Shown: piece by piece, positions 1 to 64,000 of the stretch
Position numbering within the stretch: position 1 is the stretch's first letter
How the letters are laid out: the number at the start of each line of letters is the position of its first letter
Assembly (NCBI GenBank): GCA_963978905.1
Contig: OZ022256.1
Span: 9,965,501-10,029,500 of the forward strand
Direction of reading: 5' to 3'
DNA length: 64,000 nt
From: Trichostrongylus colubriformis
Lineage: Eukaryota > Nematoda > Chromadorea > Rhabditida > Trichostrongylidae
Position numbers and translations under genes: made by a program
The notes under the pieces: model-generated
The model's input: the letters and a program-made list of their open reading frames with translations, nothing else
Databases searched by the model: none
Told to the model about the DNA's origin: nothing

Positions 1-8
1 CAGCTATG

Positions 9-265
9 GGGCGGTCGTGATGTAGTGACAGATGCACACACTTCTACTCGCGGTAATCAAATCCCGTCTCAGTATCCGTTCAGGTTAGCTAAACTTTCTA
101 TACCTCCGAGGTAACGAGGTAAATGAACTGGTACCAGACCGTCCAGGAGGACAAAAGCACTGACTTGACATCGGGTGACCGCTGCGCATTGCATAGATCA
201 AATTGCCGATTCACCTGCCGCCACGACTTTGAATGGAATTAGAACGCTGGCGCATCCTGTAGAAG
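9..265 (+). repeat. SINE-A copy 1, tRNA-derived head
   Basis: This segment matches two others at about 27085-27346 and 44841-45065. It opens with a degenerate pol III promoter: an A-box-like stretch (GATGTAGTGACAG) near position 20 and a B-box-like stretch (GGTAATCAAATCCC) near 52-65. The shared body contains an AAAGCACTGACTTG block and the CACCTGCCGCCACGA block. No long reading frame crosses it. It is a SINE by structure; the source tRNA cannot be named because the head is too diverged. The true 5' end may lie before the window. Confidence 0.6.
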
Positions 266-1485
266 GGGTTTTAACAACGAAAACTTTATTTTTTATCCTT
301 CATATTTTTTATCCTTCACTTTGTGTATCTATAGGGCTTGCCAAAAAAAGTTAATTTGCTCACTGTCCACATTCGTCAAGTATACAAAACATAGGGAAAC
401 GAAAGCGATAGAAGTATTGGGGCCGAATATGTTCTTCTAGAAACACCGAAATGTTCTTCTAGGAACAGGAGCAATCTCAGACTCACTACTCTCACCTCCA
501 TCCAAGTACAGAGCCTCAGTCAGAGCAGTCGGACGTCAGAGCACCTACGGTATCAAGGTCTGCTTAAAACAGTAGAGCCAGGTTCCGTGGTAGGTCTTTT
601 GTGGGGAGCTTCTCAAGGATTGGCCCTTCGGTTCATGGAAATTACGAGCTCCTGCTGCTTGGGCAAGGCTACTATGCTTCGAAGTGTCAGTTTTCATACC
701 TCAAACCCCTCCTGAGGGTTTTCGTGGTAGTGGCAACTTTTGATTCACGGAAACGAAGGATGTTGGGAGCCTGAAAAAAAAAGAATTTTTGAGGGCACCA
801 CCCGATATAAATCCCTCCAGGTACTCGGAGTAAACGGACCTTAGCAAGATTGTGAACGAGAGTGACGAAATCACGGATTTCGCCGTGTCGGAGTGACACA
901 TCAAGTTCACCCGCAATAAGCCCTCGATCCTGTTCGTGCATTGGGCTGTCACGGAGTTTAGTGATAGAATGAGATCTATTCTTAATTTCGGACTCGTCGG
1001 AATTTCGCCGAAGTTCGGCTAAAGTAGGGTTGAAAGTGGAGAAAAAAATTACTCTCTTTTGACACCCCCTTTATACACGTAATACACTAATCTGATCTGC
1101 GTATTCCCTTAACAAAAGTCTGCGTTGCTCTGTCCTTCCAATGATTGCTTGAAGTGAAATGGCTAGACCTAGTTGAACAAATAGCGATATAGATTAGGTA
1201 TTAGCCAAAGAGTGATTTACTCTGTGCCAGAGCTATCTGAGACATGATTCATTTTTTTCCTCTTAATGTTAGATTCATTCAATCCTTTATTTCTGATCGA
1301 ATTTTCAGCGGTCGGTCTATGCCTTCCTATCTTATTATTACCGCACATTTTGGATGTTATAGTAAGCACGAATAATTGACGGACAAAAAAGGAAGAAATA
1401 TTGTAATAGGTGTGAATGTGACCGAAATGGGAGGTTTATAGCACAGGACATTGGAAGGACACGTAAATTTTTCGAGTCAACTTTA
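266..1485. other. No recognised gene; short tandem duplication
   Basis: I see no recognisable protein or RNA gene. Around 286-319 a roughly 17-base AT-rich unit containing TTTTTATCCTTCA occurs twice in tandem. The two overlapping minus-strand frames near 690-950 have no recognisable motif. Confidence 0.5.
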
Positions 1486-1842
1486 GTGGCGAAAATATTA
1501 GAAATTGGCTTCTACGATGTGCACCAGGACACTCGAATTGACGCGAAGAGACGGCGACTTGTTATCGCGGTCAAATCTGAGCGCAGGAAACCGTGTTGGT
1601 GCAAGGGTTTAGATTGGAAGCCAGAAGGAGTAGTTATCTATTCATTCGTGTATGCGTCGGGTGGAGATAAGAAAAGAGTCACAAGTATTAAAGAGAAAGA
1701 CATGACATTGGTCAAGAGAAGGACACCCTTTCCTCCACATCTGTTTCTGACAGAACCGAAAAATAAAAAGCGGCCTTTTAGTCATCCGTATCTGGTTCGG
1801 ATAACAGTAAATGAAAACATTCAAACACAAGTCTCGTCATAA
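1486..1842 (+). CDS. Unidentified 118-codon open frame
   Basis: An uninterrupted frame that begins at GTG, not ATG. The product is strongly basic (for example KRRRLV and KNKKRP) and has one CWC tripeptide near residue 38. There is no signal peptide, membrane segment or motif that I recognise, and no clear splice sites on either side. It lies 200 bases from a mariner element and could be a remnant of an unrelated repeat or a chance frame. I give it no function, and the chance that it is a real gene is low. Confidence 0.12.
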   Translation: MAKILEIGFYDVHQDTRIDAKRRRLVIAVKSERRKPCWCKGLDWKPEGVVIYSFVYASGGDKKRVTSIKEKDMTLVKRRTPFPPHLFLTEPKNKKRPFSHPYLVRITVNENIQTQVSS

Positions 1843-2046
1843 AAGACATTAAACTTTCGGACCTGATACAACCAGCAGAGGCACCATTCGGCAATGGTGT
1901 TATATAGAACGCTAATCTATTACGTCTCTTTTACGACGTTTGTTTATCTCCTCCTCCCCGCCTTCCAATCGACGATAAGCTTGGAGTAAGTAAGAGTGAC
2001 GTGAGAACATACGGTCGTATCCTTATTAGGAGGCATGATATTGCTA

Positions 2047-2939
2047 TTAGGTGTATGCAGAACAAACGGCCAAAACAGACCACTTTTTTCAAAACGCCAT
2101 AACTTCGCTCAGACACAACTTTATTTGTCGAAATAAAAGCCATTTGAACCTACACAACCTTGCCAACGATCTGGTAGAGCAAATATGCCATCACGATAAA
2201 ATTCTGGATTGCGAGAATTGATAATGTCAACAATGGCATTCTCAACCTGCATCGTATCGGCAAACTCCTTCTGACGCAGGATTGCATCGAGAACCCGGAA
2301 AAAGTGGTAATCCGTTGGGGATAGGTCTGGGGAATAAGGGGGCGAAGGAGAGTCTCGATGTCTAACTGCATCAGTTTCTGCCGGGTAACTTGCGAAGTGT
2401 GAGTTTTGCGTTATTCTGCAACAGGATAGGACTCATTCTGTTTGTCAGCGCCGGCCACAGTTTCTGCAACTTTTCATGCATCAAAACCGAATCACGGCCA
2501 TAGGACTCTGCTGTAATCTGACCAGATTGCAGCAGGGTAAACTGGATTACGCCCTTACAACACCACCAGACAGTGTGCACCCTTGATGCCGCTCCTCTTG
2601 AAGATTCCATTTTCCAGAGGCAAACTTCGCAAACCAACGGTGCACGATTCTATCGGCAGGGGATTCTTGGCCCTACACACGGCAAGGTACGACCTGGCTT
2701 TGGCCGCGCAGAACCCATTCAATTTCTTGAAGCATGATCATGCGAAAACCCTATGTACCTTTCTATCCTGAATTTCAGAGTCTATTAAAAATCTGTTATC
2801 AAAGGCCGCTACCAAAGGAAGTGGATTGAAAAAGGCTGAGCATGACCTACATGATGGTATATTCAGGTTGACTTGAGCTGTGTAACAACGCCGAAAAAAG
2901 GCTTGTCATCAAACGGCCATTCATTCTGCGAACACCTAA
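2047..2939 (-). mobile_element. Mariner element, family M1, internally deleted
   Basis: The inverted ends start TTAGGTGTATGCAGAA on the left and, read inward from the right, TTAGGTGTTCGCAGAA. Both sides carry the TA duplication typical of Tc1/mariner insertion (2045-2046 and 2940-2941). At 893 bp it is well short of the usual 1.2-1.3 kb. The missing part lies between the DNA-binding region and the first catalytic segment. Transcription would run right to left. A palindromic relative sits at 42963-43666. Confidence 0.93.
2090..2760 (-). pseudogene. Mariner transposase relic (family M1)
   Basis: Mariner transposases cut and paste their own element at TA sites in the nucleus, using a D,D34D catalytic triad. 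Read on the minus strand, a helix-turn-helix remnant (VHRWFAKFASG) joins directly to the catalytic domain (VHTVWW, KGVIQF, WPALTNR). In another frame come the PQTYPQ/YHFF region, with an intact PTDYHFF, and the C-terminal tail (FYRDGI, W, FDK) ending in TAA. The first catalytic aspartate after WW has become cysteine, and the second has become asparagine in the LLQNNAK motif. At least one frameshift, near 2371, separates the two longest frames (2371-2637 and 2150-2371). With two of three catalytic residues and much of the N-terminus gone, it cannot be active. The family assignment is firm; the exact subfamily is not. Confidence 0.9.
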
Positions 2940-2941
2940 TA

Positions 2942-3289
2942 TTTCCATGATGGAAGGAAGTAGCATGCAAGAAATTCATTCGATGACATGCTCAACTGAT
3001 ACGTAATCGTAAAGGCTCCATAACCAGTTAAAAAATGCTGTCGAGGAATAAAACTGCTGCAGGAGAGTTGAATTTTAACAATGCCTTGATTTTTTTTCAC
3101 TAACTTTGAAGACACCGGAAGCGAGCAATTTTGGTCTACGGTGGAACACTCGCTGTTCGGACAAGCTTAGTTTGTCAGGGTTGCACGCATGAAGCCATGG
3201 TATCGTACCATAACGTCGATGCCAGCTCAGTGTTTTATTCAAAATAGATAATTTTCATCATAAACTCCTTTGTATTCCTATTCGTTCGC
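2942..3289. other. No recognised feature
   Basis: AT-rich sequence with no reading frame, repeat or RNA structure that I can identify. Confidence 0.5.
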
Positions 3290-3480
3290 TAATTCTCACT
3301 ATCATTGCTTCAATCGTTTGTTGTTGTTTATTGTTTCACTTGTTCCACCTCATTATGGATGAAATTAAATCCACCCTACGAGACATCAAATGACAGCAGC
3401 GTCGGTCTGAGGATTTTTCCTTGCCTGCCATTAGCAGACAACTCGGCCACTGAAGCGAGACCATCAGCTCACTTTTTTAA
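3290..3480 (+). repeat. Dispersed repeat H, copy 1
   Basis: It matches 14080-14275 in the same orientation. Both copies have a T-rich run with TTGTTTCACTT, then CCCTACG, then GACATCAAATGACA, and near the end GGCCACTGAAGCG. A weaker, shorter relative may lie at 26830-26945. No coding potential is shared. Confidence 0.5.
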
Positions 3481-4110
3481 CTAGGAGAGGCTGCTGCTGT
3501 AAAAAAAAAAGAATAGATAGAATGAAATTTTCATAGATAAAAATAGAATTGCCGCTAAGGCCACACATCACTTATAGTAATTAAAATTATGACGCACGGG
3601 AACCACTACCTAACAATTAAGCGCAATTATAAAAGTTGATTGAAATGAACTCGGACTCTACCAAAACAAGCCAAAGCATGGAAGATTTCCGAAAAACCAG
3701 TGATACGAAATCATTTCGAGAATCTGCTTGAGTCATCTCTCTATAAAAGGAATCGTGTATTTTTTTTCTCTTTTCACGACATATTTTAAAGACCTGGTAC
3801 TTTTCCAATGCTTTTCTATACTACGGAAATAAGGTTCTCACAAAAAGAAAATGAAGTCTTATACAACCAGTCAATCTGTTTGCCTTGAAACCTCAAAGAG
3901 TATATCCTCACCTTCTCGCTTGCTAAGCGTGATCGGGAAACCGGAGCTTTTCTCCCTGACCGGACCGGCAAAGTCCCTAAGGAAACGTGGGGTTCTACAA
4001 GGAAAGCTGTATTTTCTTCAGCGATAAAAGCATCTCAGGGGATGACTGCAGTTTCTTTATTAATTAGGTATCTTTCATCTCCCTATCCCTTCCATCGGTC
4101 ACATCAGCAG
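3481..4110. other. No recognised gene
   Basis: It contains a 63-codon minus-strand frame at 3617-3808 with no recognisable motif. No repeat relationship to the rest of the window was noticed. Confidence 0.4.
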
Positions 4111-4345
4111 TGATTAAAATGGACAGTGGTGCTTCCATTAGGCTACCTGAAGCTAACGTCATCTAGTGACAGCAAATCGGAGCTGAGGTCGACGAAAATT
4201 AGGTATTCTGGGGCAATAACCATTTTTGGTGAATCACTATGTGCTGCGTGTAACCGTTACACACCACGGATCTGCACGGCGCCCATAGATGCGTCGCTAT
4301 TGCTGGCACCGCGAAACATGCCCGCCGTCAGGAGCAGCGAATAAT
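4111..4345 (+). pseudogene. Possible retroviral-type aspartic protease relic
   Basis: Retrotransposon proteases process the Gag-Pol polyprotein and carry a D-S/T-G active site. Near 4120 one frame reads KMDSGASIRLPEANV, which resembles the DSGAS core and the residues that follow it in Ty3/Gypsy proteases. It meets two stop codons. A second frame (4126-4344) continues with a SGAITIFGE segment that could be the flap side. No reverse transcriptase follows within several kilobases, so if real this is an isolated fragment. A 5-residue active-site match can arise by chance, so the call is tentative. Confidence 0.25.
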
Positions 4346-4933
4346 ATTAGCCTCATTTCTCAGATTTTTGCCCATTTATTCTCACCTTCCAAGTGCGACA
4401 ACACGGTAACGCGACCTGCTCAAAGAGAATAGTGGTTTCTCTCTTAATAACCGCACTTCTTGGCGAAACATGGAATTTCATAAAGGCATACTAGAAGTCT
4501 ATAGCATGCGCTGAGTAACGGCAAACGCTTCTACTCTGTAAAACGAAGATGATCTGCGAAGGGATGACTGGGCAGATGACGCACTTCGGAGCATGACAAA
4601 CACCGTCTTAGCAGCTGAGCTGCCGATGAGCCTCTTTGAACATCCACTTATAAGAGTAATATTGCAAAGTGTACGTTATTTATTCTCTATTCTAATTATG
4701 AGGATGCTTCTTACGAAGGCTCACCCATTTGTCGCGATCAGCGAGGACATACCATTAAAAGACGTTGAATCCCGGCAGGACTTCATTGGTAGTTATTCAG
4801 TTTACGTCGGTATGAAACTTCGAGACACTCGGAGATGTGCACTGAATTTCTTTACAATTCTAATCAATTCGGATTCAACTAGCAGTCGTGTACCAATCGT
4901 CCAGTGGATATGCAAATAGTCTCTCTCCCTTAA
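4346..4933. other. No recognised gene
   Basis: A 108-codon plus-strand frame (4593-4919) has a moderately hydrophobic stretch but no motif and no plausible splice context. I regard it as probably non-coding. Confidence 0.35.
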
Positions 4934-5300
4934 AGTGATCGTGCACAGAAAAATATCTCTGTTACCAGCATATTTATTTTGTATTTGCCTAATAAGGAAC
5001 GCATGCAAGATCCACACGGAAAGTGAGAATCCGGCTAACCACAAGATACAGCTCCTCAAGATGGTGACCGAGTAGGCGGAGCCTCATTTTAAATGCCCGC
5101 CCCGTCGTCCCGCGTGGTTGGAGGCAAAGAGTGTGTCTGTTTGCATAGCGTTCTGCTCCCACTACGCGTCTGCGCCTGTGCTGGTTTTGAAAACGTGTAT
5201 AGTAACCAGATACTGACTTTTTCGCGTAAAACTTTGCATGCGGCCCCTACTGAGCCTACAACGTAAATGTATGGGCATTTTCCGTGTTTCCGACTCCTTA
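4934..5300. repeat. Foldback FB-1 copy 1, GC-rich core
   Basis: The arms have the family order: a GTGCACAG/GTCCACGG-like end, then TATTTGCCTAATA, then GCATGCAA, then GAGAATCCGGCTA. The right side mirrors it (CGCGTAAAACTTTGCATGCG ... CCGTG). The core holds GCCCGCCCCGTCG. Other copies are at 29085-30365 (split), 49477-49875, 52385-52660, 58531-58771 and 60942-61362. Confidence 0.7.
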
Positions 5301-6790
5301 AAGGAAGAGAGTTGCCAATCGAAAAAGGTGTACACAGCGATTTTGTATTAATCAAAATTAACGAATTCTCCATGAGCAAGGAACACATTCAGGTCCCCAA
5401 GCAATTGCTGGTTGACAATTCGAGGTCAGGGGTGTAGAGGAGAACACCTCCCTGCCGACCTGCCAACCTTCGAAATTTGAACTACGTGATCAACACGACG
5501 TGAGGTTTAGCTTTATTGTAAAATAGATGTACAGAAGCTTTTCCGGTCGTCCCTGCCGGATCACGGTAGGGGGGGGGGGTTCTGCAGCTGGTTGATACTG
5601 TAGTGATAGTCCGGTACTGCGCTAGTACTACGATGAATTCTCAAATTTCCACTAACATACAACAGACCCTCTTTTCGGCTCTCTACTGTTCCTTTAGTGG
5701 GATATACCAGTGTGATTAACTCCAGCACTCATATCCCTCCTCCAGATCACGTGGAAACACCCTCCAGTTCGAGGAAGAATGAGCTAATCTGTCTTCTACG
5801 TCCTGCTAGGATTCCAAGCGCTACGCCATGAAGAACGAATGTCCCTCTCCCAAACACGTACTATCGCACCACACCAAGCGCTTCAAAATGAATAGTTGAA
5901 AATTTCTTCTGGTTTTCGAGGATAGGTCAGACTGTTATTATAGAAGTAAAAAATTCTAGAAAGAGCTACAAAAGTCTCATTGCAATCAACAGAAAGAATA
6001 AAATGAAGGCGTGCAATCAGAATCAAGCATGGGGCGAACAACACTTAGGGGGAGCGTTTTCTGAAGTACGTTTTTCTAAACAGTTTTGGACCTATCACGT
6101 GATCTCTAGAAAAGGCCGTCAAATAATCAAATATTAAGAGGAAATGGCATGATTATTGATTGGCGACCTTTTAAAGGATTTTAGGAAAACACCCCTGACT
6201 GTGAGGGTACAGATAGCGTCCAGAGCGTCTACAGTGGCGGCCTATTTCTCAAAAAATTTCCTCGACGCTAAGCCTAACCTTACTTGCACAGTAAGCGCAG
6301 AGATGTGTCATAGCGCTCTTTAATGCCATAACTAGAAGATGGCCAAATGCGAGGTGATAGTAGCGACAGAAACTAGAAAATATTTGTTGTAGCATCATTG
6401 TAGTCATATCTGATGCCATTCTTGGAACAAATAGTCTTACGAGACCCTTCATGATAAGTGAATTCAAAGATCTACGTGATGAGACGACATTCTGATTCTT
6501 AAGGCCTTTCAAAGATTCTGTAGGCGATAAGACGGGTGGTAAAGTGGCCCTTATCAAACGTACATAACGGTGGGCGAAGTGGAAGTGGCCTTCGAAGATT
6601 GCATTCACTACAAATGGTCGCAGAGATGATAGCGAAGAGATGATTCCACGTGGAAAACAGTTGAAACAACTATGAGTGCCACTACAGTATAGCTTTTTCG
6701 AGGGCGCGCACAACAGCACCCTGAAATTCTTTTTGTCTCAGAGCGGGATTTGGGGGAAAGAATCTGCGAGGAGATTGGCGTTTCAGGGGT
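5301..6790. other. No recognised gene; G11 tract at 5569-5579
   Basis: It includes the longest unexplained minus-strand frame of this part, 156 codons at 6249-6719. That product is rich in serine and leucine with no domain I know. There are no splice signals or repeat matches I can defend. Confidence 0.35.
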
Positions 6791-6799
6791 GTGATCAGG

Positions 6800-6850
6800 T
6801 TATGTCGAATTTTCGCTTTGCGGCGTCGCACTCGCGGCACCATCAGCGCG
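6800..6850 (+). repeat. Short match to foldback FB-3 arm
   Basis: TATGTCGAATTTTCGCTTTG and the following GCGTCGCACTCGCGGC match the left arm at 53345-53394 and, inverted, about 13320-13365. Only this arm-like part is recognisable here. Confidence 0.4.
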
Positions 6851-7053
6851 AATTGTCGCAGCAGATTTCAAAGGACTACCACAGTACTAACCCATTTCGC
6901 TCAAAACGTTATGGGCTGGCACTGAGGGAGTCCTTTAGAAAATGGTTCTCAATACTTTGAACAGAGTAGAACAGGGTGCTATCGCTATGAAAAGGCATCT
7001 CATAGAAAGTGCCCACCAGAGCATCACTGAAGGTCAATGTGGACACTAACGCA

Positions 7054-7116
7054 TATACTTTCGCCTAAGCCTCAATGAAGGAAGGAAGGATTTCCTCATC
7101 ATTAAGGCTTAGGTAA
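7054..7116. repeat. Short hairpin repeat (CCTAAGCCT), copy 1
   Basis: A stem of CGCCTAAGCCTCAATG pairs with CATTAAGGCTTAGGT around a purine-rich loop with GGAAGGAAGGA. Similar hairpins lie at 22979-23037, 45110-45215 and 47985-48032. Confidence 0.55.
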
Positions 7117-7119
7117 AAC

Positions 7120-7779
7120 CAGCGTCCATAGTGGGCCATCCCCTCACTGCAATAGCTTCCAAGATATACAGAAATATTTTAAACACACAGCGATTCAAAC
7201 ACTTCAAACAATAAGAAACAACAGGAATGCTTTGAAAGTAGAAACAGATACTTGTACATAAAAAACAATAAAAATACATAAAATAAAAGAAACAGTAATA
7301 AGATAACGATCCTACTTAGTGATGAATTAATCCAGACATGAAACTTCAAGGAATTTGCACGCAGCCGCACGGAAAAAAGCAAGTCGCAGTTGCCTCCGGC
7401 CGCGTGGAAATCCGACATAACGCTACACATTCGTGTTTCGAGGGCGATCCATGATGGTCTAGCCAATCGCTTGATGATCTAGCCAATCGATAATCAAGTA
7501 CTACTACTCAGAAGCACACACGATTTTTTCGGGAACGGTTAGAGTATGCGAGTAAGCACAGACACCTTCTCGAATGCGTCGACCGGGGAGCGCATTTCTC
7601 AAAAAAATTCTCTGATACCATACTTCATCCTGCCGTGAAGGCCGGATGAGTGGAATCGAAAACATGCTCGTTAATCTTGCAGTGCAAACAAGACCACCAC
7701 CAAAGGCATCCGCCAGTAGGTAAGCAGAAGGTGAAAACTAGAAAGACATATTTTTTGAAAACAAAGATTCCAGCTCAGA
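7120..7779. other. No recognised gene; two-unit tandem repeat
   Basis: At about 7452-7490 the 12-mer TCTAGCCAATCG occurs twice, 21 bases apart, each after GATG. The rest has no recognisable gene. A minus-strand frame at 7179-7466 encodes a very hydrophobic run near its end that simply reflects AT-rich DNA. Confidence 0.4.
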
Positions 7780-7965
7780 AGTGGTGACCTGCGACGTGAT
7801 CTGCGTGAACTGGTTGGAAAAACGCGGATTGGGCTCCTATCATGATCCCGTAGCACTGCAAGTCGCCTTGCCACTCACCAAGCGGGAGAGTTGCTGCGAG
7901 GGCGGAACAACGTTCCGTTTGCGGTCGCCTGTTAAAGCATTGCCCTTCCGTCACCTCGCTAGCTA
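7780..7965 (+). repeat. Dispersed repeat J, copy 1
   Basis: It shares order and sequence with 12600-12740. Common landmarks are CCTATCATGATCC/CCTTATCACGATCC, GCGGGAGAGTTG/CGGGCGAGTTG and CAACGTTC. About 20 kb of other sequence shows no third copy that I noticed. Confidence 0.5.
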
Positions 7966-8727
7966 GTATGCAGTTGAACGCGAAGGAGTGAGAGTGGGAA
8001 GGGAAGCTCAGACTCCAATTTTTTCTTTTTCGCCGTTTTGCTTCTTTTTTCTCTACCAGTTGGGCTGGCGCGCTCTACTGCGCGTCACACATGGAAGCAT
8101 GCAAAATTAGCGCGTGTATCGAACTCTCTCACCCCGCCACACACTCTCACTCTCTCCACGTACTCTCACTCTAGCCACTCACCCACGTCCGTACTGTGCC
8201 CCAAACTTGGGTAACTTAACCGGACAGACACACAAACATCATTACAAACACACCAAACTCCTGGTTTATATATAGGGTATGATACTCACAAAGCTGAAAA
8301 CACACTAGTTATTCCACAATATGTCAAATTTATCCTTTACAGTGTCTTCGAGGCGTACTTATCCGAGTATCTGCATAGAGCGTGAAAGCATAAGGTTCGC
8401 CTCACACTTGAACCGTAGCTAATGTTTGGGCCTCATTGTTAATATTTGGGCCTTATTGTTAGTCAAAGGTACGTACAGTGGCAGGTATACCCAATGCCCA
8501 GTTTAAATTTTTCGAATTTGGGTCAAAATGTCAATTGGGCTAAGAGCTCGCCACTGGCGGTTCTAACGTCTCGCTAGTGCGCTTTGAAGGGAGGCAGGCT
8601 CAAAAAATCGGTTTCTCAAATTCGCTCAAAAATGTTAATAGGAAGTACCTGACACTTATGAAGTGACGAATGCATTTATCTAAATTCTTCTAGTTTTCTC
8701 TTCTTGAAACCTTGGCATCTTGTTCAC
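7966..8727. other. CT-rich stretch, no gene
   Basis: 8120-8180 is rich in CTCTCACTCT-type simple sequence. At 8420-8460 a short tandem pair (TTTGGGCCTCATTGTTA / TTTGGGCCTTATTGTTA) is seen. No coding features. Confidence 0.5.
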
Positions 8728-9662
8728 ATTATTTGTGTGCTGCTTTGCCCAACGACGTTTTTAGAAAGATCAGTATATTAACGGCCTAACGTTTCGACCC
8801 TTTCGTCATCTTCGGAGGCCTAAAAAGGGCTTGAAGTTCGCTGACCCGATCAAGCGCCAAAGCTCTTAGCATTTCGGACTTACCCATTCGATCCATGAGA
8901 GGTTGAATAGACGAAAGAAAGAGATCGAACCTACCCCGTGAACCACCGCGTGTGGTAGGACGTCGCTACCGACTCCTATGATGAGCGACTGGGAAATACT
9001 ATGCAGTGGTGATGAAAAATGACAGTGCTGTCAGTCGTAACACCATTCAAACGGTACAAACGGCTGTGTTTGATAACGCGTATAAATGAACATCTGGCCA
9101 GTGAGAGGAGGGAACAATAACAACTTCGCTTGGAAGGCGCAGGCGTGCCACAACGGGAATGACTATGACGTAAAGTGCAGAATTCTGTCACATGAGACCG
9201 AGATTTCATCTAGAAAGGCTATAGAAGCGCTTTGCATAACTGTAAGGAATCCAATAGAACATCAGAAATGAGTGTCCTTCAATCACAAGTGGATTCCTAC
9301 CGTTTGTACCGCTCTGTGGGTTAGAATGATGTCGCGACTGACAGCACTGTCATTTGTCATCACCGCTGTATAGTGATTCCCAGTCGCTCAACATACTAAC
9401 AGGAGTCGGTAGCGACGTCCTACCACTCGCGAAGGATCACGGGGAAAGCACTATTTCTTTCATCCGTCTATTCGACGTCTAACGGATTCAATGGGTAAGT
9501 CCGAAATGCTGGGGGCTTCTGGCGCTCGATCGGGTAAATCAAGGATCACCGAACTTCGAGCCATTTTTTGGCCTTTGAAGACGACGAAAGGGGCGAAACG
9601 TCAGGCCGTTAATAAACCGATCCACTTAAAACTTCATTGGGCAAAGCAGCACACGAATTAAT
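8728..9662. mobile_element. Foldback FB-2, about 300-bp arms
   Basis: The ends mirror each other: GTGTGCTGCTTTGCCCAA on the left and TTGGGCAAAGCAGCACAC on the right. Inside, CATTTCGGACTTACCCATT, GGTAGGACGTCGCTACCGAC and GACAGTGCTGTCAGT all recur inverted in the right arm in matching order. The unpaired centre is about 9050-9300. No transposase motif is visible. Two 61-77-codon frames in it fall in arm and loop and are not genes. Likely a non-autonomous DNA transposon; the superfamily is not determined. Confidence 0.8.
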
Positions 9663-10400
9663 ATCCAAATTTTGCAAAAAATTGTCCTCACTTTGTGGCA
9701 TTTGTAGGGCCACTCAGCAAAAATGGACATCAGTTATATGTTTCATGCACTAACTCAGTAAACCGTTTTCAAGAAGCGCGTCTCGGTGTAAAAGACCTTC
9801 CTTGTTGGCCTGAGGGTAGTGAAGCCATGTTTTTTTCTGAGAACGCTACAAATTTGAAAAACTTAGAGATTGGGATCAGAGAATGCGAGGTGAAGACGGA
9901 CAACGGTTGAACATGCATAAAAGAATTCCATAGATCCTGGAACAACCGTAGTGGTCATGTGTGTTTGTTTTTCATAGGAGGCGCTTCGCATGGTCTGGGA
10001 GTGAATTACTAGTTGCGGTTATTAGTGACGTTTTCGCAGACACGGACGTCATATCGCTCATTACTGATAGAGGAGCTAGGCTGAGTTAAAAATTCTCAAA
10101 AACAAAGTTTCACGGAAACAGAAAGAATGTAAGGGTCATCGAGTGATTGGGGAGCCCTGTGGGTGAACAGGTCTGACGCACACAATCACTTGCACGAATC
10201 AGCTGAATGCAGGAGTCACTCGTGCAGTACTCCTCATTCTATTATACTTGCCTGTACTAGGTCGGATGTGTAGGGCCACTATTCACAGTGACTGATTTAC
10301 CATGGAAGCAAAGAGGTAGTTATCACAAGCACTAACCTCGTTCGGGAGTCCTGGGCTACACCTCTAATACACTACATAGCCCTTGAAGGCAGTGATAGGA
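9663..10400. other. No recognised gene
   Basis: A 71-codon plus frame at 9695-9910 has no recognisable motif. A TTTTTCATAG/G sequence near 9977 resembles a nematode 3' splice site, but no downstream exon of meaningful length follows. Confidence 0.3.
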
Positions 10401-10419
10401 GTTATGGGCCGAATATGGA

Positions 10420-10560
10420 AATATCAGCAAATGTGAACTTTGACGTGCTCAATAGTATGGAACTGAAAAGAAAACGGAATGAAATGATTAAAACCCCGAG
10501 AAATAGAACCACCTCCCAGCTTTTATTCTCAAAAGGGGCGGACCGGACAGAAAAAAAGGA
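10420..10560 (+). repeat. Dispersed repeat K, copy 1
   Basis: CCCGAGAAATAGAACCACCTCCCA recurs (with small changes) at 27755-27785 and 53868-53885. The upstream gaatatg-rich stretch is also loosely shared. Confidence 0.35.
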
Positions 10561-12389
10561 GCGGGCTGTGATATAGCACGTGGCAGCTGTTAAAGAAGGC
10601 AGCTTTTATAAGGATCGGGGGCAATATCCTCATCGGAATTTCGCAACATTTAGTCCCAGCTTTCATTTGCGTAACCCAGTTGAGGAGTTCTCATTACCCA
10701 CGTTACCCCTGTCAGTGTCACTGAGGGGCAAATTGCGTGCTTGGCCTTAACGGTCATTAACAACAGAGTCCAATTACGCCAGACGGTGACGGTGACGAAT
10801 GTGTAACAGGAGGAAAAACTGGGCCAACTTGCCAAAGTCTGAGGCAGCCACCCCCGCTGGCAGTTAATGCAAGACTGAGCGTGGAGCGGTGACTACCCAA
10901 TATGGATGCCCTTGTTTGCCTGCAACTGCTATGCACTCATTTCAGGGTGTGTGGGTCATTCCGACTCATTTAACAGTGGCACATACGCGGTGGGAATCTT
11001 GGAAAAAGCACGACAAGGTCCCACGCAAGAAAATACGCAAAACAGGCCGTCGCCTTTTTGGAATTATCGGTCACGCCATTTTGTTGCCTCTCCACTGTGG
11101 AACAGCAATTTAGTTCTTAAACAACCAATTCCGTTGGATTTCGAAAGTATCACATCACATTTATTTGAAGGCACTGGTGCAATAAAGGAAAGCAGATTTG
11201 GAACCGAAGTTCCCCGTAAATGAAATGGATAAATGGGTAATGGAACACTCCGACCAGTGGGTAATGCTAACGAAGTGAAAATTCCGTGGAACCGCGTGCT
11301 GAAGATAATAAGCAGTGACGTTTTATTTAAGTGAAATTAGTACTAACATAAGTAAAGTTTACAAAACAGAACAGCCTATCTACGATCTTTCCAGTCTACC
11401 TACTAACTCTCATGCGTGATCCTATGTGCGCAGTAGTATACGCCAGCCAACTAGTAAAAGGATAAAAAAGGACAAACTTTTCACTGTTAACCAATCCCTT
11501 CTGCAGGATGTGCCGCGCACTCTTATTCCATTCAGAATAGTGGTAGTTGGTGAGTGCGATTCGACCTATACAATGACTTGCGGGGCCGGCGGATGTACAA
11601 TTCAGTGCTTTTATCCTCCCCAACGAGTCTGGGACCAATTCACCTGCGCGGAGGGATAGATGGCTTACTTGGCGTGGGAGGGCGTTGATGTCGGAAATGA
11701 TCCCCGCAACATGAGAGTTGGGTGCACGCCACTGCTCACTAGACCACCTCCACCATAGGAAAGTATAAAAAAAGAGGGGTAAAATTACACAGGTACTTCA
11801 GGAGAGTAAGCCTGGGTGATTACTTAAAAAGGTCAGTGTAATGGCGGTAGGTTTGCAATATGAGCACACTGCGGCATGAACTGCTCGTGTCGAAACCGTA
11901 ATAAAAGCGAGACGAGCCGGACCAATACTCAAAAATAGACTTTCCCCGAAATTCTCATCTGTAGCTACTCTGTGACCCCAAAAATCACCGCCTCGCAGCT
12001 GTATACTGAATGTATCAGCTTGGTAATATCCGTTATGTGAAAACAGAATTATCAGATTTCATAATAAAATAAATAGCTGCTTAGTATTAGGGATAATAAG
12101 TTATGTTGCCATTCGATAAGCTATTTAAAAATGCGGAAATAGCCATAGAAGTGAAGAACAGCTCCTGTACACAATTCAACTGAAATGTTTAATTCATTTA
12201 GAGGACCATCTTATGAACCCCATCCGCCGAAATTTTCAAAAATTACAAGAAAAAAATATTGTGGAAATTTTCATACGTTAAAACAATAATTTGCAAAGAT
12301 CATGTGCAAAACGTGCAACGTCCGATGTGCAAAACAATGGTCCCGCTTCTCTCCTACAATGAGGAATGGTAGACCTGGACGATGCGGCC
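10561..12389. other. No recognised gene
   Basis: Overlapping frames at 10889-11223 and on both strands at 11396-11659 are short, mutually antisense and without known motifs. No repeat family was recognised. Confidence 0.3.
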
Positions 12390-12394
12390 TCTCT

Positions 12395-12515
12395 ATGGTG
12401 TGTGCCATTAGGACAGAAAGTCCCGTAGTAGTAGTTGCGTCTCAAAGCGATGACGATGTCTTACGCCATAACTTGAAAGGAATCGCTCAAAGGTACGGCG
12501 GAGGGGGGGGGGGGG
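12395..12515 (+). repeat. Dispersed repeat F, copy 1, ending in G13
   Basis: GTGTGCCATTAGGACAGAAA and GCGATGACGATG match copies at 31535-31755, 48250-48420 and 63308-63500. A run of 13 G (12503-12515) follows. Confidence 0.5.
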
Positions 12516-12599
12516 TCAAGGAAAAAGTGAGAACTGGGACTACATGTCTTATGAACTCAAATCTTCCACTCCATAAGAGGGATGTTGAGCGGAACACGC

Positions 12600-12740
12600 A
12601 TTGAAGAAGACCGGCTTAGGACCTTATCACGATCCTGCAGCACGAAGTGACGTCATGCAGCTCATCAGCCGGGCGAGTTGCCCACGAGCGCGGGACAACG
12701 TTCGCTTCCGGTTGATTTATCCTCTCTACCCCTCTGCAGT
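12600..12740 (+). repeat. Dispersed repeat J, copy 2
   Basis: Same orientation and landmark order as 7780-7965. The 110-codon frame that spans it (12601-12933) therefore lies largely in repeat sequence and is not supported as a gene. Confidence 0.5.
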
Positions 12741-12995
12741 CTATTCCCGGCTAGAGACACAGAGGGGCGCGAAGGGTACTGAGTATTTGAAGTTCTACTT
12801 TTTTCGCCATTTAATTTCGTTCTTTCTCGTTCTACTACCATATTTCACAATCCGCCAAACTACTCTTCCGGTGTCTTTTGGGACCGAAACAATACGGCGT
12901 CCCGTCTCGCACTCATTGGATGACGCCCGGTAGCGACCTCACAAATCATATTTTCTAGTGGCACCCCCTCATTCGCTGGTCCGATACCTGATTCC

Positions 12996-13372
12996 GGGCG
13001 TGTACACTTACCACAAATTTTCGCGCAGCCACGTATGGTGCCGGCGCCTCGGATTTCTTCGCGTGTGATTGCGTACATTGCAACACTCCCTTTGAAGGTT
13101 TCCGTCCAAATTAATTAATTCTCAATTCGGATTGTTATCATGTAATACTATGGTTTCTTTTACTTTTTATGTCACCATTTTGCCTTTTTAGGGCACAAAA
13201 GTTATTGTTTTTTAGATAATGATGAGATAAATAGCTATTTAACAGAGGACCTCCATGGTGTCAGACCCTTGCGTCCTGACCGAAGTTCCAACTGACCGGG
13301 GCAAGTCGTACTGACGGCACCGCAAGTGCGACATCGCAAAGCGAAAATTTGTCATAAATGTACACACCTCCT
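12996..13372. repeat. Foldback FB-3, copy 1
   Basis: The left arm has GTGTACACTTACC and CAAATTTTCGCGCAGCC. The right arm has GCGAAAATTTGTCAT and AATGTACAC, inverted. A second copy with the same arm order is at 53336-53592. Confidence 0.5.
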
Positions 13373-14079
13373 GATTCCTGCTCCTCGCAGGTAGGAAGGC
13401 AACATATACTGCCTTCATTGAGCATATATTACGAAGATTTCCTTTGAAAACTGAACATATAAGCTAGTATTTTGATGATTTCCCAGTCCCCCTCCCTTAA
13501 TGAAGACTATCGTTGTATGACGCTAAAGGCGGAAGTCAAGTAGGAAGTAACTATTCTAGTTATTCTAATGATGGCATATAAGTAACAGATTTCTGTTGAT
13601 AAGCTAAGATAAGCAGGCACCATGTCGATTAATATCGTCTAAGCAGAAATAGAAGGTACGTATAGTTTTTGCTTAAAACTTCATCATTTATGTTTTTGTT
13701 TCTTACGTAGGGAATTATATCCGTATAATTGAAGTTGCCTAGAATAGCGGAGCGTTGAAAACTATAAGGATGGCAGCATCTTCATGACGATTGACGTTAA
13801 TCGGCCTTGATAATTAAACCATAATGGTTGTTGATACGTCGTGAGAAAATCGCCATTTTTGTGAAGCCGTTGGCCATCTCGCTTAATTAACATGTAGCTG
13901 AATCGAAGTTTGACAAGCTCTGTAGATAGGCACAGCTGCAGAATTCTTCAGAGACATCGGGGAAAGGCAATTGCGACCTACGGTAACACTTGTAATTCGT
14001 CCAGTTGCCGCAATTGCACACACGACGTCTTGCAAAATGTCACAATTTATTCGAATTTATTCCGGTTTTTTTTTGCTAT
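13373..14079. other. No recognised feature
   Basis: AT-rich, no recognisable gene. A 75-codon plus frame (13910-14137) runs into repeat H. Confidence 0.4.
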
Positions 14080-14275
14080 GCACACCTCTTTTCCTTACTT
14101 AATCGCTTACTTTCCCTTTCATTGTTTCACTTATTGATTGCTGCTTATTTTCTCACTTGTTTGACATCACTAAATGAAAGCAAATTTACCCTACGCGACA
14201 TCAAATGACAATGACGTTGGACTTTTCAGCCTATCACAGTAATGGGCCACTGAAGCGTGCAGCTTGAGGTGAAGC
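14080..14275 (+). repeat. Dispersed repeat H, copy 2
   Basis: See the copy at 3290-3480. It shares TTGTTTCACTT, CCCTACGCGACATCAAATGA and GGCCACTGAAGCG in the same order. Confidence 0.5.
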
Positions 14276-14650
14276 TCCCCAGAACTGCAATAGCACCCTA
14301 AAGACACGTTTTTTGCGCGAGTTCCGCTACACCTTATCTCTCTGAGCTCGTGTGCTTGCTGACAGAGGATAATGTTTCCAAATTCGCTTTCCACGCTCCC
14401 GAAATGGAAGGGCAAGTGTGGGCTTCTTGAAGAGAACTGATCGAGACCATTGTACTTTTCGGCTTCATTGACTCATTTGCATCATTTGCAAGAACAGCCA
14501 GTGTTACCCTGCACAAGATATTACACACGAACTAATCTTATACAGCACTGCCTTTACGCTTAGTAAAGCCATTTATTCTCAGACATACTATTGGCTCCGA
14601 AACTCGATTACGAGAGTCACGGTCGTCATTTGTTGACTAGTGGTCAACTA

Positions 14651-15150
14651 CAGTAGCGGTCAAAAATATATGCGGTTTGGGATTTTGACCATAACTTTGT
14701 ACGGTGTTTGCATATCTCGCTCAATTTTTTTGTGTTTTGAAGGCAACTGTTATTCAATGAAATAAAGTATCTCAGCCGAGTAGGATGCAGTGTGAAGGTT
14801 GCAAAAATTATTTAACTGAAGCCACTGAAAATGGTCAACTCCGTGCCTCAGTGCTGTTAGGATTTGAAATAGCGTGCAACAAAGTCCCAGCTTCATTCCG
14901 TAATATTTTCTGCCCACCTGCCCGTTTCAATGAGTTATAAGCTTTTTATGGCCAATTGAATTTTTGAAAAGGTTTGGCTATTTTTAGAGTTTTTAGTTAA
15001 GTAAATTTTCCAATCTCAACACACACCCTACTTTGCTTCACTGAGTACCAGTTGCCTTCAAAAAACAAAAAAAAAGTTGAATAAGAAATGTAAACTTCGA
15101 CCAAAGTTATGGTTGGAATCCAAAACCGCATATATTTTTGACCGCTACTG
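14651..15150. mobile_element. Foldback FB-5 inserted in left arm of FB-4
   Basis: The ends are CAGTAGCGGTCAAAAATATA and its inverse TATATTTTTGACCGCTACTG. Each side is followed by TTTTGACCATAACTTTGT-like sequence (mirrored as AAAGTTATGGTTGG). It interrupts CAACTA/CGTCTG of FB-4, which is uninterrupted in the right arm at 19560-19573. The target TA is present on the left and has become CA on the right. Size 500 bp, Tc1-like CAGT ends, no coding capacity. Confidence 0.85.
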
Positions 15151-15875
15151 CACGTCTGTCGATAACAATTCAAAGAATGAGTAACATCCGGGAAAAGAAA
15201 GTCGTGCACGGTGGTTTGCAGTTCTGGATAAAGGTAAAATACACACGGGTTTCCAGACAAACGCGACACTTTTGGGCTCGCATTCAGTTCGTCTTTGAAT
15301 ACAGGGTGCGCAACGAATAATGCAACGTGGCAATAAACCTAATATGCATCACTGGCAAAAATGCAACAAAAGAAAAGAATGGAAAATGACAAAATTTAAA
15401 TATGATTCTGGACAATATATTATCATCACTCTTCAATTCGATTTCCTGATTTACATGGCGGTGCTTGGGATAAGAGTGATGACAGCACGTGAATCAGCAG
15501 GCGCCTAAGAGGTCTTCTTGAGCGCGAAATCTGTCGTTCCCCGAACATCAACGTGCCGTCATCCGAAATCAAGGAGGTCAAATGAGAACATATACATGTA
15601 TTGCTTGAATAATTATCATCCAGTTGCCGTTTCTTTTGTTGCATTCTTACCACAGATATTCGGTTTTCATCGTGTGACAGTATTTATTATGCGCCCTGTA
15701 ACAACTTCCACAGTTCAAGTGAACTTAAGACATTTCTCCATCACCTGCTAAGGTTAACAGCTCAGAGTGAAAAACTTGAAAACCTTCTGGTACCTGCATA
15801 TGCGCTCAGCTCTATGACGGTAGAGGCCAAAGCGCATCTACCTACTAGCTGTTTTCACCATCCTGAAGCAAAATA

Positions 15876-16909
15876 TTGGGTCATTCCATAAGTAGTGTCG
15901 TTTTTTTCAAGCAAAAATTTTTGCCACAAGTCACAAATTTTTGCAGCATATTATATATCATTCGGAAGAAAATTCTCTGCTCTACAAAATGGCATACTTG
16001 GTTTTTGATTATGTTAGAATGGCGCCGACATTTAGGCCGGCGAAGAGGTAGGTCCAGTAGACGAAAATTGGCCAAACCGGCAATCAATTGAAACACAATA
16101 TTTTACCTGAGGAAATCTAACCAATCATGTGTTCCGTACTTGGCCCCAACCTCTCCTGTAAGTTCCACCAGTCGGTTTCTCAAAAAGTCACGTCGCTCTT
16201 TTCCACATTTAGTTTTTCCGCCACAACTCGGTGATTTTAGACAATTTCTTCGAACAAAGGCAAGAAAATTTTCTCAACCAATCAGTTGAAAGAGTGGTGA
16301 ATTGTTGAGAACAGGTGGTGCCTAGGAACAGGGAAATACCATTGACCGGATTCCTTAAGTTTCTCATGGGAAAAATAAATTGTGAAAAATGTCAACTGGA
16401 CCCCTATCGCATGGTATAAAAACTCAATCAAAATCACAGCCAAAACAAACTAGAAAGATGTTTTTGATAGAGCAGAAAAAGTCCTTCGAAGTGGTTCATA
16501 AAACAACTCTAATCAAGAAGTTTGAAAGAGAAAATTTTATTTTGAATAAATGTGGGTGCTTTCGAAAAAAAGATTTTAGAAAAAGAACGACACGACTTCT
16601 TGATCAACTAAATATTGGAAATTGTAGAAGAGGTCAGGACTAAGTACGCGACAGATGACTGGTTGATTTTCCTAAATTGAAATATAGTGTTTCAATTGAT
16701 TGCCGGTTTGGTCAATTTTTGTCGGCTGGATCTACCTCTTCGCCAGCTTAAATGTCGGCCCCATTCTAACGAACTCAAAAACTAAACATGTCGTTTTGTA
16801 TACCAGGAGAACCTCTTCCAAGTGATATATGACATGCTGCGGAAACTTGTAATTTCATAGGAAAAATTTACGCTCGAAAAAAAACGACATTACTTATGGA
16901 ATGACCCAA
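15876..16909. mobile_element. Foldback FB-6 (TA-flanked)
   Basis: The ends TTGGGTCATTCCATAAGTAG and CTTATGGAATGACCCAA lie between TA duplications (15874-15875, 16910-16911). Mirrored arms of about 350 bp contain CCGGCGAAGAGGTAG, GGCCAAACCGGCAATCAATTG and ACCAATCATGTG-like blocks. The 84-codon frame at 16389-16643 sits in the loop and right arm, is lysine-rich and has no known domain. Size 1034 bp. TA target and end sequence suggest a Tc1/mariner relative; no transposase motif is visible. Confidence 0.85.
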
Positions 16910-16959
16910 TAGAATGCGTGGCGCACTTCACGAAAAATAATAGTAAGCATGAAAAAATT

Positions 16960-17550
16960 CTTAGTCCGCTTTACTCTTGGGATGAAGGTGGGATCTGAAA
17001 GAACGGTGCCTCCATGCTGATAAGGGAGGGATACCAGGTCGAGGTGGCCATTTGCAATGAGAAACATATCACACTTTCATACGCTGATTTCAAATTTGAG
17101 TGAAAATCTGTCAAACGATTCTCTGAAGGGAGTTATGGACATTTAGCTGAATAAATAATACTATTACATTGTACGTTCGGAAGCCCATAGTGCGCGAGCA
17201 AGACGTTTTAGTGCAAAGCCGGTGTGATTTTCGTGAGGGAACCGAATTACCTTATGGGACAAGTTTTAAGCCAATTTGAGATTTTCTTAAATACTTGAAA
17301 ATTCATGAGCGATTGAGTGGCAGCACATTGTACAAAGGTGAACCCAATGATCTTCAACCAACACATGATCTTATTCGGTGGTTGTTGCGAACATTTGGTG
17401 TCATGAGCACATTCAGCAGGTATTTCCAGATTACCTTTATCATGGTCGATTTTTCTTTTATGGAAATTTGTTGAAAAAAATATTACTTACCCCATGACCA
17501 CCCTTAATTTTCGAAGTCGGGTCAGAAACTCAATTTAGCTCAAAATTTGC
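16960..17550 (+). repeat. Foldback repeat E, partial copy in FB-4 loop
   Basis: It matches 29290-29770 over several hundred bases in the same orientation: CTGAAGGGAGTTA, CTGAATAAATA, GTACGTTCGGA.GCCCATAG, TTTGGTGTCATG and CCCATGACCACCCTT. The start, GGATACCAGGTCGAGGTGGCC, matches inverted at 30235-30262. Confidence 0.7.
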
Positions 17551-17879
17551 ATACACAGGTACCAGATTCCGCGGGGTCAGGGGTTTCCATGTTTTTCATT
17601 CTGAGTTGCGAACCTAGCAGGTGATGGAGAAAGGTCTCAAGTTCACTTGGACTATGGAGGTTGTTACTAGGTGCACAATAAATACCGTCACGCGGTAAAA
17701 AAAATACCAATTATTTCTGCCAAGGGTACAACAAAGAAAACGAGAACTGGATCGTAATTATCTATGGCAATTCTGAACAATATGTATGTCCTCATCACTT
17801 TTCGATTTCACCCTCTCGATTTTGGATGACGGCGCTTTAATGTTCGGGGTACGAGTCGAGTACTCAACGCAGGAAGCGG

Positions 17880-18040
17880 CGTCGACTCCCGTTGAAGGAC
17901 GGCTTTGAGGAGCTAAGCCTCGAAGAGGTGTTGCGCGGGCCTTCTCACCCAGATATCCCCAAACGGGTAGTTTAGAGGGTTAAGATCGAGCAAGGAATTT
18001 CTCCTCTGAGAAGACCGTCCTCAGGTGCTCGTTGGTTCAC
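17880..18040. repeat. Extra hairpin block in FB-4 right arm
   Basis: This stretch has no good counterpart in the left arm. Its ends (GAAGGACGGCTTTGAGGAG and CTCCTCTGAGAAGACCGTCC) are imperfect inverses, so it may be a further small insertion or a diverged arm segment. Confidence 0.35.
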
Positions 18041-18082
18041 GTGCTCTCATCACTCCTACCCCAAACATCGTCATTTAATATA

Positions 18083-19260
18083 TTGGGTTGAGGAATAAGT
18101 TCCCGCGGCTTCTTTAACCCCGTTTTTCACATTGTTCACTTCATCTTTCGACGAAGCTTATATGTGTTTTCGATAGAGCTCCTCTTGCTCTACAAAATGC
18201 TGCTATCTGTTTTCGATTTCTTCGACTACCTCATATTTATGAGGTTTGGAAATGAAATAAGCTGAAGGCAAAAAATTGGCTTTTGCGCACCTCATCATTC
18301 TCGTCTGCCGCCGAGATCAAAAATGTATGAGTATATAATTTTGATAGAGCTTTTTCAGCTCTACAGAATGCCACTACTTTTCATACAAGCTCAACTTTTT
18401 GCTGTTTTTAAGACTCACAAATGCAGTACTCGCAAAAGTGTGCACTTTCGTTATCTCCTCTTCCTCGCCTACCATCGAGATTGGAGAGGATGTGCATATA
18501 TGCATTCGATAGAGCTTTTTTTGCTCTACAAAATGGAATTCGAGGTTTCTGTTCGAATGAATTCTCGCCATTTTTGGATCATTCAAACGTCGACGAAATC
18601 GAGCACTTTCGTCACATGATGTCAAAAGTGCTCGATTTCGTCGACTTTTAAATGATCTAAAAAATGGCGAAAATTTATTCGAACAAAAACCGTAACAGTC
18701 TGCCACAAGAATTTATTTTCATTACGCAATTTTGAAATGAAAAACAGGTGGAAACTTATTCCTACATGCTTAAATACGAGAAGATACAAAAGAAGAGTGG
18801 TATCACCTTGTAGAGCAAAAAAGGCTCTATCGAATGCATATGTGCACATTCTCTCCATTCTCGATGGTAGGCGAGGAAGAGGAGATTACGAAAGTGAGCA
18901 CTTTCGCAATGTACCGCATTTGTGAGTCTTAAAAACGCAAAAAGTTGAGCGATTTGTATGAAAAGTAGTGGCATTCTGTAGAGCCAAAAAAGCTCTATCG
19001 AAAACATATGCACATACATTTTTGATCTTGACGGCAGACGAGAAAGATGAGGTGCGCAAGTGCCAATTTTTCGCATTCGGCTTACTTCATTTCCAAAGCT
19101 CGTAAATATTGGGTAGTGGAGGGAATCAAAAAACAGATAGTAGCATTTTGTAGAGCAGGAAAAGCTCTATCGAAAACATGTATGGGTTTTGTCGAAAGAT
19201 AAGGAGAACAATGTGAAAAACGGGATTAAAAAAACGGCGGGGACTTATTCCTCAACCCAA
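18083..19260. mobile_element. Foldback FB-7 with internal tandem hairpins
   Basis: The ends are TTGGGTTGAGGAATAAGTTC and GACTTATTCCTCAACCCAA. A TA precedes the left end (18081-18082), but GA follows the right, so the duplication has decayed. The arms of about 520-600 bp meet at a perfect inverted block (GTCGACGAAATCGAGCAC, 18590-18607, against 18629-18648). Each arm contains three diverged units of about 165-171 bp, each carrying a GATAGAGC...GCTCTACA hairpin. All frames here (for example 18374-18706) occur on both strands because of the palindrome and are not genes. Confidence 0.9.
18172..18535 (+). repeat. Three tandem hairpin units in FB-7 left arm
   Basis: The GATAGAGCT...(A)GCTCTACA(A/G)AATG hairpin starts at 18172, 18343 and 18508. 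The right arm repeats the set inverted, with hairpins at about 18808-18832, 18972-18999 and 19144-19171. Confidence 0.85.
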
Positions 19261-19583
19261 GAGAGGAGAACGAATCGAAGTGTGACGATGATGTATTTTT
19301 CAACTTATTATAAATTTTATCATATGAACCCCTTTTCCTTTGTTGCACTGTTGCCAGATACATAATAGTTATTTTACCACGTAGCATTATTTGTTGTGCA
19401 CGCTGTATTCGAAGATAGGAGAAAATGCAAGCCCAAAAGCGTCGCTTTTGTGTGGAAAATCCTTGTGTGCATTTTACCTTTATCTTAATCTGCAAATCAC
19501 CGTGTACGACTTCATTTTCCCAGATGACACTCATTCTTTGAATTGTTACTGAACTATCAACAGACGTAGTTGACCACTAGTCA

Positions 19584-19940
19584 TCATTATTTTACGGTCA
19601 GACGTTTGCGTTATAGTGTGAATGTGAAAGAAATTTTTTTTGAAAAATGACGTCGTCGGTCTGAGGAAGAATATCCGTGTCCACGACAAAGTTCAAGTAG
19701 GCCACGTCAGAGAACGGGAGTTGAATTTCAGTTGACATGACGCAAAGGCGACTAATGAAATTGACTAACGGCATTCATTTACTTAGCCAGAAGGGAAATT
19801 GTTTGTCCGTCGTCATCAGTTATGAAATCGACTTAGGAATTCCCGCCATCTGATTCTCCAACTGAATACAGTGCTACCTTTCGAGCTACTGCAGCGTCTG
19901 CGTCTACGGTGATGGCTATATAAATGGTCAATGCAATTAC
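19584..19940. other. No recognised feature
   Basis: No gene. A block near 19640-19710 (GTCGTCGGTCTGAGGA, GGCCAC) weakly resembles repeat H but is not called. Confidence 0.35.
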
Positions 19941-19964
19941 CACTGAACGTAGTGGAGATAGTTG

Positions 19965-20160
19965 TTACAAGTATGCTGAGTTATGGACAAAAGCTTCAGT
20001 TTCGGACGGGACTTGAACTCAGATCCTATTTTTCGGACATATGTGCTAATCCATTACACTACCGAGACCCCTTTTTCCCCTTACCTCAGCTTTTGAATGG
20101 TATATTTACCATAGCATATCACACGCATAACGTGTTAAGCCGGTTAGCCAATATCGGCAT
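19965..20160 (-). repeat. SINE-B copy 1, tRNA-like promoter
   Basis: On the minus strand an A box (TAGTGTAATGGATTAGCAC) and a B box (GAGTTCAAGTCCC) are correctly spaced. They are followed by the family body TTTTGTCCATAACTCAGCAT. The 5' flank AAAGCTGAGGTAAGG and the CATTCAAAAGC block are also shared with 56319-56470. It is not a functional tRNA gene: no CCA-adjacent acceptor pairing of proper length can be drawn. Confidence 0.7.
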
Positions 20161-20204
20161 CAAACCGTGAAGCTAAAAGCTTGAGTAGATTGCTTATGAC
20201 ATTT

Positions 20205-20285
20205 ATGAATTTCGATAGCTGCTGATTTCCATCGAAGCCCGTGATGCGAAAGTTGTTACAAATATGCTGAGTATTGAGATAATTT
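20205..20285 (-). repeat. SINE-B tail fragment
   Basis: CCCGTGATGCGAAAGTTGTTACAAATATGCTGAG matches the tail at 21113-21146 and 38705-38755. The promoter part is absent. Confidence 0.55.
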
Positions 20286-20289
20286 TTAT

Positions 20290-20780
20290 GAGTCTCCCTA
20301 GACGGAAGTATGTAGTGCGAATATTCGCAACTGTGAAGGATCATTTGGTCTGGTTGTGAATCGTTCCGCAGCAAGATTTCACAGGGGAAGGATATCAGGT
20401 GTATTACTTGCTCGCCCTAACTTGCGCCAGGCGGTTTTCCACTTAATGGTGCTAAAGCTTGGAATACAGCCTTTATTAGGAAATGATACTGAATCTGACG
20501 CACATGTACTATATCACAAGTCCCAATCTTGCACCGTGGAGAGCTTGCTCAGACCGCCATACCCCTTCTTGACCAGACGTATTCGAGGGAGACGATCCTT
20601 TCTTGTCAGTGCAGAAGACGAGCGAATAGAAGCGGAAGAGCCCCCGGAATCGGAATGCACGCATCGCCTGTTAGTGCACCAGATCAACCAGAATCGAGAG
20701 TGATTACCTGGAAGGCTCATAATGTGTCATGGATAATAAATGCGTGAGTGAACCTCTGAATCAGCCGTAGCGCTAGCTAT
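20290..20780. other. No recognised gene
   Basis: Frames on both strands at 20356-20747 overlap each other; none has a known motif. Confidence 0.35.
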
Positions 20781-21065
20781 ACCAAGTAGAAGTGGCCATT
20801 TGCAATGAGTCAGATGCCATTCAGACGCTTTTGAGTTTGTATTGCAAATCTGCCGAGCGATTCTATGAACGGAGTTATGAAGGTTTTCCTAGATGCACCA
20901 GTTCCACGTGTGTAAGCGTGTCCCTCGCCCACCTTGCAAATGAATTCAAGGGAAGCTTAATGCTTGCATCAGCATAGCACAAAGGTAGTCGCGGCGGTTC
21001 TCTTGTGGTGGGACCATTTATTGATTCCCCATACGAGCACCTTCCTTGTTCTTCGTAAGACTTTC
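20781..21065 (+). repeat. Foldback repeat E, partial copy 2
   Basis: It is an inverted match to 29985-30262. Shared are GTGGCCATTTGCAATGAG, TTGCAAATCTGCCGAGCGAT, GATGCACCAGTTCCACG and TGTGGTGGGACC. Confidence 0.65.
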
Positions 21066-21084
21066 TCTTTTAATTCGATATTTT

Positions 21085-21250
21085 TGCTTTTTGTTTGCTG
21101 CTGTTTTTCACCGCAGCCCGCAATGTGAAAGTTGTACAGGTATGCTGAGTTATGGGCAAAAGCTGTTACTAGTATGCAGCAGTGCATGGAAAGCATGGAA
21201 TGCGAGTTCGAGTCCCGTCAAACCGAAACTTTTGCCCATAACACAGCATA
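21085..21250 (+). repeat. SINE-B copy 2, interrupted and partly palindromic
   Basis: A tail-like start (AGTTGTACAGGTATGCTGAG) leads into a B box (GCGAGTTCGAGTCCCGT) and then the inverse tail (TTTTGCCCATAACACAGCAT). It is broken by FB-8 at 21251. The remaining end, CTTGTAACAGCTTTC, resumes at 22366. Confidence 0.65.
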
Positions 21251-22363
21251 CAATACCGCTCACGTCGCGTGAATAAAAAAAGCCTCGCGACGGATTAATC
21301 GCGAACAAGCCGTCGCAACGTCATAACATCGTTCAGAGTGGATAAAGTGGAAAGTTCTAAAGAGCATTGGATTCGATTTGACGCCGCGAGTTCAGTGATG
21401 TTTGAAATTTTAAATTTTGATGAGTAACAGTCCTGAAAATCGCGCGAAAACGCGTTTTCGCGTTTTCCCGCTGTAAATCAACTGTTTTGGTTTTTTATCA
21501 GACTTGTATACATTTTCGTAATCAGCTCGTTCAGCTCTACAAGAGGGTGCTACAAGTTTTTGGTTTTCTCAAACTCGATACTGGACCATTTTTCACATTT
21601 TGTGAAGTTTAAGAGAAATTTTCTTCAGAACCTGATGAGTTTGAAATAAAATCCTTTCACAATCTTAATCTGATCGCATAGAAGTGTAGCAATCTGAAGT
21701 TTCCGTCACTTCAGATCAGCCCCTACTCCTTTGTGTGGCCCTAAACAGCGCCTCCGTGTATACTCTGCTAAACAAAAACCATCTCTTAACTCATCTGCAG
21801 ACGGAGATTTCCTAATGAAATGTATGCCGTTCGATTCCTCTGTGAAAATGCTATCGAACGACATACAAAAACCTTTGTGATGATAAATGTCTTATTTTCC
21901 TATTTCCAGCCGTTACCTTTTGTGGATCGACGTCTCAATCTCCTGTCGTCCGTTGCAATTCACGTGCACACCCTGGGAGAGCGGTCACGATCGATGGCGC
22001 TACCGCGAGCTCCTAGCGCTTTCCCACGGCCGTGCACGTGAATAGTGCGATGGCGCCAAAAACTTGTAGCATCCTCTTGTAGAGCTCAACGAGCTGATTA
22101 CGAAAATGTGTACTCCGATAAAAAACCAATAAACAATTGATTTATAGCGGGAAAACGCGAAAACGCGTTTTCGCGCGATTTTCAAGACTGTTACTCATCA
22201 AGATTTAACATTTTATACATCACTAAACTCGCCGCGTGAGACGAATCCAATGCTCTTTAAAACTTTCCTTATCCACTCTGAACGATGTTATGACGTTGCG
22301 ACGGTTTGTTCGCGATTAATCCGTCGCGAGGTTTTTTTTATTCACGCGACGTGAGCGGTATTG
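21251..22363. mobile_element. Foldback FB-8 inserted in SINE-B
   Basis: The ends are CAATACCGCTCACGTCGCGT and ACGCGACGTGAGCGGTATTG. The arms of about 330 bp mirror AAAGCCTCGCGACGGATTAA, GTTCAGAGTGGATAA, GATGAGTAACAGTC, GCGAAAACGCGTTTTCGCG and TTACGAAAATGTGTA (compare TATACATTTTCGTAA). The centre holds a second, smaller inverted pair (CACGTGCAC ... GTGCACGTG, about 21960-22040). There is no transposase. Confidence 0.88.
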
Positions 22364-22974
22364 AACTTGTAACAGCTTTCTCTTTCATGTCTGAGAAGCA
22401 TCCCGAAAAGTTGCAGTGTACAATAACCCATATTCGTTTTCCGCGTTCCTCATTATTGCTATCTTCAAGATCGCAGAAAACTCCGTGATCGAGCTTGTTC
22501 ATATATAAGAGAAACTACCATAGCGCTCGAATTAGACGTTATTGCGTAAAACGATTATTTCTGTTCAGGGTACGAATCACCCCTCTGTGCAAGTTTTTAG
22601 CCAAATTGCGTCTTTGACTAAGAAACCCTTACCATAAAAATCAATGGATTGGATATTGGACTACGTTACAAGTTATGTTGTTATCACTCATGGTTGTGTT
22701 ATTCACTGATGTTAAGGCCGAATAGTGTCCAATAGCCTGTTCTGTTCTGAATAGAAAAACAATGCGGGGCGCATCCCAAAAAGGTTCGTAGGTGTGACAT
22801 GATTTGTCCTTTATGCTGTGCTGAGCAGTTCTGAATGGGAAGCGGACGTATGGCGCATCATAATCCAGATGAATCATCTACCGGTAGAAACCAGGTGCTA
22901 TATCAATGAAGGGGGCGTCTTATAAAAAGTTGGAAGGATCTTCGAGGCGTTAATCTGCTTATTCAAGTGTATAT
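22364..22974. other. No recognised gene
   Basis: Only the SINE-B remnant at the left edge is explained. Two short minus-strand frames have no motif. Confidence 0.4.
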
Positions 22975-22978
22975 TTTT

Positions 22979-23037
22979 GCTTAAGCCTTAGTCGAGCAAA
23001 AAAAAAAGGTTCTTTCCCTCTTCTAGGCTCAGGTAAA
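22979..23037. repeat. Short hairpin repeat (CCTAAGCCT), copy 2
   Basis: GCTTAAGCCTTAG pairs imperfectly with CTAGGCTCAGGTA around an A10 run. Compare 7054-7116. Confidence 0.4.
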
Positions 23038-23712
23038 GGAATGTTCATAGTGGGGAGATCCTCAATGCGATTACACCGAAATGGTGAAGACGCTCTCATA
23101 TGTAAGCCTCCAAGTAATACAAACGTATCCCCAGTTCGGATGAAAATAGAGTAGGTACCGTATTCTAGCGCTATCGCTTGAATTTTGAGAGCTCTCGCAG
23201 CAAAGCAAAGAGTTCCGCTATTTCCGTTAAATCCAGGATGCGTCATATCGGATTGACTTAGTAAGGATTGAATGGATTTGAAGGCACGTCATAGCACCAC
23301 CCTCACATACACTCGTCATTATAAATTTTTATAGCCTAGCCCAACTAACCCTTTTTCTCGTTTGTGTAAGTTTTTGTATCAAATGCTATTCAATTCAATT
23401 TCAGATTTCTTGTCGAAATCTTCGAGGCTCATATGAGACTTCAAATGGTACAGTTCTCTTTACATGGCTTCAGGTATTAGATTTTTCGGCATTCATGTAT
23501 GCGCTATGGGGGACAAACATAAAAAAAGGTCGCACTCGAAAAAAAAGATTCTTGAAGGCTGAGAATTTTGGAAGTATTTTAACCTGAAGAAACATGCTCA
23601 GCAGTGTGTGCTCCATCCACTACAAAACAAATACTAAAAATATTTACACAGCAAAAAAATGGTTCACCTACTATGATGCTCCTTCCATTGCGTAATGTAT
23701 GTATGTATAATA
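23038..23712. other. No recognised gene
   Basis: The minus-strand 95-codon frame at 22959-23246 overlaps the hairpin repeat and shows no known domain. Confidence 0.35.
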
Positions 23713-23815
23713 TTAGGTTGATTGAAAAGTTTTGATAGGGTTGAAATTTTCTCTGTTTCATTTTACAACCAGCAAACAATGCAAGCTAATCAACAATATA
23801 ATAGCCATCGTTTTA

Positions 23816-24699
23816 TTAGGTTGTCCCAAAAGTCTTGTAGTATTTTTCCAAAAAAATCAGTAATTCTTGTTCACTTCGAGGCAGGTCCAGGCGGTTCAGG
23901 AATATGGTAGAACGTTCTCTAATTTTCCTAGGAAAATATATATTGACCCGCCAGATCCCGTGGAGAGAGCTACAATGCCCGTTGTCGATACCCACCCAAC
24001 TCGCGGTGTCATCTATTATGAGCGGTCTTGCGGCACCAAAACGACGGAAGCTTGCCACTCCATCAGCGCTGCATTGGGCAAGGGATGTGTGAGCTACGTG
24101 ACCGTGCGCCGCTGGTTCATCAGCTTCAGCAACGGCGAGATTGACATGAAGGACAAACCACGCTTGGGACTGTGCTGGTTCTGGGACGCGGAAGGAATGC
24201 TTTTCCGCGAGGTGCTGGTACAAGGCGAGACAGTCACCGCTGCCGTATGCACCCACCAGCTCCAGCAGCTCGCCGTCGCTGTTCGAGAAAAGTGCCGGGA
24301 AAGGTCTGCGGTCACCCTTCTTCATGACGACGCCCGCTCCCATTTCGCGAAAAGTACCCAGGCCAAGTTATAGGAGCTCGGCTGGGATGTGCTGCCCCAC
24401 CCGCCATAATCTCCAGACGTTGCCCCTTCTGGCTGTCACCTTACCCATCCTCTCGAATCCTTCCGGCCAAGAGAAAATTCGTTGATTATGACATGCTTGC
24501 GAAGGCGATCGCTGCCTTCTTCGACTCTTAGAACCCAGAGTTCTGGGAGAAGGAAATCAACGGTTTTTCTATGAAGTGGCAGAGGGTTACCGATAACAAT
24601 GGTCAATACGTTGTTGCCTAATTGTTATTTGTTGGACGAAAAAAAAAAACAAAAAGTGATGATCGGAAAAAATACTACAAGACTTTTGGGACAACCTAA
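23816..24699 (+). mobile_element. Mariner element, family M3, nested in M2 palindrome
   Basis: The ends TTAGGTTGTCCCAAAAGTCT and AGACTTTTGGGACAACCTAA (the right one read GACTTTTGGGACAACCTAA at 24681-24699) lie between TA duplications (23814-23815, 24700-24701). At 884 bp it is internally deleted. It sits in the left arm of the M2 palindrome and so is younger. A sibling with nearly the same size and apparently the same deletion is at 50139-51018. Confidence 0.94.
23974..24620 (+). pseudogene. Mariner transposase relic (family M3)
   Basis: From the ATG at 23974 the frame gives a mariner N-terminal helix-turn-helix domain (GVIYYERSCGTKTTEACHSI, then TVRRWFISFSNGEIDMKDKP). It then passes straight to the catalytic core (VLVQGETVTAAV, HDDARSHFAKS). 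The segment that should carry the second DNA-binding domain and the first catalytic aspartate is missing. The frame stops at 24371. Past the stop the same frame continues as ELGWDVLPHPP, a second stop, then SPDVAPSGCHL. The last catalytic aspartate, normally in PSDYH, is glycine. The tail (PEFWEKE, DNNGQYVVA) follows after a frameshift. The element cannot transpose alone but keeps ends that a related transposase could use. Confidence 0.92.
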
Positions 24700-25289
24700 T
24701 ATAACATTGTCCCACCCAACGGGCAGGTCAGCGATTCCCTTTCCCCAGAACAGGGAAGATTGGGAGTCAAAGAAGTTACCGACCCCTTGTTCAAGGTGGT
24801 CATAGTTTTTTTTTTGCTAGGAAAGCCTTGAGGGGCCAGAACAAGTGGTAACCTGGGGGGGGGGGGCAACATCAGGTTAATAGGGTGGATGTGGAACCGT
24901 GGCCCAACCTAGCTCCTCCAATTTTGCACGGGTCTTTCTCATAGGTAAAGAGACCCGTGCAATGAAGGAGTCAAGTTGGGACATGGTTCCACATCCAACT
25001 ATTCACGTGATGTTGTCCCCTCAGATCAACACTTTTTCCGGCCCCTCAAGGCTTTCCTAGCAAAAAAACAGTTCGTCAACTATGACCACCTTGAACTCGG
25101 TCGGTGACTTCTTTGACACCCAATCTTCCCAGTTTTGGGAGAAGGGAATCGCTGACCGCCCGTTGGGAGGGACAATGTTATAACTAACAATGGTCATTAT
25201 ATTGTTGGTTAGCTTGTATTGTTTGCTGAGTTGTAAAATAAAACAGAAAAACATCTCAACCCTATCAAAACTTTTCGATCAACCTAATA

Positions 25290-25760
25290 GTATATTCAGG
25301 CAGAAATCACTCGCAATTACTGTCTCGCTTAGCCTAGCACATTAAAAACGCCATGCGAAAATTAAAGGCAAAAAACTTAAAGAACATAAAAACGATGGGA
25401 AAATAGTGGGCCATGGTCCATTCCCAAAAACTCTAGTACATTCCGTTGCGTAACGTTAGCAATCGTGGTAGTGTCTACCCACTGCAACCCTTTTCAGATA
25501 CGAAATGGTTCATTTTCCACTTAACGACTTTTTGCTCAAATGTTCAATTATAATTATCCTGCTGGTGATCAAGCAATTTATTGTTAAATGTTCCAAATAC
25601 ATGTAATGAAAATGAGTTCCTACGGTGAATTTACATGCGTTTTTAAGTGTGACCGTCAAAGTTCATTAGCAAATTAAATTCACCGTAAAAACTTCAGTGA
25701 ATGGTGGTCCAAAAGCACCGAAACAACTGAAGGGATATACTTTGTGTAATTTGAGGTGTT
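25290..25760. other. No recognised feature
   Basis: AT-rich sequence between two mariner insertions, with no gene or repeat recognised. Confidence 0.45.
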
Positions 25761-26653
25761 ATAGGTTGTAAGGAAAGTTCTGGCCGTTTTTGCGCGTTCA
25801 CAAGATAAAGTCGAATCTAAAAGCGATCAAATGAATCAACTCACGTATTGTGCTTCTTAAGTAGACAATAAGTTTCTCTTTCTGAGTATATGTTTTCCTT
25901 GGGATGCCAGAGGGTTTTCGAATTACTAGGAAAATTTTAAAGTGTTGCGAAAATAGCACTTTTTGGATGACTTCACTTCACGAGTTTCTGTTTAGTCGAG
26001 TCCCAGTGAAGGCAGCCAGTGTGAGTACTGCAAGGGAGGGGGGGGGGGTAAAGCATTGGTAGGAGAACTTCTTCCCTGGTTTCAGAAGTGCAAAAATGAG
26101 AATGAGTTGCTCGAATTTTCAATTGATCAAATCGCTTCAACTGACATGGCAGAAAGCGATGAGCGCCCATACTTGCAGGGGATGTCTAAAGGTATTGGCG
26201 TTCAACACACAAACTTGGTTAACTACCTCAAGTAACCTTGATTTGAAAACCCAAAAAATGGGTGTCGTCGGACCCCTCAGAGCAGCTATGCGCAAGCGCA
26301 TTTTTCACAATTCCTATTCCATAACTGAAGCAGTTGCAGACTGAAGCCCTTACTCGTCCATCATTTTCACCAGATCTAGCGCTAAGTGAACCCCTTTTTC
26401 CCAAACATCTGGATAGCTCCTTCAGAAGCGGTGTGTTCATAACGAATGGTTAATTGGAGTCGACCTTTTTCGATTTTTCGCAATATAGATCGTCAGTCCT
26501 TCACCAAAATGAGATATGCTAGTATGTATAATGTTGCCAAAAGCGTAACGAATCGAATACGGCTTATTCCGTGAGGAAAGATGCAGTCTGGACCGAGCTA
26601 TGATCTCCCGAACATGAAATTGCAAAAACAGACCAAACTTTTCTTACGAACGA
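25761..26653 (+). mobile_element. Mariner element, family M4, copy 1
   Basis: The left end ATAGGTTGTAAGGAAAGTTC and a decayed right end (ACTTTTCTTACGAACGATAT) match the copy at 54249-55126, which aligns along its whole length. A G-rich run (26038-26048) replaces part of it. It is about 890 bp, so internally deleted. Confidence 0.82.
26090..26600 (+). pseudogene. Mariner-like transposase relic (family M4)
   Basis: The frame at 26096-26344 corresponds to the N-terminal DNA-binding part of the copy at 54590-54706. The later catalytic part (LSEP, FSQTSG in place of SPDL..., then a C-terminal region) is split over frames with several stops. The evidence is mainly the alignment with the better preserved copy at 54k, where LPSYSPDLTLTRPHFPKHL resembles the mariner PPYSPDLAPSDYHLF region. 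There is no intact catalytic aspartate triad. Call as a dead transposase is good; subfamily unknown. Confidence 0.65.
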
Positions 26654-27084
26654 TATATGCAATTCCCTTCTGTACAGAGCAGATCTCGAGGGCTTGTGAA
26701 ACAAATTGCTAACTCGCGTTAATGTGATAAGATAGATATTTTTCTATGTGGTCCCTAGAGTAGTGAGTGGTGGTTTCTTCGAATGCGACAGCTATGTTGC
26801 ACAGATTAGTGTGACGTACAAGGATTTGAAGACTTTCTTTACTTGTTTACTTATTTGCTTGTTGATTTCTTAATCAATTTACCTAATGGGTAAGTCCCAG
26901 ATTAACCAGCACTAGGCCATTAGCAATATGACTGAGGTACGTAAGAGCTTTCCAGGTAGTAAGAGCGGTAGTATAAAAAGGAGGAAAAAAGAAGGATAAG
27001 TAAGCCGGTGGTTTTGAATGACAATACAAGAAATATTTACAGAGTAAGGCATGGTGTCAATTTGTACGAGATATATAGAGTGTG
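26654..27084. other. No recognised gene; weak repeat H match
   Basis: 26830-26945 resembles the T-rich part of repeat H. No gene. Confidence 0.35.
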
Positions 27085-27346
27085 AGACGGCGGTGGTGTA
27101 GTGACAGGCTGCGCGCACTCCCACTGTCACGGTGCAGGGAACGAATCCTACCTCGACTCGACGTCAGCCTTGTCCAACAGAACCTTTCATCACCCTGGGT
27201 TCAGGAACCGGTATCAGACTCATAATGGAGGATTAAAGCACTGACTTGTACATCTACTGGCCTAGGAAAATCATTGCAAATCGCATTTACCTGCCGCCAC
27301 GATTCTGAAGGGAACTAGAATGCGCGTCGCAGCCCTCATAAGAGAC
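27085..27346 (+). repeat. SINE-A copy 2
   Basis: The best preserved member of this family. An A-box-like GGTGGTGTAGTGACAGGC and a B-box-like GGGAACGAATCCT are followed by the body AAAGCACTGACTTGTAC and TTACCTGCCGCCACGA. Compare 9-265 and 44841-45065. Confidence 0.65.
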
Positions 27347-27650
27347 TATTCAGTCAGAAAATTCTATCTTTTTATTCAGAGTATGTGACGCCTTTGAAGA
27401 TGGTCATGAGTTACTGTAGTCATCCTGCAGCTGAGAGGGGCTTAAAAACTCATTCGGGCAATATTTCTGAGTTTCTTGCTCATACCAATAGTGCCGTCGG
27501 CTTCATACCGCCTTGTGACTAGTGTAAATCTATCTGTTCTGATTTCTCTCTGTAAGGCTTGCTAGATTATGCAACTGTGACAGATTCCTCTTCCCCTATG
27601 GGACCACCACCTCCATACTGAAAGTCAAAGGCACCAGGGCCGCTTAAAGG
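27347..27650. other. No recognised gene
   Basis: No gene or repeat recognised. Confidence 0.4.
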
Positions 27651-27654
27651 CAGC

Positions 27655-27800
27655 TTCATGGGAAATTCGGACGAAAAGTGAAAGAAGTAGTGAATATGAA
27701 AGCCGAGATGTCTAGTATCAGGACAGTGGAGAAAAAACGGTTGGGAAAAACTGAAAACCCGAGAAATAGGACCCCTTCCCACCGTTGGTTCTAGGCGCGG
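27655..27800 (+). repeat. Dispersed repeat K, copy 2
   Basis: It shares GAATATGAAAG and CCCGAGAAATAGGACCCCTT with 53800-53885, in the same order. Confidence 0.4.
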
Positions 27801-28240
27801 ACGACCTTCCCGTCAAGAGGCGGGTAGTCCGCATAGGTTTTCCATTGGCGTTACCAAGACGTAAACATGAAGGGATGTTCGGAAATACGACAGCATCTAT
27901 TTTCATGTCATGAGCTTCAAGCTAAAAGTGAGAAAGCGCGCTGCGATACGTTCAATCCTGCCGATATCCTTGGCCAACCTCACCGTGACCAACCACTAAT
28001 CACGTCGTCTGGAGGCGGGCTGCCCTAAACCAAGGCGGCTTGCCCTGACGAGGCCGCCTCCGCCACAGCTCAAAGGAGCGCCTTCCGCGGGGGATTTCGC
28101 CATGCATAGGCCTTTCAGACCCTTAGTTTTCCACTAAATGACTTGTTTTGGGATTTCTTATCACCCACATTATTCCTAACACTGTCTTTGAAGGAAACCA
28201 CGGAGAAATGAATTTTTCTGCTATTCCTAGCCGCATGCAA
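27801..28240. other. GC-rich unassigned segment
   Basis: 27950-28100 is clearly more GC-rich than its surroundings and has CGGCTTGCCCTGACGAGGCC-type imperfect palindromes. No gene was recognised. Confidence 0.4.
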
Positions 28241-28330
28241 AGTTTCACGGGAAAAAGCGAGAATTAGGAAATACAGTTCCTCAAAGTGGTGGCTCAGAGT
28301 AAGTACCCGCTTCGTGGTCCGTTGGGGTTG
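28241..28330 (+). repeat. FB-1 arm fragment
   Basis: GCATGCAAAGTTTCACG, AAAAAGCGAGAAT and GTAAGTACCCGC match the left arm and core of FB-1 (compare 49550-49610). Confidence 0.55.
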
Positions 28331-29084
28331 AAAACCAGCGAAAAAGGGATGCTGTTTCTCGCATTCTTGACCTTTTCATTTCTTTGTTGCTGCCCTACTT
28401 AGCGCCTCTGCATTTTTATTTCGCAATCGGCAAAAATCACCTATTCACGGAGTCTCTAAAGAGCTCTGCAATGCCTGATTAAAAGCTCTGTTGCTGCAGG
28501 CCGAGCGATTCTATCGGGATACTCTTTCATTTTCGATAAAGTGGATAACACTTGTTTCCTTTGTAAGCATATTATTTGCGTGCTACATAAATCCCTGCGA
28601 TCCATGAATAGCTTCACCACTTCTGATTAATCGTTAATCACCTTGATGCGATCAAGAGCAGTATGAAAATAGACGCCTCTGCGAAACCTTTTCAAATTAC
28701 TACCACTAAATTCTGAAATGCGTCACATCGTAGATAAATCCGCACAGAGTGCCAGAGTTCCCGCTTATCTCTGCCACTAATGACGCACTAAACAAAGCTC
28801 CCCTCTCTTTGTGCGCTATCTTTGAATATCGTAGTTATATGAAGACGAGTGAAAAGGATGTGACATTGACGTTTCTTTCTGAAAGGATCATAGTGGAAAA
28901 GTCCGCAACGGTTGTTGCACTTCGGCCATTTTGTTGCACATCAACATGAAAACAGACAGTGGTCTACTGAAGCTTTCATCGAAGTATTCACGCCAAGCAC
29001 TGCGTCGAGAAATAGGCCTTCAACAACACCTCTCCCTAGACGAGATGTCGCTTAACGACGCTTCCGCCTGCAAAATTTCAGCGA
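28331..29084. other. No recognised gene
   Basis: A 66-codon plus frame (28749-28949) has no known motif. Confidence 0.35.
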
Positions 29085-30365
29085 AAATATGAGACTCCGT
29101 TTAAGATACAGCTCCACAAATTTGTGGCGGACGACGGGGCGGGGTCCCGGAGTAAGTGCCCGCCCTGTCGCCCGCAGCGGTTGGAGACAGAGAGTCGCCG
29201 ACCAGAGTGAACAACACGACGTGGGCTCCTACTCGGGGTCTCGCTCCCCTGTTCGCCATTGTGGCCAGACACATATCCCTTTATGCACTTTTAGACACTA
29301 ATGCAGATCTGTTTTCAAAATGTGCCAAACGACTGTCTGAAGGGAGTTACGCACATTCATCTGAATAAATAGACTATCACATGGTACGTTCGGACGCCCA
29401 TAGCGCGCGAGCCAGACGTTTTCATGCAAAGCCAGTGTAGCTTCCGTGTCCAAGGGATCATATTATCCCAAGGAACAAGTCGTCCTTAGCTAATTCGAGA
29501 ATTTGACCAAAATTCGGAAAAAATTATGGGCTATTGAGTGACAGCACTACGAACAAAGAAGAAGTCATTGATCCTTGCCGAGCAAATGCTCTTCGCTTGT
29601 TACGTGCATTTGGTGTCATGTCATGTTATAGAGATGGTCAGGCTACCTTTGTCATGCTCGATTTCTCGCTATATATAAATGCGAAAAACATTATTTATCC
29701 CATGACCACCCTTTAATCTTTCGAAGTTGCGCCATAAACTCGATTTGGCTAAATTTTGCACTGAGGGTGATTTGACCCCTGATTAGGTATTTCATAACTG
29801 TATTAAGCAACAGCCCCTTATTCGTGCGCTATGGGAGTCTGTTTATATAAAGAAGCTGGGTCACAGAGTTTTCTGCGATCATGAAGGCAGGGATAGTGAT
29901 GTACGCGGAAAACCAGTATATTAGTTATTGTGCATGACAACACTTTTATGCATTCTTCTCAGACATAAAAGAGAGAGCCTTACGAGAAGCGAGGAAGTGC
30001 TTTCATGGAGATCCCATACACGGTCCCACCACACGAACCGCCACGCTTACCTCTAACCTATGCTGATGCTGGAAGCATTGAGCTTCCCTTTATTAATCTG
30101 CGACGTGGGCGAGGAGCACGCTTACCGTGGAACTGGTGCATCTAGGAAAACCTTCATAACGCCGTTCATGGGATCGCTCGGCAGATTTGCAATACAGATT
30201 CAAAGGCGTCCAAAAGCGCGTCAAGATGTCTCATTGTGAGTGGCCACTTCGACCTGGTATCCTTCCCTTGCTAGCCGAATCCTCACTTTTTTTGCGTGGA
30301 ACTTTGCAAGCGACCTTTATTAAGCAAGTACAACATAAATATAAGTGTAACAGAGACAGGGTTCT
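29085..30365. mobile_element. FB-1 copy 2, split by foldback E
   Basis: The left arm and GC core are at 29085-29262 (AAGATACAGCTCC, GCGGACGACGGGGCGGGG, GTAAGTGCCCGCCC). The right arm resumes at 30271 (CTAGCCGAATCC, CTTTTTTTGCGTGGAACTTT, TACAACATAAATATAAG). In intact copies these parts are adjacent, so about 1 kb has been inserted. Confidence 0.65.
29262..30270. mobile_element. Foldback E, fullest copy
   Basis: Both ends carry a GTGGCCA-type block followed by AATCTG and a CCRAACGA/CCGAGCGA block, mirrored, with arms of perhaps 150 bp that are clearly diverged. The left half (29290-29770) matches 17090-17545. The right half, inverted, matches 20781-21065. Those two loci are therefore opposite pieces of the same family. 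Confidence 0.6.
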
Positions 30366-31534
30366 CTTGAAATTCACCGAAGTGGGCAGCTACTCCACCT
30401 ACACCAGCCGGTGTGAAAGGTCAATGACTCCAATAGTTGTTATGCATGTGTGATATTCGTCAGTATTCTAGACCCTATAGCAAATTAAGTACCTGGCTCA
30501 TTCTGAAGAGTACTAGTCTAAGAGTGTTGACCAATTCATTTGTAGGTTGATTTCATAAAAAACGTAAGTCATCGAGTTCTGTTCGTGTGAAGAAACAGTC
30601 TTTGGTTGCCGATCTAATGAATGCATGTGAGGTCCGATTAATTTGCAGCGAATTCATCCGAGATATTACGTTAAAATTGCAACCAGCTTCTTTCAAATAC
30701 TTCTACGACTAAGCATTTAAGGTTTCCTTGCAGCTTATGCTTCGCCTACACCCCCTCTGTAATGTATTTGCAAAACTTTAAACCGCTCAGAATGATACCT
30801 GATCCCCCATCCTACAAAATTCATCATCAATTAATCCAGAAGATAATCTGCGCCTATCTAAGCGCTTCCAGCTTTCCCGCTTTTCATGGAGCAACTTTAT
30901 GACTCAGGAATGTGTACATATGTTGGATTGTACCCAGGAGGATGGACGCCCACACGTTTCTTTTTCCGATGAGGCATACTTCACTGCTGACGCTTTTCTG
31001 TGAAAGCAGACAGGCCCTCGTAAGTCGAGGTCTGTGCATTTTTCATGACCCACCATGGAATCGCGTTGTGGCCACACCACATCCCTCATCGCAATTTGCT
31101 GCATGACCACATATGCTCAGTATGTATGAATGAATGGGTAGTCGACTCTAGCAGGAAGATCGTCTATGTGCTGGAAAGGGTCTAGAACTACTTGTTAAGT
31201 GCTTAATCAAATCTGTGGCTTTTGCACCGCATAATACCGGTGGCAGCAGAACGAAATAAGTGCCTAGAACTTTCACTCTACAAGCAATATGTAGGACTCC
31301 TCCACATATGTTTGTTTCCTAAATTGATACGGGCGGCACGTTGGGTTAGGGTTAATCCAATGTCTTCAACATACCATTTCGTAAAACTGATTGTGAAAAT
31401 GCCGTTTTTATACTTTAGCCGCAACATAGCTAGCACCGAGGTACCTACCGCCGGAGCCGGCATGATTGCATGGCGCTCTGTTTAGATAACGCTAGACCGA
31501 ACCATACTACAGTATGATGGTAAGATACGTGTGT
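30366..31534. other. No recognised gene
   Basis: Short overlapping frames on both strands (30904-31110, 31222-31485) have no known motif. Confidence 0.35.
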
Positions 31535-31755
31535 GTATGTGTGTCATTAGGACAGAAAATTCGCATTGCGGCGTCCGGCATGCTACACGATGGTGCGAAC
31601 TATGCGCGCCGTATTTGAAGGATCCTCAAGCGATGACGGTGCCGTACGCCTTATTCTAGGCATACTCGCTTCAGAACTCAATCAATGCACTCCGATTCGC
31701 ACCATTCCGTCACATGGCCAAGCAAAATTTCTATCCTAATGGCACATGCCTGATT
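31535..31755. repeat. Dispersed repeat F, copy 2, foldback form
   Basis: The ends GTGTCATTAGGACAGAAA and TTTCTATCCTAATGGCACA are imperfect inverses. The interior has GTGCGAACTATGCGCGCC and AGCGATGACGGTG, shared with the copies at 12395, 48250 and 63308. Confidence 0.6.
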
Positions 31756-33171
31756 TCCTCGGGCTCTTGTCACTATGATCCTACCGTGGAATGGTTCGGT
31801 CAGGCACTATAAATAGGACACGTAGTATGGTGACGGCGTTGTCGACGATGGGTACCTCAAGTAAAGCTGTCGACACCGGTGTTGGCGCCTGTGCTGTAAA
31901 GTATGTTAATGGTCGAACAGATACATGAACACTTTGTTGGCCTATATCAGAACTTATATGTTCCCGGAGAACTTAAACTTTTCGGCTGGGAATGATCCGA
32001 TGGAGAGCATATCTTTCATTGTCGCAATCACATTTCAAATGGTACATCAGCAACAGATCACCTGGAAGCAAGGAGTCCTAAAGTTCTCTGCGAATGGTAG
32101 GTCAATGAGTTTCTCTTTGCTCGTGATTTGTTTTGTGCTTAACCGTTTCGGGTGATGATTCCACCTCGCTACTGTAGGGTGAAGTCGAAGGAGAGGAGAA
32201 GCACGGTTCAAGTGGGGATTTATCCAGAGCTAATGCTCGAAATGCATTTCAAACTTATGTTGACCCCCAAAAAATCGAAAGGGGATCAATTGCCGCCTAT
32301 TGTTTGATACACAACACCGACAAAATTCTTGAATTAGGGCTTGTTATTGTGGAATGATCTCGTGGCTCGTCATCATCTGCTTTATTTTTTGTTACATCCT
32401 ATATAGAAAATATGGCCCTCTTCTTTACTTTGCTTGTAGCACAACCGTCTATGTAAATGTAGTCGGTGCCACGCTGATCACCAAGAGTGAAGAGGTCCTT
32501 AAACACGGATAATTAAACAAGCGGAATACGGTGCATCAATTAATCATATAAATGATATAAATATTGAAAGTAGCGCCGAACTGAAAACTAGTGACGATCG
32601 AGGAGTCATGGCTCTTATATACCGAGCTGCAGCTGGCACCGTTTTCGACGGTCAGAAGAAAGTGTCCATTTTGCCCTTCTAGCATCTGACCTCTCCGCGT
32701 ACACACTTGACTCTATCATCTCACGACGAAGACATTACTATACGAAAAAGAATATCCAGGTGTTCGCTTAGTATATTGCAAATACTCTTTCCTTTTCTTA
32801 TGAAAAATCTCTGATCGCGGATAACCGCGATAAAAAGTTATGGAACTTGATGGGTAACAATTAACAATCAACATTATTTGATAGATAACGATTATCTATC
32901 AAATACACATTATTTGGATAATTTCTCCCTCTGAAAAAGGTCGACCAAGGAAAAGAAGAGTCCACACAGGTGAAACAAGAAAACAAAGAATCTTGGTGAG
33001 TCCACACAAAACCTGATATCTATAAAATCCAAATCAGTAAGTTTCAAATGAACTCAAAAAATTTTAAAAAAATTTAAACAATTTGGTTTCAATAATAATA
33101 ATGGGATTAGATTTTGGTGTATTCAAGCCGCGTTGGTGGTTACATGTTTCAGTGCGTGTGGCTACTTAAAG
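31756..33171. other. No recognised gene; perfect short hairpin at 32876-32904
   Basis: ATTTGATAGATAA and TTATCTATCAAAT surround a 3-base loop. The frame at 31925-32155 has no known motif. The remainder is AT-rich. Confidence 0.4.
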
Positions 33172-33653
33172 GCACACCCGGTAAATTGTGAGAGTTAATG
33201 CGCGTATTACTGGACGTAAAGGCCCTGCTTTACCCACCAGTGAAGAAAATGTACCAAATCTCCTCACAACCACCAAAAATAGAACACCCTCTATTTAGTC
33301 TTCGTACGAGTATTGGAGATTGTAGAAGAGCTTTTGCTCGATGATATCGCGCAAAATGCTACGATATCACCTGTTCTTCACTGTTGAAGCTGCCTTCACT
33401 ATTGAAATCGTTGCCTTATCTTGTCTTATCGCAAGTTTCCTTCTCCGCGTAAGAGCCACGTTGGAAATTTGTTCGCCTAAGGCCAGGTGTGATTCGGCTC
33501 GACGGGCTCAACTCGGCTCGGGTAGAGTGCGCCTATCGCCGCGAGGATGCACAATCAAGCCGCAACAAGCTTGCAGTCTGAGCACCTATCTAAGGACCTA
33601 GTTGCCCCAAGAAAGTAGGCCACTAATGTGATTATCGCGTGGTGTGCCTTTAA
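33172..33653. mobile_element. Possible short inverted-repeat element
   Basis: TTAAAGGCACACC at about 33174 and its inverse GGTGTGCCTTTAA at about 33639 bound about 480 bp. Only 13 bases match and no clear target duplication is seen. The 86-codon frame inside (33341-33601) has one hydrophobic stretch but no known domain. Confidence 0.35.
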
Positions 33654-35000
33654 TGTGGTGTGGATGTGCCAAGGTTTTTCTCCCTTCCCTTACTGATGAG
33701 CACAGAGGGAAAATATTCTTTTCTGTTTGGTTTCCGTCTAAGGGCCCGCGCGAAATGGAAACCAAACTAACTCTTTGTTAAAATAAGTAAATAATTGTTA
33801 AATGGTTATAACAAGTAATTATCCCTTTGAACAATTTTTAAACTCGAAACAAACGTAATTGAAAGTGAATGTTTAAATATAAACCTTCATTGTTTTGAAA
33901 AAACCTTCGCAACTACCTCATTTGGTAGCAGGTTTATCTCAGAGGATCTACACACCGCATCGTACCACATCACAGTAAGGTAAGATATGCATCATTTTCT
34001 AAGTATGATGTGATTTGCTGCCTATCCAATTTGTGGAATTCATGAATTTGTCGTCAAATTAGTTACATCCGGGTCGATTCGCAATTTGTATTTCAATTAT
34101 TATCATTTGATCCATTTCATAAGGAGTCATGGCTCTTCGACGGTTCGCGACAGATTAACCCACCTAATGTACCATTTATCCTTTTGCCAGCTCAGACTAG
34201 ACTGGAGCCAATCACTTGATGGATGGAGGGAGTGTTTGATAATCCTGCAAGCATCATTATTTATATCAGACTTGTAGAGTCATACTATTTGGCCTGAAAA
34301 TGTCACCAAAGGATCACGAAATCCTGCTGTCACACCCTGTTAATTAAGTTCCAAGGCCTTTTAAGAGATTTTGCGGAAGCATTGCATTGGGGGCTCCTTC
34401 AACAAATATTTCACCTGCTCGAGTAGATCTGAATCTACGCTTCTGTTATCCAGAAGAAAACGTGGGACTAATTAACATACCCTGGTGGAGTCAAGGCTTA
34501 GGCGGCTGGTCGCGATAAAATGCTACAGTGTAGTACACGCTCCTCTCGCTGTGTGCAGCCGTCGATCTTATATCTGTGGAATATTAGAGGACCGTACAAA
34601 CAACAATCTTCCACTAAGGCAAAACCTGTGAAAAACGCCCGCTAATGCGTAATAAGCCTAAGCTTCAGTCTTTTGAGATGCTTCAATCTTCTGTATAATC
34701 CGTGGAAATCATTTCTTGTTCATAGCTTGAAACAGCTTAAAACATGATTTCTTATCGGCTCAGCAAATCACTTAGTGAAATGATTTGAGTTGTTTCAACA
34801 GCGCTTTATAAAACTATTTGGATGACTTTATGAACTACTTTTTCAGAGATGAGAATTGTCGTTGTTAATCTGATGTCTTTCATGACTGTCATTGCTAATA
34901 AGGTTGGATCACTGTTCAATTTTCTTTGCATTTTGCATATTTTCTTTTGACAGCACCTCACTGATAATATTAACAGCACCTCCTCTGCTAGTAATGTTCA
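33654..35000. other. AT-rich, no recognised gene
   Basis: 33780-33900 is especially AT-rich. No repeat or gene recognised. Confidence 0.4.
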
Positions 35001-35006
35001 CCCGCC

Positions 35007-35086
35007 TACGCTTACCTTTTTCACGGATATAGACCAGTTTCCTGCTTACGCTTACCTTTTTCACGGATATAGACCAGCTTATTCTT
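35007..35086 (+). repeat. Two-unit 40-bp tandem duplication
   Basis: TACGCTTACCTTTTTCACGG and the following ATATAGACCAG occur at 35007 and again at 35047, with near identity, which implies a recent duplication. Confidence 0.9.
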
Positions 35087-35187
35087 GGCGGTAAGCACTT
35101 CATATGTTTCACGCTATACTTCTTTCTTCCTCTCCGTTTAGAATATGGAAGTTGCCGAGACAAATATGGGTGAGGACGCTGTTCCCT

Positions 35188-35335
35188 TTAAGGCCGCTTT
35201 CATACTCTGCGGTCTGGCGGCAGGGCATGGTTGCGTCGTCTGTGCACCTCCGTCCGTTCCACACTGACTCGCTGTCCTTGAACGCGGCCACGCCCTGCCA
35301 CCGGCACCACATCGCAAAGTATGAAGGCGACTTTG
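35188..35335. repeat. GC-rich foldback FB-9, copy 1
   Basis: The ends AAGGCCGCTTTCATACTCTG and CGCAAAGTATGAAGGCGA are inverses, with GGCGGCAGGGCATGG answered by CCACGCCCTGCCACC. Copies at 52987-53139 and 59323-59487. Confidence 0.75.
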
Positions 35336-35559
35336 CACTGTTGTCAATGCTTCATGCTTGGTGAAAGACTATATCATTGGAGGCGGGTTTAGTTTTAGAC
35401 TGTCCATCTGTGGGATGTACACAGATCTCCGCACTATAAAGTATTGCAAGGTGACTATCGGAACTTATTCCCATATGCTGTAGCTGCATACGTGACCAGA
35501 TTAAAATCTTGTGTACTTATTTGCAAGTTCGAATTTCATGGCTTCAGTTTTGATTTGAA

Positions 35560-35944
35560 GCTGGTAAATTTAGTTGTACACAAACCCACGGCATTCTCGC
35601 CGGGTCTCTGACTCATCCTGGTTTCAGGGCGTGGCGTGCCGACGGAGCGAGAAGCTCGAGAGACGACCGAGAACCGAGCGTGGAGACCGGCCGTTCCCGC
35701 TGTCCTACACTCATCCACCTTGAGGGCTAGACCCTGTAAAGGCTCCGACAGTTGTAGTCAAGTCAACGCCTTCGAGTGATATTCATTTGTGTCTGGCTGT
35801 ACTACTGTTGTCGCGCCGTGTATCTGTACGGTCGTCTGAATCCGTGCCTCATTTGATTGTGCTGGTATTCTAATAAACTCTACTCATACTGGACTCAGAG
35901 ACAGGTGAAGGGGTAGAGCACCTTCCACCGAGCACGCAGCTTTC
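35560..35944 (+). other. Candidate 5' LTR (3' part) of Ty3/Gypsy relic
   Basis: A polyadenylation signal (AATAAA, 35872-35877) lies about 70 bases before a primer-binding-like site and a gag relic, as expected for an R-U5 region. The LTR start could not be placed, and no matching 3' LTR was found downstream of the pol relic, so the boundary on the left is arbitrary. Confidence 0.35.
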
Positions 35945-35962
35945 TGGTAGCAGCGAGTGGTT
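35945..35962 (+). other. Primer-binding-like site, initiator Met tRNA
   Basis: TGGTAGCAGCGAGTGG differs in only a few positions from the complement of the 3' end of eukaryotic initiator tRNA-Met, a common primer for Ty3/Gypsy reverse transcription. Its place between a polyadenylation signal and gag supports the call. Confidence 0.45.
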
Positions 35963-36386
35963 CGCCCCTCACCGCCATAGGAAGACAGGTAGGTCTTACT
36001 CCTGAGTGACTTATAATTGGACGATTATGACAAGGCGCCATTCGTTTTCGTCCCCACTTGTTATCGCTCATGGGAAAGTCATCTCCCAATGGTCGCCTCG
36101 AACCAAAAACGGTAAGATTCCGTTTTCGTTGATTCAGCATGTTTTTTGATTCCTTATTTGCGTTCAAATTTCACAGTTTCGAAACGCCTTTTTTCGCCGA
36201 TAGACTCATGGCGGCGATATTCTCCAAGAGTCACGCGTACTCGTACGAAGTTTTCTTTTGAGGGATTACTGTAGCTACTCTTAGTGGCTGGCTCCGCCCT
36301 CTTTGACAGTTAGCTGCATAAGGTCGTCGCTCTTGCTAAAAGACATCTGCCTGCTGCACTCAGCCTCCTGTATTCAATTCTAGGGT

Positions 36387-37240
36387 ATGGGTCCTAACAC
36401 AACCCGTTCACATATTCAGTCTGTGGATTCCGGGGCTGTTGCCCTGACATGTTCGGTAGCTACGGAGCCGGCGATAATCTGGCTTATATTCTATCACATA
36501 CGGAGGACAACGCGACCGTCCACGGCAAGGAGGCGAAGGATCTATGTGACGCCAATCTGCTATCGAAGAGGTTCGCAGCGACAGCTAGGCAGAAACCCGC
36601 TCACACGGAGGATCAACCAAGGTAATTCTAGCTTATTATCCGGATTTAACCAATCCTTCACAGCTGTCGATGAACGCATTGATGCAATTCCATTTATTGC
36701 TACTTTCGGTCCGGATGGGTCGTTGCCTCGGGCTGAAACGTTTCCAGACTCAGATGAAGAATCAATGCAATTTTCCTTGCGGCTTCGTCGCTCTACCACC
36801 TGGACCGACTCCCAGAGAGCCCATTTTCTTATATGTCATTTGAATGGTGTGGCCAGAGAAAAGGTTGAGAAACATACCGAAGAAGATACGAAGCATACCG
36901 AAGAAGTGAATTATCCACCGTAGTTACTCATTTAGAGAAATCGTACGAGGGACCGCAGCACCGCTGCCTGACCCTACAACAACATTCCACGTGCCAGCAA
37001 TCAGCAAGTGAAACGTTGTTCACTTTTGCTATTCGTTTGTTATTGCTAATGTTCTAGAGGCATTTGTAGTGTGTCTCCGTCCAGATATCCCTTACTACGT
37101 CAAGTTGGATAACCCGTCAGCATCAGAGCAAGCCGTGTCAAAGGCCCAAGTTGTTGAGCAACTTTTTGCCAAAGCTATGACGAAGCGTCTTATTCGATCG
37201 TCTTCTTCCCCGCCCCCCTCCCCAAACCGTCGAAATTAAA
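36387..37240 (+). pseudogene. Ty3/Gypsy gag relic
   Basis: Gag forms the particle that packages element RNA. The clearest part is in the 178-codon frame that starts at the ATG at 36387. Near its end it has a SDEESMQFSLRLRR segment and then SQRAHFLICHLNGVAREKVE, like the capsid region of Gypsy Gag proteins in which a helix rich in hydrophobics is followed by L.G.A.E. After a frame change come VVTHLEKSYEGPQ and SASETLFTFAIR, again typical of this region. Stops and frameshifts break the frame beyond about 37030. I see no zinc knuckle. Function is assigned by order (primer site, gag, pol) and by this capsid-like stretch, not by a full alignment. Confidence 0.55.
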
Positions 37241-39430
37241 ACCGCAACCCCAACAGCGCAGCGTTTCAGGCGGTCTTCATTTCTTAGAGCTCACTCCCCG
37301 TTTAGTCGTGATTAACCTTCAGAGACTCCCGGGTGACGATTCCGCCAACTCCAACTGATCATAATCGATACCTACCTGCTTCAATCGTGAGGAAAAGGGC
37401 ACCTCTCCAGTTTTGCTCGTCACCCCGCAATCTGCTGCAATCTGAAGGCGCGTCTAGTTTTCGCGATCAACCTCATTATCGTTATATTCGTTATATTAGT
37501 CTTCTAATCATTGCTCGGATTCTGTGTCTCATTCTGATAGAACTTTCGGATGCTCGCAACCAAAAAATGTCCTTTCTATCTCACTGCGCGAACCAGGCAG
37601 CTCTTCAGCAATTTGACGAGTAATCGCCCTAGCAAAGCGTAATGGAGTGCTGGCCAACTCCACTTTTGGTCAATTTAATTCATCTAATTCCTCTTCATCG
37701 CCTTATGTCAAGGCATTACTGCCAACTTCAAGATTGTTTGTTGCAGGGCAAGCGAAGCGATCTTGGCTTCAGCATGGCTTTGTCCTCATGAGCCGGCTAA
37801 TGTGCTTGCCTGAATTCCGGTATCATACAATTGTTCTCGTATTATTCCTCGCATTGGTGTTATCCCTCATAGACTTTCTATACACGTCTACCGTCCTAAT
37901 GTCGAGCGGTACGACACAATTGCTTTTTTGTGCGAAATTGTTCCACAAGTTGTTGCATTTTCTACCAACTTTTTCGGCTTACTGTATGAAAGTCGCACTG
38001 AATTCCCTCATGCTGTCTCACTGAAAGCATGAAAGCTTATGTCCAACATCACAAATGGAGTTTGGTGATTTAATGCCATCTAATAATTTCTGGTCTACGC
38101 CTGACATACTTTATTCATTGACCCTTCGGCTGGTGCACCGATCAATCCATTCCGTTCCAATCTGTGTTCTTATTCGAACTGTAGTTCATTCCGTCACGAG
38201 TCGCCTTCCTCAGATTATACGGTAGGTAATCTCACCCAGTGTACTTGCAATTCCGGCAACTGTATTTGTAAGGTTGGTCGTTCCAACTCTCAAACCCCAT
38301 TCAGGAAGAGGCCTGCTGCTTCACACCACTTATGAAAATAGGCACGTGAGATGGGTGAACTTTGGATCAGCGATTCTAATGAACTCGCCCTGTCCTGGCG
38401 CAATTCTAGCGACCGTATCCTCGATTGCAGCTCGCATTCAATTATCACGAACCAAAGTTATGCACTTGCGCCAATTACTCGAGTACCACGGGCGACAAGA
38501 TAGGCGCTGGTCTCGTTACTTCTAGCCAGCTGGCGGCCCAACTTTTAGCGGTGGAGAGAGCGATACTGTCCTCTGTCTCTACATTGTTCCATCACTCCCT
38601 ATCCGCGTTATTCGATAGAACAAACTTTCTAGCATTCTCCCTTCACACTCCGTTGGCCACCAATCCAACACTAACATTTTGATATTTTTGATTTTTAATA
38701 ACTGCTGTTTATCGCTGCAGCTCGCGATGCGAAACTTACTACAAGGATGCTGAGTTATGGGGGTTCGAGTCTCGTCCGACACCGAAGCTTTAGCACATAA
38801 CTCAGCATCCTTGTACCAACACTAACACTTAGACACCTTTTAGCGCGCAATATTCATCAGCCGTCCCATTCCTAGGTAACGACCTGGTATAAACACATCG
38901 CTGTCTAGCCATTCCACCTTGTCATTTCCAGCTTTTGCCGTTCAAGGGCACAAGCTCCTCGAAGCCCCTGGTTAGGACTTTTCTAGACCCCACTACCCTA
39001 GTGGCCTCTTCAGACGCGCCTCTTGCTCATTGCCCCACAGTAACCTAATTTCACATTTTGCATGGAGATGGTTGCCTCAAACTTGATTCGGTCGCAGGCA
39101 AAGCTCAATCAGTATCTTCTAACAATATCCAAAGTATCGGTCTTCCCTCTTCTTTGAACGCCTGTTTTCTTGCCCTTCCACTTGTTATGTTTCACCGAAA
39201 CTACTACTCCCGCCGCCAACGGGGACCTTTGTTCGTTACCTAATCGAGGGACCATACCGACTCCCTCGTGCAGGTTACCAAAGTAATAAACTTCTAGCTA
39301 ATTCGCCTTTGTTACCCCCGCTGTAGTAAATTTCGTGAACTCATTATTACTCATGGCTAACCCCTCGTCTCAACCACAAACACTCTATCACAACCAGGTT
39401 ATATCTCTCCTCTCTCTGACAGAAGCCAGA
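37241..39430 (+). other. Unassigned middle of the Gypsy relic, with SINE insertion
   Basis: Between gag and reverse transcriptase there are several short frames (37333-37623, 37647-38024, 38274-38525, 38425-38682). None shows a clear protease active site. One frame near 38185-38270 has a cysteine-rich run (TQCTCNSGNCICK) that I cannot assign. SINE-B copy 3 is inserted at 38683-38820. Confidence 0.3.
38683..38820. repeat. SINE-B copy 3, collapsed to a palindrome
   Basis: GCTGCAGCTCGCGATGCGAA, then TACTACAAGGATGCTGAG, a short B-box part (GGGTTCGAGTCTCGT), then the inverse CTCAGCATCCTTGTA. The A-box half has been lost and the tail duplicated in inverted form. Confidence 0.65.
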
Positions 39431-40290
39431 ACTTCTATTTTTGCTACATCTATATCATGTTTCTCGAACAATTCCGTGTGCTGGTAGAGTTTCTTCAAGG
39501 GTTGAACGCCCTGATACTTCTTATAATATCCAGCTCCACGTCGATCTTTCACATGCTGAAGTCTCGGACGAGAATAGGCGACAGCTAGCTCAACTACTTT
39601 ATGGATCGCGACCGAATTTCAACCGAATCTTACGATTTCGGCTGGTATGCAGATTCTAAAACAGTCATCTAAATCACCTTGGAAAGTCCACCAAACCGTT
39701 TTCGTCCACCTCGCACCCCACTCAAATTTCACAAGGAGTTGAAGAAACATCAACAAACATCTCGGAGCGGGACGCATTTTCGAAAGCGACACCCCGTGGT
39801 TTCACAACACCGTGCTTTCCAAAAGGAACAACGGCTTCTTGTGAGTTTGTCTCGATTTTCGTCCCCATAATGACGTCACTATTCCCGACCACTACCTATT
39901 GCCCAGGAAGAGGAAATCCTCGCCAAAATATCTGGTCACAAACTTTATACAAATTAGATTCTGGTAGCATGCAGCTCTTCTCTCACCTGAAAGCAAAGAG
40001 AAATGTGGCTGGGCCACATATCGCGGTAGTTACCAGTTTGTTTACCTTCTTTTTGGCCTCAAGAACGCCGGTGCGTATTTTCCCAGGGCTGTGTCTCGCA
40101 TTCTAGCGGGTCTTGAAGCTAATTGTCTAGCTTATTTTGATGATGTAGTAATTTTGACAAGGACTATGCTAATCATATGCAGACTTCACGTGAAGTTTTC
40201 TACCAATTTCTTCTGTGTAATGTCAAGGCATCTGGTAAAAACTAACAGAAATTGCCCGTTCTCATATCTACTTTTTAGGGTATAAAATCT
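39431..40290 (+). pseudogene. Ty3/Gypsy reverse transcriptase relic
   Basis: Reverse transcriptase copies element RNA into DNA inside the particle. Reading across several frames gives, in family order: a leader with FHKELKKH; VCLDFRPHNDVTIPDHY; KLDSGSMQLF (first catalytic aspartate region); FGLKNAGAYFPRAVSRI; and the active site YFDD at 40133-40144, within NCLAYFDDVVIL. Single-base gaps shift the frame between nearly every block. The sequence also has stops (for example just before VCLDF). All motif positions are right for Ty3/Gypsy; a Pao/BEL or copia element would differ at the YFDD flank and the LDFR block. It is dead but only moderately diverged. Confidence 0.85.
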
Positions 40291-40910
40291 CTAGCAATTC
40301 CTACTCACCAGCAGAACGAAATATTCAGGCTATCAAAAACTTTCCGATACTCACATCTACTGAGGCCCTCAAAGGATTCATAGGTATGACCACTTTTTTT
40401 CGCAAATTAACCACCAATTTTGCCTTAATTGCGTCGCTCCTTTACCAAGATCTCTTAGGGCCAGGGACAGGAGGAAGCCGTCCAGCGCCTTAGACATTTG
40501 TTGGCTTCTAAGTCATGCTTAGCTTTTTCCCGGGATAAGGAGTTCTTTCATCATACCGACAGCAATCAAATGGTGCTGGGCGCCGCGCTTTTTCAATATA
40601 GTTTAGAACCGGGAAGCAGCTCGTCACGGACGGTTACTTCAGCAAAACCTTTTCGGATTCTCAGCAAAAATGGAGCCCGACTCATATAGAGTTGTTTGCC
40701 ATTATTAGCGAGCTACGCTTCTTCCGCGCCACGATTTACGGTCACCATACTACGATATTCTCTGATCATTGCCCGCTTACTTTTCTACTCAAACAATAAG
40801 ACGCACGATCCCCTGACAAGATGGGTTGTCGAGCTACAGAGCTACGACGTTACCATCGAATACCTGAAAGGCTCTTCTAATGTGGTAACTGACGCTCTTT
40901 CCTGAGCTCT
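40291..40910 (+). pseudogene. Ty3/Gypsy connection and RNase H relic
   Basis: The connection region reads IQAIKNFPI and STEALKGFIGMTTFFRKL, with a FALIASLLYQ end. RNase H, which removes the RNA strand after copying, follows. HTDSNQMVLGAALFQY holds the first acidic residue, HIELFAII the glutamate, FSDHCPLTFLL the next aspartate, and YLKGSSNVVTDALS the last, where most relatives have VADALSR. The acidic residues are all still present, but three frames are needed to read them. The frame at 40696-40905 ends in a stop directly after DALS. Integrase should follow but is not recognisable. Confidence 0.85.
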
Positions 40911-42087
40911 CAACCCTAGCGTTCTATTCCAAGACGACCACCCAAAGCTGAGGATCTCATTAATTTCATTGTCAGCATTAACAAGCTTTCCCCAGCTGGT
41001 TACTCCATCCGACCCACTCTGCTTTGTCTCGGCCCTTTTTTCGTCTGTTCGTCCATACGACGCTCTTCGAAAACAAAAACAAGACTAATCCTGTTCGGCG
41101 ATCATCTCTTTCATCCAGACTCAACGTTTCCCTCACCGACCGAAGGGCAAAAAGCCACCTGGCTGACCACTGCCGAGAAATTCGTCATTCGCGAATATGG
41201 CAGCTGGGAAGCCTGTAAATGTATATTCCGTGGATCAAGAACCTCTCATACCGGTTGTAAGCGAGGCTGCAATGCAATAGCTCACCTGACCCAAATGCGT
41301 CGGTTTTGAAACAATGCGGATGACGAGCTCCTGCGTAGGCACATGAGCAGCCACGTATATCCAAAATGTTGCTCATTATGATAACGGGTTTTGGGGAGAA
41401 GGCCTTTTGGCGGCTTTGTCTAGTGTAAACGACTGTCATTTCTGCAGCGTATCACCACCCTCCCGACGACCATATCAACAAATGGACGGCAAAACACAGT
41501 ACATAAAGGTAATCATTGCTTATGACAACGCCAGAACCCATGTGGCCCATATTATTCGATAGTACTTCGATATAAAAGTGTATCAGACTTGGATTCAGCC
41601 ACCGTTCTTCAAACTTCTGGCCGTGGGAGCTCAGCTGTCATAATCAGTCGAAGGCAGAGCTCAGCAGCAAGTCTTAACAGATGGTCGATCTCCGAGAAAG
41701 ACACCAATATCATTTCACAGGATCTTGTTAAAATACGGAAACTCTCAGTATCCAAATGCCTCCTAGGATTTGGGAGTGAGTCATTGTCTGTTGAGAGGTT
41801 TGCTCAACTTAGCTTTAAGGTATCAACATTCTGTCTTCCCTACACCTCATTTTATACGGAGAAACCTCGTGCACGTTTGAAGGGGATGACCTAATATCTG
41901 CAGGCTTTGCATAGCCACAAAAAAACTATAGTGATAATAAAAATGCAATCATACCATAGCTCTGGGCTGTTGAGCAGCTACATCGCGCACTGATATGACC
42001 AGAAGAACGTGGAAAATGGCCAAATATCCCAGCGTATGTCCATGCCTTAGCGAAATCGATTATCAACTCACGCATATGTTAGGAACA
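40911..42087 (+). other. Expected integrase region, not recognised
   Basis: No zinc-finger H2C2 or D,D35E motif could be read. One frame near 41510-41560 gives AYDNARTHVAHIIR, which looks like the DNAR-H motif of mariner transposases, but nothing around it supports that. A block at 41680-41800 recurs at 47040-47165 as a dispersed repeat. Confidence 0.3.
41675..41810 (+). repeat. Dispersed repeat G, copy 1
   Basis: GGTCGATCTCCGAGAAAG, ACCAATATCATTTCACAGG and CTCAGTATCCAAATGC match 47048-47165 in the same order. Confidence 0.5.
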
Positions 42088-42089
42088 GA

Positions 42090-42548
42090 ATGAAGAACGA
42101 TCAATGTTCCATTATAAGACAAATGAATTGTTCCAAGAGTAAGTCGTGTTCACGCGTATTTTTTAAAGAAGCCTCTTTCCACAAGTATCGAAGTTGTCAA
42201 CCTCTGACGCGATCTAATGGAATTCTCCTTGCCATTTCCTCGACTAAAATATCTACTGATCTAATAAATTGTGCAGATGGAGCGAATCAGAAGGTCGTTT
42301 CTGGAAAAGGTGATTGTCACTTCTTTCTTGGAGAAAGCTATGGCTATTTAGGGCTCAAACTAGCGAGCAATTCGTTCTCGTGCTTTTTCTGGACTGCGGC
42401 TGATTCTCACTGCAACATTTCGAAAGCACAGAACTTAAAGAATAGTTCGGATGTACTCTGGGAGACAAATATTATGTACTTTCCAAACAAAACGCGACCC
42501 TTGCAAAAATCACGCATCACAAAGTTATGGTCGTTTTATGAAAGGTAA
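42090..42548 (+). CDS. Unidentified 152-codon open frame
   Basis: One of the longest frames not explained by a repeat. It starts with ATG at 42090 and ends at TAA. The product is serine-rich, has a cysteine-rich N-terminus (residues 6-20) and a short hydrophobic/aromatic stretch around FSCFFW near residue 98. There is no signal peptide by eye and no family that I recognise. It could be a fragment of the Gypsy element 3' region, another unknown repeat or chance. No splice signals were identified with confidence. Confidence 0.15.
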   Translation: MKNDQCSIIRQMNCSKSKSCSRVFFKEASFHKYRSCQPLTRSNGILLAISSTKISTDLINCADGANQKVVSGKGDCHFFLGESYGYLGLKLASNSFSCFFWTAADSHCNISKAQNLKNSSDVLWETNIMYFPNKTRPLQKSRITKLWSFYER

Positions 42549-42962
42549 GACCTGCAGTTTTGCAGTAATTCTCCGTTGCGCGCGTACCCTTGTCAAAGCG
42601 CAGTCCTACAGTAGTAGCGAAGCTGTCGCCTCTCAGTTATAATATGCAAGGTTCTTCTTCTTCTACCCTTTTCTCTCCCAAATTGAGGCGTTCCTACGGG
42701 ACCTGTCCACAGAGGGTGGTACATCGACAAGGCCATTCCCTCGACATGATGCTGCATCACGTTTAAGAACTAGGTGAGTTTCAGCATGGAGATTTTCTGT
42801 AGAAAGACGATTAAAACCTCTGTGGCGGTCAAAATTTACAACCACCCCACGCTCTATTCTCAAGACTCGAGTTTTCCTAATAAATTTGCGGAGCCTGGTT
42901 ATCGCATTCGCTTTTCTGCGTGAGGAATAAGCCGCTGAAACTGATCTACGACGAAGCAAATA
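42549..42962. other. No recognised gene
   Basis: The 98-codon minus frame at 42663-42959 is arginine-rich and has no motif that I know. Confidence 0.3.
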
Positions 42963-43666
42963 TTAGGTGTTTGCAGAATAAATGGCTACAACATAACTGG
43001 CCATAACTTCGCTCAGACACAGCTTTATTTGTCGAAATAAAAAGCATTCGAATCTACAGAATTCAGCCAACGATCTGGTAAAGAAAATATGCCATGACGA
43101 TCAAATTCTGGATAGCGAGAATCAATAAAGTCAAGAATGGCATTTTTACTGTGCATAGTATCGGCGAATTTTTTCCCACGCAGGTTTGCATCGAGAACCC
43201 GGGAAAGGTGGTAATCCGTCAGGGATAGTTCTGGGGAATAAGTGGGAGAGGGAGAGTCTCGATGCCTGACTGCATTACTTTTTGCTGGGTGCGCAAAACA
43301 ACGTAAAACGCCATACTTCGCAAGTCACCCGGCAGAAACTGATGCAGTTAGGCATCGAGGCTCTCCCTCACCCTCCTTATTCCCCAGACCTATCGCCAAC
43401 GGATCACCACTTTTTCTGAGTTCTCGATGCTAACCTGCGTCAGAAGGAGTTCGCTGATACGATACAGGTTGAAAATGTCATCGTTGCCTTTATTGGTTTT
43501 CACAACCCAGAATTTCATCATGATTGCATATTTTCTTCACCAGATCGTTGACAAGGTTGTGTAGATTCGAATGATTTCATTTCGACCAAAAAAGTTGTGT
43601 CTGAGCGAAGTTATGGCGTTTTGAAAAAAGTGGTCCGTTTTGGCCATTTATTCTGCACACACCTAA
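42963..43666. mobile_element. Palindromic mariner derivative, family M1
   Basis: The ends TTAGGTGTTTGCAGAATAAA and TTTATTCTGCACACACCTAA lie between TA duplications (42961-42962, 43667-43668). Both halves are the 3' end of the mariner at 2047-2939. The left half reads on the minus strand and the right half (about 43320-43666) on the plus strand; the centre is about 43295-43320. The right half carries the PYSPDLSPTDHHFF-type region and a C-terminal domain with frameshifts. No N-terminal transposase part is present. Confidence 0.93.
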
Positions 43667-43668
43667 TA

Positions 43669-44840
43669 TTTTGCTTTCTTTGACAGAAAGCTACACGTGA
43701 CACACACGCACCATATAACAAATGAGATGAATGGTTTGAAAAGCGCCTCACCTGAAAGTGCCTAGTATAATATCTAACCTGACACTTCATAAAGAACACT
43801 GGAGCAGCCTGCTTTTCGAAGTTTTTGAAAGCAGGTCTTCGTCAAACATCATTTTAGGAAGAAATGATCAAATAGGAAAGTAACTGTAAATAAGTGGAGG
43901 TTCCACTCATCTCATTCACTGATTTGGAGCTAGTTTTCCTTAGCAGCTTTATTATTCCTTTTGAACTCAATCATTTGATGACTAAGCAAAGATCATGCTA
44001 CAGAAAATAGATGTGATCATTGGTGACAAATGACATTGGGGGTGTGTACGCCAAAAAATCCCTTTTATCACAAAGATCTCTTTTTCAGCAATCTTTCGAA
44101 ACGTCAGAAAAGTGAGTAACTGTGCCGTGGAGAACACCATGTTGATTAGCGAAATTGAAATGCATCCAAAAGCTTAACTCAACGAGATTTTAATCTTCGT
44201 GAAGGCCGAGCTGTAGCTCAGACATCCTTCTTCGCATCTAATCTGAGACGTCATTGTATTCACTCTGTACGGCTCAACATTTTGTCATGGTTTTGCATAC
44301 TTACCTCTACACGATTTTATTCCTTCCTTTTCACCGGATTTTCTCTACTTTCGACTACTTCGTCTCCGCTCGCCCTTCAAATGTTTTCTGAGGGTTCATT
44401 CCTTTATGTTAGTTACCCGGCTTAAGAAGCCTGATGGTTAAAGGTAGCAGGAGCGATGACTTGGTTGCCTCTGAAGTTCGAGGTAGGGTCACTAAGTAAT
44501 GTGCATCGCAAGATCAATGGTAAGCAGGTTTAATGACGCTTCCGCTTGTAGGAGGAGCCTGTACTGGTAGATTGCCTGCAGTCATAGGGCCTGCTAAAGA
44601 GCTCAGTGCGGGCATTCCATCTCCAGTTTCGCATCCTGTCCTCTTAGGTCCCATCTTTACAACGTGACGAAGGAGCTAAGGTGATCCTGGATCCTTCTGT
44701 GTGAGCGAGGGTATGGTTATTCTGCTCTTTAGGAGCCTACCCTTTTCTAAAGTTCTGAAAAAAAGGAAGGGAGGGCGGGATTGCTCTTATTGTGGGATAA
44801 CGGGGAGGGTTCTGGCTTCACAGTTCCTATCTTCTGAACT
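43669..44840. other. No recognised gene
   Basis: No gene or repeat family was recognised. Confidence 0.35.
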
Positions 44841-45065
44841 GTAGGAGCCCACTGACACCTAAGGTGCGGGGTTCGAATCTCGCATCAAGCAGGCCTTCCA
44901 GTGCTTCGGGTTGAGTGAGTCAAGTCAGTACCTTATCCGTCCTGAGATGTTAAAGGCGTTGACTCGTACATCGTCTACCACTGTAGGTCACTGTGTAGGC
45001 CATATGAGATTTAGCAGTCATCGCAATCTTGATTAAACTTAAGTTCGTGGCGCATCTCAATCCAT
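44841..45065 (+). repeat. SINE-A copy 3
   Basis: It has the clearest B box of the family (GTGCGGGGTTCGAATCTCGC). The A-box region is diverged. The body has GTTGACTCGTACATC and GCAATCTTGATTAAACTTAA, in line with the other copies. Confidence 0.6.
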
Positions 45066-45109
45066 CAGTGCCAAAAAGGGGTCAAATAAAGTGGGGGGAA
45101 GGAAAATTT

Positions 45110-45215
45110 TCACCCCCTCGCTAGGCTAAGGCTAAAGCAGATGAAATCTATTTTTTGACAGATGCCTTTCCATGTGGGAGGAGTGATATCAATTTTAGCC
45201 TAAGCCTAGGGCGGC
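45110..45215. repeat. Short hairpin repeat (CCTAAGCCT), copy 3
   Basis: CGCTAGGCTAAGGCTAAA pairs with TTTTAGCCTAAGCCTAGGGCG over a longer loop than in the other copies. It lies just after SINE-A copy 3. Confidence 0.55.
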
Positions 45216-47040
45216 AAAGGAGCTTTAACGTCGACACAAAGTTGCGTCTCCTCCCGACTTCAGTTGACCTCCAAAAAGTATATCCTTCATTATTTACATT
45301 GTTCCTGCGATTTCTAATGCTCTCACTTGCACATTATTCTATTTGAGGCTCTTATATACATCCAGTGCCGTTCGAACAACTTTGTGAATTGGCAGGTTAG
45401 TCAATGCATAGCATTTAACACCAAAAGATCAACGCAAAGCGAAGGTCATTTAGAATAATTGGCGCGAAAGAATATTCCTCTGGCATAATGATGCGAAAAC
45501 TTGTTGCCTAAAAAACAATCGTTTATTCTGTTGTCTCTGCCTACGTTTTTATACGCACATCAATTGAAAATCCAATACCACAATCCATCTCAAGCTTCAG
45601 AGCAACGGTATGAGACTGATTATGAGGATGAATTGTTTTTTATCAGTAACTCTTCATTTTGAACTTGTTCACACTCCGCTCAGACTAACTCAACATACAT
45701 ACCTTCTGAGGTGCTGCGATTAAAGACCTTTATACAGAACCCATCGCTGACAAGTCAGGCCATTGTTTTCCTCAGTAGCCCATGTAAAGAGCACCTGCGC
45801 TCACCGAAACGCTAACGAAGATGTTGTTCTTCAATAGTCTCAAACATTGCTCGAAAACGGGATCATAATAAGGACAGACTTCGTACACCCCACACTAGTC
45901 TGATCTTCCGCTATCAGATTAGCATAGCGAGTGTCGTTGTCGCGCATAGGGGATAGATAAACAGCATGTTTCTAAGAATTTGATTCCATTCTGACGCTCA
46001 ATGATCAGCCTTTGCAATGATCTCTGTCCATACGGAGTATATAAGATGAGCAATTCCGTAGGACGGCCTACTTGCGCAACACCATACTTTCTCTACAACA
46101 CTAGCTTTTCAAAAACTCAATCCTTTGAGCTCAAAATGAATTTATAGAGAATGCCATATGCAATCTAGTAAACGAGGGAGTTCAGTGACAGGGTGGAGCA
46201 CATATACTTACGCCATAGTTATGCTTCAAGTCATCGTCGTCTCAACCATTGATGATGTTATATTTTCAGGTCGTGTTGGTCAAAATCTTATAGGAACACC
46301 CATTTTATCCTATTTCTGTCTACTCATTATTTCGTACAGTTTTTATTTTCTGTCGCAGTTTCTTCCAGTATATTTTCGTACAGTTCCAAATACACATTAC
46401 TCGGTAAATGTAGCAGGAGCGGTAGTAAAGGGACACCCAGGTGTTGAGGAAAGTAGCCGCTTCAATGCGACCCCCACCCTCGAGGGAGACCAAATAGGGC
46501 GCCCTCAATTTTAAGACCTCTCCATTACTAGTGACTGTTGCCGGATTGTACAGTGACATTATTTTATTGCTATGTATTCTTACCCGAAGCAAAAAGATTC
46601 AATGCGCATTTCCTCACACGAATTCGCTTCTCATCTGCTTATAAAAAGTTTAGATTCTAGTCTTCTGCAGGTACAACATCCCTCCCCCTTCCATCCGGTC
46701 GACACCACCCCCATGTCGAGGAATTCTCACCTTCCGTGCCATGAAGATAGCTTGGGTGTTCAGAGAATGGATTGCATTCACTATAAGTAACGTTGGGCAT
46801 CCACGGAGAAATATCCTGAATCCCATGCAAGCTACTACTCTGCTCGGGAGACACCCGTGGCCGAAATCCTCCCACAAGCAACCGCGTCATGTTGTACAAC
46901 ACTGTCGCAGACACAATCCCGCTCAGCCATAACCAACAATCTCTAGTACAGAGCGCCTCTCGAATTATGTGGAAAGGATCATCGGGGAATATCGAGTATA
47001 TCGAAGGAAAGACAGATAAAGCATATCAGTAGGTGCTATA
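45216..47040. other. No recognised gene
   Basis: The 118-codon plus frame at 46158-46514 has a hydrophobic central stretch (about residues 35-65) that could span a membrane, but it is opposed by a 90-codon minus frame and has no known domain. A CACTGTCGCAGACACA block at 46907-46922 recurs at 47583-47598. Confidence 0.3.
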
Positions 47041-47047
47041 ACATTTG

Positions 47048-47165
47048 GTCGACCGTCGAAAAAGGTACCAATAGCATTTTATCAGGTCTTGTTGGAGTGA
47101 GGAACTACTCAGTGTCCGAATGCTACCCAATAGTTGGAGGCGGGTCATCGTTTTCGTGGAGTTGA
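47048..47165 (+). repeat. Dispersed repeat G, copy 2
   Basis: Aligned with 41675-41810. Confidence 0.5.
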
Positions 47166-47980
47166 ATTGGCATAACCCCAAGTTTATCTCACATGCTCCT
47201 CACTGTATTTGAAAAAAGCGTGCATGTGATTAGGATGACCTACGTAATGTTCAACAACAATCGAGGCCCCAAAATACTTATCCAAACAACTCAAAAGACC
47301 CCCCCCCCCAAAAGTCTAGAAAAATTTTTGGAGTATCGATGCAATATTTCGGTTTGTAACACTTTCTTTAGGCCTGAAATTGTTGAGGTGAGCTGACCTT
47401 CGCTAATCTCCACCTCCACACACCTAAATATTGCAGGAACAAAAACTTTCGAAACTTTTGAGGGGTTTTGAGTATTTTGAATAAATATTTCGGAGCTTCA
47501 ATTGCTGATGAACATTCAGGTAATCATGAGACTCCGGAACAGCACCGTATCGAAAGGATAACCAATTGTTCATGATGCACAACACTGTCGCAGACACAGT
47601 TGCGCTGATCCACAGTCGACAAACGACAAAAAAAAAAGTTGCGCAGAAACCATTAGTAGAACATCGTCATCATAACAGTATGGTCAGTGAAAGGAATGGC
47701 GAAGAGCAAGGGTAATAAGCACATACCTCCTGCTGACCACAGTTTTTGGGAAAAAACCTACGACTTTGGACACGCTAATTTAGAAAAAAGTGAAGGCGCT
47801 ACTGGAGTTACGGAGGCCACTCGACAAAAGCATAAATTGCGCCCAATTTCTGCTTATAGGCACTCTCAAGGTTATTTTATGCCTAGATACAGCTAACTGA
47901 CTAAGAAAACGATTAAATTATTCCTCCACCAGTATGTAACGAGAAATTTACTTCAACTAGACTAAAGAACCTCTTACGCG
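47166..47980. other. No recognised gene; C11 tract at 47299-47309
   Basis: The short frames here have no motif. The C11 run is one of several G/C runs in the window. Confidence 0.4.
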
Positions 47981-47984
47981 TATT

Positions 47985-48032
47985 CGCCTAAGCATAGAGA
48001 AAGGGAATCTCCTTCCTCAAGGCTTAGGCTGA
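47985..48032. repeat. Short hairpin repeat (CCTAAGCCT), copy 4
   Basis: CGCCTAAGCATAGAG, a GGAATCTCCTTCC loop, then CAAGGCTTAGGCTG. Confidence 0.55.
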
Positions 48033-48044
48033 CATAGGATAGAA

Positions 48045-48150
48045 AAAAAGCACAAATTTGCTTCATAAAAATCGTTTCTTTGTGAAATTCGAACCCGATT
48101 CGGCAGGCGCTATGACTTCTCTGCGCTCTAACCATAGCGCTAGAGACGCA
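48045..48150 (-). repeat. SINE-C, tRNA-like
   Basis: On the minus strand it has an A box (TAGCGCTATGGTTAGAGCG) and a B box (CGGGTTCGAATTTC) about 30 bases apart, with a T-rich tail that runs into the hairpin repeat. The acceptor stem cannot be paired, so it is a SINE rather than a tRNA gene. Only one copy is seen. Confidence 0.55.
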
Positions 48151-48249
48151 CAGCACAGTGCGCTGCCCCCCTCCCCCCCCTAACTCCAGTAGCACCAAAG
48201 TGAATAATTAGTCTCAGATGACACAAGTATCCACGCCCTACATACCAAG

Positions 48250-48420
48250 GTGATGGGGGTGTGTGCCATTACGACAAAAACTCGCGTCGTGACGTCCAGC
48301 GTGCGGCACGAAGGTGCGAGTTATGCTCGCCGCATTCTATTGGTCCCAGAGTGATGACGATGCTCACGGATCATTCTTGACGTAATCGCTTCGGTCTCAA
48401 CTTATACGCCGCGCACACTC
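48250..48420 (+). repeat. Dispersed repeat F, copy 3
   Basis: GGGGGTGTGTGCCATTACGA, GAAGGTGCGAGTTATGC and AGTGATGACGATG match the copies at 12395 and 31535. Confidence 0.6.
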
Positions 48421-49476
48421 AGATGATGTCAGTAGTAGGGAGTGCAGAAATTTGCCAGAATGTCGAATTACAAGTAAACCAAGGTTACGATGATGGTATG
48501 ATAGCTAAGGATATGATGAGAACTTATTCCATACCTTCGTGAGCCGATTCCTATAGAATGGAAGGCATCACAGCCTGTACACGTGGTGGCGGCCTGGGCA
48601 AACAGTATGATGCTTCCCTCCATTTTTACAGCGCAATCGGCATTACAGCTTAACACTGTTTTATTACGTCGTAATGTTAACATATGGAACTTCATTTGTG
48701 AACAATGCCTTTACCCGTAAACAACCGGACTTGGATTTGAATGACTATTAATATGCCTCTCTGCCCTTCATCGCTCGTGGTACCTATTCCAGCGCAGAGG
48801 ACTGCATGCAGCACAACAATGACAATAGGGCAACAGGAACTATTGAAAGCGAATCGTCCCCTGAAGCTTAAGAGCCGGACGAATGAGTTCTGGTAAAAGT
48901 GACCTATTCATTAACTATGAGTAGCATGATTTTTGATCATCTATAACTTTAACTGGATTACTGTGGCATGTGCTGCAGCCACGTTATTTCCATTAGTTTC
49001 TTATTTTAGTTCCTAATCAACCTTATGTAGCGTTAAAAGTTAATAAAAATGTTGTGCGTAAACCTCCTGCACATATCCTAGAATGTAGGTTCTATATGAT
49101 AAGTTAGAGGAAATTTTTGAGTTTTATACCGTCTGTGAAGCATCTGTCAGTTCACTTCCACAATTCACAATAATTGGAGTTGAATTGAATGAATGGCAAC
49201 GGTGCATCTGGAAGTGAAGCTCCACCCCAGCACGCAAGGACATTCCGTTCCGGACTTTGGTCTCGTATTCAATTTTAGGTCATTGAAAGCTCGAAGGTAC
49301 GGTTTACTTACTATGCGCTATATTTCAACCAACTCACTCCATGTCCCTCTCTTGGCATGATCGTGAATTCAATCCTGTTAATAATTGCAAAGGTATTCCC
49401 CTTAAACAATTCTGAAGGAGCTTTATCATTTTGCTTTATATCTTCTTCTCCATCAGAGTAACCCATGTCTTAAAGT
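48421..49476. other. No recognised gene
   Basis: No gene or repeat recognised. Confidence 0.4.
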
Positions 49477-49875
49477 AGTCGTCCACGGAACAGTGAGATT
49501 CTCTGTTACTCATATGTTTATGTTGTATTTGCCTCATGTGGGCCGCATGCAAGGCTTCACGCACCACAAAGTTTCGGCCGGGTGGGTGGGGCCTCCGAGC
49601 AAGGGCTCACCCCACCGCCCGCAGCGGTCGGAGACGCATTATAGGAACGAAAAGTTGCGTAAACAGTCCCACTCACAGTTCCCAATCGCGGCGGACGATG
49701 AGACGGGGCTTTTACTCGTGGGCCCCGCCCACCCGGCCAAGAATTTCGGGAGCAGTATCCTAGCCAAATGCCCACTTTTTCGCGTGAAACTTTGCATGCC
49801 GCCCTTGATCGGCAAATACAACATAAGTATATGGGTAAGAAAAAAATTCATTTTTTCGTGGACGATTCCTTTGAA
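49477..49875. mobile_element. Foldback FB-1 copy 3, complete
   Basis: The fullest copy. The ends GTCGTCCACGGA and CGTGGACGATTCC are inverses, then TATGTTGTATTTGCC against GGCAAATACAACATA, then GCATGCAAGGCTTCACG against CGTGAAACTTTGCATGC. A GC-rich core follows, GGGTGGGTGGGGCC against GGGCCCCGCCCACCC. The overlapping frames on both strands (49493-50017 and 49639-50043) exist because of the palindrome and the GC core and are not genes. Confidence 0.85.
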
Positions 49876-50138
49876 CGGATCCCGGAGGGGAAGGCGCACG
49901 CACCTTTTTTTAGCACTTGTTATGCTTTCCGAGCCATCATCGTTTCCACACAACGCAGGGCTAATCGCTGTTTTGATAACTGATTCTTTCCATTCTGACA
50001 AATTCACTTCAATATGACTAGAGGCACTCTTGGAAAAAAGCATAGTAAGCGGAAATGTGCGAGTACACTTGAGGAAGTCGACGCGTAGTTCGTAGATGTC
50101 GCTTTGCCTTCTCCCCCTGCCCGTTCGGGTTTAAAATA

Positions 50139-51018
50139 CTAGGTTGTCCCAAAAGTCTTGTAGGAATTTTTCGATCATCACTTTTTCTTATTTTTCATCC
50201 AACAAGCAACAATCATGCAACAACGTATTCACCATTGTTATCGACAACACTTTGCCACTTCATAGGTAAATCGTTGATTCCATTCTCCCAGAACTCTGGG
50301 TTCTGAGAGTCAAAGCGATGGCCTTTGCAAGCGAGTCATAAACAATGAGTTTTCTCTTGGCCAGGGAGGATTCAAGAGAATGGGTAAGGTGATAGTCAGA
50401 AGGGGTGATGTCTAGAGAGTATGGCGGGTGAGGCAACACGTCCCAGCCAAGCTCTTGTAGCTTGGCCTGAATACTCTTCGCGATGTGGAAGCTGGCGTCG
50501 TCATAGAGTGGGGTGACTGCGGACCTTTTTCTGCGCTTTTCTCGAACAGCAACGGCGAGCTGCTAGAGCTGGTGGGTGCATACGGCAGCGGTGACTGTCT
50601 AGCCTTGTACCAGCACCTCTTGGAGAAGCATTCCTTCCGAGTTCAGGAGTAGCACAGTCCTAAATAAGCTTGGTTTGTCTTCCATGTCAATTCCGCCGTT
50701 GCTGAAGCTGATGAACCAGCGACGCACGGTCTCGTAGCTCGCACTTCCCTTGCCCAATGCAGCGTTGATGGAGTGGCAAGCTTCCGTCGCTTTAGTGCCG
50801 CGAGACCACTCATAGTAGATGACCACGCGTGTGAATGGTGTCGACTACGGGCACTGTACATAGATCTCTCCACGGAATCTGGTGAATCGATATATATTTT
50901 ACTAGAAAGCCTAGAGAACGTTTCACCATATTCCTGAACCGCCAAGAGCTTCCTCGAAGTAAACAAAAGCTATTGATTTTTTTGAAAAAAATTCTAGAAG
51001 ACTTTTGGGACGACCTAA
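50139..51018 (-). mobile_element. Mariner element, family M3, copy 2
   Basis: The ends CTAGGTTGTCCCAAAAGTCT and AGACTTTTGGGACGACCTAA lie between TA duplications (50137-50138, 51019-51020). It is 880 bp, in inverted orientation to the copy at 23816-24699, with the same internal deletion as far as can be judged. Confidence 0.94.
50220..50870 (-). pseudogene. Mariner transposase relic (family M3), copy 2
   Basis: On the minus strand the N-terminal domain reads VIYYEWSRGTKATEACHSI and TVRRWFISFSNGGIDMEDKP. It joins after about 15 residues to EVLVQG and then a stop. The rest continues in the same register: YDDASFHIAK with the second catalytic aspartate, then a PPYSLDITPSDYHL region in which the last aspartate is retained, unlike the copy at 23974. 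The first catalytic aspartate and the second DNA-binding domain are deleted. A C-terminal PEFWENGINDLPMKW segment and VVDNNGEYVVA are well preserved. It has no intact start codon in frame. This copy is useful for judging the family because its C-terminal half is less decayed. Confidence 0.92.
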
Positions 51019-51020
51019 TA

Positions 51021-52384
51021 TTTGGACTCGGGCTCCTTACATTCGAGGAGCTTTGAAACTCCTCCTGAACTTTGTGAGGAAACTGTGATTTTTCTCTATG
51101 TTCGTTTTCTCAGCAGTTTTTGATAACTTCTCTCATGAAACTTAAGTTTCAGTTGGTTTTTTGTGTCTTAAATCTTCCTTTGCCTAGTTTGGCGCACGGC
51201 ATTTTTTCTTGAAGTATGTTTGTGCTTAGTTATTTTTGATAGAAATCTAGGTAGAGAGAGATAGATAGAGAGATAGAAAGGCGCTTAAAATGTCTCCTCA
51301 ACTAAAGTTTTATTCCTATCAGGAAAGAACGTCGCAGTTGTTCTTTTTGTTTCTGCTTAATTACTCCTCTCTGTCTTATTAAACTAACAATTCTGCTTAA
51401 TCTTTCCTTTGTTTCCCTCCTTTCAAAAAAAACTCTCTAGAGCAGCCAAAAACTTCGTGGTAGCTCTGCTGTCATGTCTGCTTCCTGAAACTAAACCTGA
51501 GAAAGAAATTAGAGTTGTAGGAGGCTTCACAGTTACATTAAATTATATAATAGCTGCAACTACCCAAACCAATTACTGATGATCGAAACCTGTCTGAAAC
51601 TACAGAGCCATACATTCTTTTCGCTCACGCTGGTCATGAATAAAAACTGCAGTGGTAGCGCTGCATAATGCTACCCAAAACTGCATCAATGTAAGTCGAC
51701 TCATAAATGCACGCTTTCAAACGGTAAGCAGTTACGCGAGATATCCTTTGGTTGTGCATGGCAGCGCCGACTGGGGTCTTCTGCGTAAGAAATGTCCGTA
51801 GTGGATGGTAATTAAAGTGAAACACGACATTTTGCTTAATTTGAACCTTGTCTAAAGCTTATTTACCGGAATGTCTCCGTAGCTTATTTGGTTTTTATAT
51901 CGAGCAGTTTCTGATGATGTCTTGTGTTATTGCATTTCTATTTCTAATTTAAGTATACGTATGCGCGAAATAATAAATAAAACATGGCATGCATACTTCA
52001 TTGACAAGCGGTCCCTCAATCACTTACAAAAATATATCAGGTAGAAATGATGACAAAAAACCTCGCCGCCTTTGTGCAAAATTTCAGAAAAAGTGATAAA
52101 CGTAAGTTTGGCCTACATGTGTATACACAGTTGCAATAAGCTCTGGCTCAGATTATCATGCCTTTCTCTTGGCCTGATTCCACGTAATTAATTATAATAC
52201 AGCTGATGATTTAGCGCGTGCAGGTCGTTGTTTCAATAGGACCTTTGATGAGGCAACTGACTCACAGTAGTGACATTAAGGGCGCAAGGACTACACCGTT
52301 TCACGTAAACTGTAGTCCAGCTACAAATTATAAGAGAAGAGCGAATGCGTGGTCATAATTGCTGACTTCTTGCCTTACATTCTT
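51021..52384. other. No recognised gene; GATA-like microsatellite
   Basis: 51253-51280 is a GAGAGAGATAGATAGAGAGATAG-type simple repeat (imperfect). No gene. Confidence 0.45.
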
Positions 52385-52660
52385 CTTCTGATTTTCGTCC
52401 ACCGCGGCCGGGAACGCATAGTGGGAGCAGAACATTACATAAACTGTCCTACTCTTCGGCTCTGACCGCGGCGGACGACGAGGTGAGCATTTACTCTGAA
52501 CCCCCCCCCCCTCGGCCGCCACTTTGAGAAGCTGTATCTCAGCCGGATTCTCACTTGTTTGCGTGAAACTTTGCATGCTGCTCTTATTAGGCAAATATAA
52601 TACAACATGGAGATGTGACTGACGGAGAAACTCATTTTTCCGTAAACGATTCCTTTGAGG
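52385..52660. repeat. Foldback FB-1 copy 4, core altered
   Basis: The right arm is intact (GCGTGAAACTTTGCATGC, AAATATAATACAACATG, CGTAAACGATTCC). The left arm is truncated. The core has a C11 run (52501-52511) next to GGCCGCCAC. Confidence 0.65.
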
Positions 52661-52986
52661 TGTTCTCTCTTATATTAAAGTTCCAGCATTTGCTCGCAGC
52701 GAGGCTCCCACTGGTACGAAAGTAATCATCTCTAAATAGGTAAATCGTATATTTCATATGGTCTGCAGTGGTTTTCTTGACTTATTACGGTGCTTCAATG
52801 GACTCTTCTATTTGCTAGTGCTCCAGCGCGGGTTACAAATATGTATGCTGTAGAAAAATATCATGGGAGAAGTACTCTCAGCTTGTGCTCATATGAACAC
52901 GTTCCATTCCAGAACGGTAGCATAACGATGCAAGGACCAATAGGAGATACTCCGATCTGAAATACAACTCAGGGGGATCCTCTGTG
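52661..52986. other. No recognised feature
   Basis: No gene or repeat recognised. Confidence 0.45.
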
Positions 52987-53139
52987 AAAGGCTGCCTTCA
53001 TACTTTGCGGTGCCGGTGGGAGGGCGTGGCTGCGTCATCACCTCTGCGTCTCTGACCGTACCACTCTGCGTTGATGCCTATAAGCGCAACAGACGACAAG
53101 AGACAAGCCGGCACCACCGCAGAGTAAGAAGGCGGCCTA
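52987..53139. repeat. GC-rich foldback FB-9, copy 2
   Basis: GCTGCCTTCATACTTTGCGG and the inverse CCGCAGAGTAAGAAGGCGGC, with GTGCCGGTGGGAGGGCGTGG inside. Compare 35188 and 59323. Confidence 0.75.
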
Positions 53140-53335
53140 AGGTTCCAATACTCCTATCTGGCACAACTTTTTTTCACCTAAACCGGAGAAAAGAGGGAAT
53201 ATTTCTGGCGAAGTCATGGAGGTATCAATAGCTGAACTCGCTTTACTCATTAAGTATATGAAAAGCTGTGAACGATTAGAAGTGATACGGACCTCCGGTG
53301 GAATCTCAACAGGGCCGTAGTTCTGAACAGCATGG

Positions 53336-53592
53336 ATGTGTACAGTTATGTCGAGCTTTCGCTTTGGAGCGTCGCACTCGCGGCGCCATCGGTACGACGC
53401 CGAAGTCAACCACAATTTTGCTCAGGACGCAATAGGCTGGTACAGTGAAGGATCTTTAAAGATTGCAGGTTGGAAGCTTTGGAACTTGCCTATGTTGTTC
53501 GTGTTGCTGTTTCAACAGATAAAGCTCAAACGACCCGCGCTCGCCAATGGGCAGCCGCGCGAAAATTTGACGTAAGTGTACACACCCGCCCA
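53336..53592. repeat. Foldback FB-3, copy 2
   Basis: GTGTACAGTTATGTCGAGCT on the left and AAATTTGACGTAAGTGTACA on the right, inverted, with GCGTCGCACTCGCGGC next to the left arm. Confidence 0.5.
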
Positions 53593-53789
53593 GCATGGTG
53601 GTTCCCCTTACAGGGCATTTTCCTGTTTTACCTCTAAAAATACAACGGCACCCAATAGCCCAAACTTCATATTCATATAGACCCAACTTCTGTACGTCAT
53701 CGATTCCATTATCGCTTATCTAAAGCCTGGAATCAAATCTGAAATGACACACAAGAGTCATCTTTCAGACACCGGATGGGTTGAAGTGG

Positions 53790-53900
53790 GCAGACTGTGG
53801 AATATGAAAGTAGAGTACTCAGCAGTGTAAGAGTAGAAAAAGAACGTGACAAAACAGCGAAATGGACCCGAGAAATAGGGACCCAAAGATCTTCCTCCGT
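53790..53900 (+). repeat. Dispersed repeat K, copy 3
   Basis: GAATATGAAAGTAGAGTA and CCCGAGAAATAGGGACC match 27690-27775. Confidence 0.4.
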
Positions 53901-54248
53901 TCTCGCATCCCTCTGAGTCACTAGTCGCGAAGACTGCAAACAGGCGGAGAGGCTCAATTAGCGGAACGCGAACATTGTCTCGTCTTGGTCAGCAACTCGC
54001 CTGGCTGCAGGCTGCAGGACTGCAGAACGACATTGCCATGCTGCGGGGTCATGATAAGACCCGGAGCCTCCTCGCTTTTCAGTGCGAGTATCGCCACTTA
54101 TCACCTCTTTGGAGTAGAAGGTTTGCTTTCAGAAAACATTCACAGTTCTTAGTTTTCACTTACTTCTCCCGGTGCCTTTAAGTTTCGAAGACGATTCCAG
54201 CTTCTTCGGACAGAATTGTATTGAAGAGATAATACTGAGACTATCCTG
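53901..54248. other. No recognised gene
   Basis: A short CTGCAGGCTGCAGGACTGCAG repeat near 54006-54027 is the only structure noted. Confidence 0.4.
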
Positions 54249-55126
54249 TTAGGTTGTAAGGAAAGTGCTGGCTGGTTTTTCGCGTTCGTAAGATAAATTG
54301 AAATATAAGAGCGCGTTAACATGAATCAGCTTACATATTGTACTCCTTAGATAGATAGAAATTGCTCCTCCTGAATATATGTTTATCTGGAATGCCACAA
54401 GGGGGAAGGAGGAATTACGGCGAAAATGGCACTTTTTAGTTGAATTCACTTTATGAGTTCTTGTTCAATCGAGTCCCAGCAAAAGCAACCACAAATGTGA
54501 GTACGCAAGGGGTGGGTGTGAAGCACTGGATGGAACACTTTGTTTCTGGTTGTAGAAGTACTGAAATGAGATTGAGTTGCTTGAATTTTTCAAGTGATCA
54601 AGTCGCGTTAACTAACACGGCAGAGAGCAATGAACGTCCGTACTTGCAAAGGATATCCACAAGTATTGGCCCTCAACAAACAAAGTTGGTTGACCACCTC
54701 AAGTAGCCTCGCTTAAAAAAAACTTAAAACAGATGCCGCGAGACCCCTCAGAGCAGCTATGCGCATGCGCATTTTCCTCAGATCCTCTCCTAGTAATTGA
54801 AGCAGTTGCAGGCTGAAGCCGTTACTCTTCCATCATATTCACCAGATCTAACGTTAACTAGGCCCCACTTTCCCAAACATCTGGACAGCTTCTTCAGTAG
54901 CAGTGTGGTCAGAAAGAATGGCGATTTAGAGTCAACTTTTTTTCATTTCGCGCAATATAAATCATCAGTCCTCCATCAAATTGAGATAAATAGCTATGCA
55001 CAATGTTGACAAGAGTGTGGCAAATGTAATGGTGCTTACTCTGTGAGAAAAGATGCACATTGAGCCGAGTTACGATCTCTCAAAGCTAAAATTGCAAAAG
55101 CGGCCAAAACTTTCCTTACAACCTAA
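54249..55126 (+). mobile_element. Mariner element, family M4, copy 2
   Basis: The ends TTAGGTTGTAAGGAAAGTGC and AAAACTTTCCTTACAACCTAA (inverse) are better preserved than at 25761. A TA follows the right end; the left one has decayed to TG. At 878 bp it is internally deleted. Confidence 0.88.
54560..55060 (+). pseudogene. Mariner-like transposase relic (family M4), copy 2
   Basis: The frame at 54440-54706 ends with a stretch (ERPYLQRISTSIGPQQTKLV, then DHLK and a stop) that resembles the second helix-turn-helix of mariner transposases, where L...LGVS...V...LK is typical. After a deletion and frame change, 54797-55009 reads LPSYSPDLTLTRPHFPKHL, like the PPYSPDLAPSDYHLF block, with the catalytic aspartate of SDYH replaced. 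It runs on to an INSYAQCW-like C-terminus. No first or second catalytic aspartate motif remains. The same arrangement at 25761-26653 shows that the deletion predates both insertions. Confidence 0.75.
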
Positions 55127-56318
55127 TATGTTCCCGAGTGTTCGGCTTAGTAGCCAAACTGCGTTGGTAAAATTGGTAATCCTTACCGACGCCTATTTTA
55201 TTGACAGCGCATAGTACAACAACACATGATTATACTGTGACATGAATTGTGACTTTGGCATTTTTTTCAGTAATATAATAATATATCTGGGCAGGGGATA
55301 GACTTTTCATATAGTACTGTGACCATGAATAGGTTTTGAATTAATGGCTGCGCAAGAATTTATTGCATGCGAGGTATTAAACATTGACAAACTTGCATCT
55401 GACACAAATCGCATGTTCCGATGTTATGCATTAGAGCCTGTGAAAGTTTCGCGACTAGCCTGTACGAGGCCACGGCGCTTCGGCGACCGTCGCGACGGCA
55501 GCCCATATGTAGGCAGTGCGTGCTGTTGCGGCTATTTTTCTTAATTTCAATGTTTTCACGTAAATACGGTCTGAGGAAGGTAGAACTTGACCTTTACACC
55601 TGGCCAAAGATACGAGTAAGTACGATATGCAATTTAAGCAGAACTTTAGTTGGAATCTATTTGAATAGAGTAAAGAAAGCAAAGCATCTCGGAATTGAGC
55701 CGTTACCCGATCGTAGATGCCTGGTAGTGATCCTGGCACTCAAAGCATTTCTTTATTCGGTTATGGAACCAATGCTGATTGAAAATGTATTACCACCGCT
55801 CTAAAGGTTGAAGTTTCAAGGTACAACGTGAGTAGATCAACAATACCCTTAGGAGAGGTCAGCCGATTTTTAACGTTCTCACTTCCCAAACATAGTCGCG
55901 ACACGCATTCTTCATATAACCATCAGGCATTGCAGTTTTGAAGCAATTACCAACCGAAACCTTTCTAATAATCGCTCTTCGTGTGAGGTCATCAACAAAC
56001 GGTACGTAATATTATAGATTAGAAAAAAGACAAAGTAGCTATTCAACACCTGCAGTGCCTACGTGGACTTCAAGATCCCACGTGACCGTCCAGTGCAATC
56101 ATAAATGGGCTGTGGCGTCTAATGCGTTGATAATAGTAGTAGAGTCCAGTGAGACCTGTGCGCATAACATTTCTTTAAGATCTTCACATCTACATTTAAG
56201 AATGTCAAGCAGAGTATCAAATAAATGTAATATGTCGTGAGTTCCGAGTTACCTTTACACTTCTGCCGCCTGGTAGAGAAAAACGCCCTGTGGCACTTCG
56301 TTTTCAACAACTTTATTC
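55127..56318. other. No recognised gene
   Basis: Two antisense frames (55421-55804 plus, 55455-55739 minus) overlap; neither has a known motif. The plus one contains a TTCTT.ATTTCAATG splice-like stretch but no clear exon. Confidence 0.3.
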
Positions 56319-56520
56319 TTACTACAAGGATGCTGAGTTATGGGCAAAAGCCTTGGTGTCAGACGGAACTCGAACCCGCACCTCATGCTTTCCGGGCATA
56401 TGTGCTAATCCATTACACTACCAAGACACCTCCCACCCTAACTCAGCTTCTGAATGGTATATCTACCATAGCTTATCACTCACACTATAACTTGCTGAGC
56501 CGGTTGGTCAGTACGGCATA
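56319..56520 (-). repeat. SINE-B copy 4, minus strand
   Basis: The best preserved tRNA-like segment in the window: on the minus strand GGTGTCTTGGTAGTGTAATG, then ATTAGCACATATG, then a B box (GCGGGTTCGAGTTCC) and GTCTGACACC. Some acceptor-like pairing (GGTGTC with GACACC) is possible, but extra bases before the D-arm argue against a working tRNA. Confidence 0.75.
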
Positions 56521-56700
56521 ATAACCTATGGTAGATATACCATTCAGAAGCTGAGTTGAGGGGAAAGGAATGTCGCAAGTGCAATGGATTAGCACATATG
56601 TCCGGAAAATGGGGTGTGGGTTCAAGTTCCGTCCGAAACCGAAGCTTTTGTCCATAACTCAGCATACTTGTAGTAACTTTCGCATCGCCGGCTGCGACAA
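56521..56700 (+). repeat. SINE-B copy 5, head-to-head with copy 4
   Basis: AAGTGCAATGGATTAGCACA and GGGTTCAAGTTCC, then TTTTGTCCATAACTCAGCAT and a tail GTAACTTTCGCATCGC. Together with copy 4 it makes a 370-bp inverted pair. Confidence 0.75.
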
Positions 56701-56705
56701 TAATC

Positions 56706-58375
56706 AGTACTTACGATACTTAGACGGCCCGTCCTCCTTGGTTGTGCGGGCCCCAACACGACTTCCATTCGTTTCGTTCTTTCGCGATCGTCATCCAGCT
56801 ATTCGTTGACTTCGTTGGTGGCGACCACAAAAACCAGCCATTCTGGAAATTCTCTCTAGTTTGACGGGTCCAACGAACACATCTCCCCATCGTTTGAGAG
56901 GTCTTCCGCGGGGATGTGCACAATCCCAGGGGATCCACTCCACTGTTCTCCTTGTCCACCTATCGTCTTCTCTCCGCATTATATGGCCGGCCCATCGGTG
57001 CTTGGCCTTCGACGCGTATTCCGCAGGGTCTCGTAGGCGAGACATCTGCTTCAAATCGGAGCTGCGAATCCCGGCACGATATTGAGATTGCCGGGGGTAC
57101 TTCAGACGACATCTCTCGAGTGCTCTATGAGTCACCTGCAAGGACTTCGCCGTGGCTGACGTATCAGGCCACGTCTAGGCAGCGTAACACAGAGCAGGAA
57201 GGACTGTCAAGTCGAATAGACGGGCGCGTAGGTCAGGATCCTTTAGCTGGACGGTGGCCTCTTTCATGGACTCGTAGGCTGGCCATGCAGCTCTCATTCT
57301 TCTGTCGAGCTCCTCCTTCATGTCTTGTCCATGTTCATGGAACGCCACAGATAATCGTACGACTTCGTTTCGGCGATGAGGGAGCCGTCGATTTCGACAC
57401 GTCCTCTATCGCAGGCATTCTTCATGAACTGTGTCTTCATCCGATTGACTCGCAGTCCGATCTTACTCCCGGCTTCGTTCAGCTCACGGAGCATGTCTCT
57501 GCTTCATTGGTACTCTACGCGAAAAGATGACGATGTAGTCCGCAAAACGAAGGTTCGAGGGGAATTTTCCACACATACGCCCTTGTCGTCCCAGTCGAGC
57601 GACTTCATCACCCACTGCAATGCGGCAGTGAACAGCTTCGGCGAGATGGTGTCGCCTTGCCGAACGCCCTTCCGATGGAGATGTTGATTGGGCGTTGGAA
57701 GAGCTGTGTAGAGCAGCGGTGGTAGCAGTCAGCTAATGTTCGGACATAGGACCATCCACTCCTTGGTCGACCAACGCAGACAGGATAGCATTCGTTTCAC
57801 AGCTGTGAAAGGCCTTCTCAACGAAATTTAGGATGCAGACTTCAATGACCATCGCAAAGATTTGAATGTGGTCCATGCAGCTGAATTCCTTGCGGAATCC
57901 AGCTTGTTCGTATGGCTGGGCCTCATCCAATGTACCCGATATTCGCGTTAGGATGATCTCTGTGAAAAGCTTGTAGAGCACGCTCAGCAAGCTAATCGGG
58001 CGGTAGTTGCTAAGATCATCCCTGTCACATTTCTTGTGCAAGATGACAGTGCGCGCTCCTCCACTGATCCGGGATCCGTTCCTTCTGAAGGTAGGACGTC
58101 ATATGTGCCGCGAGTAGTGAGTGCAGGAGGTCGTTTTCTGCTCGAAGAAGATCGGCAGAGATCTTGTCTAGCCCTGGAGCAGTGCCGCTCTTCATACTCC
58201 TAATTGCGACTCGCACTTCAGACGGCAGAATCCTTAGTGGTGTTACACCAGCGGGGATGTCTAGATCTGGCAGGGGTAAGGTGCAACGAACAGATTGGTG
58301 TAGAACCTCTTCGTGATTGATTTCATCTCGTAACGGGAAGTGGTGACGGTTCCGTCTTCCGTTTTCAATGATCGT
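56706..58375 (-). pseudogene. RTE-clade non-LTR reverse transcriptase relic
   Basis: RTE proteins have an endonuclease and a reverse transcriptase and copy element RNA at a nicked chromosomal site. Only the reverse-transcriptase half remains. In order on the minus strand: LKTEDGTVTTSRYEMKSI; ILPSEVRVAIRSMKSGTAPG and KISADLL; DLSNYRPISLLSVLYKLFT; YEQAGFRKEFSCMDHI; a QGDTISPKLFTAALQW segment; then LRFADYIVIFS, where the second aspartate of the FADD active site is tyrosine. The C-terminus has RWAGHIMRREDDRWTRRTVE and HPRGRPLKRWGDVFV, typical of the RTE tail. Frameshifts divide it (57733-58041, 58025-58216, 56791-57141). The 204-codon plus frame at 56916-57530 is antisense. The 3' end shows a TAAGTATCGTAAGTA remnant of the usual short tandem tail. 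Confidence 0.9.
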
Positions 58376-58420
58376 TGACGATAGCGGATACTGAAGTATT
58401 CAGTATTCCGCTATCGTCAA
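58375..58420. repeat. 46-bp near-perfect palindrome at RTE 5' truncation
   Basis: TTGACGATAGCGGATACTGAA is answered by TTCAGTATTCCGCTATCGTC plus AA across a 3-base centre. It marks the point where RTE similarity stops. Confidence 0.8.
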
Positions 58421-58530
58421 TGAGTTCAGTATCCAGTAGTAATCAGTAGCTATCAAAAATCAGAAATATCACAACTTTATTATTATCATATGTAGCTGAG
58501 GAGTCGCGAAGCATCCTGTAACTGCTTAAT

Positions 58531-58771
58531 CAAAGGAATCGTCCACGGAAAAATCAGTTTTTCTGTTACCCATATATTTATGCTGTATTTGCCTAATGTA
58601 GGCCGAAAGCAGTGTTACGCGAAAAATGTGAATCCGGCCGAGAATTTTGGGAGCTGTATCTTAGCCATATTCTCACTTTTCCGTGTAAAACTTTGCTTGC
58701 GATCCTTATTAGACAAATACAACATAAATATGTGGTGACAAAGAAACTCATTCTTTCGTGGACAATTCCTT
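58531..58771. mobile_element. Foldback FB-1 copy 5, without GC core
   Basis: The ends CAAAGGAATCGTCCACGG and CGTGGACAATTCCTTCA are inverses. The arms run directly into each other (GAATCCGGCCGAGAATTTTG ... ATCTTAGCCATATTCTC), so the GC-rich centre present in other copies is absent. Confidence 0.8.
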
Positions 58772-59322
58772 CAGATCTGATAAGAGATCACTTTATTAAT
58801 ACCACGTGTGGTCAGGCAAGATTTAGTCTTTTGCAAAATTCCCATTGTAAACTCGTTTGCATTGCTTTCGTCAGACATTTACTGCGAGCCATTAATATCC
58901 AAAAGGCATTAGGCGATGCTAATGCAATGAAAATAACCGATATGACTGTAATAACACCTGCAGCTCACTAAATCTTGTCATGTACCCAAACGTTCTAATG
59001 ATTTTGAATAAAAATGGAATAGTGTTGCAAAGACAATTATCTACGCTGGCCCCTCTGCTTTATACGTGCTGTGCAAGACCTATATTATTAGGTGTTGAAT
59101 GATAGCCGTTAATGTGTTTCATGACTTATGCGACCTGTACTCTCAATATTTGAGTCATTCTTCGATTTTTATTACTGTGACGCAATCGTCTGGGACCCAA
59201 TTACAGTAGTATGCCGTAGATCGTTTGTGCGCTTTTTCCACATTTCATGACCTATTAAGTCTTGTTTAAATGTATACGGCCTATCTTGGAAAAGCAAGAA
59301 CTTTCAAGAGATCACTACACTT
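58772..59322. other. No recognised gene
   Basis: The 119-codon plus frame at 58612-58971 begins in the foldback and has no known motif. Confidence 0.35.
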
Positions 59323-59487
59323 GGGCCTCGTTCATACACAGCGGTGCCGGCGGCAGGACATGGCCACGTGTCCTTGAGTTTCCGCCTATACCCTCTGCCT
59401 CTGCATGGTCTCTGCATCTCCCCCGTGCCACTACGCCTGAATGCAGCCACGCTTTAATGCGCTAACAATAAGTATGAAGGCGGCCTT
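59323..59487. repeat. GC-rich foldback FB-9, copy 3
   Basis: GGGCCTCGTTCATAC and AGTATGAAGGCGGCC are inverses, with GCGGTGCCGGCGGCAGG inside. More diverged than the other two. Confidence 0.6.
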
Positions 59488-60941
59488 GCCCTTCGCACTA
59501 GCTCTAAGACTGCTGCCATTGCGATCTTTTGAGCTTCAGCTGGACACGAGCCGCTGGCATGACCGCTCCCATTACTACGTATGTGCCTATGCCCAGTCGT
59601 AAGAGGCAGCACACCCTCAACATCGTCATGTGATTTAACGGGGAGCAATTGGGCAGCATGCTGCAAAGTAGGGCACCTTGCGTCGACTTCCACCATTTCA
59701 CGCCTGCCACATTTCTCCAGGCTCTAGCTGCGTGGTCAACAATGTTTAGTGTCTAGATCATCTCCCGAATATTAGAAGCCCTCTTACATTTCAGTGCATT
59801 TCATAAAGGTGTACTAGTAAATGCGCGCCCTCTTCGATACCCAGAACAGAGATCATTTTTAGTTAGATTGCATTATATTGGTAACAATTCTTAATATCTT
59901 GCACTTAGATTTTTCCTATCAGCTATGAGCGTTGAAAGCAGATCGCCATTATAGCTCTTCTACTTGGATACCCTGTTATAGCCCTGAGATCCCAGTAAAC
60001 TCTTTTGTGCGGTCCTACCCAATGTTGCCGTATTGTGGGCTATTTCAGGTTCAAGGGCATAGGGGACGCCCCTGTTGCTATTTTCGGGAAATCGAATACG
60101 TACGTGCAGGCTCTCTTGGGGGGCTGGGTATACTCCAAGCATTAACCAGACTATTTCCAAATGATCTCGGAGCCTATTTATGAGAGATTCTTCGGACCAT
60201 CTTCCATGGTTGGAATTCATTCTTTCGGCTGGAACGAGTGGAGGATATTAACTGCACCATGCAGAAAGTCCGCACGTAGGCAAGTTACGCCTGCATGAAT
60301 AGAAGTTGTGAATCAATCCAGCATCGCTCAAGCAGAGATCTGTTCCCAAAATCTTCTCCTCTTGTGATTAGTGCATGATGAGTTTTTGGTAGCGATCAAC
60401 CTCTAACCGCTACCTGGGATCGCGCCACAGTAGCGCCATATGTACCTACGTACCACGTAGCGCCACCACCAGTCGGCTCGAGATCCTTCACGAGAACCTT
60501 CCGATAGAGGAGCTCCGTTCACACTGTCTATGAGCAGTATCCTTACTGGAGGGTCGTATCTAGCGTATTCGGCTTTCGCTGGCTGAAATCTTTCACCCTG
60601 TCATGCAAAGGGTAGGATGAAGAACAGAACTAGTCCCACCCCTTTCGCGCAGAGCATTCTAGGTGCCATAACTTCACCACACCTATCCTTCGTGAAGGTG
60701 ATCAAGCATCCACCGCATGCCGTCTCGAGGCTTCTTCCAAAGGAGTGGTCGATTCAGGCGGTTCAAAGCATTTCCGAGCTCGAAAACAGCTAGTTGGCAA
60801 AGCCGGAATTTTTTTTCAATTTTTTGCTTGTCCGACTGTGAAGACAATACACACTGTGGCTGTCTGAGCTATGTACCCAGACTAGACGTTTATGCAGCTC
60901 TCCAATCCTTGAGCGACTGAGCCCGCCACTACATGCCTCAA
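59488..60941. other. No recognised gene
   Basis: Frames at 59932-60220 on both strands are antisense to each other. No repeat family recognised. Confidence 0.35.
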
Positions 60942-61362
60942 AAGAATCGTTCACGGAAAAATGAGTTTTGTGTTACCCATGTATTTATATTGTATTTACC
61001 TAAGATGGGCCGCATGCAGAGTTCCACGCAAAAAAAATGTAAATTCGGCTAAGATACAGCACTTTAAAGTTTTGGCAGGGTGGGCGAGGCCTATGAGCAA
61101 GTGCCTACCTCGTCGTCCGCCGCTTTCGGAGACGCATTGTTGGAGTAGGAAATTCCGTGAACAGTCTCACTATCCGTTCCCAACTGCGGAGACCGACGGG
61201 ACGGGGCTTTTACTCGGGCGCCCCGCCTACCCGACCAAGAATTACGGGAGCTGACTAGCCGTATTCTCAGATTTTCGCGTGAAACTTTGCTTTGGACTCT
61301 CATTAGGCGAGTACAACATAAATATGAGGGCAACGAAGAAACTAATTTTTCCGCGAACTAAG
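60942..61362. mobile_element. Foldback FB-1 copy 6, complete
   Basis: AAAGAATCGTTCACGG on the left and CCGCGAACTAAGTTT on the right. The arms and the GC core (GGGTGGGCGAGGCC / GGGCGCCCCGCCTACCC) are all present. It closely resembles the copy at 49477. Confidence 0.85.
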
Positions 61363-63307
61363 TTTCATCCGTGCCTTTATCGACATTCCATCTGAGTCGA
61401 GCGCGTTCCGAAACCCCCATCTAGGTTAAGTGGTTTCCAAACGCTTTTTCTCCCATAGGTGAGACATGGCCGTTATGGGAGGAGCGAGTCGTTATCTGTA
61501 GTATTACTTCGCTCCGAGAGAACTTCCTGTTCGAAATCCCTCTCATGGCGGTGTTTCAAGTTCCTCTCAGCTTCAGCTGACATCCTCCGAAGGGGCAGAC
61601 ACTGCTTTCCACGGATTTACTGTCATAATCGTGTAGTGGTTTTATATCATGCTTTAAATAGACAGAAGACGATCTCATTTGTCTATTTGAGGGAGCAACA
61701 AGGATTAGAGCACATCTGCACTATCACGTCACCAAAGATATCAAAAATAAGTAATGGCTGATACCATGCTGTTGACTGTGATCTTCAGCGATTCACATCA
61801 TCGCATATTCACCTGTGAGAACGAGAAAGTATGTGGGGCACAAATGGGCGGTAGCATTCATTCAAAGAGAACGGAGCCTTCAACGATGACGTCCACACTC
61901 TTAGGCTACTCTTTGTTCCAAAAACGATACTAGGTTCAGTTGAAATTTTGCCAAAACTTGGCCCGATTAATCATTTATCAACGTAAAGTCTTTGTCTGCG
62001 CACTTATCATACTTGACGCTCTCTTGCGTATTTGTAGCTCCGACAACCTCTGCCTTAGCACAACCGATTCCTATCGGACGTGTTTAGGTGGCCATGATGT
62101 CTACAGAGATTTGTTTCATTTTTTTTAAAGCCACTTCAAATTGTTTTTAACTTATCAGCGGACCAAGTGGCCAGTACTTTTCCTTTTTCATTCAAAATTA
62201 GCTCACAAACTCATCATTACCTCTCGCATCCTTTAATGAGTGCTTAAGCTTTTGGAGGGTTTTATAGCTGAATCTCATTTTCATTAAATTTTGCTCGTTC
62301 ATCATTGCTATGGATCATAGCCATATTCTCTCCGACACTAATTTATCTACACCCCTTTTTTGGTGCGCCTTGATTCCTCACTAATTCCTACGTACAATTT
62401 ACTGCGAATTCAAAGTTCTCACGTTGATGGTATAACTAATTTTGAATGTCTAACTACTTCTCTATTTTCTGTTGCATGGGTTTTTTTTCTCGCTTGAAAA
62501 TACTGTTGATAAAGTCGGAATTTGAATATTGAATAATATAATATGGCCGTATTGAAATGACGTTTACTCGAAATTTATAATCAAAACACAGGCGATCGTG
62601 TCACTTGCTAATCTTGAATTTTCAGATATGTTGTTATTGTTGATAATGATGCTGGTCGCTTACTCACTTGCTCGAATTCCATTTTTATGCAATGAAATCA
62701 GAGTGAGTTTTACACTGGTTTGTTCGGTTTCCCACCTTCTGGGATGTGCCATGCATTCCACCTTAAATCAAAAACGGTCGCCTTTTCAAACTTTTTTATA
62801 GTATGTACAACAAATGTATGAGCCTCGATCAAAAATGTCATCAATAAAGTGATTAGCTAAGTTAACCAAAAAACGGGAAACCCTATGGGGAAGAATCGTT
62901 AGCACTAAAGAGAACTGAACAGTCTTCTCAGCTCTATATAAGAAATAGAAATTATGCATAGCAGCTCTCAAAGTGTGCTCCACTGCAATGCCTATTCTGG
63001 GTTCATCTTACGTGCATGTGTACCTTTCGATGGATCTCCCACAATCAGAATGAATCCCTGTGATGAGACGAAACGGCAAATCCACAACGCTCCTGAAAGG
63101 TTCATGAAAGAAGCTGCTCCGTGTATGTGTCCTACCTTACGGACTTGATAAATACTCTGGTTTCACCTACTGACTTCCCTTTTTTATGTTTTGTCTGTTC
63201 CACAATAGATGTCGATACACGGGTTTCGGAGTTCAGACAATTCCGCATGATCCCCGCCTAAAGGCAACATTGGCTACTGGTGCTGGTATGAGACTGGGTG
63301 CAGCCGT
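61363..63307. other. AT-rich, no recognised gene
   Basis: No gene or repeat recognised. 62100-62600 is particularly AT-rich. Confidence 0.4.
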
Positions 63308-63500
63308 GATTGGGGTGTGTATCTTTATGTCAGAATTTCGCACGACCATGAGCGGCGTGTGACGCAGTGTGTGCGAGCTATGCGCGCCGCGGGTTTTGCC
63401 TTAGAACGATTACACGGTAATGCCAGGGGCGCGATGCGCAGTTAACTTGTAATCTCACTGGGACCCAACAGCATGGCGCCTTTAGCTCGTCCCCATTGCT
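63308..63500 (+). repeat. Dispersed repeat F, copy 4
   Basis: GGGGTGTGTATC, GTGTGCGAGCTATGCGCGCC and the following GC-rich part match 31545-31610 and 48255-48340. Confidence 0.5.
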
Positions 63501-64000
63501 TCGCTTGCGACATGCTGCGCTGAGAAATCCTGCCATAGGGGAACACACCCCCGTAATTGCAACAGGTCGAAAGTGAAAAGGCACATCAAGGGTGATGTGA
63601 GAACAGTCTACGTTCATTGACGCGCACTTGATGATGAACAACAGGGGATCTCACAAAATGGAAACCTTGAGTGGTGCTTTTCTCTGTACGCGGTACATAA
63701 TCCCCATTCTTGAAATTACCCGACTCTAGTTCATAGTCCATGGTTTTTTCCCTTACATGGATATAAGTCGCATAGGTGTCCGTTCCATTGCTAGTCATGG
63801 AAAAGGGTTCTAAGCCCATCACCAAAAATGGAGTCACGGCAGCGGACGTCTAGGATAGGAAGAAATGGCGATGTCTGGCAAAAGGAACGGTCAATGAGTT
63901 GGTGCGAGATAGACGCAAAGGAGAGGAGGGAGAGCTACAGAGAACCGATGGAGTCTCTTCACTAGTGTAATGGATTGCCATGGCATCCACCAAAAGTGCA
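63501..64000. other. No recognised gene
   Basis: Two overlapping minus frames (63378-63641, 63586-63837) have no known motif. Confidence 0.35.

Follow-up and report, generated by a model that had tools for sequence, protein, structure and literature searches.

How four palindromic elements come to lie together within 5 kb is the question raised by one locus of Trichostrongylus colubriformis (contig OZ022256.1), which we analysed in a stretch of 64,000 nucleotides, hereafter the window. An initial annotation placed FB-5 in the left arm and FB-7 in the right arm of an outer foldback, FB-4, with FB-6 and a piece of a repeat, E, in the loop, and arm-to-arm BLAST recovers all four inverted repeats at these places (best piece each, E from 2e-28 for FB-5 to 2e-156 for FB-7). 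The 5-kb block is a real nest, slightly richer than first described (Table 1), whose members look like separate, ordinary TA insertions in an old mirror-image duplication. We prefer, with a probability of about 0.82, to read it as one inverted duplication, old and unique, in which non-autonomous DNA transposons of the cut-and-paste kind have become nested.

Table 1. Features of the nested block, in window coordinates
Feature	Position	Strand	Flanking sites	Remarks
FB-4, outer inverted repeat	14634-19583			Left arm 14634-14650 + 15153-about 15810; right arm about 17545-18082 + 19263-19583 (arm alignment). Left arm holds FB-5 and m; right arm holds m, itself holding FB-7; loop holds FB-6 and half of repeat E
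FB-5, 500-bp Tc1-like MITE	14651-15150	+	TA 14649-14650; CA (decayed TA) 15151-15152	
m, left-arm copy, Tc1-like MITE	15302-15698	+	TA 15300-15301; TA 15699-15700	CAGGGTGCG ends
FB-6, 1034-bp mariner-like element	15876-16909	+	TA 15874-15875; TA 16910-16911	Both TAs intact; loop
Repeat E, left half only	17022-17551	+		Full copies about 1060 bp, terminal inverted repeats about 118 bp
m, right-arm copy	17667-19405	-	TA 19406-19407; TA 17665-17666	Split by FB-7
FB-7, mariner-like long palindrome	18083-19260	+	TA 18081-18082; GA (decayed TA) 19261-19262	1178 bp here, usually about 1380
FB-7 central palindrome	18544-18691			FB-7's own core, in 5/5 family copies tested

That the insertion points can be read from the uninterrupted partner in the other arm, as had been proposed, holds for FB-5 and FB-7. 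The segment 19560-19573, reading TCAACTACGTCTGT on the - strand, is correctly identified as the empty site of FB-5, and the state before the FB-7 insertion is readable both from the left-arm partner and from all eight aligned solo copies of the m element (8 chosen from 27 loci). FB-7 lies inside the right-arm m and m inside an FB-4 arm, hence FB-7 is nested two levels deep; m, found at the same place in each arm, is older than the FB-7 that interrupts it. The 154 additional bases at 17855-18008 are part of m lost from the left arm, where m is without about 140 bp near 15519-15533. The central palindrome of FB-7, considered as a further nested insertion, proved to belong to the element itself. 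For FB-6 and E, the loop offers no partner arm to prove an interruption of FB-4, which counts against the nest reading for these two. TA is intact on both sides of FB-6; FB-5 and FB-7 have one decayed TA each.

Outside the block, the contents are separate families. The 331-Mb genome contains 637 exact ends of FB-5, 1042 of FB-6 and 1002 of FB-7, all three being dispersed and TA-flanked: TA is present on both sides at 17/19 FB-5 sites (the other two not being readable by exact string) and in 19/20 FB-7 copies, and the FB-6 alignment runs through both TAs in 38/39 copies. The m element (about 560 bp) is likewise dispersed, with solo copies that have their own ends; TACAGGG-type starts occur in several, uncounted, of eight solo copies, and the TA at both window copies was read by eye. 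Repeat E is dispersed separately from FB-4. Likeness to relatives climbs with nesting, as a nest predicts, from m (64-73%, eight solo copies) and E (70-77%) through the FB-7 arms (up to 91% across 29 other copies) to FB-6 (92-95%, 39 scored copies) and FB-5 (96-97%, 39 other scored copies).

FB-4 itself behaves differently from its contents. A search of the whole genome for uninterrupted FB-4 and for solo inserts had been suggested; it returned dispersed solo FB-5, FB-6 and FB-7, but for the outer and inner FB-4 arm sequence outside m only its own two arms, in a search whose first look very old copies could escape. At this sensitivity, FB-4 is a unique inverted duplication or a single-copy foldback and not a dispersed family, a dispersed foldback transposon being multi-copy. 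That the whole 5-kb block might be one repeat family and not a nest, the outcome named at the outset as fatal to the nest, is therefore next to inconceivable: with FB-4 arms outside m found only here and contents dispersed separately, the genome gives no sign of the block repeated as a unit, and the idea is refuted at search sensitivity.

Regarding element class, FB-5, FB-6, FB-7 and m all display a TA target site duplication, terminal inverted repeats, and high copy number with dispersal, as do MITEs of Tc1/mariner type. Stop-to-stop frames of at least 150 aa are absent from 14634-19583, so that the window copies have no coding capacity by this measure, and the sole Rfam match is a tRNA outside the block. 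Most MITEs are shorter than 800 bp. So are FB-5 (500 bp) and m (about 560 bp), while FB-6, at about 1034 bp, and FB-7, at about 1380 bp, are longer, so "long-palindrome non-autonomous element" suits the latter two better. The Tc1 and mariner labels of FB-5, FB-6, FB-7 and m are our presumption from the TA sites and end motifs. A literature search with six end strings found no paper carrying any of them; the element end sequences are TTGGGTTGAGGAATAAGT, TTGGGTCATTCCATAAGT and CAGTAGCGGTCAAAAATATATGCGG.

The origin of FB-4 admits another account, in which it is one long-terminal-repeat transposon, m belonging to its arms, and no other copy of the family can now be detected. Its ends are readable at 14634 and 19583, and the flanking 8-mers, TCATTTGT at 14626-14633 and TCATTATT at 19584-19591, match at 6/8 bases, a weak resemblance scored at length 8 alone, which 0.5% of 8-mer pairs drawn at random from the window reach too. 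These 8-mers are possibly the relic of an 8-bp target duplication, so FB-4 could itself be a transposed element. Moreover, the left- and right-arm m are 71% alike (one alignment), no closer than either is to solo m. With the two m copies so divergent, it is the outer and inner arm pieces flanking them, 83% and 86% alike between arms, that carry the case for a single duplicated segment. Against the transposon account, the outer and inner arm has no second copy and m is found solo with its own ends; we consider it unlikely.

Under the nest reading, the first step would be the insertion of m at a TA of an approximately 0.8-kb segment, whose subsequent inverted duplication, with a short spacer between the copies, would have produced FB-4; alternatively, m may have been copied from arm to arm. 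The E element would remain as a half copy in this spacer. Later, FB-7 would have entered a TA within the right-arm m and FB-6 a TA of the loop, and FB-5, probably the most recent arrival, a TA close to where the left arm ends on its outer side. We infer this order, and suppose that a transposase of Tc1 or mariner type, needing only TA, mobilized FB-5, FB-6 and FB-7 in trans.

The other part of the initial annotation, that foldbacks prefer foldbacks as targets, finds no support in the samples examined. It would imply that DNA able to form hairpins or cruciforms attracts insertions of Tc1/mariner type, and it draws on the three later insertions within about 2 kb of FB-4, on a second nest at 23706-25294, and on FB-5 and FB-6 lying within 3 kb of each other in four cases, the window being one, against 0.43 expected (post hoc, 23 Mb of one contig, among the matches listed). 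Yet FB-5 sites fall within a detectable foldback in 0/19 cases versus 21/180 random points, in a test that overlooks the FB-5 case of the window itself and any foldback more than about 2-3 kb wide, and FB-7 sites in 0/8 testable cases versus 2/20 random points, with the same limit of width. Foldbacks of any kind occur in the flanks of 6/19 FB-5 sites and 5/20 random loci, only 2/94 paired-end copies of FB-5, FB-6 and FB-7 are clearly over-long among the matches listed, and the three FB-5/FB-6 pairs other than the window's, with gaps of 1.6-2.0 kb on contig C1, are neighbours and not nested. A composite mobile unit of FB-5 and FB-6 is unsupported, the right ends of the three FB-5 copies having unrelated sequence in the first 221 bases around them and downstream. 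In a rough simulation of 22 insertions, a mean of 17% are nested and the chance that some element takes three is 4% (2-8% for 18-26 insertions), odds that here apply to a window picked because of its nest. The impression that palindromes stack on palindromes thus becomes a tested statement, namely that, in the samples and at the sensitivity used here, neither FB-5 nor FB-7 targets foldbacks, and targeting appears very improbable.

A place that tolerates insertions rather than attracting them is compatible with the nest: elements may gather in putatively gene-poor stretches where earlier insertions offer safe landing ground. The alternative offered by the initial annotation, that foldbacks survive best within other foldbacks, may likewise hold, given the FB-5/FB-6 count above. 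The proximity of FB-5 and FB-6 in three unrelated flanks points this way, as does the 18% of random sequence that is already foldback span, and the carrot MITE paper (PMC3695323) reports clustered MITEs and cites the safe-haven idea. However, FB-5/FB-7 and FB-6/FB-7 pairs have no proximity excess (23 Mb of one contig, among the matches listed), and the FB-5/FB-6 test has the post hoc nature and extent given above; we hold such tolerance tentatively, at slightly less than even odds.

Better supported than any answer on targeting is an exchange of sequence between the two arms of an FB-7 copy: sister arms are seen in 14/30 elements, versus no more than 3 in any of 2000 label shuffles. We make no claim that the outer ends are spared, the outer 100 columns differing more between arms equally in sister-arm and other elements. 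Whether long palindromic mariner-like elements in general maintain their own palindromy, with arms overwriting each other tract by tract through gene conversion or templated repair, we would put at an even chance. If so, arm likeness would be no clock, new arm pairs would seed new subfamilies, and a nested insertion could be copied across, which may be how m came to lie in both arms of FB-4. Arm-to-arm identity as a measure of insertion age is in any case ruled out by FB-5, whose copies are 97-99% alike (about 98%) while each copy's own arms are 84-86% alike (8/8 copies, the window one included), and by FB-6, with 76-83% between arms (80 rows from 40 scored copies); arm divergence must not serve as age. 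FB-7, a single palindromic family whose arms come in two types, is a natural system in which to measure this exchange.

Galileo, a Foldback-like Drosophila transposon (PMC2775673, PMC3573991), similarly has long inverted arms, extension of its terminal inverted repeats and nested insertions in a copy, and its arms are in some copies more alike within than between copies and in others unlike, resembling the case here; it belongs to the P superfamily with a 7-bp target duplication, unlike FB-7 with its TA sites and mariner-like ends. Nested MITEs are described in maize and rice (Jiang and Wessler, 2001, as cited in PMC3695323), and these, like carrot DcSto (PMC3695323), share with our locus MITEs in or beside MITEs at TA or TTA sites, but our locus differs in having a unique inverted duplication as host, inserts of which some are longer palindromes, and a targeting test that gave a preference no support. 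In the accessible part of a silkworm MITE paper (PMC2997013), nothing was found on MITEs within MITEs. A weak insertion preference for palindromes is reported for nesting plant LTR retrotransposons (PMC6911290), whose element class and hosts differ from ours. Elsewhere in the window, the ORF at 23864-24373 has mariner domains, and a protein search with it matched six proteins; it belongs to another element, with no link to FB-6 or FB-7 seen, and its LLHDDARSH is close to the LLHDNARSH of bandit, the mariner element described from the hookworm Ancylostoma caninum (PMC2041818).

The nest of four palindromes reported in the initial annotation is present as described, and the picture is sharpened by a further element, m, lying in both arms of the outer inverted repeat, FB-4. 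We searched the 331-Mb genome (52 contigs; the window lies on contig C1 at 9965501-10029500) and found, at the sensitivity used, that the 14634-19583 block is not repeated as one unit. It adds a new case to the known nests of MITEs, which are non-autonomous DNA transposons. The FB-4 arms align in three BLAST pieces that are 73-78% alike, the weakest having an E value of 9e-8. The middle of the arm, m, is a Tc1-like MITE in its own right: its ends are CAGGGTGCG, solo copies measure about 560 bp, and it occupies the same TA in both arms. The alignment puts the likeness of the two m copies at 71%, a value no higher than their likeness to solo m copies elsewhere.

Features of the nest, of other composite repeats in the window, and of FB-5 copies close to FB-6 (window positions unless C1 is given)
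Feature	Position	Remarks
FB-4	14634-19583	inverted repeat at both ends (BLAST and arm alignments)
FB-4 left arm	14634-14650 and 15153-about 15810	
FB-4 right arm	about 17545-18082 and 19263-19583	
FB-5	14651-15150	inside FB-4 left arm
Uninterrupted FB-5 site	19560-19573	FB-4 right arm
FB-6	15876-16909	FB-4 loop; TA at both flanks
Repeat E, left half	17022-17551	FB-4 loop
FB-7	18083-19260	inside FB-4 right arm; one flank TA, the other GA
Repeat E copy	20779-22606	minus strand; broken by a 1.1-kb foldback and by part of another repeat
1.1-kb foldback	21251-22363	arms 91% alike
Second nest	23706-25294	outer foldback with TTAGGTTGATTGAAAAGT ends
Mariner-like element	23814-24702	inside the second nest; HTH_48 and Transposase_1 domains in a transposase fragment
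Palindrome	24700-25182	inside the second nest; directly adjoins the mariner-like element
Palindrome of about 360 bp	56319-56676	contains a tRNA-Ser (GGA) prediction, 56355-56427, minus strand (Rfam, ARAGORN)
Pieces of the 360-bp palindrome repeat	19957-20272, 21074-21251, 38677-38820	
FB-5 copies with FB-6 1.6-2.0 kb downstream	C1 11091097, 11778716, 20929604	

When the genome was searched with FB-4's left arm (40 of the 125 candidates scored), relatives beyond FB-4 matched m only. Queries of 145 and 172 bases from the arm outside m each returned two genome matches, both FB-4 itself; likeness to the partner arm was 83 and 86%, respectively. Because these parts matched FB-4 alone, FB-4 is not a dispersed foldback family at the search sensitivity used; either a segment with m already in it was duplicated in inverted orientation, or FB-4 is a single-copy element. 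The 8-mers flanking FB-4 agree at six of eight bases, as do 0.5% of random pairs, a weak hint of transposition; taken with the 71% likeness of the two m copies, this match does not favor a simple duplication.

FB-5, FB-6 and FB-7 are ordinary families, with 637, 1042 and 1002 exact ends in the genome, respectively, and none for the reversed-pattern controls. TA is found at both flanks in 17/19 FB-5 copies, the remaining two being unread by the exact string, and in 19/20 FB-7 copies, and of the 39 other FB-6 copies scored, 38 have alignments that run through both TAs. The window copy of FB-5 has kept one TA, the other now being CA; its pre-insertion sequence is readable, unbroken, in the right arm where the initial annotation had located it, and FB-5 therefore entered a TA. 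FB-7 splits the right-arm m at a position left unbroken in the left-arm m and in all eight solo copies aligned (chosen out of the 27 loci L012-L038). FB-6, FB-7 and the mariner-like element of the second nest start alike, with TTGGGT or TTAGGT, six bases, then ATAAGT or AAAAGT; we take such ends to be mariner-like and CAG ends to be Tc1-like. The FB-7 arms also carry a spaced repeat, GATAGAGC..GCTCTAC, with three per arm in the window copy versus four in the full copy L066, and its GCTCTACA core recurs in FB-6 and in the 1.1-kb foldback.

The likeness of each window copy to relatives elsewhere climbs with nesting depth: 64-73% for m (eight solo copies), 70-77% for E, at most 91% for the FB-7 arms (29 other copies), 92-95% for FB-6 and 96-97% for FB-5, all upper values because the copies compared were the best-scoring. 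Arm-to-arm likeness is unusable as a clock, since FB-5 arms are 84-86% alike in 8/8 copies (window included) whereas whole copies are 97-99% alike.

A preference of foldbacks for other foldbacks, which the initial annotation had advanced with better survival there as the alternative, is not supported. With the insert removed, 0/19 FB-5 sites lay inside an inverted repeat (60 columns or more, no farther than 1.09 kb to either side) versus 21/180 random points, in a test that is blind to foldbacks well beyond 2-3 kb in width and does not pick up the FB-5 site of the window itself. Positives came from 7 of the 20 random loci (the first 20 of 40 drawn, from six large contigs only), and window points outside the block gave 12/111. 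For FB-7, none of eight usable sites (12 loci minus the window, a repeat of locus L065, one without an end and one with a 17-base flank) lay in a foldback, versus 2/20 random midpoints. A foldback anywhere in the flanks was found at 6/19 FB-5 sites versus 5/20 random loci. Among 94 copies with both ends within 6 kb (first 100 exact ends per family on C1; 112 single ends set aside), two were clearly over-length, an FB-5 of 703 bp and an FB-7 of 2709 bp. Scored in 3-kb pieces, foldbacks span 18% of random sequence (14% without one satellite-like locus) and 12% of the window. A hand count put the window's insertions at about 22, with about six nested, and simulation gave a mean of 17% nested (95th percentile 32%) with a 4% chance that some element takes three; as the window was chosen for its nest, this is no clear excess.

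One finding runs counter to these: on C1 0-23 Mb, the 24 FB-5 and 56 FB-6 elements form four pairs less than 3 kb apart, window included, for an expected 0.43, and 0/1000 random placements reach four; FB-5/FB-7 and FB-6/FB-7 pairs display no excess at this distance and interval. The 221-base flanks of the three non-window FB-5 copies concerned are unrelated to one another, and we read the excess as a shared tolerance of certain regions, not as nesting. Past the right end of two FB-5 copies, at L102 (1111-2133) and at C1 11091097 (L105), a further Tc1-like element starts after 6 and 10 bp, its end being similar, CAGTAGCG[CT]TCAAAAG; at 18/19 FB-5 sites, no searched end motif lies within 150 bp.

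The part of this study worth pursuing is exchange between FB-7 arms. Typical FB-7 copies are nearly perfect palindromes about 1380 bp long; that of the window is more divergent and partly deleted. We built a tree from each arm's outer 455 bases in 30 copies, a biased sample made of the window copy and its best matches. The two arms are sisters in 14/30 copies (14 of the 18 cherries; local support 0.79-1.0), the window copy not among them, versus a mean of 0.3 and a maximum of 3 in 2000 label shuffles. Like arms could also descend from unsampled source elements whose arms were already homogenised, or come from assembly polishing that merged the arms; against polishing as a general cause, FB-7 copies with unlike arms exist. 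Two distinct arm types are common to several copies (L063, L067 and L068; L071-L073, L075 and L077). In L065 and L066, the arms retain their two types at the four strict diagnostic sites within columns 1-48 but match each other, as a mosaic, at nine of the ten sites farther in; L070, L074, L076, L078, L079 and L080 are like mosaics (14 sites). These tract-like mosaics and the sister arms suggest arm-to-arm exchange in a palindromic family. Within-copy likeness of arms and chimeric copies are described for Galileo (PMC2775673, PMC3573991).

Across 26 FB-7 copies, the difference between arms is 2.2-4.0% in the stretch lying 100-600 bases in from the end, versus 6.7-11.8% between copies; it is 4.8-6.4% versus 7.3-13.8% in the outer 100 bases, and 8.7% versus 12.9% in the centre. 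The outer 100 columns show about twice the difference of columns 100-600, equally in sister-arm and other elements, and because this excess is alike in both groups, we dropped a special sparing of the outer ends from exchange. L070 is a 2285-bp FB-7 relative, a double palindrome with two centres, whose outer arms are 99% alike.
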